From contig QIAN01000362.1 of assembly GCA_003225005.1 (NCBI GenBank), positions 1 through 32,960 of the forward strand: a stretch of DNA of 32,960 nucleotides, written 5' to 3'. This document shows, in pieces, positions 1-32,960 of this stretch. The translations under genes and the position numbers were made by a program. This stretch comes from Acidobacteriota bacterium. Its GTDB lineage: Bacteria; Acidobacteriota; Terriglobia; Terriglobales; Acidobacteriaceae. The notes under the pieces were generated by a model that saw only the letters and a list, made by a program, of their open reading frames with translations, did no database searches and had not been told where the DNA came from. The first letter of the stretch is position 1. The number at the start of each line of letters is the position of its first letter.

Positions 1-421
1 AGTCGGCGTTGTTCTGGCAAAACAAGTCGAATGCGGTACCCTCAACTGGAGATCGGGCGGCGAAAAAATTGTGAGCGGCTTTCCGAAGCAGACCCTGTTT
101 AAAGTCGATGACCCGGCCGTAATCCACCTGTTCATTGGGCAGATCGGGCACGCTTGCCAGGTCTGGCAGAGACAATAGGCCTTGATCTCGAAGTGCTTTC
201 AAATCAATGAACAGAGGATTGCCGGCGAAGGCAGAAAAGCACTGGTAAGGCGAATCACCGTATCCGGTGGGACTCAACGGTAGTACTTGCCAAATCTTTG
301 GCCCGGACTCCGCGAGAAAGTCCAAAAAATCGTAAGCAGACTTTCCCAGATCGCCGATACCATGGCCACCGGGCAGAGACGAGACATGGAGAAGGATTCC
401 ACTACACCGAGGAAAGATCAC
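1..421 (-). CDS. malQ: 4-alpha-glucanotransferase (amylomaltase), N-terminal part, runs off the window
   Basis: Minus-strand reading frame open from a GTG at 421 to the window edge, giving about 140 N-terminal residues. It shows the amylomaltase N-terminal pattern: G-I-L-L-H, then S-L-P-G, H-G-I-G-D-L-G, then L-P-L-S-P-T-G-Y-G-D-S-P-Y-Q and S-A-F-A-G-N-P-L. These are hallmark blocks of glycoside hydrolase family 77, which transfers alpha-1,4-glucan chains between maltodextrins in the cytoplasm. The only in-frame start after the upstream stop is the GTG; an AAGG lies about 16 bases upstream, so the ribosome site is weak. It follows cysH on the same strand after a 56-base gap and could be read through from the sulfate operon, though the function is unrelated. 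The catalytic residues lie outside the window. Confidence 0.9.
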   Translation of the reverse strand, partial: MIFPRCSGILLHVSSLPGGHGIGDLGKSAYDFLDFLAESGPKIWQVLPLSPTGYGDSPYQCFSAFAGNPLFIDLKALRDQGLLSLPDLASVPDLPNEQVDYGRVIDFKQGLLRKAAHNFFAARSPVEGTAFDLFCQNNAD

Positions 422-477
422 CCAAGTGACGTTAAGCCTTCAGGAGGCGACCGTGCAAGGGGGGTGAAATGATTTGG

Positions 478-1257
478 TCATGAAGAAGGCGCGGAGACAC
501 TCGTCCTCTGCCTGAGATTTCCCTCCGTCTCAGGTTGTGCTCCGATCGTAACCAGCGGAGCTGCCGACCGGGGCTCCGGCGAGTGCAGTCCACACTCGGT
601 CTTCCTGAAGTCTGCCCAACGGCCGGCGCGCGGATCTTCGCCCGAGTGGATTGCGCGGGTGCAATGCGTGCAGCCCAGGCTGGGATAATTGCGGTCATGC
701 AGAGGGTTGTAAGGAACGTCGTGCTTGCGGACGTACTGCCATATTGCTTCGGATGTCCAGTCGGCGAGCGGGTTTATTTTCACCAACTGGAATTTCGAAT
801 CCCACTCAACTTTCTGAGCATGGGCGCGGTCAGGCGTTTGATTTCGGCGAATGGCGGTAATCCAGGCTTGCAGCTCGGCCAACTTTCCGCGCAGGGGTTC
901 GATCTTCCGAAGATTGCAGCACTGATCCGGATCCCGCTTCCAGAGTGCGGATCCGTGAAGTTGTTCCTGGTCTTCGGGTGTGAGGGCCGAGTAAACTCGC
1001 TCCACTTTAATTTCGTAACGTTGCTCGACGCGCTCTATCAAATCATAGGTCTCGGGGAATAGAAATTCAGTGTCCAGCGTGAACAAGCGAAAATTCGCAC
1101 GGACGCGGGAGGCCATATCGATAAGAGCCATGCCTTCCGCTCCGAAGGCCGAGGAGATAGCAACCTCCTGCTGGTATGTGTCGAAAGCCCAGCGCAGCAA
1201 GCGTTCGGGACGCCACGTTTCGGAAACCGCTTGCACAGCATGGATAGGTTCCCTCAC
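478..1257 (-). CDS. cysH: Adenylyl-sulfate (APS) reductase, thioredoxin-dependent, iron-sulfur type
   Basis: 259 residues, a normal length for the family. It reduces activated sulfate to sulfite in the cytoplasm. The nucleotide-binding loop reads S-S-A-F-G-A-E-G near residues 35-42. The catalytic cysteine is in E-C-G-L-H at 221-225. Two cysteine pairs, C113-C114 and C196-x2-C199, are the [4Fe-4S] ligands that mark the APS-using class rather than the cluster-less PAPS reductases of enterics, so the substrate is probably APS. After the catalytic motif there is a low-complexity tail of about 35 residues. It starts with GTG, overlapping the stop of the upstream methyltransferase gene (GTGA), with GGAG about 10 bases upstream, so translation is probably coupled. 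It is the last sulfur gene of the operon. No ATP sulfurylase is present in the window. Confidence 0.95.
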   Translation of the reverse strand: MREPIHAVQAVSETWRPERLLRWAFDTYQQEVAISSAFGAEGMALIDMASRVRANFRLFTLDTEFLFPETYDLIERVEQRYEIKVERVYSALTPEDQEQLHGSALWKRDPDQCCNLRKIEPLRGKLAELQAWITAIRRNQTPDRAHAQKVEWDSKFQLVKINPLADWTSEAIWQYVRKHDVPYNPLHDRNYPSLGCTHCTRAIHSGEDPRAGRWADFRKTECGLHSPEPRSAAPLVTIGAQPETEGNLRQRTSVSAPSS

Positions 1258-2087
1258 GCTGGTCGCTCCTGTTCTTGCCGCGCCTCTGGGTCGGGCGCGA
1301 TCGATCGTTGTCCCGCCACCAACGCGACGTATTCCTGCTGCGCACTCTGTAGCTCGATCTCGAGTCTTAGCGAAGCGTAATGCCCGAGCGCGGTCACTTC
1401 CCCGACGACAAGAAGTGTGGGGGCGGGAAGCCGAGGAGCCGAGCGTAATTCACCCACGGTTGTGTGATAGACCTGCTGATGAGGCGAGGTCGCGCGCGAG
1501 ATGAGCGCGCATGGAGTGTTTCCCTTCATCCCGGCATCGAACAGCCGGAGAGCCGTGCCCTCGTAGTCAGGACCCGGCATGTAGATCACTAGAGTGGCGC
1601 CGGAGGAGGCGAATCCACCCCAGTTGTCTTTCGTATTTTCGTCTAAACGATGGCCGGTGAGAAATACGAGCGCAGAGGAAACGTTGCGCTGGGTGAGAGG
1701 AATCTCGGCGGCGGCAGCGGCGCCTAGAGCGGCGGTAACTCCGGGAACGATTTCGAATCCGATCCCGTGCTGGCGCAATGCTTCAATCTCTTCGCCTCCC
1801 CTTCCGAAGATGAACGGGTCTCCTCCTTTGAGCCGGACCACCTGTAAGCCCGACGATGCCAGGCTGACGAGCAGGGAATTGATTTCATTCTGCGTGATAC
1901 GTTTCTGCCCGCAGCGCTTGCCGACATTCTGGATAAATGCGGTTCGCGGCGCCAATGCGAGAATGTCCGCCGAGATCAAGTCGTCGTGCAAGACCACGTC
2001 CGCTGCTTGCAAGATCTTGAGCGCCTTGAGTGTGAGCAGTTCCGGGTCACCCGGACCTGCGCCCACGAGATAAGCCTTGCCTTTCAT
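1254..2087 (-). CDS. cobA: Uroporphyrinogen-III C-methyltransferase (SUMT)
   Basis: 277 residues. It uses S-adenosylmethionine to methylate uroporphyrinogen III twice, giving precorrin-2, the branch point to siroheme. The N-terminus reads Y-L-V-G-A-G-P-G-D-P-E-L-L-T, the tetrapyrrole methylase SAM-binding loop. V-V-L-H-D-D-L-I and V-R-L-K-G-G-D-P-F-I-F-G-R-G-G-E-E follow, then V-P-G-V-T-A-A, all typical of SUMT. The start is ATG, overlapping the stop of the preceding dehydrogenase gene (ATGA), with GGAG 9-10 bases upstream. It overlaps cysH by 4 bases. The last 30 residues are Gln/Glu/Arg-rich and not family-typical. The separate SUMT and dehydrogenase/chelatase genes together equal the enteric fused CysG. 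Next to sulfite reductase, its role is siroheme supply. Confidence 0.95.
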   Translation of the reverse strand: MKGKAYLVGAGPGDPELLTLKALKILQAADVVLHDDLISADILALAPRTAFIQNVGKRCGQKRITQNEINSLLVSLASSGLQVVRLKGGDPFIFGRGGEEIEALRQHGIGFEIVPGVTAALGAAAAAEIPLTQRNVSSALVFLTGHRLDENTKDNWGGFASSGATLVIYMPGPDYEGTALRLFDAGMKGNTPCALISRATSPHQQVYHTTVGELRSAPRLPAPTLLVVGEVTALGHYASLRLEIELQSAQQEYVALVAGQRSIAPDPEARQEQERPA

Positions 2088-2695
2088 GAGGTACTCCGTT
2101 CCGGGCGAGTGCTTGACGTTTGCCTCTTGTCAAATGCTTCGCGGCTTGCCAAGGAGTGCAATAGATCTCGGCGCCGATCCGCGTCGAGATCGCCGTCGAA
2201 CAGCTTTTTTCTGTTTTCTCCGAGTTCTTCCAGCCAGCCGGCGTAATCGGGGGTGAACTGTTCTTCCAACTCGCGCCTGAGTCTTTGGGCGAGGGCGGGA
2301 CTTTGGCCTCCGGTGGAAATTGCGATCTGGAGTTGGCCACGGCGCACGACGGCGGGAAAATAGAAATCGCAATTCTCTGGATCGTCGACGGCGTTGCACA
2401 GAATGTTTCGGCGCTGGGCTTCGTTGAAAACCAGCTGGTTGAGTTCCGCTGACGCGGTCGCCGCGATTACCAGAAAGACGCCTTCGAGGTCGTTGGGGAG
2501 AAAGGCGCGCGGCTCCCACACGATAAGGCCTGCACTGGCCCAATCCATAACTGCCTGGCGCGCCTGCGGCGCAATCACTTGGACGTTGGCGCCTGCCACC
2601 AGCAGACTTTGAATCTTCGGTTCGCCTATGGTCCCGGCTCCGACCACGAGGCAGGAACGGCGTTCGAGTTTAAGGAACATCGGAAACAGCGTCAT
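2084..2695 (-). CDS. Precorrin-2 dehydrogenase / sirohydrochlorin ferrochelatase (CysG N-terminal / Met8-like)
   Basis: Converts precorrin-2 to sirohydrochlorin with NAD+ and probably inserts iron to give siroheme. The N-terminal Rossmann loop reads C-L-V-V-G-A-G-T-I-G, followed by the family pattern N-A-V-D-D-P-E-N-C-D-F-Y-F-P-A and I-A-I-S-T-G-G-Q-S-P-A-L-A. The frame is open from a GTG at 2713, but the ATG at 2695 is preferred: the GTG and the codons after it form the purine-rich GGGAGAAAGAG, an ideal ribosome site for the ATG, and the protein then begins M-T-L-F-P-M-F-L-K-L as relatives do, about 203 residues. It follows sir after a short gap and overlaps cobA by 4 bases. Whether it has chelatase activity cannot be read from the sequence. 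Confidence 0.92.
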   Translation of the reverse strand: MTLFPMFLKLERRSCLVVGAGTIGEPKIQSLLVAGANVQVIAPQARQAVMDWASAGLIVWEPRAFLPNDLEGVFLVIAATASAELNQLVFNEAQRRNILCNAVDDPENCDFYFPAVVRRGQLQIAISTGGQSPALAQRLRRELEEQFTPDYAGWLEELGENRKKLFDGDLDADRRRDLLHSLASREAFDKRQTSSTRPERSTS

Positions 2696-2730
2696 TACTC
2701 TCTTTCTCCCCACTGCTAACTTCCGAATGG

Positions 2731-4434
2731 CTAACCTTCGACAGCGTGCGGCACGCGGCCCGGCGACGGATCACGAGCCACGGCTGAGACCAACTCTCCG
2801 GCAAGAAACTCCCGCAGCTCGGCGTCGCTATGGCGCGCGAAGAATTGGCGGAGATTCTCGGCCGGACCCTTGGCGATGAGATAATGCTGCAACAGTCGCT
2901 CGATCGCGTCCGGAACTTCGGTTGCCAGACAGCGGTAGCCGATAGGACGAGCGATCGACTGATGGAGTCCGACCGCTCCACCGAGGCAGAAATAGTAGGC
3001 GTCCAACAAGCGGTCTCCGGATTTGATTTTTTTGCCTTCGATGCCGATATCGGCAATCCAGTGCTGGCCGCAACTGTTGGGGCAGCCGGTGACGTGCAGC
3101 TTCAGGTGCTGCTCAAAGCCGGGGAGTCTCTCTTCCAACTCTTCGACCAGCCAGCGAGAAAAACTCTTGGTTTCGGTGATCGCGAGCTTGCAGAATTCCG
3201 AACCGCTGCAGGCGATTGCGCCTCGCCAGAAGGCTGATCCGCCAGGTTGCAAACCGATGGCATCGAGTTCTCTAGCCAGCGTGGAGGTGTTTTGTTGGGG
3301 CACGTTCACGATCAGCAGGTTCTGCATGTTGGTGGTGCGCAGTTCACCGCTGGCACACCGGTCCGCGAGTTCGGCGGCGGCGCGCATTTGTTCGGCGGTT
3401 ATCCGTCCGCGGAGCACGGCGGCGCCGATGTAGAAAAGCCCCGGCTGTTTTTGGGGATGGATTCCGACGTGATCGCGATAGACATCGTCGGGAGGCGTCT
3501 CTTCAACCGCAGGGTCAAGAGGAAAACCGAGCCTGCTTTCCAATTGGTCTTGAAAATCGCGGGCAGTCCAGCCATGCCGAAGAAAAAGGAATTTGAGCCG
3601 TGCGCGTTCGCGGTGTTCCCGAAGTTGATCGGCGTCACGGAAAATTTCTGCAATGCCCTTCACCACAGGAATGACCTGGTTCCAGCGAACAAAGGCATTG
3701 AGGCGAGCGCTCAGATGCGGGTCGGTGGAGAGGCCTCCTCCCACGCGCAACGAAAAGCCGACTTCGGAACGCGCCCCGGTGCCGCGGCGGGTGGCGGTTA
3801 GGCCGATGTCATTGATCTCCGGATATGGGCACCAGATGTTGCAACCGGTGATGGAAATTTTGAATTTGCGGGGCAGGTTATAGAAATCATCGTTGCCTGC
3901 CAAAGCCCGCGTGACTTCCAAAGCTAATGGAGATGCGTCGCAAATCTCATGCGCATCGACTCCGGCGACGGGGCATCCAGTAACGTTGCGGGTGACGTCG
4001 CCGCAGGCTCCCATCGTGCCCAGGCCGCACTGCTCAAGGGCATCGAGCACTTCAGGCAGAGCCTCGATCGTGATCCAATGCAACTGAATGTTTTGCCTGA
4101 CCGTGAGGTCCGCCACGCCCCGGCCATATTGCTCCGTCAACTTCGCAACGGTTCGCAGTTGGCCAGAGTTGAGCAGGCCATTCGGGATTCGTATTCGGAG
4201 CATGAAACAGGGCAGCGCCTTGCCCTCGCCGCCTTGGCCGGCAACTACGCCTGCGCCGTCCCCCTGGGTGTAGACGCCCCACCAGCGAAAATATGTGCCC
4301 AGCCATTCAGGAGGAATCGACTGGAATCCCTCGCGGGCAAAGCGGCGAATTTCGCCGAGGGCCCGCCAGGGATTCTTCTCCCTTTTTAACCGTTCGACTC
4401 GCTGTGCTTTCGTTTCTTTGACCGGATTTGCCAT
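2731..4434 (-). CDS. sir: Ferredoxin-type sulfite (or nitrite) reductase, siroheme [4Fe-4S] protein
   Basis: 567 residues, the usual length for the single-subunit ferredoxin-dependent family. Two ferredoxin-like half-domains each have a conserved signature: T-V-R-Q-N-I-Q-L-H-W in the first repeat and T-T-N-M-Q-N-L-L-I-V in the second. The siroheme/[4Fe-4S] ligands are visible as A-C-S-G-S-E-F-C-K-L-A, then V-T-G-C-P-N-S-C-G-Q (Cys-x5-Cys and Cys-x3-Cys). Nitrite and sulfite reductases of this family are hard to separate by sequence. Sulfite is the inferred substrate because siroheme synthesis and APS reductase genes follow directly and a Cys-codon leader precedes it. The ATG is only five bases from the last U of a terminator-like hairpin, and the only Shine-Dalgarno-like G-rich stretch lies inside that hairpin, so expression is probably leader-controlled. 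Confidence 0.93.
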   Translation of the reverse strand: MANPVKETKAQRVERLKREKNPWRALGEIRRFAREGFQSIPPEWLGTYFRWWGVYTQGDGAGVVAGQGGEGKALPCFMLRIRIPNGLLNSGQLRTVAKLTEQYGRGVADLTVRQNIQLHWITIEALPEVLDALEQCGLGTMGACGDVTRNVTGCPVAGVDAHEICDASPLALEVTRALAGNDDFYNLPRKFKISITGCNIWCPYPEINDIGLTATRRGTGARSEVGFSLRVGGGLSTDPHLSARLNAFVRWNQVIPVVKGIAEIFRDADQLREHRERARLKFLFLRHGWTARDFQDQLESRLGFPLDPAVEETPPDDVYRDHVGIHPQKQPGLFYIGAAVLRGRITAEQMRAAAELADRCASGELRTTNMQNLLIVNVPQQNTSTLARELDAIGLQPGGSAFWRGAIACSGSEFCKLAITETKSFSRWLVEELEERLPGFEQHLKLHVTGCPNSCGQHWIADIGIEGKKIKSGDRLLDAYYFCLGGAVGLHQSIARPIGYRCLATEVPDAIERLLQHYLIAKGPAENLRQFFARHSDAELREFLAGELVSAVARDPSPGRVPHAVEG

Positions 4435-4484
4435 AAAAAGTAAAAACCCACCGCCGGCAGGTAAGGTCTGCCAGCGATGGGTTT
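4435..4484 (-). terminator. Attenuator terminator hairpin abutting the sir start codon
   Basis: On the minus strand the 5' arm (4484-4468) and 3' arm (4460-4444) form a 17-bp stem in which every position pairs, two of them as G-U wobbles, around a 7-base loop. It is followed by TTTTTACTTTTT and then the sir ATG at 4434. This is a textbook intrinsic terminator located between promoter and gene, so it makes sense as an attenuator. The 3' arm also holds the only G-rich stretch (GGCGGTGGG) upstream of sir, so the hairpin may block translation too. An alternative pairing of its 5' arm is described under the leader peptide. Confidence 0.85.
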
Positions 4485-4511
4485 GATCAGTGCTGAGTTA
4501 CTAAGTAATTC

Positions 4512-4595
4512 TTAGATCATCTGCTTCCCCATGCCAGAAGACACACGCGTACAACAACAAGTACACGTGCACATCTGGATGGAAGCCGACATCAT
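4512..4595 (-). CDS. Cys-codon leader peptide of the sulfate assimilation operon (27 aa)
   Basis: ATG-ATG start at 4595, stop TAA at 4512. Residues 9-15 read C-T-C-T-C-C-C: five Cys codons in seven. The ORF sits between a consensus promoter and the terminator before sir, and starts about 7 bases after the -10 box with no Shine-Dalgarno, so it is probably leaderless. The RNA can fold three ways. Segment 1 (4582-4574, CCATCCAGA) pairs with segment 2 (4538-4529, TCTGGcATGG), with the Cys codons in the loop. Segment 2 can instead pair with segment 3, using ATGGG with CCCAT (4481-4477) and TCTG with CAGA (4470-4467). Segment 3 is the terminator 5' arm. A ribosome stalled on Cys codons would cover segment 1 and favour antitermination. 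Function is inferred from architecture; the peptide itself is probably only a sensor. Confidence 0.82.
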   Translation of the reverse strand: MMSASIQMCTCTCCCTRVSSGMGKQMI

Positions 4596-4602
4596 CAGGG
4601 TG

Positions 4603-4631
4603 ATAGTAAGTGACGCCCGACGGGCTGTCAA
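4603..4631 (-). promoter_or_regulatory. Sigma-70-type promoter of the Cys leader / sir operon
   Basis: On the minus strand TTGACA (4631-4626) is separated by exactly 17 bases from TACTAT (4608-4603), five of six matches to TATAAT. Seven bases later comes the ATG of the Cys leader ORF at 4595, so transcription should start at or within a base or two of the start codon. Confidence 0.78.
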
Positions 4632-4819
4632 GGTCACACTCGATGTGCTTGGACGCAAATTTTGGATGTTAAAGATTCAAAAAATCCACGGTTCGCGACG
4701 CGCGGCTTCCGCGAGGGGGATGTCGAACCAAGGGCTATTCGGCAGACCGGTGCCATCAGGCACGAGAACACCATACCCTCTTGACCCGTAATTTGCATTC
4801 GCTGCATCGAAAATCTGGT

Positions 4820-4849
4820 TTGGACTTGCCTTGCCCGGACACGTATTTA
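4820..4849 (+). promoter_or_regulatory. Candidate promoter of gltB
   Basis: TTGGAC (4820-4825), 18-base spacer, TATTTA (4844-4849), then seven bases to the gltB ATG at 4857. There is no Shine-Dalgarno before gltB, so a leaderless transcript fits. The -10 match is modest. The rest of 4632-4819 holds no feature recognised here apart from a short G-T-G-C-C/G-G-C-A-C hairpin near 4750. Confidence 0.45.
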
Positions 4850-4856
4850 TGGCTCC

Positions 4857-7800
4857 ATGAATTGGCAAGATCCCTCTCCCGGCCTGGACCACGATGCTTG
4901 TGGCATCGGTTTTGTTACGCGGCTCGGGGCTCCGAGTTCGCGGGAAGTTGTGGACCGGGCGCTGCTGGCGCTGGACCGACTGTCTCATCGTGGGGCGGTT
5001 GATGCTGAAGGAACCAGCGGGGATGGGGCTGGGTTGATGACGGCGATTCCGGAGGAGTTTTTCCGGCGCGAGGCTGGGAAGAAAGGGGTTGAGTTGCCCC
5101 TCCGGTTTGCGGTGGGCATGGTTTTTCTCCAGGAGGGGTCAGAGGTTGAAGCCCGGCACCTGATCGAGGCGTGTGCCCAGGATGCCGGCCTGAATTTCCT
5201 GGCTTGGCGTGGCGTGCCGACCAATCCGGCCGTGTTGGGAGCGCAGGCGCTACAGTTCATGCCGCGCATCCAGCAAGTTTTTCTGGCGGCGACCGACAGG
5301 AATCTGGATCTGGAGTTGCAGCTATTTTTGTATCGCAAACGCGTGGAATCGGTCGCGCCTCGCGGAACGTATTTTTGCTCGCTGTCGTCGCGGACCATGG
5401 TCTACAAGGGCCTGCTCTCGCCGAGTCAGTTGGCTTCCTTTTATCCAGACTTGATGCACCCGGAGTACCGCAGCTCATTTGCCGTCTTCCATCAGCGGTT
5501 TTCAACCAACACGCGGCCGAGCTGGTCGCTGGCGCAGCCGTTTCGATTCGTGGCACACAATGGCGAGATCAACACCATCAGCGGCAATCGCCGATGGACT
5601 CGTTCGCGAGATGGTGAGTTGCGTGCGCAATGGGGAGCGGGAGAGTGGTTTCGCAGTCTGGAGGAAGAGGTCAGCGATTCTGCCAGCTTTGACAATGCCT
5701 TCGAGGGGCAAATGCGGCGCGGATTCTCTCCCGCAGAGGGGATGATGCGCATGGTGCCTCCCGCTTGGGAGGGGGACGACACGCTCAGCCCGGAAATGCG
5801 AGGCTGGTTGGCGCAACAGGCGTGGCAGCAGGAGGCGTGGGACGGCCCCGCCGCGCTGGTTTTCAGTGATGGTGCCTACCTCGGAGCGAAACTCGATCGC
5901 AATGGGCTTCGACCCCTGCGATACGTCATCAGCAAAGATGGTTTGCTGTTGGCTGGGTCGGAAGCCGGCCTGGTTGATCTGGAAGAAGATGAAATCCAGG
6001 AAAGAGGCCGGCTTGGCCCGGGCGAAATGCTCTTGGCGGAAATTGCGTCTGGAAAATTATGGCGCGGCAATGAAGTCGCGGGTCTTCTGTGCTCCACCAA
6101 CACCACGGAGGGCGCCACGCGATGGATTACCGCGTGCGTCGAGAGACCTGACAGGGAAAACCCAAGAGTCGAGGAGAGCAAAGTCGGAGCCGAGCAGGCT
6201 CACGCGTTCGGAACAGATCCAGTCAAAGCTGAGAAGCTTAAGACTTTGAAAACTATGGCGGCGGCGCTGGGATGGAGCGAGGACCAGTTCCGACTGTTGT
6301 TTCGTCCTTTGGGCGTGGAAGGGAAAGAGGCGGTGTGGAGCATGGGGGACGATGCGCCTCCGGCTTATCTTTCACAACTGCGACGCAGTCTTTGGGACTA
6401 CTGCAAGCAACGCTTCGCGCAAGTGACTAACCCGCCGATTGATCCGATTCGCGAAGCGCATGTTATGTCGTTGAATGTGTATTTGGGAACAAAGATTGCG
6501 CTGCGTTCGCCCATCGTCGATTCGAAGCAGATGGATGGGCTGCGGCGAGAACTGGGGCGGGCCACTGACCTCGACATTACTTTCGAAGCATCCGGAACCG
6601 TAGCCGCTGCGCTGTCGGCGCTGCAGTCGATTCAGCAGAAGGCTGCTCAGGCCGCGGCAAATTCCGCAGCGGTGGTTGTGAGCGATCGGAGGGTGAACTC
6701 GCAACGATCTGCTGTGCCGGTTTTGCTAGCGGCAGCGGCAGCGGCCAATGGAATCCGACAATCCGGCCGGAATATTTCGCTCCTGGTCGAAACCGGTCAA
6801 GCGTTTGATGCTCATCATGTGGCCTTGTTGATCGCCGTGGGTGCGGCAGCCGTTCACCCCTATCTCGCACTCGATCTGGCGAGCGCGACGGCAACCGGTG
6901 GCGTGGCGTCATTCCGTTCCGCTCTCGAAGTTGGATTGCGCAAGGTGCTGGCCCGCATGGGCATATCCACTCTCGCCAGCTATCGCAACAGTTGCTTATT
7001 CGAAGTGATTGGACTCGACCGTGAAATCCAAGAGCAATTCTTTAGCGATGCTGCGTTTGTTCTTCCCGGCAAGAGCCTTGCGGAGGTTCTGGAAGACGCG
7101 TTCGTGAATCATGTGACCGCATTCGACGAGACTGCGGGATCTGCTTCCACACTGCGCGACCGCGGATATTTTCGATTCCGCAAGGATGGAGAACGCCATG
7201 CTAATTCGCCTGAGCTCGTCCGCGCGATGCATAGCTTCATCAAGTCCAAACATTCCAAACAAGAGGACGGGTTCGACGCCTATGCCCAACTGGGCGAGAC
7301 CCGCGAACCGGTCGCATTGCGCGACTTGCTCGACTTTGTCTCCGCTACCGAAAGCGCCGAAGCGAATCTCGGCGAAGTGGAGTCTGAGGCCGCGATTTTG
7401 CGGCGATTGAGCACGCAAGCCATGTCTCTGGGCGCGATCAGCCCCGAGGCCCACAGGACGATTGCTCTGGCGATGAACCACATTGGAGCCCGCAGCAACA
7501 CCGGCGAAGGTGGAGAAGACCCGGAGTTGTATCGTCGCGAACCTGAGGCAAGTAACAAGGTGAAGCAGGTGGCTTCGGGGCGCTTCGGCGTTACTGCCGA
7601 ATATCTCGTGCGTGCGGAAGAGATTGAAATAAAAATGGCGCAGGGATCGAAACCGGGCGAAGGCGGGCAACTTCCGTCGTTCAAAGTTACGCCTTACATC
7701 GCGCAGTTGCGGCACGTGGTGCCGGGTACGTCGTTGATTTCTCCCCCGCCGCACCATGATGTCTACAGCATCGAAGATCTGGCTCAATTGATCCACGATT

Positions 7801-9383
7801 TGCGAGCGGTCAATCCCGCGGCGCGAATCGGGGTGAAGCTGGTCTCTGGCGCGGGCGTCGGCATCATCGCCGTCGGGGTGGCGAAGGCGGGCGCTGGTGT
7901 CATCACGATTAGCGGGCACGATGGTGGAACTGGAGCGTCGCCGCTGACCTCCATCAAAAATACCGGGCTGCCGTGGGAAGTGGGATTGCGGGAAGCACAC
8001 TGCGAACTTGCCCGAGCGGGACTGAGGGCAAGAGTGCACCTGCGAGTGGACGGTGGCTTGAAGTTTGGACGGGACGTTGTAATCGCGGCATTGTTAGGCG
8101 CAGATGAATTTGGCTTCGGCACGGCTGCTTTGCTGGCAATCGGATGTGTGATGGCGCGACAGTGCCACTTGAATACTTGTCCCGTGGGGATCGCCACGCA
8201 GGACGCGCAACTGCGCATGCGTTTCAACGGCAAGCCAGAAATGGTGGCGGCTTACTTCCGCGGGGTCGCAGCGGAAGTCCGGAGTCATTTATTCAAACTG
8301 GGGTTGCGTACGCTTGCCGAAGCCAGAGGGCGTGTGGATCTTTTGAAAGAAAAACAAACCCGCTATTCGCACAGCATTCGGCCGCTGCTGGAAACGCCAG
8401 AAATAATAGGCTCCCGTCTTCTATCCGCCGATGTTCCCACAAGGACTGAGGCCGGCCAACGTAGCCCGCTTGATGACCTGCCGGTTCGAAAAGGAACGTC
8501 GCAGCTCTATCCTATTACCAACGCCGATCGCAGCGTGGGAGCGCGACTCTCCGGCGAACTCTTGCGCCGAGGGAGACAGCCGTCCCCGGCAGGCTCGGCC
8601 CGGGGAGGCAAACATCTGGTCCGCCGGTTCCGCGGCGTCGCAGGCCAGAGCTTTGGAACTTTCCTGACGAAAGATGTCAGCTTCCATTTAGTGGGCGAAG
8701 CCAACGACTATGTGGGAAAGGCCATGTGCGGAGGACGGATCGTGGTGACCTCTGGACCGGAAGCCTCTTTGCGTGGCGACGTACTGGTGGGAAACACGGT
8801 GTTGTACGGTGCAACCAGCGGCGAACTTTACGTTGCGGGCCGTGCCGGCGAACGTTTCGCCGTTCGCAACAGCGGGGCTCTGGCTGTGGTCGAAGGCACG
8901 GGGCAACATGCTTGCGAATATATGACCGCGGGAGTCGTGTTGGCGCTAGGGTCAGTTGGCATGAACTTCGGCTCGGGCATGACGGGTGGGCTGGCCTATG
9001 TTTTGCGCGAGCATCTGCAGGCCGGGGTGTGGAATTCGCCGTCGGTCGCGTTAGCGGCGATCGAGGAAGAGGAGCGAGGCTGGCTGCGGCAGGCCTTGGC
9101 TCAACATTGGCGACTGACGGGTAGCCCGGTGGGGCATCGGCTTTGGCGGAATTCCGTGGGGCAACGATTCGCCCGGGTTCAGCCGATCCATCTGCCGTGC
9201 ACAGTGTCCGAGACCTGGGCTCCAGTTCTAGAACGGCTGAAGAAAGCGGAAGAGCATGGCGAAAAAACCGAGAGCAGGCCACCGATTGACCAGGCTCCGT
9301 GGCCCATCGCAACTGCGCAGGGTACCAAGCCGCGACCTCAAGACCTGATTCCTGCCTTGGATCCACCCTGGATTCCGCTATAA
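4857..9383 (+). CDS. gltB: Glutamate synthase, large (alpha) subunit
   Basis: 1508 residues, full family length. It transfers the amide nitrogen of glutamine to 2-oxoglutarate, giving two glutamates. The N-terminal class-II glutaminase domain has D-A-C-G-I-G-F; Cys15 should become the catalytic N-terminal Cys after propeptide removal. L-S-H-R-G-A-V-D follows at about residue 42. The FMN synthase domain has the G-A-I-S-P-E-A-H-R and R-S-N-T-G-E-G-G-E-D motifs. A [3Fe-4S] site is visible as C-V-M-A-R-Q-C-H-L-N-T-C-P-V-G near residue 1097. The C-terminal GXGXG beta-helix contains G-Q-S-F-G-T-F and N-D-Y-V-G-K. The usual small subunit (GltD) is absent from the window, so the electron donor gene must be elsewhere or the enzyme is ferredoxin-linked. 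A linker near residues 1185-1260 is less conserved. A LysR gene follows after 6 bases. Confidence 0.96.
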   Translation: MNWQDPSPGLDHDACGIGFVTRLGAPSSREVVDRALLALDRLSHRGAVDAEGTSGDGAGLMTAIPEEFFRREAGKKGVELPLRFAVGMVFLQEGSEVEARHLIEACAQDAGLNFLAWRGVPTNPAVLGAQALQFMPRIQQVFLAATDRNLDLELQLFLYRKRVESVAPRGTYFCSLSSRTMVYKGLLSPSQLASFYPDLMHPEYRSSFAVFHQRFSTNTRPSWSLAQPFRFVAHNGEINTISGNRRWTRSRDGELRAQWGAGEWFRSLEEEVSDSASFDNAFEGQMRRGFSPAEGMMRMVPPAWEGDDTLSPEMRGWLAQQAWQQEAWDGPAALVFSDGAYLGAKLDRNGLRPLRYVISKDGLLLAGSEAGLVDLEEDEIQERGRLGPGEMLLAEIASGKLWRGNEVAGLLCSTNTTEGATRWITACVERPDRENPRVEESKVGAEQAHAFGTDPVKAEKLKTLKTMAAALGWSEDQFRLLFRPLGVEGKEAVWSMGDDAPPAYLSQLRRSLWDYCKQRFAQVTNPPIDPIREAHVMSLNVYLGTKIALRSPIVDSKQMDGLRRELGRATDLDITFEASGTVAAALSALQSIQQKAAQAAANSAAVVVSDRRVNSQRSAVPVLLAAAAAANGIRQSGRNISLLVETGQAFDAHHVALLIAVGAAAVHPYLALDLASATATGGVASFRSALEVGLRKVLARMGISTLASYRNSCLFEVIGLDREIQEQFFSDAAFVLPGKSLAEVLEDAFVNHVTAFDETAGSASTLRDRGYFRFRKDGERHANSPELVRAMHSFIKSKHSKQEDGFDAYAQLGETREPVALRDLLDFVSATESAEANLGEVESEAAILRRLSTQAMSLGAISPEAHRTIALAMNHIGARSNTGEGGEDPELYRREPEASNKVKQVASGRFGVTAEYLVRAEEIEIKMAQGSKPGEGGQLPSFKVTPYIAQLRHVVPGTSLISPPPHHDVYSIEDLAQLIHDLRAVNPAARIGVKLVSGAGVGIIAVGVAKAGAGVITISGHDGGTGASPLTSIKNTGLPWEVGLREAHCELARAGLRARVHLRVDGGLKFGRDVVIAALLGADEFGFGTAALLAIGCVMARQCHLNTCPVGIATQDAQLRMRFNGKPEMVAAYFRGVAAEVRSHLFKLGLRTLAEARGRVDLLKEKQTRYSHSIRPLLETPEIIGSRLLSADVPTRTEAGQRSPLDDLPVRKGTSQLYPITNADRSVGARLSGELLRRGRQPSPAGSARGGKHLVRRFRGVAGQSFGTFLTKDVSFHLVGEANDYVGKAMCGGRIVVTSGPEASLRGDVLVGNTVLYGATSGELYVAGRAGERFAVRNSGALAVVEGTGQHACEYMTAGVVLALGSVGMNFGSGMTGGLAYVLREHLQAGVWNSPSVALAAIEEEERGWLRQALAQHWRLTGSPVGHRLWRNSVGQRFARVQPIHLPCTVSETWAPVLERLKKAEEHGEKTESRPPIDQAPWPIATAQGTKPRPQDLIPALDPPWIPL

Positions 9384-9384
9384 T
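9357..9384 (+). promoter_or_regulatory. Candidate promoter inside the gltB 3' end driving the LysR gene
   Basis: A perfect TATAAT (9379-9384) spans the gltB stop codon, with TTGGAT (9357-9362) 16 bases upstream. The LysR ATG follows five bases after the -10 box and has a pyrimidine-rich CCTCC, not a Shine-Dalgarno, in front. The regulator could therefore be made from its own leaderless mRNA as well as by read-through from gltB. Confidence 0.5.
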
Positions 9385-9389
9385 CCTCC

Positions 9390-10304
9390 ATGGATTTTGA
9401 TCAGCTCCGCACCTTCCTCGAAGTTGCCAAGCAAGGCAGTTTCTCGCGCGCTGGGCAAAAGGTTTTCCGCTCGCAATCGGCGGTTAGCGCTCAGATCCGG
9501 CAAATCGAATCAGAGTACGGCGAGAGGTTATTGGACCGCTCGGGCAAGACTGTCCGGCTGACTCCGGCGGGCGAAGTTTTCCGTGAGTATGCCCAGCGCA
9601 TGCTAAGCCTGCGAGATGAATCCCTGCGCGCCGTCGCCGACCACGGCAATGATCCCCGAGGTGTGCTGGCTCTCGGCGCTAACGAGGCCACCTGCCTTTA
9701 TGTCCTGCCCAATGTTTTCGCGGAGTATTTGCGACTTTATCCATCGGTGCAGGTGAGCATTTACCGGAACTTCAGTCACAAAATTCTGGAGCGGCTGGAC
9801 AGCGGGGCTATCGATGTGGGGATCGTCACGCTCCCGGTGAAAATGCCGATGCTCAAGGTCAGGACCATATTCCGAGACCGTCTCGTGCTCATGGTGAGCG
9901 CTGACAATCCGCTGGCCCAGCACGACAAGGTCCCCATCAGCATGGTCGTGGAGCAGCCATTGATCCTGCCCCGCACTGGCTTTACGCGGCGGATCATGGA
10001 CAAGCTGTTTCGTCCGTATCGCGACAAACTTCAGGTGCGCATGGAATTGCCCAGCATTGGAATGATCAAGAGTTTCGTGGCGGCGGGACTCGGAGTCTCA
10101 TTGATCAGTGAAAGCTTTGCGCGCGACGAGGTGCAGTCGGGAAAAGTGAAGCTGATTGCGCTGAAGGACAACGAACTCTCACGGGAACTCGGGCTGGCTT
10201 ATCGCCGCAACCGCAGTTTGCCGCGGGCGGCGGAAGTTTTCATTGAACTCCTACAACGCCGAACCGCGCAGTCGGGACAGAAAACGGCCACCCGGACCTC
10301 CTGA
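9390..10304 (+). CDS. LysR-family transcriptional regulator
   Basis: 304 residues. The N-terminal winged HTH (residues 1-60) is clear: M-D-F-D-Q-L-R-T-F-L-E-V-A, G-S-F-S-R-A-G, then Q-S-A-V-S-A-Q-I-R-Q-I-E and the wing L-L-D-R-S-G-K-T-V-R-L-T-P-A-G. A periplasmic-binding-like effector domain follows from about residue 90 (D-V-G-I-V-T-L-P; G-L-G-V-S-L-I-S). It lies directly after gltB and about 5 kb from the divergent sulfur operon, so it could regulate nitrogen (as GltC does in Bacillus) or sulfur genes (as CysB/Cbl do). The sequence does not decide which, and no symbol is assigned. LysR boxes (T-N11-A) were not convincingly located. Confidence 0.92.
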   Translation: MDFDQLRTFLEVAKQGSFSRAGQKVFRSQSAVSAQIRQIESEYGERLLDRSGKTVRLTPAGEVFREYAQRMLSLRDESLRAVADHGNDPRGVLALGANEATCLYVLPNVFAEYLRLYPSVQVSIYRNFSHKILERLDSGAIDVGIVTLPVKMPMLKVRTIFRDRLVLMVSADNPLAQHDKVPISMVVEQPLILPRTGFTRRIMDKLFRPYRDKLQVRMELPSIGMIKSFVAAGLGVSLISESFARDEVQSGKVKLIALKDNELSRELGLAYRRNRSLPRAAEVFIELLQRRTAQSGQKTATRTS

Positions 10305-10417
10305 GGATCGCTTCATTTTTTTTGATGACCTCTATCGAAACTTTCGATTCGCGATGCCTCGGCCCAGGTGTTTGAATCGTTCGAGATTCATAGATTCAGC
10401 GGGGAAGGAGTTTCGCA

Positions 10418-10588
10418 ATGAAATCTGAAAACCCTCCGAGCACTCACAAACCGGAAAACCATGAAGCCCAGGCCGCCCCACGGGAGAGAAGCCGATTCGA
10501 CGATACGGAAGAGACTTATGTGCCTTCGACGGACCTGGAAGATTCCTCTCTAGCACCCACTGGGCTCGATAACCCCTTCTGGATGTAG
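10418..10588 (+). CDS. Small acidic hypothetical protein (56 aa)
   Basis: ATG at 10418 with a strong Shine-Dalgarno (GGGGAAGGAG) eight bases upstream; stop TAG at 10586. The protein is hydrophilic and rich in Pro, Glu, Asp, Ser and Thr, with no membrane segment, and ends P-T-G-L-D-N-P-F-W-M. It looks intrinsically disordered, with a hydrophobic C-terminal tip that might be a docking tail. It follows the LysR gene on the same strand and is followed by a hairpin. No family was recognised. The ribosome site, codon usage and clean termination make it more likely real than chance. Confidence 0.6.
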   Translation: MKSENPPSTHKPENHEAQAAPRERSRFDDTEETYVPSTDLEDSSLAPTGLDNPFWM

Positions 10589-10600
10589 ATACGATTTCGC

Positions 10601-10628
10601 GATGCCGAGCAGGGGGTTGCTCGGCATC
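10601..10628 (+). terminator. Hairpin between convergent genes (terminator-like, no T-tract)
   Basis: Perfect 11-bp inverted repeat GATGCCGAGCA / TGCTCGGCATC around the loop GGGGGT, 12 bases after the 56-aa ORF and about 70 bases beyond the end of lysC on the opposite strand. No run of T follows on either side, so it may act with Rho or as an mRNA-end stabiliser. Confidence 0.55.
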
Positions 10629-10698
10629 AACGATTCCCTCATCTTGAGCGCAAGATGCCTTCGGCTAACCTCGCCGTTGGTTTTCCGGGGATCTCCCG

Positions 10699-12177
10699 CT
10701 AGAATCCGGGCGATTGGTCGGTGTGCGCCGCTTCTGGCGTCCCCACCGAGTCCGACTGAAGCGGAGGTTCAACAGGTATCAGGCGCGGTTTTCGCTGTCC
10801 GCGGCGGCGATGAGTATTCTTCTCCGGGGCGAAGCGGGCGTGGAGGCGGCGAACTGCCTCAGCGACGTCGCGTTCGTGGATCACAAAACTTAAGCTTAAT
10901 TCTGAAGCCCCCTGCGAGATCATCCGTACATTGATACCGGCATCGCCCAGTGCCGTGAATGCCCGGGCCGCAATCCCAGCGCGCCCGCGAATGTTTTCTC
11001 CCAGCAGGCAGACGATCGCTTGCTTGTCCTCGACGGTGACCGCCGCGATCTCTTGCAAATTAGCCAATAAGTCGTCTGTGTTCTGGCCCGTGCGCAGGGT
11101 AAAGGAAACGCTGGCCTCGGAAACGGCAACCAAGTCCGCGCCGCACGCACCGCGATGCAGAATGTGAAAAACCTCCTGGAGAAACCAGTGCGGCGCCGAC
11201 TCACGCGGGGCAGTCAGTGTAACTGTGCTGATGTTTTTCCTGGCCGCGATGGCGGTGAAAACCGAGCGTCCTCGCGGAGGCTGTGACGTGATGCGCGTTC
11301 CAGGACTCTTGGGATTGCGGGAGTTGAGAACCAGGACCGGGATGTTTTTCTCCATCGCCGGCACCAAGGTGGCTGGATGGAGAACTTTCGCGCCGAAGTG
11401 CGCCATCTCCTGCGCTTCGCGGAAGCTGACGCGGCGCAGGCAATGAGCCTGCGGACACAATAACGGGTCCGTCGTCATGATTCCATCCACGTCGGTCCAA
11501 ATCTCGATGGAAGAGGCATTGATTCCAGCCGCAATCAGGGCGGCGGAAAAATCCGAACCACCGCGCCCCAGCGTGGTCGGAATGCCATCGCGTGTCGCGG
11601 AAATGAAACCCGCCAGCACCGGCAGTTGCTGATCAATCAGAAGGGGACGAATCCCAGCTCGCATGCGTTCGTAGGTGTCGCTGTAGTGGGGCGTGGCCCG
11701 TGTGAAATGGCCATTGGTCAGGATGTACTCGCGCGAATCCAACCAAAGTGCGGGCAACCCTCGTGCCGACAAGGCAGAGGCGACAATCTGGCTGGACATA
11801 AGTTCGCCGAAAGAAAGCAGATAATCCGTGCTGCGCGCCGAGAGTTCGCGGATGGCGGCAATGCCCCGGGTGAACTGCTCCAGGACCTCGAACTGCGGGT
11901 CGAGCTTAAGGCGCATTCCGCGGAAACGATCTTCGCCCAATAGCTCCCGCGCCGTGTCGTAATGACGCTGCCGCAGCCCCCGCACTTGAGCCAGCGCAGA
12001 TTCGCCGTCCCCGCAGGCGGCGGTCTGTCCGAGCGTGAGTAATTGGTCCGTGACTCCGTGGAACGCGCTTACCACGACGACCGGTCGGCGTCGCATCCGG
12101 CTCCGTACTATGCCCGCGACTCTCTCAATGGCTTCGGCGTCTTGCACGGATGTCCCGCCAAACTTCATGACCAGCAT
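10699..12177 (-). CDS. lysC: Aspartate kinase (monofunctional)
   Basis: 492 residues. It phosphorylates aspartate, the first step to lysine, threonine, methionine and isoleucine. K-F-G-G-T-S-V at residues 5-11 is the kinase signature, with S-F-G-E-L-M-S-S and T-T-L-G-R-G-G-S-D-F-S-A further on. The C-terminal third carries two ACT domains: one from about N-I-S-T-V-T-L, the second with G-R-A-G-I-A-A-R-A-F and V-R-M-I-S-Q-G-A-S-E-L-S. These are the usual sites of lysine or threonine feedback. A basic, then acidic tail of about 40 residues after the second ACT is not typical. The ATG has a weak GACGGA upstream. An attenuator with a Thr/Ile-rich leader ORF precedes it, pointing to control by threonine (and perhaps isoleucine). 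It stands alone, without asd or hom nearby. Confidence 0.95.
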   Translation of the reverse strand: MLVMKFGGTSVQDAEAIERVAGIVRSRMRRRPVVVVSAFHGVTDQLLTLGQTAACGDGESALAQVRGLRQRHYDTARELLGEDRFRGMRLKLDPQFEVLEQFTRGIAAIRELSARSTDYLLSFGELMSSQIVASALSARGLPALWLDSREYILTNGHFTRATPHYSDTYERMRAGIRPLLIDQQLPVLAGFISATRDGIPTTLGRGGSDFSAALIAAGINASSIEIWTDVDGIMTTDPLLCPQAHCLRRVSFREAQEMAHFGAKVLHPATLVPAMEKNIPVLVLNSRNPKSPGTRITSQPPRGRSVFTAIAARKNISTVTLTAPRESAPHWFLQEVFHILHRGACGADLVAVSEASVSFTLRTGQNTDDLLANLQEIAAVTVEDKQAIVCLLGENIRGRAGIAARAFTALGDAGINVRMISQGASELSLSFVIHERDVAEAVRRLHARFAPEKNTHRRRGQRKPRLIPVEPPLQSDSVGTPEAAHTDQSPGF

Positions 12178-12216
12178 GGTTGCATTCCGTCATCTGCAGG
12201 CGGCGAGTCGTTCACA

Positions 12217-12246
12217 ATAAAAAGCCCACCGGAGTTGCCGGTGGGG
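12217..12246 (-). terminator. Attenuator terminator in the lysC leader
   Basis: On the minus strand CCCACCGG (12245-12238) and CCGGTGGG (12232-12225) form an 8-bp perfect GC-rich stem with loop CAACT, followed by CTTTTTATT. It lies 40-odd bases before the lysC ATG and downstream of the Thr/Ile leader ORF. The preceding CCCC lets the 5' arm also pair with 12297-12289 (CCGGcGGGG), with one C-A mismatch, as an antiterminator. Confidence 0.85.
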
Positions 12247-12270
12247 TCAGCTCGATCTCGCCTTGCTGCT

Positions 12271-12372
12271 TTAGCTCAACCTGATCCACCCCGCCGGATC
12301 GCGTGTCGCACTAATGGTTGCTGTGCTAATCAAAGTCATCATCGCGATCGATACTCGGAGGGAGCGCATCAT
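12271..12372 (-). CDS. Thr/Ile-rich leader peptide of lysC (33 aa)
   Basis: ATG-ATG start at 12372, stop TAA at 12271. Residues 13-23 read T-L-I-S-T-A-T-I-S-A-T: four Thr and two Ile codons in eleven, much like the ThrL peptide upstream of the enteric thrABC operon. The upstream hairpin is a perfect 7-bp pair, GATCGCG (12349-12343) with CGCGATC (12303-12297), and the Thr/Ile codons lie in its loop. The 3' arm abuts CCGGCGGGG (12297-12289), which can pair with the terminator 5' arm. Ribosome stalling at Thr/Ile codons would break the first hairpin, freeing the antiterminator. There is no Shine-Dalgarno, and a TATAAA lies nine bases upstream. A second ATG-ATG at 12342 is a possible later start. 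Function is inferred from architecture. Confidence 0.75.
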   Translation of the reverse strand: MMRSLRVSIAMMTLISTATISATRDPAGWIRLS

Positions 12373-12381
12373 GGAGTAGTT

Positions 12382-12387
12382 TTTATA
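12382..12387 (-). promoter_or_regulatory. Candidate -10 box of the lysC leader transcript
   Basis: TATAAA on the minus strand, nine bases before the leader ORF start. No convincing -35 box was found at 16-19 bases, so the promoter is tentative. The transcript would begin within two or three bases of the ATG. Confidence 0.4.
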
Positions 12388-12639
12388 CACCAGATGGAAG
12401 AAGAGCGGAGCGCAAAAAACCGATGTAACGAATCGAAAGTCCTGATCCTGTCCGGCCGGCGCGTGGCACCGGGCGATCGCCGGAATCGCCCCCTGTCAGG
12501 GGCATGCCTTTTGCCGGCAGCCGGTAAGTAATTGATACTCAATCAGTACCAACCACAAAGCGGGGGAGCACATCCAAGGTTGGTGCATGCACAGCCTGAC
12601 AAAACGCCCGAGACGCTTCCGGTCAGTTCCTCCATACCC

Positions 12640-13404
12640 ATGGACGTCCCTGAGGAGCAGGCCAGTTTATACCGCGAAGTCCTCACCGTGCTCGAGGAGA
12701 AACGCGTGCCCTACGCTGTTTCGGGAGCGTTCGCCCTGCGTCATCACACCGGGATCTGCAGGTTCACGAAAGATCTGGATGTCTTCCTCACAGCGGAGAA
12801 CGCCCCCCGGGCGCTGTCCTATTTGAATCAGCGCGGATTCCATTGCGAGGTTTGCGACCCGGTGTGGTTGGCCAAAGCGCATCGCGACGGCTTCTTCGTG
12901 GATCTTATTACGGGCATGAGCAATGGAGTCATCGTGGTCGACAATTCGTGGATTCAGCGAGCCCACCCTGCGGTGGTGCATGAAGTACAAACCCGGGTAT
13001 TGGCGCCGGAGGAGCTGGTTGCCTCAAAGCTTTTCGTAGCTATGCGTGAGCGCTTTGACGGCGCTGACATTGCACACGTGATCTACGGTACCCACGGCAG
13101 TTTCGATTGGAACCGGGAGATGGAACTTGTTGGGGAACACTGGCAGATGTTGCTTTGGTCTCTAGTGCTGTTCAACTACGTCTACCCGGCACGGAGCCGT
13201 TACGTTCCATCAGGGGTTTGGCAAGAGCTGTTGCAGCGGTTCCAACGGGCCTTGGAACGAAGCGATTCGAGTTTGCGATTTCGTGGCAGTCTGGTGGATG
13301 AAAAGATGTTTGCCATCGACGTGAACGAGTGGCGTCTGGACAATATTCTGGAGGAGACGCGAAGCCTGCGCTTGTCTAAGATTAAGCGAAAGATGCGAGC
13401 GTGA
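12640..13404 (+). CDS. Nucleotidyltransferase-superfamily protein (function unknown)
   Basis: About 254 residues from the ATG at 12640. The frame is open back to a TTG at 12532, but the extra 36 residues are Pro/Ser-rich and the conserved part begins at L-Y-R-E-V-L. The core G-A-F-A-L-R-H-H-T-G then R-F-T-K-D-L-D-V-F-L resembles the minimal nucleotidyltransferase fold, in which a glycine-containing helix is followed by D-x-D; the two Asp in D-L-D would bind metal. Such proteins include antitoxin-linked and standalone orphan members. No HEPN partner gene lies next to it, so a toxin-antitoxin role is not supported. The upstream 12373-12639 holds GC-rich inverted repeats (for example CCCCTG-T-CAGGGG at 12490-12502) and nothing else recognised. 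Confidence 0.7.
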   Translation: MDVPEEQASLYREVLTVLEEKRVPYAVSGAFALRHHTGICRFTKDLDVFLTAENAPRALSYLNQRGFHCEVCDPVWLAKAHRDGFFVDLITGMSNGVIVVDNSWIQRAHPAVVHEVQTRVLAPEELVASKLFVAMRERFDGADIAHVIYGTHGSFDWNREMELVGEHWQMLLWSLVLFNYVYPARSRYVPSGVWQELLQRFQRALERSDSSLRFRGSLVDEKMFAIDVNEWRLDNILEETRSLRLSKIKRKMRA

Positions 13405-13461
13405 ACGTGTCGCGAAGTTGGGCATCCGATTGTCATGGCTTAGAAAGTCTGGAATAAAGCA

Positions 13462-14169
13462 ATGAGAATAGCGGCGACGGCCGATTTGCATTTCAGTCCT
13501 GAACGCTATGCCAAGTTGAAAGACCAGCTTGACCGCGTTCGCGATGAAGCCGATGTCTTCGTTCTGGCGGGGGATCTCACCAACTATGGCCAGCCCAGCG
13601 AAATGGAGCCGCTTTTAAATGTTCTGGTCCGCCTTCGATTGCCCACGGTTGCAGTGCTGGGCAATCATGACTACGAGAGTGGAAAAGAGGAAGAACTGAA
13701 GCGGATGATGGTGGCTGAAGGGATCAAAGTTCTCGATGGTAGCGCCTACGAGCGGGACGGAGTGGGCTTCGCAGGAACCAAGGGCTTTGTGGGAGGCTTT
13801 GGGCGAGGGGTGCTGACTGCATTTGGAGAGCGGGAAGTGAAGGATTTTGTGCGGGCTTCGATCGATGAGGCGCTTAAGCTGGAGCGGGCGATGTCTCAAT
13901 TGCGGGCTAACAAGAGGGTGGTCGTGTTGCACTACTCGCCCGTCGCCGAGACAGTTCAGGGAGAATCGCCGGAGATTTATCCTTTTCTTGGAACATCCCG
14001 CTTGGCCGAGATCGTGGACCGGCATGGAGCGGATTTTGTGGTCCATGGGCACGCACATAACGGAGCTCCTAACGGACGCACCGCAACCGGAGTGCCCGTG
14101 CACAATGTGGCAATTACTCTTCTGCAAGCGCAGCAGCCTTCCGGGGTGTATCGAATATTTGATGTGTAG
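13462..14169 (+). CDS. Calcineurin-like metallophosphoesterase
   Basis: 235 residues. All family metal-binding blocks are present: D-L-H near residues 8-10, A-G-D-L-T-N at 36-41, G-N-H-D at about 67-70, a single H in V-L-H-Y-S-P, and the closing G-H-A-H-N-G. It is therefore an intact dinuclear-metal hydrolase, acting on a phosphomonoester or diester that cannot be told from sequence. There is no signal peptide, so it is cytoplasmic. It lies 57 bases after the nucleotidyltransferase-like gene on the same strand, and the two might be co-transcribed. It converges on dnaE2 with a 30-base gap. Confidence 0.9.
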   Translation: MRIAATADLHFSPERYAKLKDQLDRVRDEADVFVLAGDLTNYGQPSEMEPLLNVLVRLRLPTVAVLGNHDYESGKEEELKRMMVAEGIKVLDGSAYERDGVGFAGTKGFVGGFGRGVLTAFGEREVKDFVRASIDEALKLERAMSQLRANKRVVVLHYSPVAETVQGESPEIYPFLGTSRLAEIVDRHGADFVVHGHAHNGAPNGRTATGVPVHNVAITLLQAQQPSGVYRIFDV

Positions 14170-14199
14170 CTCTGTGCGGTTACCGTTCTCGCGTGAATT

Positions 14200-17100
14200 T
14201 TAGTGAAAGTCGTGGGACGTGGTTTCCGCCCGGGTTATGAACAGCGGAAAGACGCGTTCCGCCTTTACTGAAATCACATTGTCCTGATTTTGCAGGATGC
14301 CTTCGATGGCCAGGAAACGTTCGCTGGCCAGCAGAAGACGGTTCTGGTGAAAAAGATCGGGGGCAATGATCGCATTCGCTACCCCGGTTTCATCCTCTAA
14401 GCTGACAAAGACGAATCCTTTGGCAGTGCCGGGACGCTGGCGAGTGATGACGCAGCCTCCGATGCGCAGGCGCTTGCCGCTTGGAATAGTGCGGAGGTCG
14501 CTGGCACGGCGAACGCCCTGAGCGTCGAGCCAGGCGCGGCGGTAGGCGACGGGATGAGGCCCGACAGTTAGGCCCGTGCCGTGAAAATCCGCTACCAGGC
14601 GCTCTTCATTGTTCATGGGTTCGAGGGGTGAAGGCGAATCTGGTTCGGGCAGATTTTCCAGTAACGGGCCGGAGCCGCGTACGGCGCGTTCTACTTGCCA
14701 GAGAGCGTCGCGGCGGTGGAGCGAGGTGAAATTTCCAACTTCCAATTTCCCATTGCCGATTTTTGACTCAGAGTGGTGAGAAGCAGAGTCAATGGGAAAT
14801 TGTTTGTGTTGTCTCGGCGGTGAGCCTCCTATCCTGTTCAATGCGCCAATTTCTGCCAGCGTGGAGAGTTCGTCTTTGCGCAGTTCGGGAACGCGACGAG
14901 TCAAGTCGTGGATAGAAGTGAAAGAGGCCCGCGTGCGTGCTTGCCGGAGAGCTTGCGCGGCCTCTTCCCGCAAGCCACGCACATAGCGCAAGCCGAGACG
15001 AAGTGCGATTGGGCTGGCGGCTGATGGCGGATGGATGACGGCTTCCAGCGTGCACATCCACTCCGAGCGAGTCACGTCTACCGGCAGCATTTTCAATCCG
15101 TGCCGTTGCGCATCTTTGACCAGGGCGGCGGGAGAATAAAAACCCATGGGCTGATGGTTGAGCAGAGCGGCGGTGAACGCGGCCAGGTAATGGCATTTCA
15201 AATAGGCGCTGGCATACGCGATCAGCGCGAAGCTGGCGGCATGCGATTCGGGGAATCCGTAGAGCGCGAAAGAAGTAATCGAGAGAATGATTTGTTCCTG
15301 CGATAGTGGTGGAATTCCATTGCGGGTCATGCCGGTGCGGAGTTTGGCTTCAATTTCACGCATGCGGGCCTCCGAACGTTTGAAGCCCATGGCGCGACGA
15401 AGTTCTTCCGCTTCGCCGCCGCTGAATCCGGCCACGACCATGGCCATACGCAACAATTGCTCCTGAAAAAGCGGCACCCCCAGGGTGCGCTTGAGCACAG
15501 GTTCGAGCGACGGATGCGGATAGGTGACAGCTTCGCGTCCCTGGCGGCGCTGCAAAAAAGGATTCACCATCTCGCCCACGATCGGGCCGGGACGGATGAT
15601 TGCCACCTGCACAACAATGTCATAGAAACGTTTTGGCCGCAGGCGTGGCAGGCACGACATTTGCGCGCGGCTCTCCACCTGAAACATGCCTACGGTGTCG
15701 GCCTGCTGCAAGGCGGAATAAACGGCGGGGTCGTCCTGCGGCAAATGTGCAAGGTCCACTTGGTCGTGATAGTGATGGCTAATCAGTTCGAGCGAATCTT
15801 TCAGCACCGCCATCATGCCCAAGCCGAGCAGATCCACTTTGACAATGCCCATGTCGGCACAGTCTTCTTTGTCCCACTGCACCACCACGCGGCCGGGCAT
15901 GGAAGCAGGCTCCAGCGGAACTACGGAGTCGAGTTGTCCCTGGCAGATGACCATTCCTCCCGAATGCTGGCCTAAGTGGCGCGGCAAGTCTTGCACGGCA
16001 ATGCATAATTCGTAGTATTTGCGCAGGCGTGGATGCCGGAGATCGAGCCCGGCATCGCGAAAGCGACGGTCGAGCGCATCGTTTTGGTCGCGAAATTCCC
16101 AGGTGGCGACGGCGGCGGAAATTTTGTGGAGCGTCTCCGGATCGAATCCTAACGTTTTACCCATTTCGCGGGCTGCCATGCGGTTGCGGTAGGTGATGAC
16201 GTTGGCCGTCATGGCCGCCCCTCGCTCGCCATAGCGGCGGTATAGATACTGGATTACTTTTTCGCGCTCATCGCCGCTGGGCAGATCGAGGTCGATGTCA
16301 GGCCATTCGCCGCGTTCTTCGGAAAGAAAACGTTCGAAAAGCAGGTCCATGCCGACGGGATCGACGGCGGTAATACCCAACGAGTAGCAAACCGCGCTGT
16401 TGGCGGCTGAGCCGCGTCCCTGCACCAGAATATTTTGCTCGTGGCAGAAATGGACGAGGTCCCACACGATGAGGAAGTAGCCGGCGAGATCGAGCTTCTC
16501 GATGAGCTTCAGTTCGCGTTCGATCTGGCGGCGGGCGCGATGTTGCGTTTCCGTCGCGGCCCGACCGTAACGCTGCTGAAAGCCTTGCCAGGTGCGGTCT
16601 CGCAGAAAAGAATTCATGGTTTCGCCCTCGGGAACGGTGTAGCGCGGGAACTCATAGCCGAGATCTTTGAGTGTGAATTCGAGACGCGCAGAGAGTTCCA
16701 CTGTGTTGGCAATGGCTCCCGGCAGATCGGAGAACAGTTGCTGCATTTCTTGCGGAGACTTCAAGTAGCGTTCGGAATTGCGTGACAGCAAACGTCCAGC
16801 AGTGGCTAGTGTGCGGTGATGGCGAATGGCAGTAAGTGCGTCACATAGATCGCGTTCTTTGGCGGTGGCATAGCTGACTCCGTTGCTGGCGAGCAGAGGA
16901 AGTCTGAGCATGCGCGCGATCTGAATAGCGGCGCGATTCCGAGTTTCTTCCTCACGTTGGAAATGGCGTTGCAGCTCGATGTAGACATTCTGTTGGCCGA
17001 ATATTCCTACTAAATGCTCGACTTGTCCGAGGGCTTTTTCCATGCCGCCTTGGCGCAATGCGGTCGCAAGTGGCCCTTCGGCGCCTCCGGTGAGACAGAC

Positions 17101-17577
17101 CAGACCATGTGCGTGATCTTTCAGTTCTTCTTTTTGGACCGCGCCTTCGCCTTTTTTAGCGCGCAACTTCATCTTGGTAATCAGCCGGCAGAGATTTTGA
17201 TAGCCAGTGCGGGAGGCAACGAGGAGAGGAAGGCGGAAGGGGTTGTCATTCCGAGCGCAGCCAGGAATCCCTATCCCGGTCACATTGTTTTGAGAATAGG
17301 GATCCTTCGACTCATCCTCGTCACGCAAGCGTGTCTCGAAATCGCTCAGGATGACATTGTCGAGTATTTTGCACGTGACCTCTGCGCCTATATAAGCTTT
17401 TAGTCTGGCCTTTTTGGCCGCTAGATGGAAGCGCGGGACGCCATATACACCATCGGAATCAAGCAATGCCATGGCCGGCATGTCAAGGTGGGCGCAAGTT
17501 GTAATTAGGCTTTCGGGCAGAGAAGCGCCTTCGAGAAAACTAAAAGCAGAACGGGCATGAAGTTCGATGTAAGACAT
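14200..17577 (-). CDS. dnaE2: Error-prone DNA polymerase III alpha subunit DnaE2 (ImuC)
   Basis: 1125 residues. It is the translesion C-family polymerase of the mutasome that works with ImuA and ImuB after DNA damage. The PHP domain opens with Y-I-E-L-H-A-R-S-A-F-S-F-L-E-G-A-S. The palm has W-P-D-I-D-L-D near residues 427-432 and K-V-D-L-L-G-L-G further on, supplying the three catalytic Asp. The C-terminus has an OB fold (I-G-G-C-V-I-T-R-Q-R-P). It is longer than usual (about 1050-1080) because of two in-frame inserts. Residues 74-112 break the PHP domain between G-A-E-V-T and L-P-L-L-V. Residues about 922-955 separate I-G-G from L-H-R-R-D-A-L-W. Both inserts are palindromic DNA, described separately. 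It lies after imuB on the same strand. Confidence 0.95.
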   Translation of the reverse strand: MSYIELHARSAFSFLEGASLPESLITTCAHLDMPAMALLDSDGVYGVPRFHLAAKKARLKAYIGAEVTCKILDNVILSDFETRLRDEDESKDPYSQNNVTGIGIPGCARNDNPFRLPLLVASRTGYQNLCRLITKMKLRAKKGEGAVQKEELKDHAHGLVCLTGGAEGPLATALRQGGMEKALGQVEHLVGIFGQQNVYIELQRHFQREEETRNRAAIQIARMLRLPLLASNGVSYATAKERDLCDALTAIRHHRTLATAGRLLSRNSERYLKSPQEMQQLFSDLPGAIANTVELSARLEFTLKDLGYEFPRYTVPEGETMNSFLRDRTWQGFQQRYGRAATETQHRARRQIERELKLIEKLDLAGYFLIVWDLVHFCHEQNILVQGRGSAANSAVCYSLGITAVDPVGMDLLFERFLSEERGEWPDIDLDLPSGDEREKVIQYLYRRYGERGAAMTANVITYRNRMAAREMGKTLGFDPETLHKISAAVATWEFRDQNDALDRRFRDAGLDLRHPRLRKYYELCIAVQDLPRHLGQHSGGMVICQGQLDSVVPLEPASMPGRVVVQWDKEDCADMGIVKVDLLGLGMMAVLKDSLELISHHYHDQVDLAHLPQDDPAVYSALQQADTVGMFQVESRAQMSCLPRLRPKRFYDIVVQVAIIRPGPIVGEMVNPFLQRRQGREAVTYPHPSLEPVLKRTLGVPLFQEQLLRMAMVVAGFSGGEAEELRRAMGFKRSEARMREIEAKLRTGMTRNGIPPLSQEQIILSITSFALYGFPESHAASFALIAYASAYLKCHYLAAFTAALLNHQPMGFYSPAALVKDAQRHGLKMLPVDVTRSEWMCTLEAVIHPPSAASPIALRLGLRYVRGLREEAAQALRQARTRASFTSIHDLTRRVPELRKDELSTLAEIGALNRIGGSPPRQHKQFPIDSASHHSESKIGNGKLEVGNFTSLHRRDALWQVERAVRGSGPLLENLPEPDSPSPLEPMNNEERLVADFHGTGLTVGPHPVAYRRAWLDAQGVRRASDLRTIPSGKRLRIGGCVITRQRPGTAKGFVFVSLEDETGVANAIIAPDLFHQNRLLLASERFLAIEGILQNQDNVISVKAERVFPLFITRAETTSHDFH
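14743..14802. repeat. Palindromic insert within dnaE2 (13-bp perfect inverted repeat)
   Basis: CAATTTCCCATTG (14743-14755) and CAATGGGAAATTG (14790-14802) are perfect inverted repeats 34 bases apart. Inside them GACTC and GAGTC form a second pair. Next to it on the minus strand are tandem GGAAATT/GGAAGTT units of a kind usual in intergenic DNA. The element is read in frame as part of a roughly 34-residue insert in DnaE2 absent from typical family members. Confidence 0.7.
17244..17356. repeat. Long imperfect palindrome (MITE/REP-like) inserted in frame in dnaE2
   Basis: Ends TGTCATTCCGAGCG (17244-17257) and CGCTCAGGATGACA (17343-17356) are inverted repeats matching at 12 of 14 positions. Inner blocks GGAATCCCTAT and ATAGGGATCC also pair. 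The whole 113 bases resemble the widespread intergenic 'GTCATTCTGAGCG...' dispersed palindromes. It encodes DnaE2 residues 74-112 without breaking the frame. No transposase is present. Confidence 0.75.
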
Positions 17578-17623
17578 CAGCTTCAGTTAAAACCTTCATC
17601 ACTGAGGCACTGCAGAGGAAAAA

Positions 17624-17657
17624 ATTAAAGATTAAAGATTAAAGATTAAAGATAAAG
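17624..17657. repeat. ATTAAAG heptamer tandem repeat between imuB and dnaE2
   Basis: Four perfect head-to-tail copies of ATTAAAG (17624-17651) plus a six-base degenerate unit, followed at 17676-17706 by a CTCTGTGCCTCTGTGCC-type low-complexity stretch. Both lie in the 146-base gap between imuB and dnaE2. A similar TTTATCTTTAATC stretch recurs between imuA and imuB near 19455. Confidence 0.85.
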
Positions 17658-17723
17658 ATCAAAAGCTTTTCAACGTTTTCTCTGTGCCTCTGTGCCTTGT
17701 GGTGAAATGCTTTTTAAACTTTT

Positions 17724-19442
17724 TCAGTCATACGTTCCTTCTATAAACCAGGCTCCACCCAGCAGATCGTGTACTAGCCGATAGAGGGCCACTCCATTTT
17801 CGTTTTGCAGGGCGATGTCCCACTCCTCACGCGCCCAGGCTTCGCGTTCCCACCAATCGCCGGAGATGCGCCACGGTCCGGCCTTCCAAAGCACGTCCCC
17901 TTGTACATCTTTTTTCTTCGCACAAACTACAAATGCAGGCTGACTGTCATGCAGGGTTACAGTCGCGTGTAGCGGGGGACGGAACAGGCGCAAGGCGGTG
18001 ATTGCGGATTTTGTTTCAGCCGTGTCGGTCAACCAGGGAGAGTTCAGTTTTTGATCGGCATCGTGTTTCTGGCCGGTAGCGGATTTCTTCTGCTCTGCCT
18101 CGGCTACAAAACGACGCATGCGAAAGCCTTCGGGACGATATGTATCCAGCAACTCAAGCGAGCCGACTTTGTTTTCCCCGACAATGCCAGCAATACGCGC
18201 CAGAGTAAGCTCCAGCTTTTCCGGCTCCGGCGAAGGAGGACGGAACAGGCCGCCCTGGGCGGAGCGTGGGCGCGAGGGCTCTGCGGCCAGATGAATTTTT
18301 ACAATGGGGGCGCCCGGCGGATGCGCGTTCAAATCCAATTGCAACAATTTGAGAAAAAGTTTGGCGTCGAGCATCGGCAGTGGAAGGCGGAGGGTGCGGC
18401 AGAAACGGTTTTGCCGGGTGGAAGAAAAGTGCTGATTATTATGCGGTGGGTTTTGGGCGAAGCCAGATTTTTCTTCCTGATGCGGCGCATCGCTTTCGCG
18501 GGGAATTCCTCGGTTCTCGATTAAATCGTCGGATTCATCACTCGCTCCAGCTCGGTAATCGAGTTCCAAGGTGAGCCGCAGTTCTTGTGCGGCCAAAGCA
18601 CGTACTGCTAAGCGGTTGCAAAGTTGTTCAAGTAGTCGATTCAACAAGAATGCTAGCGGCTCCAGCAGAACGATGGGATGTTCTAACTCCATCGCTTCCT
18701 CAAATACTAACGCGGGTTCCAGCGGAACCAGCGTGTGGGAGGCCGTTCCCCGAGCTCGTTGCTGCAAGCGCAAGCCTGCTTGCCCCAGACGTTCGCTTAG
18801 GGCGACATCGGGTAGTGCAGCCAGGGCTCGCAAATTGCGCGCCCCCCAGCGATCCAGGGTGGCCAGCAGTTGCTCGGATTTTTCTTTTTGTGTAGCGGTG
18901 AGTCCATCCGCGAACATCACTTCTACCGGCAGAGGGCCTAATGGCTCCGCCTCTTTTCCCAGGGGAATTACGGTCACTCCGGGAAGGCCTCGAGCGGCAA
19001 GCCAGGCAGCATCGGCACTGGCAGCTACAGCAACATTCACGACGAGGCCGAGATCTGCGGCACGGCGAAACATGCGGTGCGCGATAGTCGGCAGCGGCCC
19101 AAAAAGAGATTCCAGACCGGCAAGATCGAGCAGCGCGGTGTCGCAGGCAGAATCTTCCACGCGGGGCGAAAACGACTGTGTACAGTCGAGCAGGGCGGCA
19201 TGCGCGCTGGACTCTTGTAAGGCAGACCGCGGACGCAATGCCAACTCCGAGCATAGCTGTGCTTGAGCTTTGGTCATGCCCGGTGCAATCCCGATGCGGC
19301 CAGCCTTCTCATTTACTGCCCAAACTTTTTCTAGGGGTGGTTTGCCTTCTAGCACGGCTACTGCTTGGGTACGTAGCTCTGGTTCTGCGCGCAACAGAGC
19401 CGCCACAGGAAAATTGGGCACGTAAATACAAGCGAAAGGCAT
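17724..19442 (-). CDS. imuB: ImuB, catalytically inactive Y-family polymerase-like mutasome subunit
   Basis: 572 residues. It is the hub that links the beta clamp, ImuA and DnaE2 at lesions. The start A-C-I-Y-V-P-N-F-P aligns with the Y-family palm, but the acidic residues are missing. Where active polymerases have S-x-D-E, this has L-L-D-L-A-G-L-E, so no polymerase activity is expected, as is usual for ImuB. A clamp-binding-like Q-G-G-L-F lies near residue 394, followed by the P-E-P-E-K-L-E-L-T family pattern. Residues about 298-345 form a low-complexity insert rich in Asn, Ser and His, splitting the little-finger region, that looks like translated intergenic DNA. It starts 30 bases after imuA ends, so the two are probably one transcript. 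Confidence 0.92.
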   Translation of the reverse strand: MPFACIYVPNFPVAALLRAEPELRTQAVAVLEGKPPLEKVWAVNEKAGRIGIAPGMTKAQAQLCSELALRPRSALQESSAHAALLDCTQSFSPRVEDSACDTALLDLAGLESLFGPLPTIAHRMFRRAADLGLVVNVAVAASADAAWLAARGLPGVTVIPLGKEAEPLGPLPVEVMFADGLTATQKEKSEQLLATLDRWGARNLRALAALPDVALSERLGQAGLRLQQRARGTASHTLVPLEPALVFEEAMELEHPIVLLEPLAFLLNRLLEQLCNRLAVRALAAQELRLTLELDYRAGASDESDDLIENRGIPRESDAPHQEEKSGFAQNPPHNNQHFSSTRQNRFCRTLRLPLPMLDAKLFLKLLQLDLNAHPPGAPIVKIHLAAEPSRPRSAQGGLFRPPSPEPEKLELTLARIAGIVGENKVGSLELLDTYRPEGFRMRRFVAEAEQKKSATGQKHDADQKLNSPWLTDTAETKSAITALRLFRPPLHATVTLHDSQPAFVVCAKKKDVQGDVLWKAGPWRISGDWWEREAWAREEWDIALQNENGVALYRLVHDLLGGAWFIEGTYD

Positions 19443-19472
19443 ACCGAATTCAATTTCTTTATCTTTAATCTT

Positions 19473-20375
19473 TTATCCGGCTTTTACATCTGCCCAAGCT
19501 GTTCTGCTGGCAAAAGCCACGGCAGCGGAGCCCACTGGTTTACGCTCCAGCCGGGAGCGGATCAATTCTGCTTTAATCTCGATCTCGTCCAGCAATTGCG
19601 CGTGTGACGGCACATGAGATATCTCGGTTATCGGTATACGGCCGGGGGAAAAAGCGAGTGGCGATTTGGATAAATAGCAACCGCTGTCCGCTTGTAGCTT
19701 CATCACCAAGGATGAGCAACTGCCAGCAATGGGCTGTGGCTCCAATGTGAGCAGCACTGTAGAGGTAGGTTCCACGGCGCGGCGGAAACGAAACCATGTG
19801 GCCAGCGGAATACGGCGCGCTGCTTGTGGCGGTAGATCGGCGAGGTCCAGGGCTACCACTCCAAAGCCACCACTTTCGAGCAGCAAGTCGGTGACGCGCA
19901 GAACTTGCTCCAAACGATTTTCCGCATTTCGCCCTTCCTTTCTTGTTGAGTCGGATTTTTGCCTAGTCGAAAAGTGTTTCTGTGGCGAACTTTCGCCGCA
20001 ACGAATCCATAACAATCGCTCCAACTGCACACCCGCAGCTGCGGCAGATTGCGGATCGAGAGCATCACTAGCGTCGACCAGGGCGCAGAATTCTCCACGC
20101 TGGGTGGCGGCGGACAGAGCGGCTAACAATAAAGCAGTGCGACCCGAGGATGCGGGGCCGCATATCTCGGTTAAGCACCCGCGCGGTAGTCCTCCGGTAA
20201 GCTCATCGATCGCGGCGATTCCGCTGGGAACCATTTCTGGCGCCGGACGCACACTCAGCCGCGAAGCCGGGGTCACGCCCGACATTGAAAATGGTCGCGG
20301 TTCCGGAACTGCTTCTGCATCAAAAACAATATGGCGGCCAAGGGCCGCCGAAGTGGAAACCACTGCGGTAGACAT
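19473..20375 (-). CDS. imuA: ImuA, RecA/SulA-like mutasome subunit
   Basis: 300 residues. ImuA binds RecA and ImuB in damage-induced mutagenesis. G-I-A-A-I-D-E-L-T-G-G-L-P-R-G precedes a Walker A-like G-P-A-S-S-G-R-T-A-L-L near residues 74-84, as in RecA, though Lys is replaced by Arg and ATP use is uncertain. V-T-D-L-L-L-E-S-G-G-F-G-V-V-A-L-D-L-A-D is the Walker B region of the family. A 25-residue polar insert lies just before it. It is first in the imuA-imuB-dnaE2 cluster. A TTGACA promoter and a LexA-like site lie upstream, consistent with SOS control. ATG start. Confidence 0.9.
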   Translation of the reverse strand: MSTAVVSTSAALGRHIVFDAEAVPEPRPFSMSGVTPASRLSVRPAPEMVPSGIAAIDELTGGLPRGCLTEICGPASSGRTALLLAALSAATQRGEFCALVDASDALDPQSAAAAGVQLERLLWIRCGESSPQKHFSTRQKSDSTRKEGRNAENRLEQVLRVTDLLLESGGFGVVALDLADLPPQAARRIPLATWFRFRRAVEPTSTVLLTLEPQPIAGSCSSLVMKLQADSGCYLSKSPLAFSPGRIPITEISHVPSHAQLLDEIEIKAELIRSRLERKPVGSAAVAFASRTAWADVKAG

Positions 20376-20426
20376 AAATATCTCAACGATTTCAGGGAAC
20401 GCCGGGGTAGGACTCCGGAGGCGTAC

Positions 20427-20481
20427 TTTCGTGTTTTGTTCGCCTAAGGAGATTCTGCTCCTACCGTGGACTCGGTGTCAA
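20427..20481 (-). promoter_or_regulatory. imuA promoter with a LexA-like operator
   Basis: On the minus strand TTGACA (20481-20476), 18-base spacer, CAGAAT (20457-20452). Just downstream GAAC-N7-GAAA (20441-20427) differs by one base from the direct repeat GAAC-N7-GAAC used by alphaproteobacterial LexA. Its position over the start of the transcript is right for repression, and the genes are classical SOS targets, but the LexA motif of this organism is unknown. Upstream, AGTATGGGG occurs twice in tandem at 20489-20506. The rest of 20507-20658 shows nothing recognised. Confidence 0.4.
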
Positions 20482-20658
20482 GCGGGGTAGTATGGGGAGT
20501 ATGGGGGTATTTTAAACCTGCCCTTCTAACGATATTTGTTCCAGCGGCTTACCAGCATAACTTCCATCCGTCTAAGCGAGCATCGTGCTGCGTGGGGGAG
20601 TTCGGGCTACCCCCTGCTTGGCCAAACCCTCGAGAAATCCCAATAAAAGGAGTCTTTC

Positions 20659-21172
20659 ATGCAAAAAGTCCGTAGGCTTTTGCCCCCAGGGCTGCTGTTG
20701 TTTGCCGGTATTTGCCAGGCCCAGTCGGCGGTGCTCGACCTGCCCCGGCAGAGCCAACATGCCGTGCTTACCCAGCGCATTGGCCTTACTGACATCACCA
20801 TTAACTATCACCGTCCCCTTGTAAACGATCGCAAGATTCCTCGAAGCGCTGGGCAAAAAAGATGAGGCCAAGGCGGTTCTCAACAAAGCTTTGGATAAGG
20901 CCAGTCCGTTGCAAATGCATCTTTATGCGCGACAGTTGCAAGGCGAAAAGCGGCAGGACGAAGCCTTCGTCATCTTCCGCTCCAACGCCAAGAAATATCC
21001 CAATGAATGGTTTGTGCACTCAGGGCTGGGACGCATCTACAGCTCGCAGGGCGATTTCGACAACGCAGCCAAAGAGATGAAAATTGCGCTCGCGTCTGCT
21101 CCAGATTCGTTTAAGCCGGGGATTCAGGGATTGATCAAGCGCTTGGAGTCGAAAGACGACATCAACAAGTAG
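20659..21172 (+). pseudogene. DUF2911/TPR exported protein gene with an internal deletion
   Basis: It begins with a good ribosome site (AGGAG) and a signal peptide (L-L-P-P-G-L-L-L-F-A-G-I-C-Q-A-Q). The DUF2911 opening L-D-L-P-R-Q-S-Q-H-A-V-L-T-Q-R-I-G follows, then I-N-Y-H-R-P-L-V-N-D-R-K-I. Relatives continue with a W-G-G-L-V-P-Y-G core. Here the frame jumps near 20836 and stops at 20864 as a 68-residue ORF. In the next frame the C-terminal TPR part (F-L-E-A-L-G-K-K-D-E-A-K-A, later S-G-L-G-R-I-Y-S-S-Q-G-D-F-D-N-A-A-K) runs intact to 21172. The middle of the protein, probably well over 100 residues, has been deleted with loss of frame. A terminator follows. Confidence 0.75.
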
Positions 21173-21200
21173 ATTCGCTTCTGCAGACTAGAACTAAAAC

Positions 21201-21228
21201 AAGAGGGCCAGCCGAAACTGGCCCTCTT
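21201..21228. terminator. Bidirectional terminator hairpin
   Basis: AAGAGGGCCAG and CTGGCCCTCTT form a perfect 11-bp stem around CCGAAA, between the convergent DUF2911 gene and the M13 peptidase. On the minus strand TTGTTTTAGTTC follows; on the plus strand TTGGTGTTG. Confidence 0.8.
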
Positions 21229-21259
21229 GGTGTTGCAGTCTTGCCTAAGTGTGACTTCC

Positions 21260-23395
21260 TCACCACACACGGCAGGCATTCGCTCTTACCATGCGTTGTC
21301 CCGCTTTGCAGCCAAAGGCTTGCTGGAACTCCGCCATGTTCGAGACCACATTGTCGATACGGAATACGGGCAAGGAATGTGGGTTACTGGTGACGATGAG
21401 TCGCGCAACCTCGGGCCGCACGTTGGTACACCACGAGTAAGCGTTCGAAAGGAAGAATCGCTGACGGTAAGTCCAGCCGTCGTCGCCTTTGTCGTCCAGC
21501 GACTTGCCCTGCTGCTTGAGTGAGGCTTCGAGAGCGTTCAGCGTGAGACGAATCCCGCCGTTGTCGGCTGTATCTTCACCCTGAGTCAGCAGGCCATTCT
21601 GTTTCACTCCAGGGCCTGCCTCGGGCACTTCCTGCGTGTATTCGTCGGAGATGCATTTGCCGCGCTCGTCATACTGCTTGGCATCTTCCGCAGTCCACCA
21701 GTCCCGGAGGTTACCATGAGCGTCGAACTTGCGTCCCTGATCGTCGAAGCCATGAATAATCTCGTGTCCAATGACCATACCGATGGCGCCGTAATTCACG
21801 GAGTCGTCTTTCCCCTGCTCAAAGAAGGGCGGCTGCAAAATGCCAGCAGGGAAGTTGATGGTGTTCAACTGTGGATCGTAATAGGCGTTGATTGTGGGCG
21901 GAGTCATCGTCCACTCGCTGCGGTCCACCGGTTTGCCGACTTTGGCCACCCAGCGCTCGAACTCAAACGACGACGCTTGTCCCACGTTAGCGAGATAGCT
22001 GTCGCGCGCGATCTTCACGCTCGAATAATCCCGCCAGTGTGACGGGTAACCGATTTTGTCTTCGATACCCTTGAGCTTCGTGATGGCCTGTTCCTTGGTG
22101 GCTTGAGACATCCAGGAAACACTCTCAATGTCCTGGCTCAGCGCCTGCTCGATAGCGTGCACCATTTGCAAGGTGCGGGCTTTATTTTCAGGGGGGAAGG
22201 CACGATCAACATAAGCTTGGCCCAAGGCCTCTCCCAGGTCGCGATCGGCGGCGCGTACGCAACGTCTCCAGCGAGGCTGCTGCTGTTCGGCGCCGGCAAG
22301 GGTGTGCGCGAAGAAATCAAAGTTCTCGTCCACCAAGGCTTTATTCAGCTCAGGAGCTGCGCGGTGAATCGCGTGCCAGCGCAGATAAACCTTCCAATGC
22401 TCCAGCGGATGCTCCTGCAGGAGTTTTTCCTCAGCCCGGAAGAAGTCTGGCGAAGTGACGATGTAGTGCTCGGTGGCCGGGGCCTTTACCGCCTTCAGGT
22501 AAACCTCCCAGTCGATCGAAGCCGTGAGTTGGCGTACCTGCGCCAGGCTCATCCGGTTGTTGATGTTCTTGGGGTCGCGCCGCTTGATGTTATCCATCTG
22601 CGCTTTGGCCAGAGCGGTTTCAATTTCGATAACCGTGGCGGCATCGGAACTAGCTTGCGCTTCGGGCTCACCTGCCAGGGCGAACATCTTCTGCAAATGC
22701 TGGCGATATTTGCTTAGAGTTTCGACTGACTTTGCATCGCTGTTCAGATAATAGTCGCGATTGGGAAGACTCAATCCGCCCTGGTCAATTTGCGCCACGA
22801 CTTTCGAGGCGTCGTCGTAATCCTGTTGGCCGGTGAAGCCAAATAACGGCGAATTAGTCTGATTGTCGCTCTGCTCCCACGCGCCCGGAAACACATGGTG
22901 GAGGTCAGCAATTTCGAGCGTGATTTCTTTCTTGGACTTCAAGGCAGCAATTCGGTCCAACTCAGGCTTCAACGGCTTCAGGCCTGCAGCTTCGATGCCA
23001 CTTTCGTCCATGCACGCGGCCCAATAGTCTCCAATCTTCTGCTGTACCGGCCCACGCTTCGCATCGTTGGCACTCGCGGCTTCCAAGGTCTCGCGCAGCA
23101 AATTCTCGTTCCACAACTGCAGGCTGCTCCCCGTTCCCCAGAACACTTGGTCGGGCGGGATCGGATTCGCCGACAACCATTTGCCACATGTGTACTTGTA
23201 GAAGTCATCGCAGGGATCAAGGCTCTTATCGATGGAGTTCGGATCGAAGTGCTCAAGCTTCGGAGCCTTGTCTTGAGTGTCTGCGGCAGAACCCGTGTTA
23301 TTGCGAACGGCGCCGGTTAGGTGGGCAGCCTGCCCCAGCATCACCACAGGCAGGACTAGAGTCAGTGCGAATATTGTACTTCTCGAAACAGACAT
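21260..23395 (-). CDS. M13-family (neprilysin/PepO-like) zinc metalloendopeptidase, exported
   Basis: 711 residues from the ATG at 23395, which has AGAGG five bases upstream. The frame runs back to 23518, but those codons precede the ribosome site. A signal peptide follows the start (R-S-T-I-F-A-L-T-L-V-L-P-V-V-M-L-G-Q-A-A). The N-terminal peptidase M13 domain begins F-D-P-N-S-I-D-K-S-L-D-P-C-D-D-F-Y-K-Y. The zinc site is G-H-E-I-I-H-G-F-D near residue 542, the third ligand block is G-E-D-T-A-D-N-G-G, and I-N-A-Y-Y-D-P lies upstream. It ends C-R-V-W, the family C-terminus. It should degrade small peptides outside the cytoplasm. It is downstream of ppc on the same strand but has its own upstream region. 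Confidence 0.95.
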   Translation of the reverse strand: MSVSRSTIFALTLVLPVVMLGQAAHLTGAVRNNTGSAADTQDKAPKLEHFDPNSIDKSLDPCDDFYKYTCGKWLSANPIPPDQVFWGTGSSLQLWNENLLRETLEAASANDAKRGPVQQKIGDYWAACMDESGIEAAGLKPLKPELDRIAALKSKKEITLEIADLHHVFPGAWEQSDNQTNSPLFGFTGQQDYDDASKVVAQIDQGGLSLPNRDYYLNSDAKSVETLSKYRQHLQKMFALAGEPEAQASSDAATVIEIETALAKAQMDNIKRRDPKNINNRMSLAQVRQLTASIDWEVYLKAVKAPATEHYIVTSPDFFRAEEKLLQEHPLEHWKVYLRWHAIHRAAPELNKALVDENFDFFAHTLAGAEQQQPRWRRCVRAADRDLGEALGQAYVDRAFPPENKARTLQMVHAIEQALSQDIESVSWMSQATKEQAITKLKGIEDKIGYPSHWRDYSSVKIARDSYLANVGQASSFEFERWVAKVGKPVDRSEWTMTPPTINAYYDPQLNTINFPAGILQPPFFEQGKDDSVNYGAIGMVIGHEIIHGFDDQGRKFDAHGNLRDWWTAEDAKQYDERGKCISDEYTQEVPEAGPGVKQNGLLTQGEDTADNGGIRLTLNALEASLKQQGKSLDDKGDDGWTYRQRFFLSNAYSWCTNVRPEVARLIVTSNPHSLPVFRIDNVVSNMAEFQQAFGCKAGQRMVRANACRVW

Positions 23396-23447
23396 TTTGC
23401 CTCTTGGGAAATGCACAATTGCAGGATAGAACAGCATTGGCCGATTG

Positions 23448-23473
23448 CAGGTACGCATAACAGGTACGCATAA
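23448..23473. repeat. 13-bp tandem duplication upstream of the M13 peptidase gene
   Basis: CAGGTACGCATAA occurs twice head to tail, 50-80 bases before the peptidase start. It may be a binding-site pair in the promoter region or a recent slippage duplication. Confidence 0.6.
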
Positions 23474-23619
23474 GGAGAGGATCGAGTTCCACGCTGGCGA
23501 TGAGATCAAACGGCACACCCTGACCTTGTCCCCGACCGACTAACATACTACAGACGAACAGCCCAGCGGTTAGTTAGCGTGCAGGTTGGACCCGGGGCGG
23601 GTGGACGGATTTTCTCCTC

Positions 23620-26394
23620 CTAGCCGGTGTTGTGCAAACCTGAAGCGATACCGTTGATGGTCGCTCCCAGCGCGTAGTCGAGATCAGCATTGGACTGACC
23701 CTCCCGCTTGCGCCGCAAGAGTTCTACTTGAATCAGGCTCATGGGATCCACATACGGGTTGCGCAGCCTAATCGATCGCGCCAGAACCCGGTTGCCAGCA
23801 AGCAGTTCGCGCTGTTTTGCGATGCGCAGAAGCATGCGCCGGGTTCGCAGGAATTCGGCTTCGAGCATGGTGAAAACTCGCTTGCGCAGAGCCGCATTGG
23901 TCACCAATTCGGAATAGACACGGGAGATATTCAAGTCTGCCTTCGCCATTCCCAGCTCAACGTTGCGCAACAAATCTGAGAACAAACGAAAATTCCGCAT
24001 CATTTCCCGTAACAACTCCTCGTGGCCGGCTCCCTTCTTCGCGAAGCCTTCGAGCGCGTAGCCGACGCCGAACCATGCCGGCACGGCATGCCGGCTCTGC
24101 ATCCAGCCGAAGACCCAGGGAATCGCACGCAGGTCCTCCAAACGCCTTCCCTCAGGCCTTCGTGACGGCCGGGACCCGATACGGGCGGTATCCAGTTCGT
24201 TCACCGGCGTGGCCTGCTCGAAATATTCCATCACTTCAGGATCTTCCGCGATGCACCGGCGGTAGAACTTGTAGGCTTCTTCTGACATCTCTTCCATTGC
24301 GGCTTCCCAGCGTGGATCGTCGCCCGCGGCCTGGCCGCGTTTCCGCGTGAGCGCTTCGAGACTGGCCGCAATCATCAATTCCAGGTTCCACTCAGCCAAG
24401 ACCGGTTCGGCATACTTCCAGTTGAGGACTTCTCCCTGCTCCGTAATGCGGATGCGACCAGAGAAGCAACCTTCCGGCTGCGCCAAAATTGCAGAGTGGG
24501 TGGGGCCACCGCCGCGTCCCACGGTGCCTCCGCGGCCATGAAACAACTGTAATTTCACTCCGCATTCGTCAGCTACGCGCTGGAGTTCGCGATGAGTCTG
24601 GTACAGTTCCCAAATGCTGGTCAGCATTCCTCCGTCCTTGTTGGAGTCTGAGTAGCCCAGCATGACCTCTTGCCAGCGACCCCACGAGTCGAGGAGCGAT
24701 TGATATTCGGGCCTGGCCCAGAGTGCGCGCACGATCGATCCAGCCCGGCGCAGCGACTCGATGGACTCGAACAAAGGTACCGGCATCAGGCCAGGGTCGT
24801 GTGCAGATCCGGAGGCAACCACCCCGCACGCTTCGGCCAGGTGGAGGACGTTCAGAATATCGTCCTCAGATTCCGCTCCGCTGATGATGTAGTTACAAAT
24901 TGATTGATGGGGATAATTCTTCTTAATCTGAGCGATGGTTATGAAGGTCTCGAGCACGTCACGGCTTGATGGGGATGCAGTCTCGCGAACCTGCTGCAAT
25001 CCTTGATTGCCGGACAGCGCAGGCGCCAGTTCGGCCCATGCTTGCGCGTGAGCACGGGCATGTTGACGGATGTCGAGAGTGTGCAGATGAAAACCAAAAG
25101 TCCATACCTTCCGAAGAAGAGGATCAACCAGACTCTTGGCTAGCCTCTGACCGTGATTCGCCCGTAGGCTATCTCTCATCAGCACTAGGTCTTGTGCAAA
25201 CTCGGTAGCGCTGCTATAGGAATCTGAATCGCTCGCCCGCCCGTTGCTGTGCTGCAGCCGGTGCAACACGAAAGAAAGGAATCGGCGATAGCTTTCACTC
25301 CGGTTGTGTTCTCCCCACAGTAGATGAACGCCGGGTGTCGTGCGCCCATAATCGTCCAGGCGTGACAGCATCTCTTCTGACGCGCTTACCTGTCGTAGTG
25401 ACGAGCTCAGCCCGTCACTCAACTCCCGAACATCGCGAGCGTACTCTGCCAGTATCAGCGACCGCGCAAGTCCAAGGGCATTGCAGATAGATTCTGGCTT
25501 GACCATAGGATTGCCATCACGATCGCCGCCGATCCACGACCCGAAGCGCACGATGTTGGGCACTTCGGCCTCGTCCAGGCGGATACGAAAAACGTCTCGG
25601 AAAGAGTCGCCTATTTCGCCGTAAATTCCAGGAAGGGCTTCGAATAAAGCGAGCTTGAAGTAACGCAACCCCATGCGGATTTCATCGTCGACAGTTGGCT
25701 TTGTCAATCGAACTTCATCGGTCTGCCACAGCGCGGTAATTTCTGTGCGGATCGCGTCTTCGCAGGCGAGTGCCTCGCCAGCGCTAAGCGGAACATGATC
25801 AAGACGCTCCAATTGCTCGGCGATCCGGCGGCGCTTGAGCAGCACAGTTTGACGCGCTACCTCCGTAGGATGGGCAGTGAATACTGGCATGATCGACAGA
25901 GGTGCGAGTGCCGCAAGCGCTTGCTCGCCAGATATGCCGGCCTCCTTCATGCGCAGCAACGTACCGTGGAATGATCCGGCTGGTGGCTGGTGCTGCCCGC
26001 CTAACTTGCCAGCCCTCCGCCTGCGTTTGCGATGGTTAGTCTCGGCCAGGTTGGTCAATTCGAAATAAATAGCGAATGCCTTCGTGACTTGATAGGCCTT
26101 GTCCAGGTCCATCTGCGAAACCACCGTTCGTGCTTCGCTCAGGAGCTTTCCCGAGGGATCACCGGTAGCCTGAGTTCGCGTCCGATTCCGAATCAGCAAC
26201 TGCCGGAGTTGTTCCACCAGGGCAAACAGATCCTCCCCCGCCTGATCAACGAGTACTGTTCCCAGTAGTGTTCCCAGCGAGCGCACATCTTGTCGCAGAG
26301 GATTGTCCTTGGAGGCATCGTCTGACCCGGCCTTTAACTCGGCGAGGCGGACTTCCTGGTCCTCAACTCTCCATAATGGTTTGCGCCGATTCAT
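23620..26394 (-). CDS. ppc: Phosphoenolpyruvate carboxylase
   Basis: 924 residues, complete. It carboxylates PEP with bicarbonate to oxaloacetate, refilling the TCA cycle and feeding aspartate, and so indirectly LysC. Key blocks are V-F-T-A-H-P-T-E-V-A at 171-180 with the catalytic His175, L-G-Y-S-D-S-N-K-D-G-G near residue 580, and F-H-G-R-G-G-T-V-G-R-G-G-G-P near 618. The C-terminus ends N-T-G, the conserved terminal Gly of the family. ATG start. It follows phoU on the same strand after about 160 bases, and a shared transcript is possible. The short basic stretch R-K-R-R-R-R near residue 123 is a variable surface loop. Confidence 0.97.
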   Translation of the reverse strand: MNRRKPLWRVEDQEVRLAELKAGSDDASKDNPLRQDVRSLGTLLGTVLVDQAGEDLFALVEQLRQLLIRNRTRTQATGDPSGKLLSEARTVVSQMDLDKAYQVTKAFAIYFELTNLAETNHRKRRRRAGKLGGQHQPPAGSFHGTLLRMKEAGISGEQALAALAPLSIMPVFTAHPTEVARQTVLLKRRRIAEQLERLDHVPLSAGEALACEDAIRTEITALWQTDEVRLTKPTVDDEIRMGLRYFKLALFEALPGIYGEIGDSFRDVFRIRLDEAEVPNIVRFGSWIGGDRDGNPMVKPESICNALGLARSLILAEYARDVRELSDGLSSSLRQVSASEEMLSRLDDYGRTTPGVHLLWGEHNRSESYRRFLSFVLHRLQHSNGRASDSDSYSSATEFAQDLVLMRDSLRANHGQRLAKSLVDPLLRKVWTFGFHLHTLDIRQHARAHAQAWAELAPALSGNQGLQQVRETASPSSRDVLETFITIAQIKKNYPHQSICNYIISGAESEDDILNVLHLAEACGVVASGSAHDPGLMPVPLFESIESLRRAGSIVRALWARPEYQSLLDSWGRWQEVMLGYSDSNKDGGMLTSIWELYQTHRELQRVADECGVKLQLFHGRGGTVGRGGGPTHSAILAQPEGCFSGRIRITEQGEVLNWKYAEPVLAEWNLELMIAASLEALTRKRGQAAGDDPRWEAAMEEMSEEAYKFYRRCIAEDPEVMEYFEQATPVNELDTARIGSRPSRRPEGRRLEDLRAIPWVFGWMQSRHAVPAWFGVGYALEGFAKKGAGHEELLREMMRNFRLFSDLLRNVELGMAKADLNISRVYSELVTNAALRKRVFTMLEAEFLRTRRMLLRIAKQRELLAGNRVLARSIRLRNPYVDPMSLIQVELLRRKREGQSNADLDYALGATINGIASGLHNTG

Positions 26395-26555
26395 GCGAAT
26401 GCACGGTTCATGGATATACGACAGGATAAATCAGTTTTCGGATAGCACTGATGCGTGCGGCCATCTTTCAATCTATAGCGCAGCGCCTGCTGCCCGAAGA
26501 GCAGAGACTGGAGGAAGCGACAGCGAAGGAGAGCGCAGGCCGCTGGGTCCAAGCA

Positions 26556-27326
26556 CTAGCTGGACGCCCGTTTCTTTGGCAGATGCCGCAGACTGTGGCC
26601 TTCGATCAGGCTGTAGAGTTCCTCAGCGAGGTTGGTGGTGTGATCGCCGGCGCGCTCCAGGGCTTGGGCCATTAGAAGTATTTCAAAACTGGTCGTATCG
26701 TTTTGTGGCACATTGGCAGCGAGGTGCTTTTGGAACAAAGTGTGGCAAACGCTGTCTATCTCTTTGTCCATCTGTAGGACCGAACGGGCACAATCCAGGT
26801 CGAGGCTGACGAACCCCCGATGGATGAGATCGAGCATGTCTCGCAAGGTGACGGACATCCCCACCAGTTGGCGCGTATCGGAAGCCGGCCACTTCGCGCT
26901 CCGAGATTGCACCCGCAGTGCCACACTCATCACCAGATCGCCAATGCGCTCGAGGTCGGTGATGCACTTCAAGCTGGCCAATAACTGACGCGCGCGCGCC
27001 TCATTAACTTTTGTGATAGCTGCGGGCAAGCGCTCATCGATCTGGCGCTCAATCAGGTCTAACTCTTTCTCGCAATCCTTGATCGCCAGGAAAGCCATGC
27101 GCGAAGAGTTGGTCAGCAGATCGCGCACGTTGAAGGCGGCATCGCGGGCGATTAGACAAGCTTTCATCGCCAGACGCGCAAGGTCGTCGAGGGAACCGGC
27201 GTTTTTTGCCGCCCCCTTGCTTTTCACGGCGGTCCGCGTCTTCTGAGTTCTGGCTGCCGAACTGCTGCTGTTCTCAGTAATCTCGTCCGCTTCTGCTGAC
27301 GTTCGGGCTGAGACTTTGCCGGGCAT
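26556..27326 (-). CDS. phoU: PhoU-family phosphate signalling protein
   Basis: About 256 residues from the ATG at 27326. The frame is open to 27440, but the extra 38 residues are unlike the family. After a Ser/Thr/Ala/Lys-rich N-terminal extension of about 45 residues there are two PhoU three-helix repeats, with C-E-K-E-L-D-L-I-E-R-Q-I-D-E and C-I-T-D-L-E-R-I-G-D-L in the first and the matching A-Q-A-L-E-R-A-G-D-H-T-T-N-L-A-E-E in the second. The conserved E/D-x-x-x-D clusters would bind metal. PhoU damps PhoR-PhoB signalling and Pst phosphate uptake, but no pst or phoRB genes lie in the window. It is divergent from the DinB-like gene. Confidence 0.9.
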   Translation of the reverse strand: MPGKVSARTSAEADEITENSSSSAARTQKTRTAVKSKGAAKNAGSLDDLARLAMKACLIARDAAFNVRDLLTNSSRMAFLAIKDCEKELDLIERQIDERLPAAITKVNEARARQLLASLKCITDLERIGDLVMSVALRVQSRSAKWPASDTRQLVGMSVTLRDMLDLIHRGFVSLDLDCARSVLQMDKEIDSVCHTLFQKHLAANVPQNDTTSFEILLMAQALERAGDHTTNLAEELYSLIEGHSLRHLPKKRASS

Positions 27327-27487
27327 GTTGATGGCGAGGAATGCAGATCGCCGACGAAGATAGTATGCCTCACCGGCGCTCAGGGCAGTGTAATCCAGAA
27401 TTGTGAAAGAATGATTAAAAGCATAACGGGCGACCGGCAATCCTGCGTGAACTTTTCAGCGTTCGTGTGCGAGATACCAGGCTTGTG

Positions 27488-27958
27488 ATGGGACTACTCG
27501 ATCTTCTGCGACGTCAGTTTGCCTACGATGATTGGGCGAACCGTGAGGTGCTTGCCGGCCTACGTGCCTGCGGAATCACGACCGGACGGCCGGTGCAGCT
27601 GATGGCCCATATTTTTTCCGCCGAGCGACTCTGGCTGGAGCGGTTGAAACATCAACCGCAGAGTCTTCCCGTTTGGCCCGAATTTAGCCTCGACCAGTGC
27701 CAGGCGGAAGCCGCAGAGTTGGACTGTCTTTGGCGACCCTACCTAAATCAGACTTCACCCTCATTGCTTTCCGAAGAGATCGCATATCAGAACAGCAAAG
27801 GGGAAGCTTGGACCAGCACGGTCGAAGACATTCTTACTCACGTGGTCATGCACTCGGCGTATCATCGCGGCCAGATCGCAAGCGACATGCGCGCCCATGG
27901 CCATACTCCCGCTTACACGGACTTCATTCATGCTCTGCGACAGGGACTGGTTGAGTAG
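27488..27958 (+). CDS. DinB-family (DUF664-like) putative metal-dependent enzyme
   Basis: About 156 residues from the ATG at 27488; a GTG at 27467 would add seven. This is a four-helix bundle of the DinB/YfiT type. F-A-Y-D-D-W-A-N-R-E-V-L opens the fold, followed by M-A-H-I-F-S-A-E with the first His ligand and T-H-V-V-M-H-S-A-Y-H-R-G-Q-I with the other two. Members include thiol-dependent transferases (for example bacillithiol transferases) and proteins of unknown role. Despite the name, it is unrelated to the DinB polymerase and need not belong to the SOS response. The next gene starts 33 bases downstream on the same strand. Confidence 0.88.
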   Translation: MGLLDLLRRQFAYDDWANREVLAGLRACGITTGRPVQLMAHIFSAERLWLERLKHQPQSLPVWPEFSLDQCQAEAAELDCLWRPYLNQTSPSLLSEEIAYQNSKGEAWTSTVEDILTHVVMHSAYHRGQIASDMRAHGHTPAYTDFIHALRQGLVE

Positions 27959-27991
27959 GCTGCACGAAGTGGCCAGTGATGAGCTAGCTCT

Positions 27992-28415
27992 ATGGAAGGC
28001 CGAAGCGTATACGTGTTTACCGCCCTGCAAGTGGTTGCGGCCGCGACTCTTTTGTGGTTTCTGATCAGTTGGGCGGCGCCGTGGAATATAGAACGCTGGG
28101 TTGGATCGGTGCTGGTCGTAGTGGGCGTAGCCTTTGTCGGAATGGCCCGCTGCCAGCTCGGGAAATCATTTTCCATCAGGCCGGAGGCCAGAGAACTTGT
28201 CGCTCATGGGCTCTACTCGAAAATCCGCAACCCCATTTACGTCTTCGGCTCAATGATCATTCTCGGCTTGATCCTCGTGCTGCAGAAGCCGGTTTTATGG
28301 GTTGGTCTCGCTGCCGTAGTTGCTATCCACTATCCGCGCCCGGCGTGAAGCGCGTGTACTGGAAGAAGCCTTCGGGGACTCCTACCGGGAGTACCGTCGC
28401 AAGACTTGGTTTTGA
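27992..28415 (+). pseudogene. Isoprenylcysteine carboxyl methyltransferase-like membrane protein, frameshifted near the 3' end
   Basis: The first frame (27992-28348) encodes three or more hydrophobic segments and the family motif E-L-V-A-H-G-L-Y-S-K-I-R-N-P-I-Y, the cofactor-binding region of the ICMT/PEMT-type methyltransferases. It then stops early after I-H-Y-P-R-P-A. One base out of register, from 28335, the expected C-terminus continues: R-A-R-R-E-A-R-V-L-E-E-A-F-G, then Y-R-E-Y-R-R-K-T-W-F, stop at 28415. A single-base insertion around 28331-28335 restores a full-length protein of about 140 residues. It is either a recent pseudogene or a sequencing error; programmed shifting is less likely because no slippery heptamer was seen. 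Confidence 0.8.
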
Positions 28416-28453
28416 AGGCGTGATTTTGAGTGACGAGGCCCGCACCCCGGCCT

Positions 28454-28482
28454 TTGCCCTCGCTGCCGTGAACACGTAATAT
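28454..28482 (+). promoter_or_regulatory. Candidate promoter of the kelch-type gene
   Basis: TTGCCC (28454-28459), 17-base spacer, TAATAT (28477-28482), then seven bases to the ATG at 28490 with no Shine-Dalgarno. The geometry is the same as at the Cys leader and gltB, so the mRNA may be leaderless. Confidence 0.4.
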
Positions 28483-28489
28483 CTCACCA

Positions 28490-29524
28490 ATGAAAAAATT
28501 CTTTGGCTTTTTAATGCTGTTGCTCGGTGCGGCAGGTGTACTAGGTGCGAATGAACCCAAGCTTCCGTCGATGCCCGCCGCCGTGTCCAGCAATGCCGTC
28601 GCCAGTTTGAAGAATGGGCTCGAACTTTTCTCGCTGATGGGGGTCGGTCCCAAAAAAGCTTGGGATGACATCACGAATCAGGTTTACATCATGCACTTGG
28701 CCTCCGGGAAATGGAGCGAAGGCCGCCCCGTGCCGGGAGTCGCCGGTCGGCTTGGTGCGTCTGCTGCCGGGGCGAAGGGAGTGATCATTCTCCTGGGAGG
28801 ATACGTGGTTGACGGTCAGGGTGGCGAGATGACGGTCGCCGATGTGAACCTGTATTCGCCTTTCGACCGCCGCTGGTACAGCGGCAAAGAAATTCCTATC
28901 CCAGTCGACAGCGCGGTCGTCGGTGTTTTTCGCGATCGCTATGTCTACCTCATCGGAGGCAGGTCGAATAGGCTCTTGGTGAACAACGTGCAGGTCTACG
29001 ACGCGGAGAAAGATTCTTGGAGTCAGGCCACAGCGTTGCCGGGAACGGCGGTCTTCGGCCACGCTGGCGGGCTGGCGGACGATACCATTGTTTACCTGGA
29101 TGGTGCTATGAGGAGTACCACCTCGGGAGCACCTTATGTCGCTTCCGCAGAGTGCTGGCTGGGCAAGATTGACCACAAGGATCCGACCAAGATCGATTGG
29201 AGCAAGCTGCCTGCCCATCCTGGCCCGGCGCATTTTGGCATTGCCGCAGGTGAGAAAGAACATAAAGTTCTGTTCTCCGGCGGTACCGCGAGTCCGCACA
29301 ACTTCAAAGGCATTGGTTATGACGGCCAGCCGGCTGAGGCTTCCACCGTGACTTTTGCCTATGATTTGCGCGCAGGCCGATGGGAAACGATCAGCGAAAA
29401 CACACCCGATCCCCGTATGGATAGCCGTCGAATCCTTTCCACGCCGTTGGGCGCTGTCATAATGGGGGGGATGGCTAAGAATCAGGCAGTAACGGCGCGC
29501 GTCACCTTGCTGCCGAAAAAATAG
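28490..29524 (+). CDS. Exported kelch-repeat (beta-propeller) protein
   Basis: 344 residues. The N-terminus K-K-F-F-G-F-L-M-L-L-L-G-A-A-G-V-L-G-A-N is a signal peptide. The body has repeated kelch-type units: V-I-I-L-L-G-G-Y-V-V-D-G, V-Y-L-I-G-G-R-S-N, D-A-E-K-D-S-W-S-Q-A, H-K-V-L-F-S-G-G-T-A, Y-D-L-R-A-G-R-W-E-T and V-I-M-G-G-M-A. Each pairs a Gly-Gly turn with a Trp in the next strand, as in six-bladed kelch propellers such as galactose oxidase or the sialic acid mutarotase NanM. The substrate or partner is unknown. It stands alone. An antisense frame of similar length is a shadow. Confidence 0.82.
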   Translation: MKKFFGFLMLLLGAAGVLGANEPKLPSMPAAVSSNAVASLKNGLELFSLMGVGPKKAWDDITNQVYIMHLASGKWSEGRPVPGVAGRLGASAAGAKGVIILLGGYVVDGQGGEMTVADVNLYSPFDRRWYSGKEIPIPVDSAVVGVFRDRYVYLIGGRSNRLLVNNVQVYDAEKDSWSQATALPGTAVFGHAGGLADDTIVYLDGAMRSTTSGAPYVASAECWLGKIDHKDPTKIDWSKLPAHPGPAHFGIAAGEKEHKVLFSGGTASPHNFKGIGYDGQPAEASTVTFAYDLRAGRWETISENTPDPRMDSRRILSTPLGAVIMGGMAKNQAVTARVTLLPKK

Positions 29525-29620
29525 ACGGTACCGGATTGATCGGAGAGCCACCTTGGTGCCGGTTGACGAGCCACAGGATTCCGTACTAATGTGGGTTTAC
29601 ACCGGAAAGGAGGTGGTCGA

Positions 29621-29686
29621 ATGACAAGTTCTGAATGTGGTAGTAGTTGTGGGAGTCTAAGACCAGGTGAGGTGGCTGAGACTTAG
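29621..29686 (+). CDS. 21-aa Cys-containing small ORF with a perfect Shine-Dalgarno
   Basis: AAAGGAGGTGG, close to a full complement of the 16S rRNA 3' end, lies at 29606-29616, five bases before an ATG. The ORF encodes a 21-residue peptide with Cys6 and Cys10 (E-C-G-S-S-C-G-S) ending R-P-G-E-V-A-E-T. A possible promoter, TTGACG (29563-29568) with TACTAA (29584-29589), lies upstream, though its spacing of 15 is short. The stop codon lies within the 5' arm of an 8-bp hairpin. No gene follows on this strand, so it is not an obvious attenuator. It may be a translated small peptide or the translated part of a regulatory RNA. No family was recognised. Confidence 0.5.
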   Translation: MTSSECGSSCGSLRPGEVAET

Positions 29687-29741
29687 AGCTGGTTGCTCTA
29701 AGCGGGGCTCCGGGCGCATGCGCCTGCGAGCTACAGCCCGC
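29656..29741 (+). ncRNA. Candidate structured RNA with two alternative hairpins and a long GC-rich stem
   Basis: CTTAGAGC (29682-29689) and GCTCTAAG (29695-29702) form a perfect 8-bp hairpin with loop TGGTT. TCTAAG (29656-29661) can instead pair with CTTAGA (29682-29687), so the two helices exclude each other. Next, 29702-29741 forms a long stem: GCGGG with CCCGC, GCTC with GAGC, and CGGGCGC with GCGCCTG, with a short loop and few bulges. Further short helices (GATG/CATC near 29761, GGGAC/GTCCC near 29801-29826) follow. This looks like a folded regulatory or stand-alone RNA; the class is unknown. Confidence 0.4.
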
Positions 29742-30207
29742 ACACTAGCCGGTGAGTACAGATGGAGGCATCGCGTTGGTCGCGCGAAGGTCGTCATCCT
29801 GGGACTTCGGTCTTGTGCTTTGGTCCCTGACCCGGGAGTTGCCGTGAGAGGCCACGTAGAGTGACCACCTCTTGGTCAATCCGAAACGGTCCACCGGACG
29901 GGGCTTGAGTCTTCAACGACTTGAGCTCCGTTTGTTGTTTGTTATCATCGGGTTCCCGAGATTCGGTTTTCACGACCATTGAATTTACCAACCACGTTGG
30001 AAGAACGGATACCCCCGCGACCATGCCATTTTGTGACCAAAATTGTGACCAAGTTTGGTCTTGGCAGTCGCATGGATGGCGTGCGTCCGCACCGTGGCGC
30101 AATCTGAAGTTCCATCCCCAGCACAACCAAGAATATTTGTAACGGCAGAGTCGAGGCTGAGGTCGTCAACAAGCTCGGCCCACGCCGCGTCAGGTCGTGC
30201 CAGAATT
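29742..30207. other. Stretch with no supported gene
   Basis: An Arg-rich frame at 29667-29864 overlaps the structured region and has no ribosome site. Minus-strand frames at 29794-30211 show no recognised domain. There is a direct repeat of TTGTGACCAA (30031-30040 and 30043-30052), and GACCAAA (30035-30041) and TTTGGTC (30054-30060) form an inverted repeat. These might be remnants of an integrase tail or an attachment site, but nothing confirms it. Confidence 0.4.
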
Positions 30208-30717
30208 TCAATCTGGCTTCAGGTCCCTTGCCATAAGAACCTCATCGTAGTAGCGACCATCTTGCTTTAGAGCCTCCTTTTCGATTCCATATTCCAAGAA
30301 ACCCAGACGCTCATATAGCCGCCGTGCTGGCTCGTTGTCGCTAACCACGGACAGTTGGATCAGTTCGACCCGGTGGCGTGTAAATTCGACTTTGGTCTCG
30401 ACCAGTTGCCGCCCAACCCCAGCTTTTCTTGCGCTAGCTCGAACGAACATACCCACGAGCAGGCCCTTATGAGCCTCTTTTCGTCCCTGTCGGATCAACA
30501 ATCCAGCCATGCCGACGAGTTCCGAGTCATGGAAAGCGCCAAACGCTGCCGAACCGCCAAGCCATTCCGAGAAAAAAGTCAAAGGTTCAGCAGTCTCAGC
30601 TTCGAATGCGCTGCCGAATGCTTCCGGGTTGAATTGAAGCCCTTCCAGTCGAATGTCTCGATACACGGCGGCATCGGCTGGCGTTAAGCGTCGTATCTGA
30701 ATCTGAGCGGCATCCAC
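30208..30717 (-). CDS. GNAT-family N-acetyltransferase
   Basis: 169 residues, GTG start. It carries the GNAT fold: an opening I-R-R-L-T-P-A-D-A-A-V-Y-R-D-I-R, a central G-M-F-V-R-A-S-A-R-K-A-G-V-G-R-Q-L-V with the acetyl-CoA-binding R-x-x-G-x-G/A loop, and L-S-V-V-S-D-N-E-P-A-R-R-L-Y-E-R-L-G-F, the usual motif B. It should acetylate an amine on a small molecule or protein; the substrate cannot be predicted. It is isolated, with no same-strand neighbour nearby. Confidence 0.92.
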   Translation of the reverse strand: MDAAQIQIRRLTPADAAVYRDIRLEGLQFNPEAFGSAFEAETAEPLTFFSEWLGGSAAFGAFHDSELVGMAGLLIRQGRKEAHKGLLVGMFVRASARKAGVGRQLVETKVEFTRHRVELIQLSVVSDNEPARRLYERLGFLEYGIEKEALKQDGRYYDEVLMARDLKPD

Positions 30718-30886
30718 ATTCCATTGGTAATGGGAAGTTCAAATTAGGACAATACCCGGCTGGCGAACTCGCAGGTCTCCGACTGTCCCGCCGCCGAAGA
30801 ACCTCCTCGCTCGGCGTCCAAGGTCTCCAGTTCCAAAACAAGGAACCCTAGTTGCGGCCGACACTGGCAACGTTCATGCTCCGACC

Positions 30887-31087
30887 ATGACACTCAAAAA
30901 CGCGGCGTTGCTGGCTCTGATCGGGACGATTCTGATGACGGCTCTCTTAGTGTGGACGTTTGTCCTCACCTTCCTTAATGTTCTGCGGGACTTGGTTCCA
31001 GCGATGACGCTGTTCCCGTCATTCATCTATGCGTTTGGCGCATTCAGTGTGATGGTGTTCTTTTACGTGTTCCGCCGGGGGCAGTAG
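30887..31087 (+). CDS. Small two-helix membrane protein (66 aa)
   Basis: Two hydrophobic segments: residues about 6-32 (A-A-L-L-A-L-I-G-T-I-L-M-T-A-L-L-V-W) and about 40-62 (L-F-P-S-F-I-Y-A-F-G-A-F-S-V-M-V-F-F-Y-V-F), joined by a short polar turn and ending R-R-G-Q. There are few charges, which suggests an inner-membrane hairpin. No strong Shine-Dalgarno is seen. Function unknown; the pattern of a small conserved membrane protein is plausible. Confidence 0.65.
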   Translation: MTLKNAALLALIGTILMTALLVWTFVLTFLNVLRDLVPAMTLFPSFIYAFGAFSVMVFFYVFRRGQ

Positions 31088-31142
31088 TAGTCGTGATTTT
31101 GGCGGGAGCATGGCGGGCTCCGGATATGCAAACGGCGAGACT

Positions 31143-31642
31143 CTAGTCAGTCTTGTCTTCGGTATGGTGGTCTTCAATCTGGAACCTCAGAAATTCGTGG
31201 ACCGCCTTCAGAGCATCGCGATCTTCCGTCTTAATCCGTACCCTGCCACCGTCCGGCGACTCTTCGAAGCTGTAGGAAATCGTACTGCGTTTTTCTTTCA
31301 TCACTGGAACGCCGGGCGGAACTTGGCTATGGACGAACATCGGTAGAGAGAGTCGCCGTTCGAGAACATCGTGACAATGTGCGTCAGGTGCGACCGGATC
31401 GCCTGAACGTTCTGGGTGTCCTTGCCGTCATTCACGACTACTTCAATGGCCCCGCCGTCCGAGAGGAGACGGAAGTGATGCGACGTGGCATCATGGGGAA
31501 ATCCCATCGCCTCATCACCGTGTTTCTCGACATCTGCCTGATGCTGTTCCTTTAAATGCTCCCTGTGCATGGGGCAGGACTGCATGTTCTGTGCTGCCAC
31601 TTGCAGCCCACAGAATAGAAACAAAGTAATTAAAGCTTTCAC
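31143..31642 (-). pseudogene. Exported His/Met-rich hypothetical protein, broken by a one-base deletion
   Basis: GTG start at 31642 with a strong GGAGGAGG ribosome site, overlapping the MerR remnant's stop (GTGA). A signal peptide (A-L-I-T-L-F-L-F-C-G-L-Q-V-A-A-Q) is followed by a His-rich region (M-H-R-E-H-L-K-E-Q-H, then M-G-F-P-H-D, S-H-H-F-R-L), and I-R-S-H-L-T-H-I-V-T-M-F-S-N-G-D. The frame then drifts near 31350. In the next frame, L-P-M-F-V-H-S-Q-V-P-P-G-V-P-V-M runs intact to the stop at 31143. Restoring one T between G-D and S-L-P gives about 165 residues with a smooth F-S-L-P-M-F join. His/Met content suggests a metal-related role, but none is established. Sequencing error is possible. 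Confidence 0.72.
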
Positions 31643-32001
31643 GTTTTCCTCCTCCGAAATTGATTTGCCTTTCGATTGGAACCACTGATATCCCCGGTAA
31701 GGGAGTGCAGCAGATTCGATTTCTGTCCGGGAGCCGTTCCCAGCATCCGATGTTCCCAGTCGGACAAAACCTGCTTGAGATATTGTTCGGTGCGCTTCGT
31801 GGCCACGATGTCTGCGCTGATTCCCTTGAGTTTTTCTTTTGCAAGGTTGTACACCCGCTGACATGGAGCACCGCCAGCATCACGGGCTTTCAAGACCTCT
31901 GCCAGTTCTGCCAAGGTGAACCCCATACGAAGTAATTTCAGGCTTTCCCAAGCCCTTGCCTTCCCGGCGGTTCGGAAGGGGTGCGCCGGAAGAGTCTCAA
32001 C
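31639..32001 (-). pseudogene. MerR-family regulator remnant lacking its HTH
   Basis: The frame is open from after a stop at 32002-32004. It begins with a fragment that may match the end of the MerR DNA-binding domain (P-F-R-T-A-G, then A-W-E-S-L-K-L-L-R-M-G-F-T-L-A-E-L-A-E-V-L). The C-terminal dimerisation helix follows (L-K-G-I-S-A-D-I-V, then Y-L-K-Q-V-L-S-D-W-E). The canonical N-terminal HTH and the G-Y-R-x-Y stretch are missing, and the only ATG (31926) would leave 95 residues. The C-P-C-type metal ligands of mercury sensors are not seen; one Cys sits in G-G-A-P-C-Q-R. It overlaps the His-rich gene by 4 bases, suggesting the regulator and target were once one operon. Confidence 0.6.
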
Positions 32002-32078
32002 TCATTATTAACGTCGATCTTTTAAGTTTTCGGCTGGTCAGGGGAAATCTTCGGCGAGGACGATTGCTAATTTTTTTG

Positions 32079-32084
32079 TACAAT
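32079..32084 (+). promoter_or_regulatory. Candidate -10 box before the exported hypothetical gene
   Basis: TACAAT preceded by TTG after a run of seven T, 25 bases before the ATG at 32109. No clear -35 box was found. Confidence 0.3.
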
Positions 32085-32108
32085 GTCCAAGCCGCATCGG
32101 AGGTTCTC

Positions 32109-32759
32109 ATGCTACCGCGTGTAATTGCGTTGATCGCCGCTCTTGGCTTTCTGAACTCAGCCACCGCCCCTGCGCAATCGAAGGAGCACAATCCGGACGA
32201 TCTACTAGCTCGACTTTCGTACAACAGTACCTATGTCTGGCATGTGAGCGAACAGCGTTCGCCGCAGATTTGTTTTGCTTTGTACCGCGACGGGTACTAC
32301 CGATTATCAAGGAAGTCGAGGAGGACGCAGGACGGCGTTGAAACTCTTCAAGGAACACTGTCCCCGGATCAGCTTACTCGCCTCCGAACTCTGCTAAAGA
32401 GTCTACCTTTTCAGACTGGTGAAGTTGGAGCGATCCGCAAAGCCTCAGAGTCGTTCACGGCGGAGATTGTGCGTGACGGCAAGACAGTCCACTTCGTATG
32501 GATTGATCCTGACCATGAGCGTCCGTTTCCGGATTCAGCGATTCGTGTGGTCAACTGGTTACAGGATTTTGAGGCTCAAGGTTCCTCGCCTCTCACTCTA
32601 CGCGAGTTGAGCGATCAGCCCATCTGTCCATCAGCATCCGAAAGGCCATTGCATCCGGTTATCGCCAGTGTGCACCGTATGTCGGAGGGTGCCAGTTGCG
32701 AGAGGCAGCGGGCCGCGACTGCTCCTGCGGCTGCAATTGGTTCCGCACCCCGAAACTAA
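32109..32759 (+). CDS. Exported hypothetical protein
   Basis: About 216 residues from the ATG at 32109, which has GGAGG seven bases upstream; the frame is open to 31956 but without a ribosome site. It has a signal peptide (R-V-I-A-L-I-A-A-L-G-F-L-N-S-A-T-A-P-A-Q). The mature part has a C-F-A-L-Y-R-D-G-Y-Y-R-L-S-R motif, G-T-L-S-P-D-Q-L-T-R-L, and V-W-I-D-P-D-H-E-R-P-F-P-D-S-A, then L-T-L-R-E-L-S-D-Q-P-I-C-P. It looks like a conserved secreted family of these soil bacteria, though no function is known. The last 35 or so residues are Ala/Ser-rich and may be new sequence acquired at a junction with the following AAA fragment. Confidence 0.75.
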   Translation: MLPRVIALIAALGFLNSATAPAQSKEHNPDDLLARLSYNSTYVWHVSEQRSPQICFALYRDGYYRLSRKSRRTQDGVETLQGTLSPDQLTRLRTLLKSLPFQTGEVGAIRKASESFTAEIVRDGKTVHFVWIDPDHERPFPDSAIRVVNWLQDFEAQGSSPLTLRELSDQPICPSASERPLHPVIASVHRMSEGASCERQRAATAPAAAIGSAPRN

Positions 32760-32960
32760 AAAACGGCTTACCTGTTGTGGCGGGCACCGGGCAACGGCAA
32801 GACCGCGACCCTCCGCGTGATGGCCGCGCATCCGCACATCCCCTACGCGCTAGACTTGAGCGACATGGAAGAAAAGAGCGCCGATGTTCTCCACCTGTTT
32901 GAAAAAGCTGGCGCCAATACCCCCGCGCTGGTGATCCTCGAAGACCTTGACCGCGCATTC
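32760..32960 (+). pseudogene. 5'-truncated AAA-type ATPase, runs off the window
   Basis: Directly after the stop of the exported hypothetical, in the same frame, 67 codons encode the heart of an AAA ATPase: A-Y-L-L-W-R-A-P-G-N-G-K-T-A-T-L (Walker A), then P-A-L-V-I-L-E-D-L-D-R-A-F (Walker B). The usual N-terminal domain of 100-200 residues is missing and no ATG precedes the Walker A motif; only CTG/TTG at 32772-32777 could start it. It is most likely a decayed copy or the product of a rearrangement. Its C-terminal half lies outside the window, so it cannot be excluded that an unusual start makes a short ATPase. Confidence 0.6.

Follow-up and report, generated by a model that had tools for sequence, protein, structure and literature searches.

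A predicted cysteine-codon transcription attenuator before the sulfite reductase operon of Acidobacteriota

The window analysed here, a stretch of 32,960 nucleotides from a soil acidobacterium, holds four minus-strand genes that nearly abut or overlap by a few bases: sir (2731..4434), of the siroheme/4Fe-4S sulfite (nitrite) reductase family, a gene of the cysG N-terminal type (precorrin-2 dehydrogenase/siroheme synthase N domain; 2084..2713), cobA for uroporphyrinogen-III C-methyltransferase (1254..2087) and cysH for (P)APS reductase (478..1257). This order, sir-cysG(N)-cobA-cysH, agrees with the sir-siroheme-cobA-cysH arrangement given in the first-pass annotation, and because the contig starts at window base 1 the operon may extend past cysH. 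The solved sequence nearest to sir is 1zj8, deposited as the ferredoxin-dependent nitrite reductase NirA, a mycobacterial enzyme that we take to be a sulfite reductase. Homologues of cysG-N and cobA were found on the strand of sir in 85 and 88 of 94 loci, respectively, a count that was not deduplicated and includes three copies of the window locus. The minus-strand leader of the operon lies between sir and gltB (4857, plus strand). Since gltB is divergent, there is no same-strand gene upstream that a terminator in the leader could serve.

A sigma-70-type promoter-like sequence, TTGACA-N17-TACTAT, matches the consensus on the minus strand at 4603..4631 (-35 at 4631-4626, -10 at 4608-4603, spacer 17). 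It is the only promoter-like site between 4200 and 5000, a region in which shuffled sequences held 0.4 on average. An ATG 7 nt past the -10 opens a minus-strand leader peptide ORF of 27 codons, MMSASIQMCTCTCCCTRVSSGMGKQMI followed by a stop codon (4512..4595), which is probably leaderless; five of seven consecutive codons in it (C-T-C-T-C-C-C; 4551..4571) specify cysteine, one as UGC and four as UGU. Four segments of the same strand can form alternative stems. Segment 1 (4561..4583) would pair with 4552-4528 to give a protector or pause hairpin (1:2). Segment 2 (CTTCTGGCATGGG; 4528..4540) mimics the 3' arm of the terminator and has either segment 1 or segment 3 as its partner. Segment 3 (AAACCCATCGCTGGCAG; 4468..4484) is the terminator 5' arm, and segment 4 (CTGCCGGCGGTGGGTTT; 4444..4460) is the 3' arm of this stem, which covaries in relatives. 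The terminator stem (4484-4444) consists of 17 pairs, two of them G-U, around a 7-nt loop, and is followed by a T-rich tract (4435..4443) that abuts the sir start codon, the hairpin ending 9 nt before the sir AUG. Promoter, spacer, Cys-rich ORF, 17-bp stem and T-tract had all been proposed in the first-pass annotation and were recovered at their places.

The leader as a whole (4597-4432) folded at -70.2 kcal/mol, compared with -44.4±4.0 kcal/mol for shuffled sequences (z -6.4; 0 of 200 as stable). The terminator hairpin came to -31.4 kcal/mol. The 1:2 hairpin (4583-4561 with 4552-4528) reached -30.0 kcal/mol (z -3.8) and is more extensive than the pairing claimed earlier; in the window it takes in the first Cys codons and leaves the last ones in its loop. 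The mutually exclusive 2:3 hairpin was also found (4540-4528 with 4481-4468; -17.5 kcal/mol), but its stability was not above that of shuffles (z -0.2), and the duplex of segments 2 and 3 was unexceptional in the window taken alone (p 0.16). Because 2:3 in the window is no better than shuffles, support for this pairing comes from relatives and not from the window sequence alone.

Among 200 sampled genomes of the family, 134 carried sir (own genome included; E 1e-60). The closest of 80 named sir loci came mostly from acidobacterial MAGs, in line with the earlier assignment of the DNA to an apparent acidobacterium, and the farther ones also included Rokubacteria and Methylomirabilota. The upstream sequences examined were those of the 80 named loci and of the 30 best loci of the family, together with 112 further regions. 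After removal of duplicates, of regions with less than 150 nt upstream and of those named or best loci that contained N runs, 211 regions were left. Of these, 193 form the Acidobacteriota set; the other 18 comprise 16 from Rokubacteria/Methylomirabilota and two titled Acidobacteria, L062 and L064. The set of 193 was not curated by name and contains L102, titled Opitutia. The strict rule demanded a short ORF with either three consecutive Cys codons or no fewer than 4 within 8, and a downstream terminator with 4 or more T in 8. Under this rule, a poly-Cys leader and a terminator preceded sir in 128 of the 193 distinct Acidobacteriota-set regions. Among dinucleotide shuffles 4 of 3860 passed; none of the 193 reverse complements and none of the 18 others did. 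Six more of the 193 had a leader without a terminator and 59 failed otherwise; the leader part alone occurred in 10 of 193 reverse complements and 55 of 3860 shuffles. Some ORF with at least 3 Cys in 8 codons, not convincing in every case, was present in 38 of the 65 regions that missed the strict rule, and 27 had none. These counts exclude a chance origin of the predicted leader and terminator before sir. Upstream of sir paralogues (L224-L231) Cys-rich ORFs of this kind were found in 0 of 8 cases, a weak control, the 400 nt before the matched part lying about half inside the gene.

In the closest group, segment 2 has the consensus CTGGCGCGGGG; it mimics the 3' arm of the terminator, CTGGCGGTGGG, and pairing with the 5' arm, CCCACCGCCAG, is possible. 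In many leaders a GCCAG that could likewise pair with segment 2 directly precedes the Cys run, and L016 shows a matching change across all segments (TTTGCCGG, CCGGCAAA, CACTTGCCG, GGCAAGTGGG). In alignment A1, comprising 45 of 63 sequences of the closest-group type, 94.1% of the cells of the terminator stem were paired, and 7 of its 13 pairs had changed on both sides, a level that none of 500 shuffles reached. The antiterminator was 87.5% paired with little column covariation in the closest group, whose core is nearly invariant; its count of double-change pairs was reached by 51 of 500 shuffles. The comparison of sir upstream regions suggested by the first-pass annotation thus bore out the conserved Cys run and the covarying terminator stem, and gave weak column covariation for the antiterminator.

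Since the column covariation of the antiterminator was unconvincing, we compared the pairing of segments from the same genome with that of segments permuted between genomes. The resulting z values are not probabilities, as related genomes share composition, and unaffected combinations from the same genomes served as control. In two larger samplings, the region before the Cys run paired with segment 2 (1:2) at z -8.4 to -12.8 for own versus permuted segments, and segment 2 with the terminator 5' arm (2:3) at z -2.8 to -4.8. The z values of five further combinations lay between -1.4 and +1.6, so that only 1:2 and 2:3 were better than permuted. In the smallest sampling (6-11 representatives) the values were -1.8 to -4.2 for 1:2, -0.2 to -3.3 for 2:3 and -2.5 to +1.6 for the controls; this sampling was noisy, with z -0.2 for 2:3 in one of eight replicates and -2.2 and -2.5 in single control replicates. 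By this comparison of sequences, the predicted 1:2 and 2:3 pairings are genome-specific, if with more noise in the small sampling, and the 2:3 pairing claimed earlier has support in the relatives.

Promoter-like sites scoring 8.5 or more in the 75 nt ahead of the leader were present at 71 of the 128 strict leaders, compared with 2.5% in shuffles. The first-pass annotation had named transcription starting downstream of the ORF as evidence that would speak against its reading; the consensus matches in the window and at these 71 leaders lie upstream of the ORF instead. The first in-frame ATG stood 6-11 nt past the -10 in 63 of the 71 promoter-bearing leaders, and an ATG at this distance was found in the +1 frame in 2 and in the +2 frame in 0 of 71. 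Transcription commonly starts approximately 6-8 nt after the -10, so an ATG at 6-11 nt leaves almost no 5' untranslated region, and the leader ORF is probably leaderless. Codon use was compared in those 71 loci whose sir sequence was available: their leader Cys codons comprised 299 UGU and 138 UGC, in contrast to 88 UGU and 740 UGC in sir of the same loci, and the UGU share was higher in the leader than in sir at 71 of 71 loci. Possible benefits of UGU are that the codons stay free of structure or that their decoding becomes more sensitive.

Twenty of the 65 regions that missed the strict rule were read farther upstream (199,481 bases). In seven of them (L297, L299, L301-L304, L315) a poly-Cys ORF with a terminator was located at -528 to -3662 from sir; the other strand gave 0 matches and three shuffled sets gave 0, 1 and 0. 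The remaining 13 longer stretches showed no leader, with L298 cut by the contig end and L300 having cysH directly upstream. In L297 the leader is followed by a cysD-like gene (first gene PF01507), cysN, cysH and sir, an order taken from translations, and in L301 and L315 it lies directly before a PF03601 gene. L064 has its leader before cysH at the operon head, with a TauE-type gene after cysH, and was the only distant match among the loci scanned whole; no leader was seen in L062, also titled Acidobacteria. In part of the loci led by another gene, the device is placed at the operon head. In L301-L304 and L315, a poly-Cys attenuator lies upstream of the gene for a PF03601 membrane protein that precedes sir (Pfam checked in L301 and L315), which suggests a sulfur-related role of this protein.

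Several observations concern the limits of the distribution. In L217, from another family of the phylum, the ORF MCCLACMCCCFFSGERRRSENVCVCKTVKM and a strong terminator stand before a sir relative (43% identity); the family may thus not be the limit of the device. The sole Rfam result at permissive thresholds was a sub-threshold match to MicC in this locus, which we rejected. L102, titled Opitutia bacterium (a Verrucomicrobia-type label), carries a sir 63% identical to that of the window behind a CPCCRCC leader; transfer or a binning error would explain this. The sir genes of Rokubacteria/Methylomirabilota are without a poly-Cys ORF. Ten loci (L066, L068, L085, L088, L089, L092, L094, L100, L103 and L051) share a conserved AAGGCnAAAGTCGAAG...GAC..AAGCCGG element approximately 100 nt before sir, followed in alignment A2 by a terminator-like inverted repeat; of these loci, L066 and L088 were compared with Rfam, and neither matched a family.

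Elsewhere in the window, the minus-strand stretch 12372-12210 before lysC (10699-12177) holds an ORF with Thr and Ile codons, MMRSLRVSIAMMTLISTATISATRDPAGWIRLS followed by a stop codon. This ORF starts 9 nt after TATAAA and is followed by CCCACCGGCAACTCCGGTGGG-CTTTTTATT, which ends 48 nt before the aspartokinase gene. A second attenuator, responding to Thr/Ile, is possible at this position. Among 30 aspartokinase loci listed from 75 genomes with matches (one of them L317, the window copy), short ORFs rich in Thr or Ile were flagged at L318, L319, L320 and L322 and terminators at L317, L318, L319, L321 and L343; the rule of four of one residue in 9 leaves the window's own lysC-upstream ORF unflagged. 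A genome-wide search of the window's own genome for Cys leaders with the pattern TGYTGYTGYTGY, which is blind to leaders with three consecutive Cys and thus also to the sir leader, gave 62 matches versus 45 for the reversed pattern. Inspection of 56 loci of such matches left only L273 passing a crude ORF-plus-terminator flag, and we did not believe this candidate, which has no promoter and whose Cys run belongs to a 104-codon frame that ends 16 codons later. A TIGR02039 search of this genome gave no CysD. The cysK/M-family loci (7 testable of 8 loci listed of 10 matches) and the SulP locus of the same genome (L288-L296) gave no convincing Cys leader, with upstream sequence of only 9 nt in L290 and 296 nt in L293; L292 held one 62-residue frame with scattered Cys.

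The features of a trp/his-type attenuator are present at the window locus: a Cys-rich leader ORF, an intrinsic terminator, exclusive 1:2 and 2:3 pairings and an upstream promoter (consensus match). Together with the Cys run, the conservation and the placement before a sulfate-assimilation operon, they form the sequence basis on which we consider the leader very probably to be a ribosome-mediated transcription attenuator that senses charged tRNA-Cys, a result that supports the attenuator interpretation of the first-pass annotation. From this basis we infer ribosome stalling, leaderless initiation, termination or read-through and a response to cysteine. The transcript would begin at about the start codon of the poly-Cys ORF and receive a ribosome at its nearly leaderless 5' end. 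With ample Cys-tRNA, the ribosome would run to the stop codon, segment 2 would be masked or bound to segment 1, and the 3:4 terminator would form and halt RNA polymerase just before sir; the terminator would also be left to form if no ribosome were present. With scarce Cys-tRNA, the ribosome would stall on the Cys run and mask segment 1, so that segment 2 could pair with segment 3, block the terminator and allow transcription of sir-cysG(N)-cobA-cysH. The genes for making the sulfur of cysteine would thus probably be switched on only at cysteine shortage.

Alternatively, the 3:4 hairpin could act in translation, mainly by making the ribosome-binding region of sir inaccessible, a mode of control proposed for the poly-Cys uORFs of mycobacteria. 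The motif GGTGGG within the terminator 3' arm and the short distance from the window hairpin to the sir AUG are consistent with such translational attenuation, and PMC13236596 describes cysteine genes of M. smegmatis as being under translation attenuation. However, T-rich tracts follow the hairpins (partly by construction, given the T requirement of the caller), the scored distance between hairpin end and sir ranges between 3 and 256 nt, and the same form of device stands before cysD, cysH or PF03601 genes, all of which make a mainly translational mode of action unlikely in our view.

No part of the peptide is as constant as the Cys run, which would fit if the peptide were itself a functional product, such as a metal or redox sensor, behind which the hairpin acted as an unregulated terminator. 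We give this very little credence: the length and remaining sequence of the peptide vary between relatives, the C-terminal coding stretch conserved in the closest group (CTGGCGCGGGG) is the very part that pairs with the terminator arm, and peptide function would not need UGU over UGC. Even less credible to us is a metabolite riboswitch or protein-binding leader with an incidental ORF. The strong structure of the leader would fit it, but Rfam returned 0 matches for the window at gathering score and none for L016, L054 and L097 at E up to 0.5, and in diverged relatives the stem sequences differ while the Cys run is kept.

Extending the transcription attenuator beyond this operon, we propose tentatively, doubting it slightly more than we believe it, that attenuation through leaderless leader peptides is a general regime in Acidobacteriota. 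Closely following RNA polymerase, ribosomes would load directly at a 5' AUG, and intrinsic termination would depend on the control codons (UGU for cysteine; Thr/Ile before lysC), with charged tRNA-Cys governing cysteine synthesis at the operon head. Such a regime would be convergent with the leaderless, translational poly-Cys uORFs of mycobacteria.

The first-pass annotation had supposed that such a system may be undescribed in acidobacteria, and our searches of the open-licence PMC literature showed no Cys attenuator described in Acidobacteriota; in Naville 2010 (PMC2965389), hardly any function is assigned to predicted acidobacterial attenuators. The predicted device represents a complete and widely conserved control layout for sulfate assimilation and makes cysteine control testable in organisms that are hard to culture. 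Its more than 100 natural variants offer material on the co-evolution of stall codons, protector hairpin and terminator. It is also an apparent case of leaderless initiation as part of an attenuator with an intrinsic terminator.

The classical attenuators of the trp, his and thr operons of Proteobacteria combine a leader ORF rich in codons for the product of the pathway with exclusive stems and an intrinsic terminator. The leader described here likewise has a product-codon ORF, mutually exclusive stems and a terminator before the first biosynthetic gene. It differs in that the control amino acid is cysteine, the phylum is Acidobacteriota, and the start codon lies nearly at the inferred 5' end, which leaves no room for a Shine-Dalgarno sequence.

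Poly-cysteine leaderless uORFs of mycobacteria were reportedly described by Canestrari in 2020. They share with our leaders a short ORF with a Cys run before sulfur or cysteine genes and are leaderless, as the ORFs here probably are. Leaderless Cys-rich uORFs in mycobacteria are also proposed in PMC4633059. According to Seliverstov 2005 (PMC1262725), the Cys leaders of Actinobacteria lack obvious terminators and the aligned Mycobacterium leaders have no conserved terminator hairpins, in contrast to the conserved intrinsic terminator and antiterminator found here; control there is called translation attenuation in PMC13236596.

The motif uORFC-8-2 lies before cysS in Rhodobacterales and, according to PMC8632094, is a predicted Cys transcription attenuator, with ribosome-mediated control through Cys codons and an intrinsic terminator as predicted for our leaders. 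This alphaproteobacterial uORF has two tandem Cys codons (positions 14-15), mostly UGC, before the gene for cysteinyl-tRNA synthetase. The device described here stands before sir, cysD, cysH or PF03601 genes and so falls outside the definition of uORFC-8-2 by its cysS location and two tandem Cys; it has longer Cys runs, mostly of UGU, before genes of sulfate and sulfite reduction, and it belongs to another phylum.
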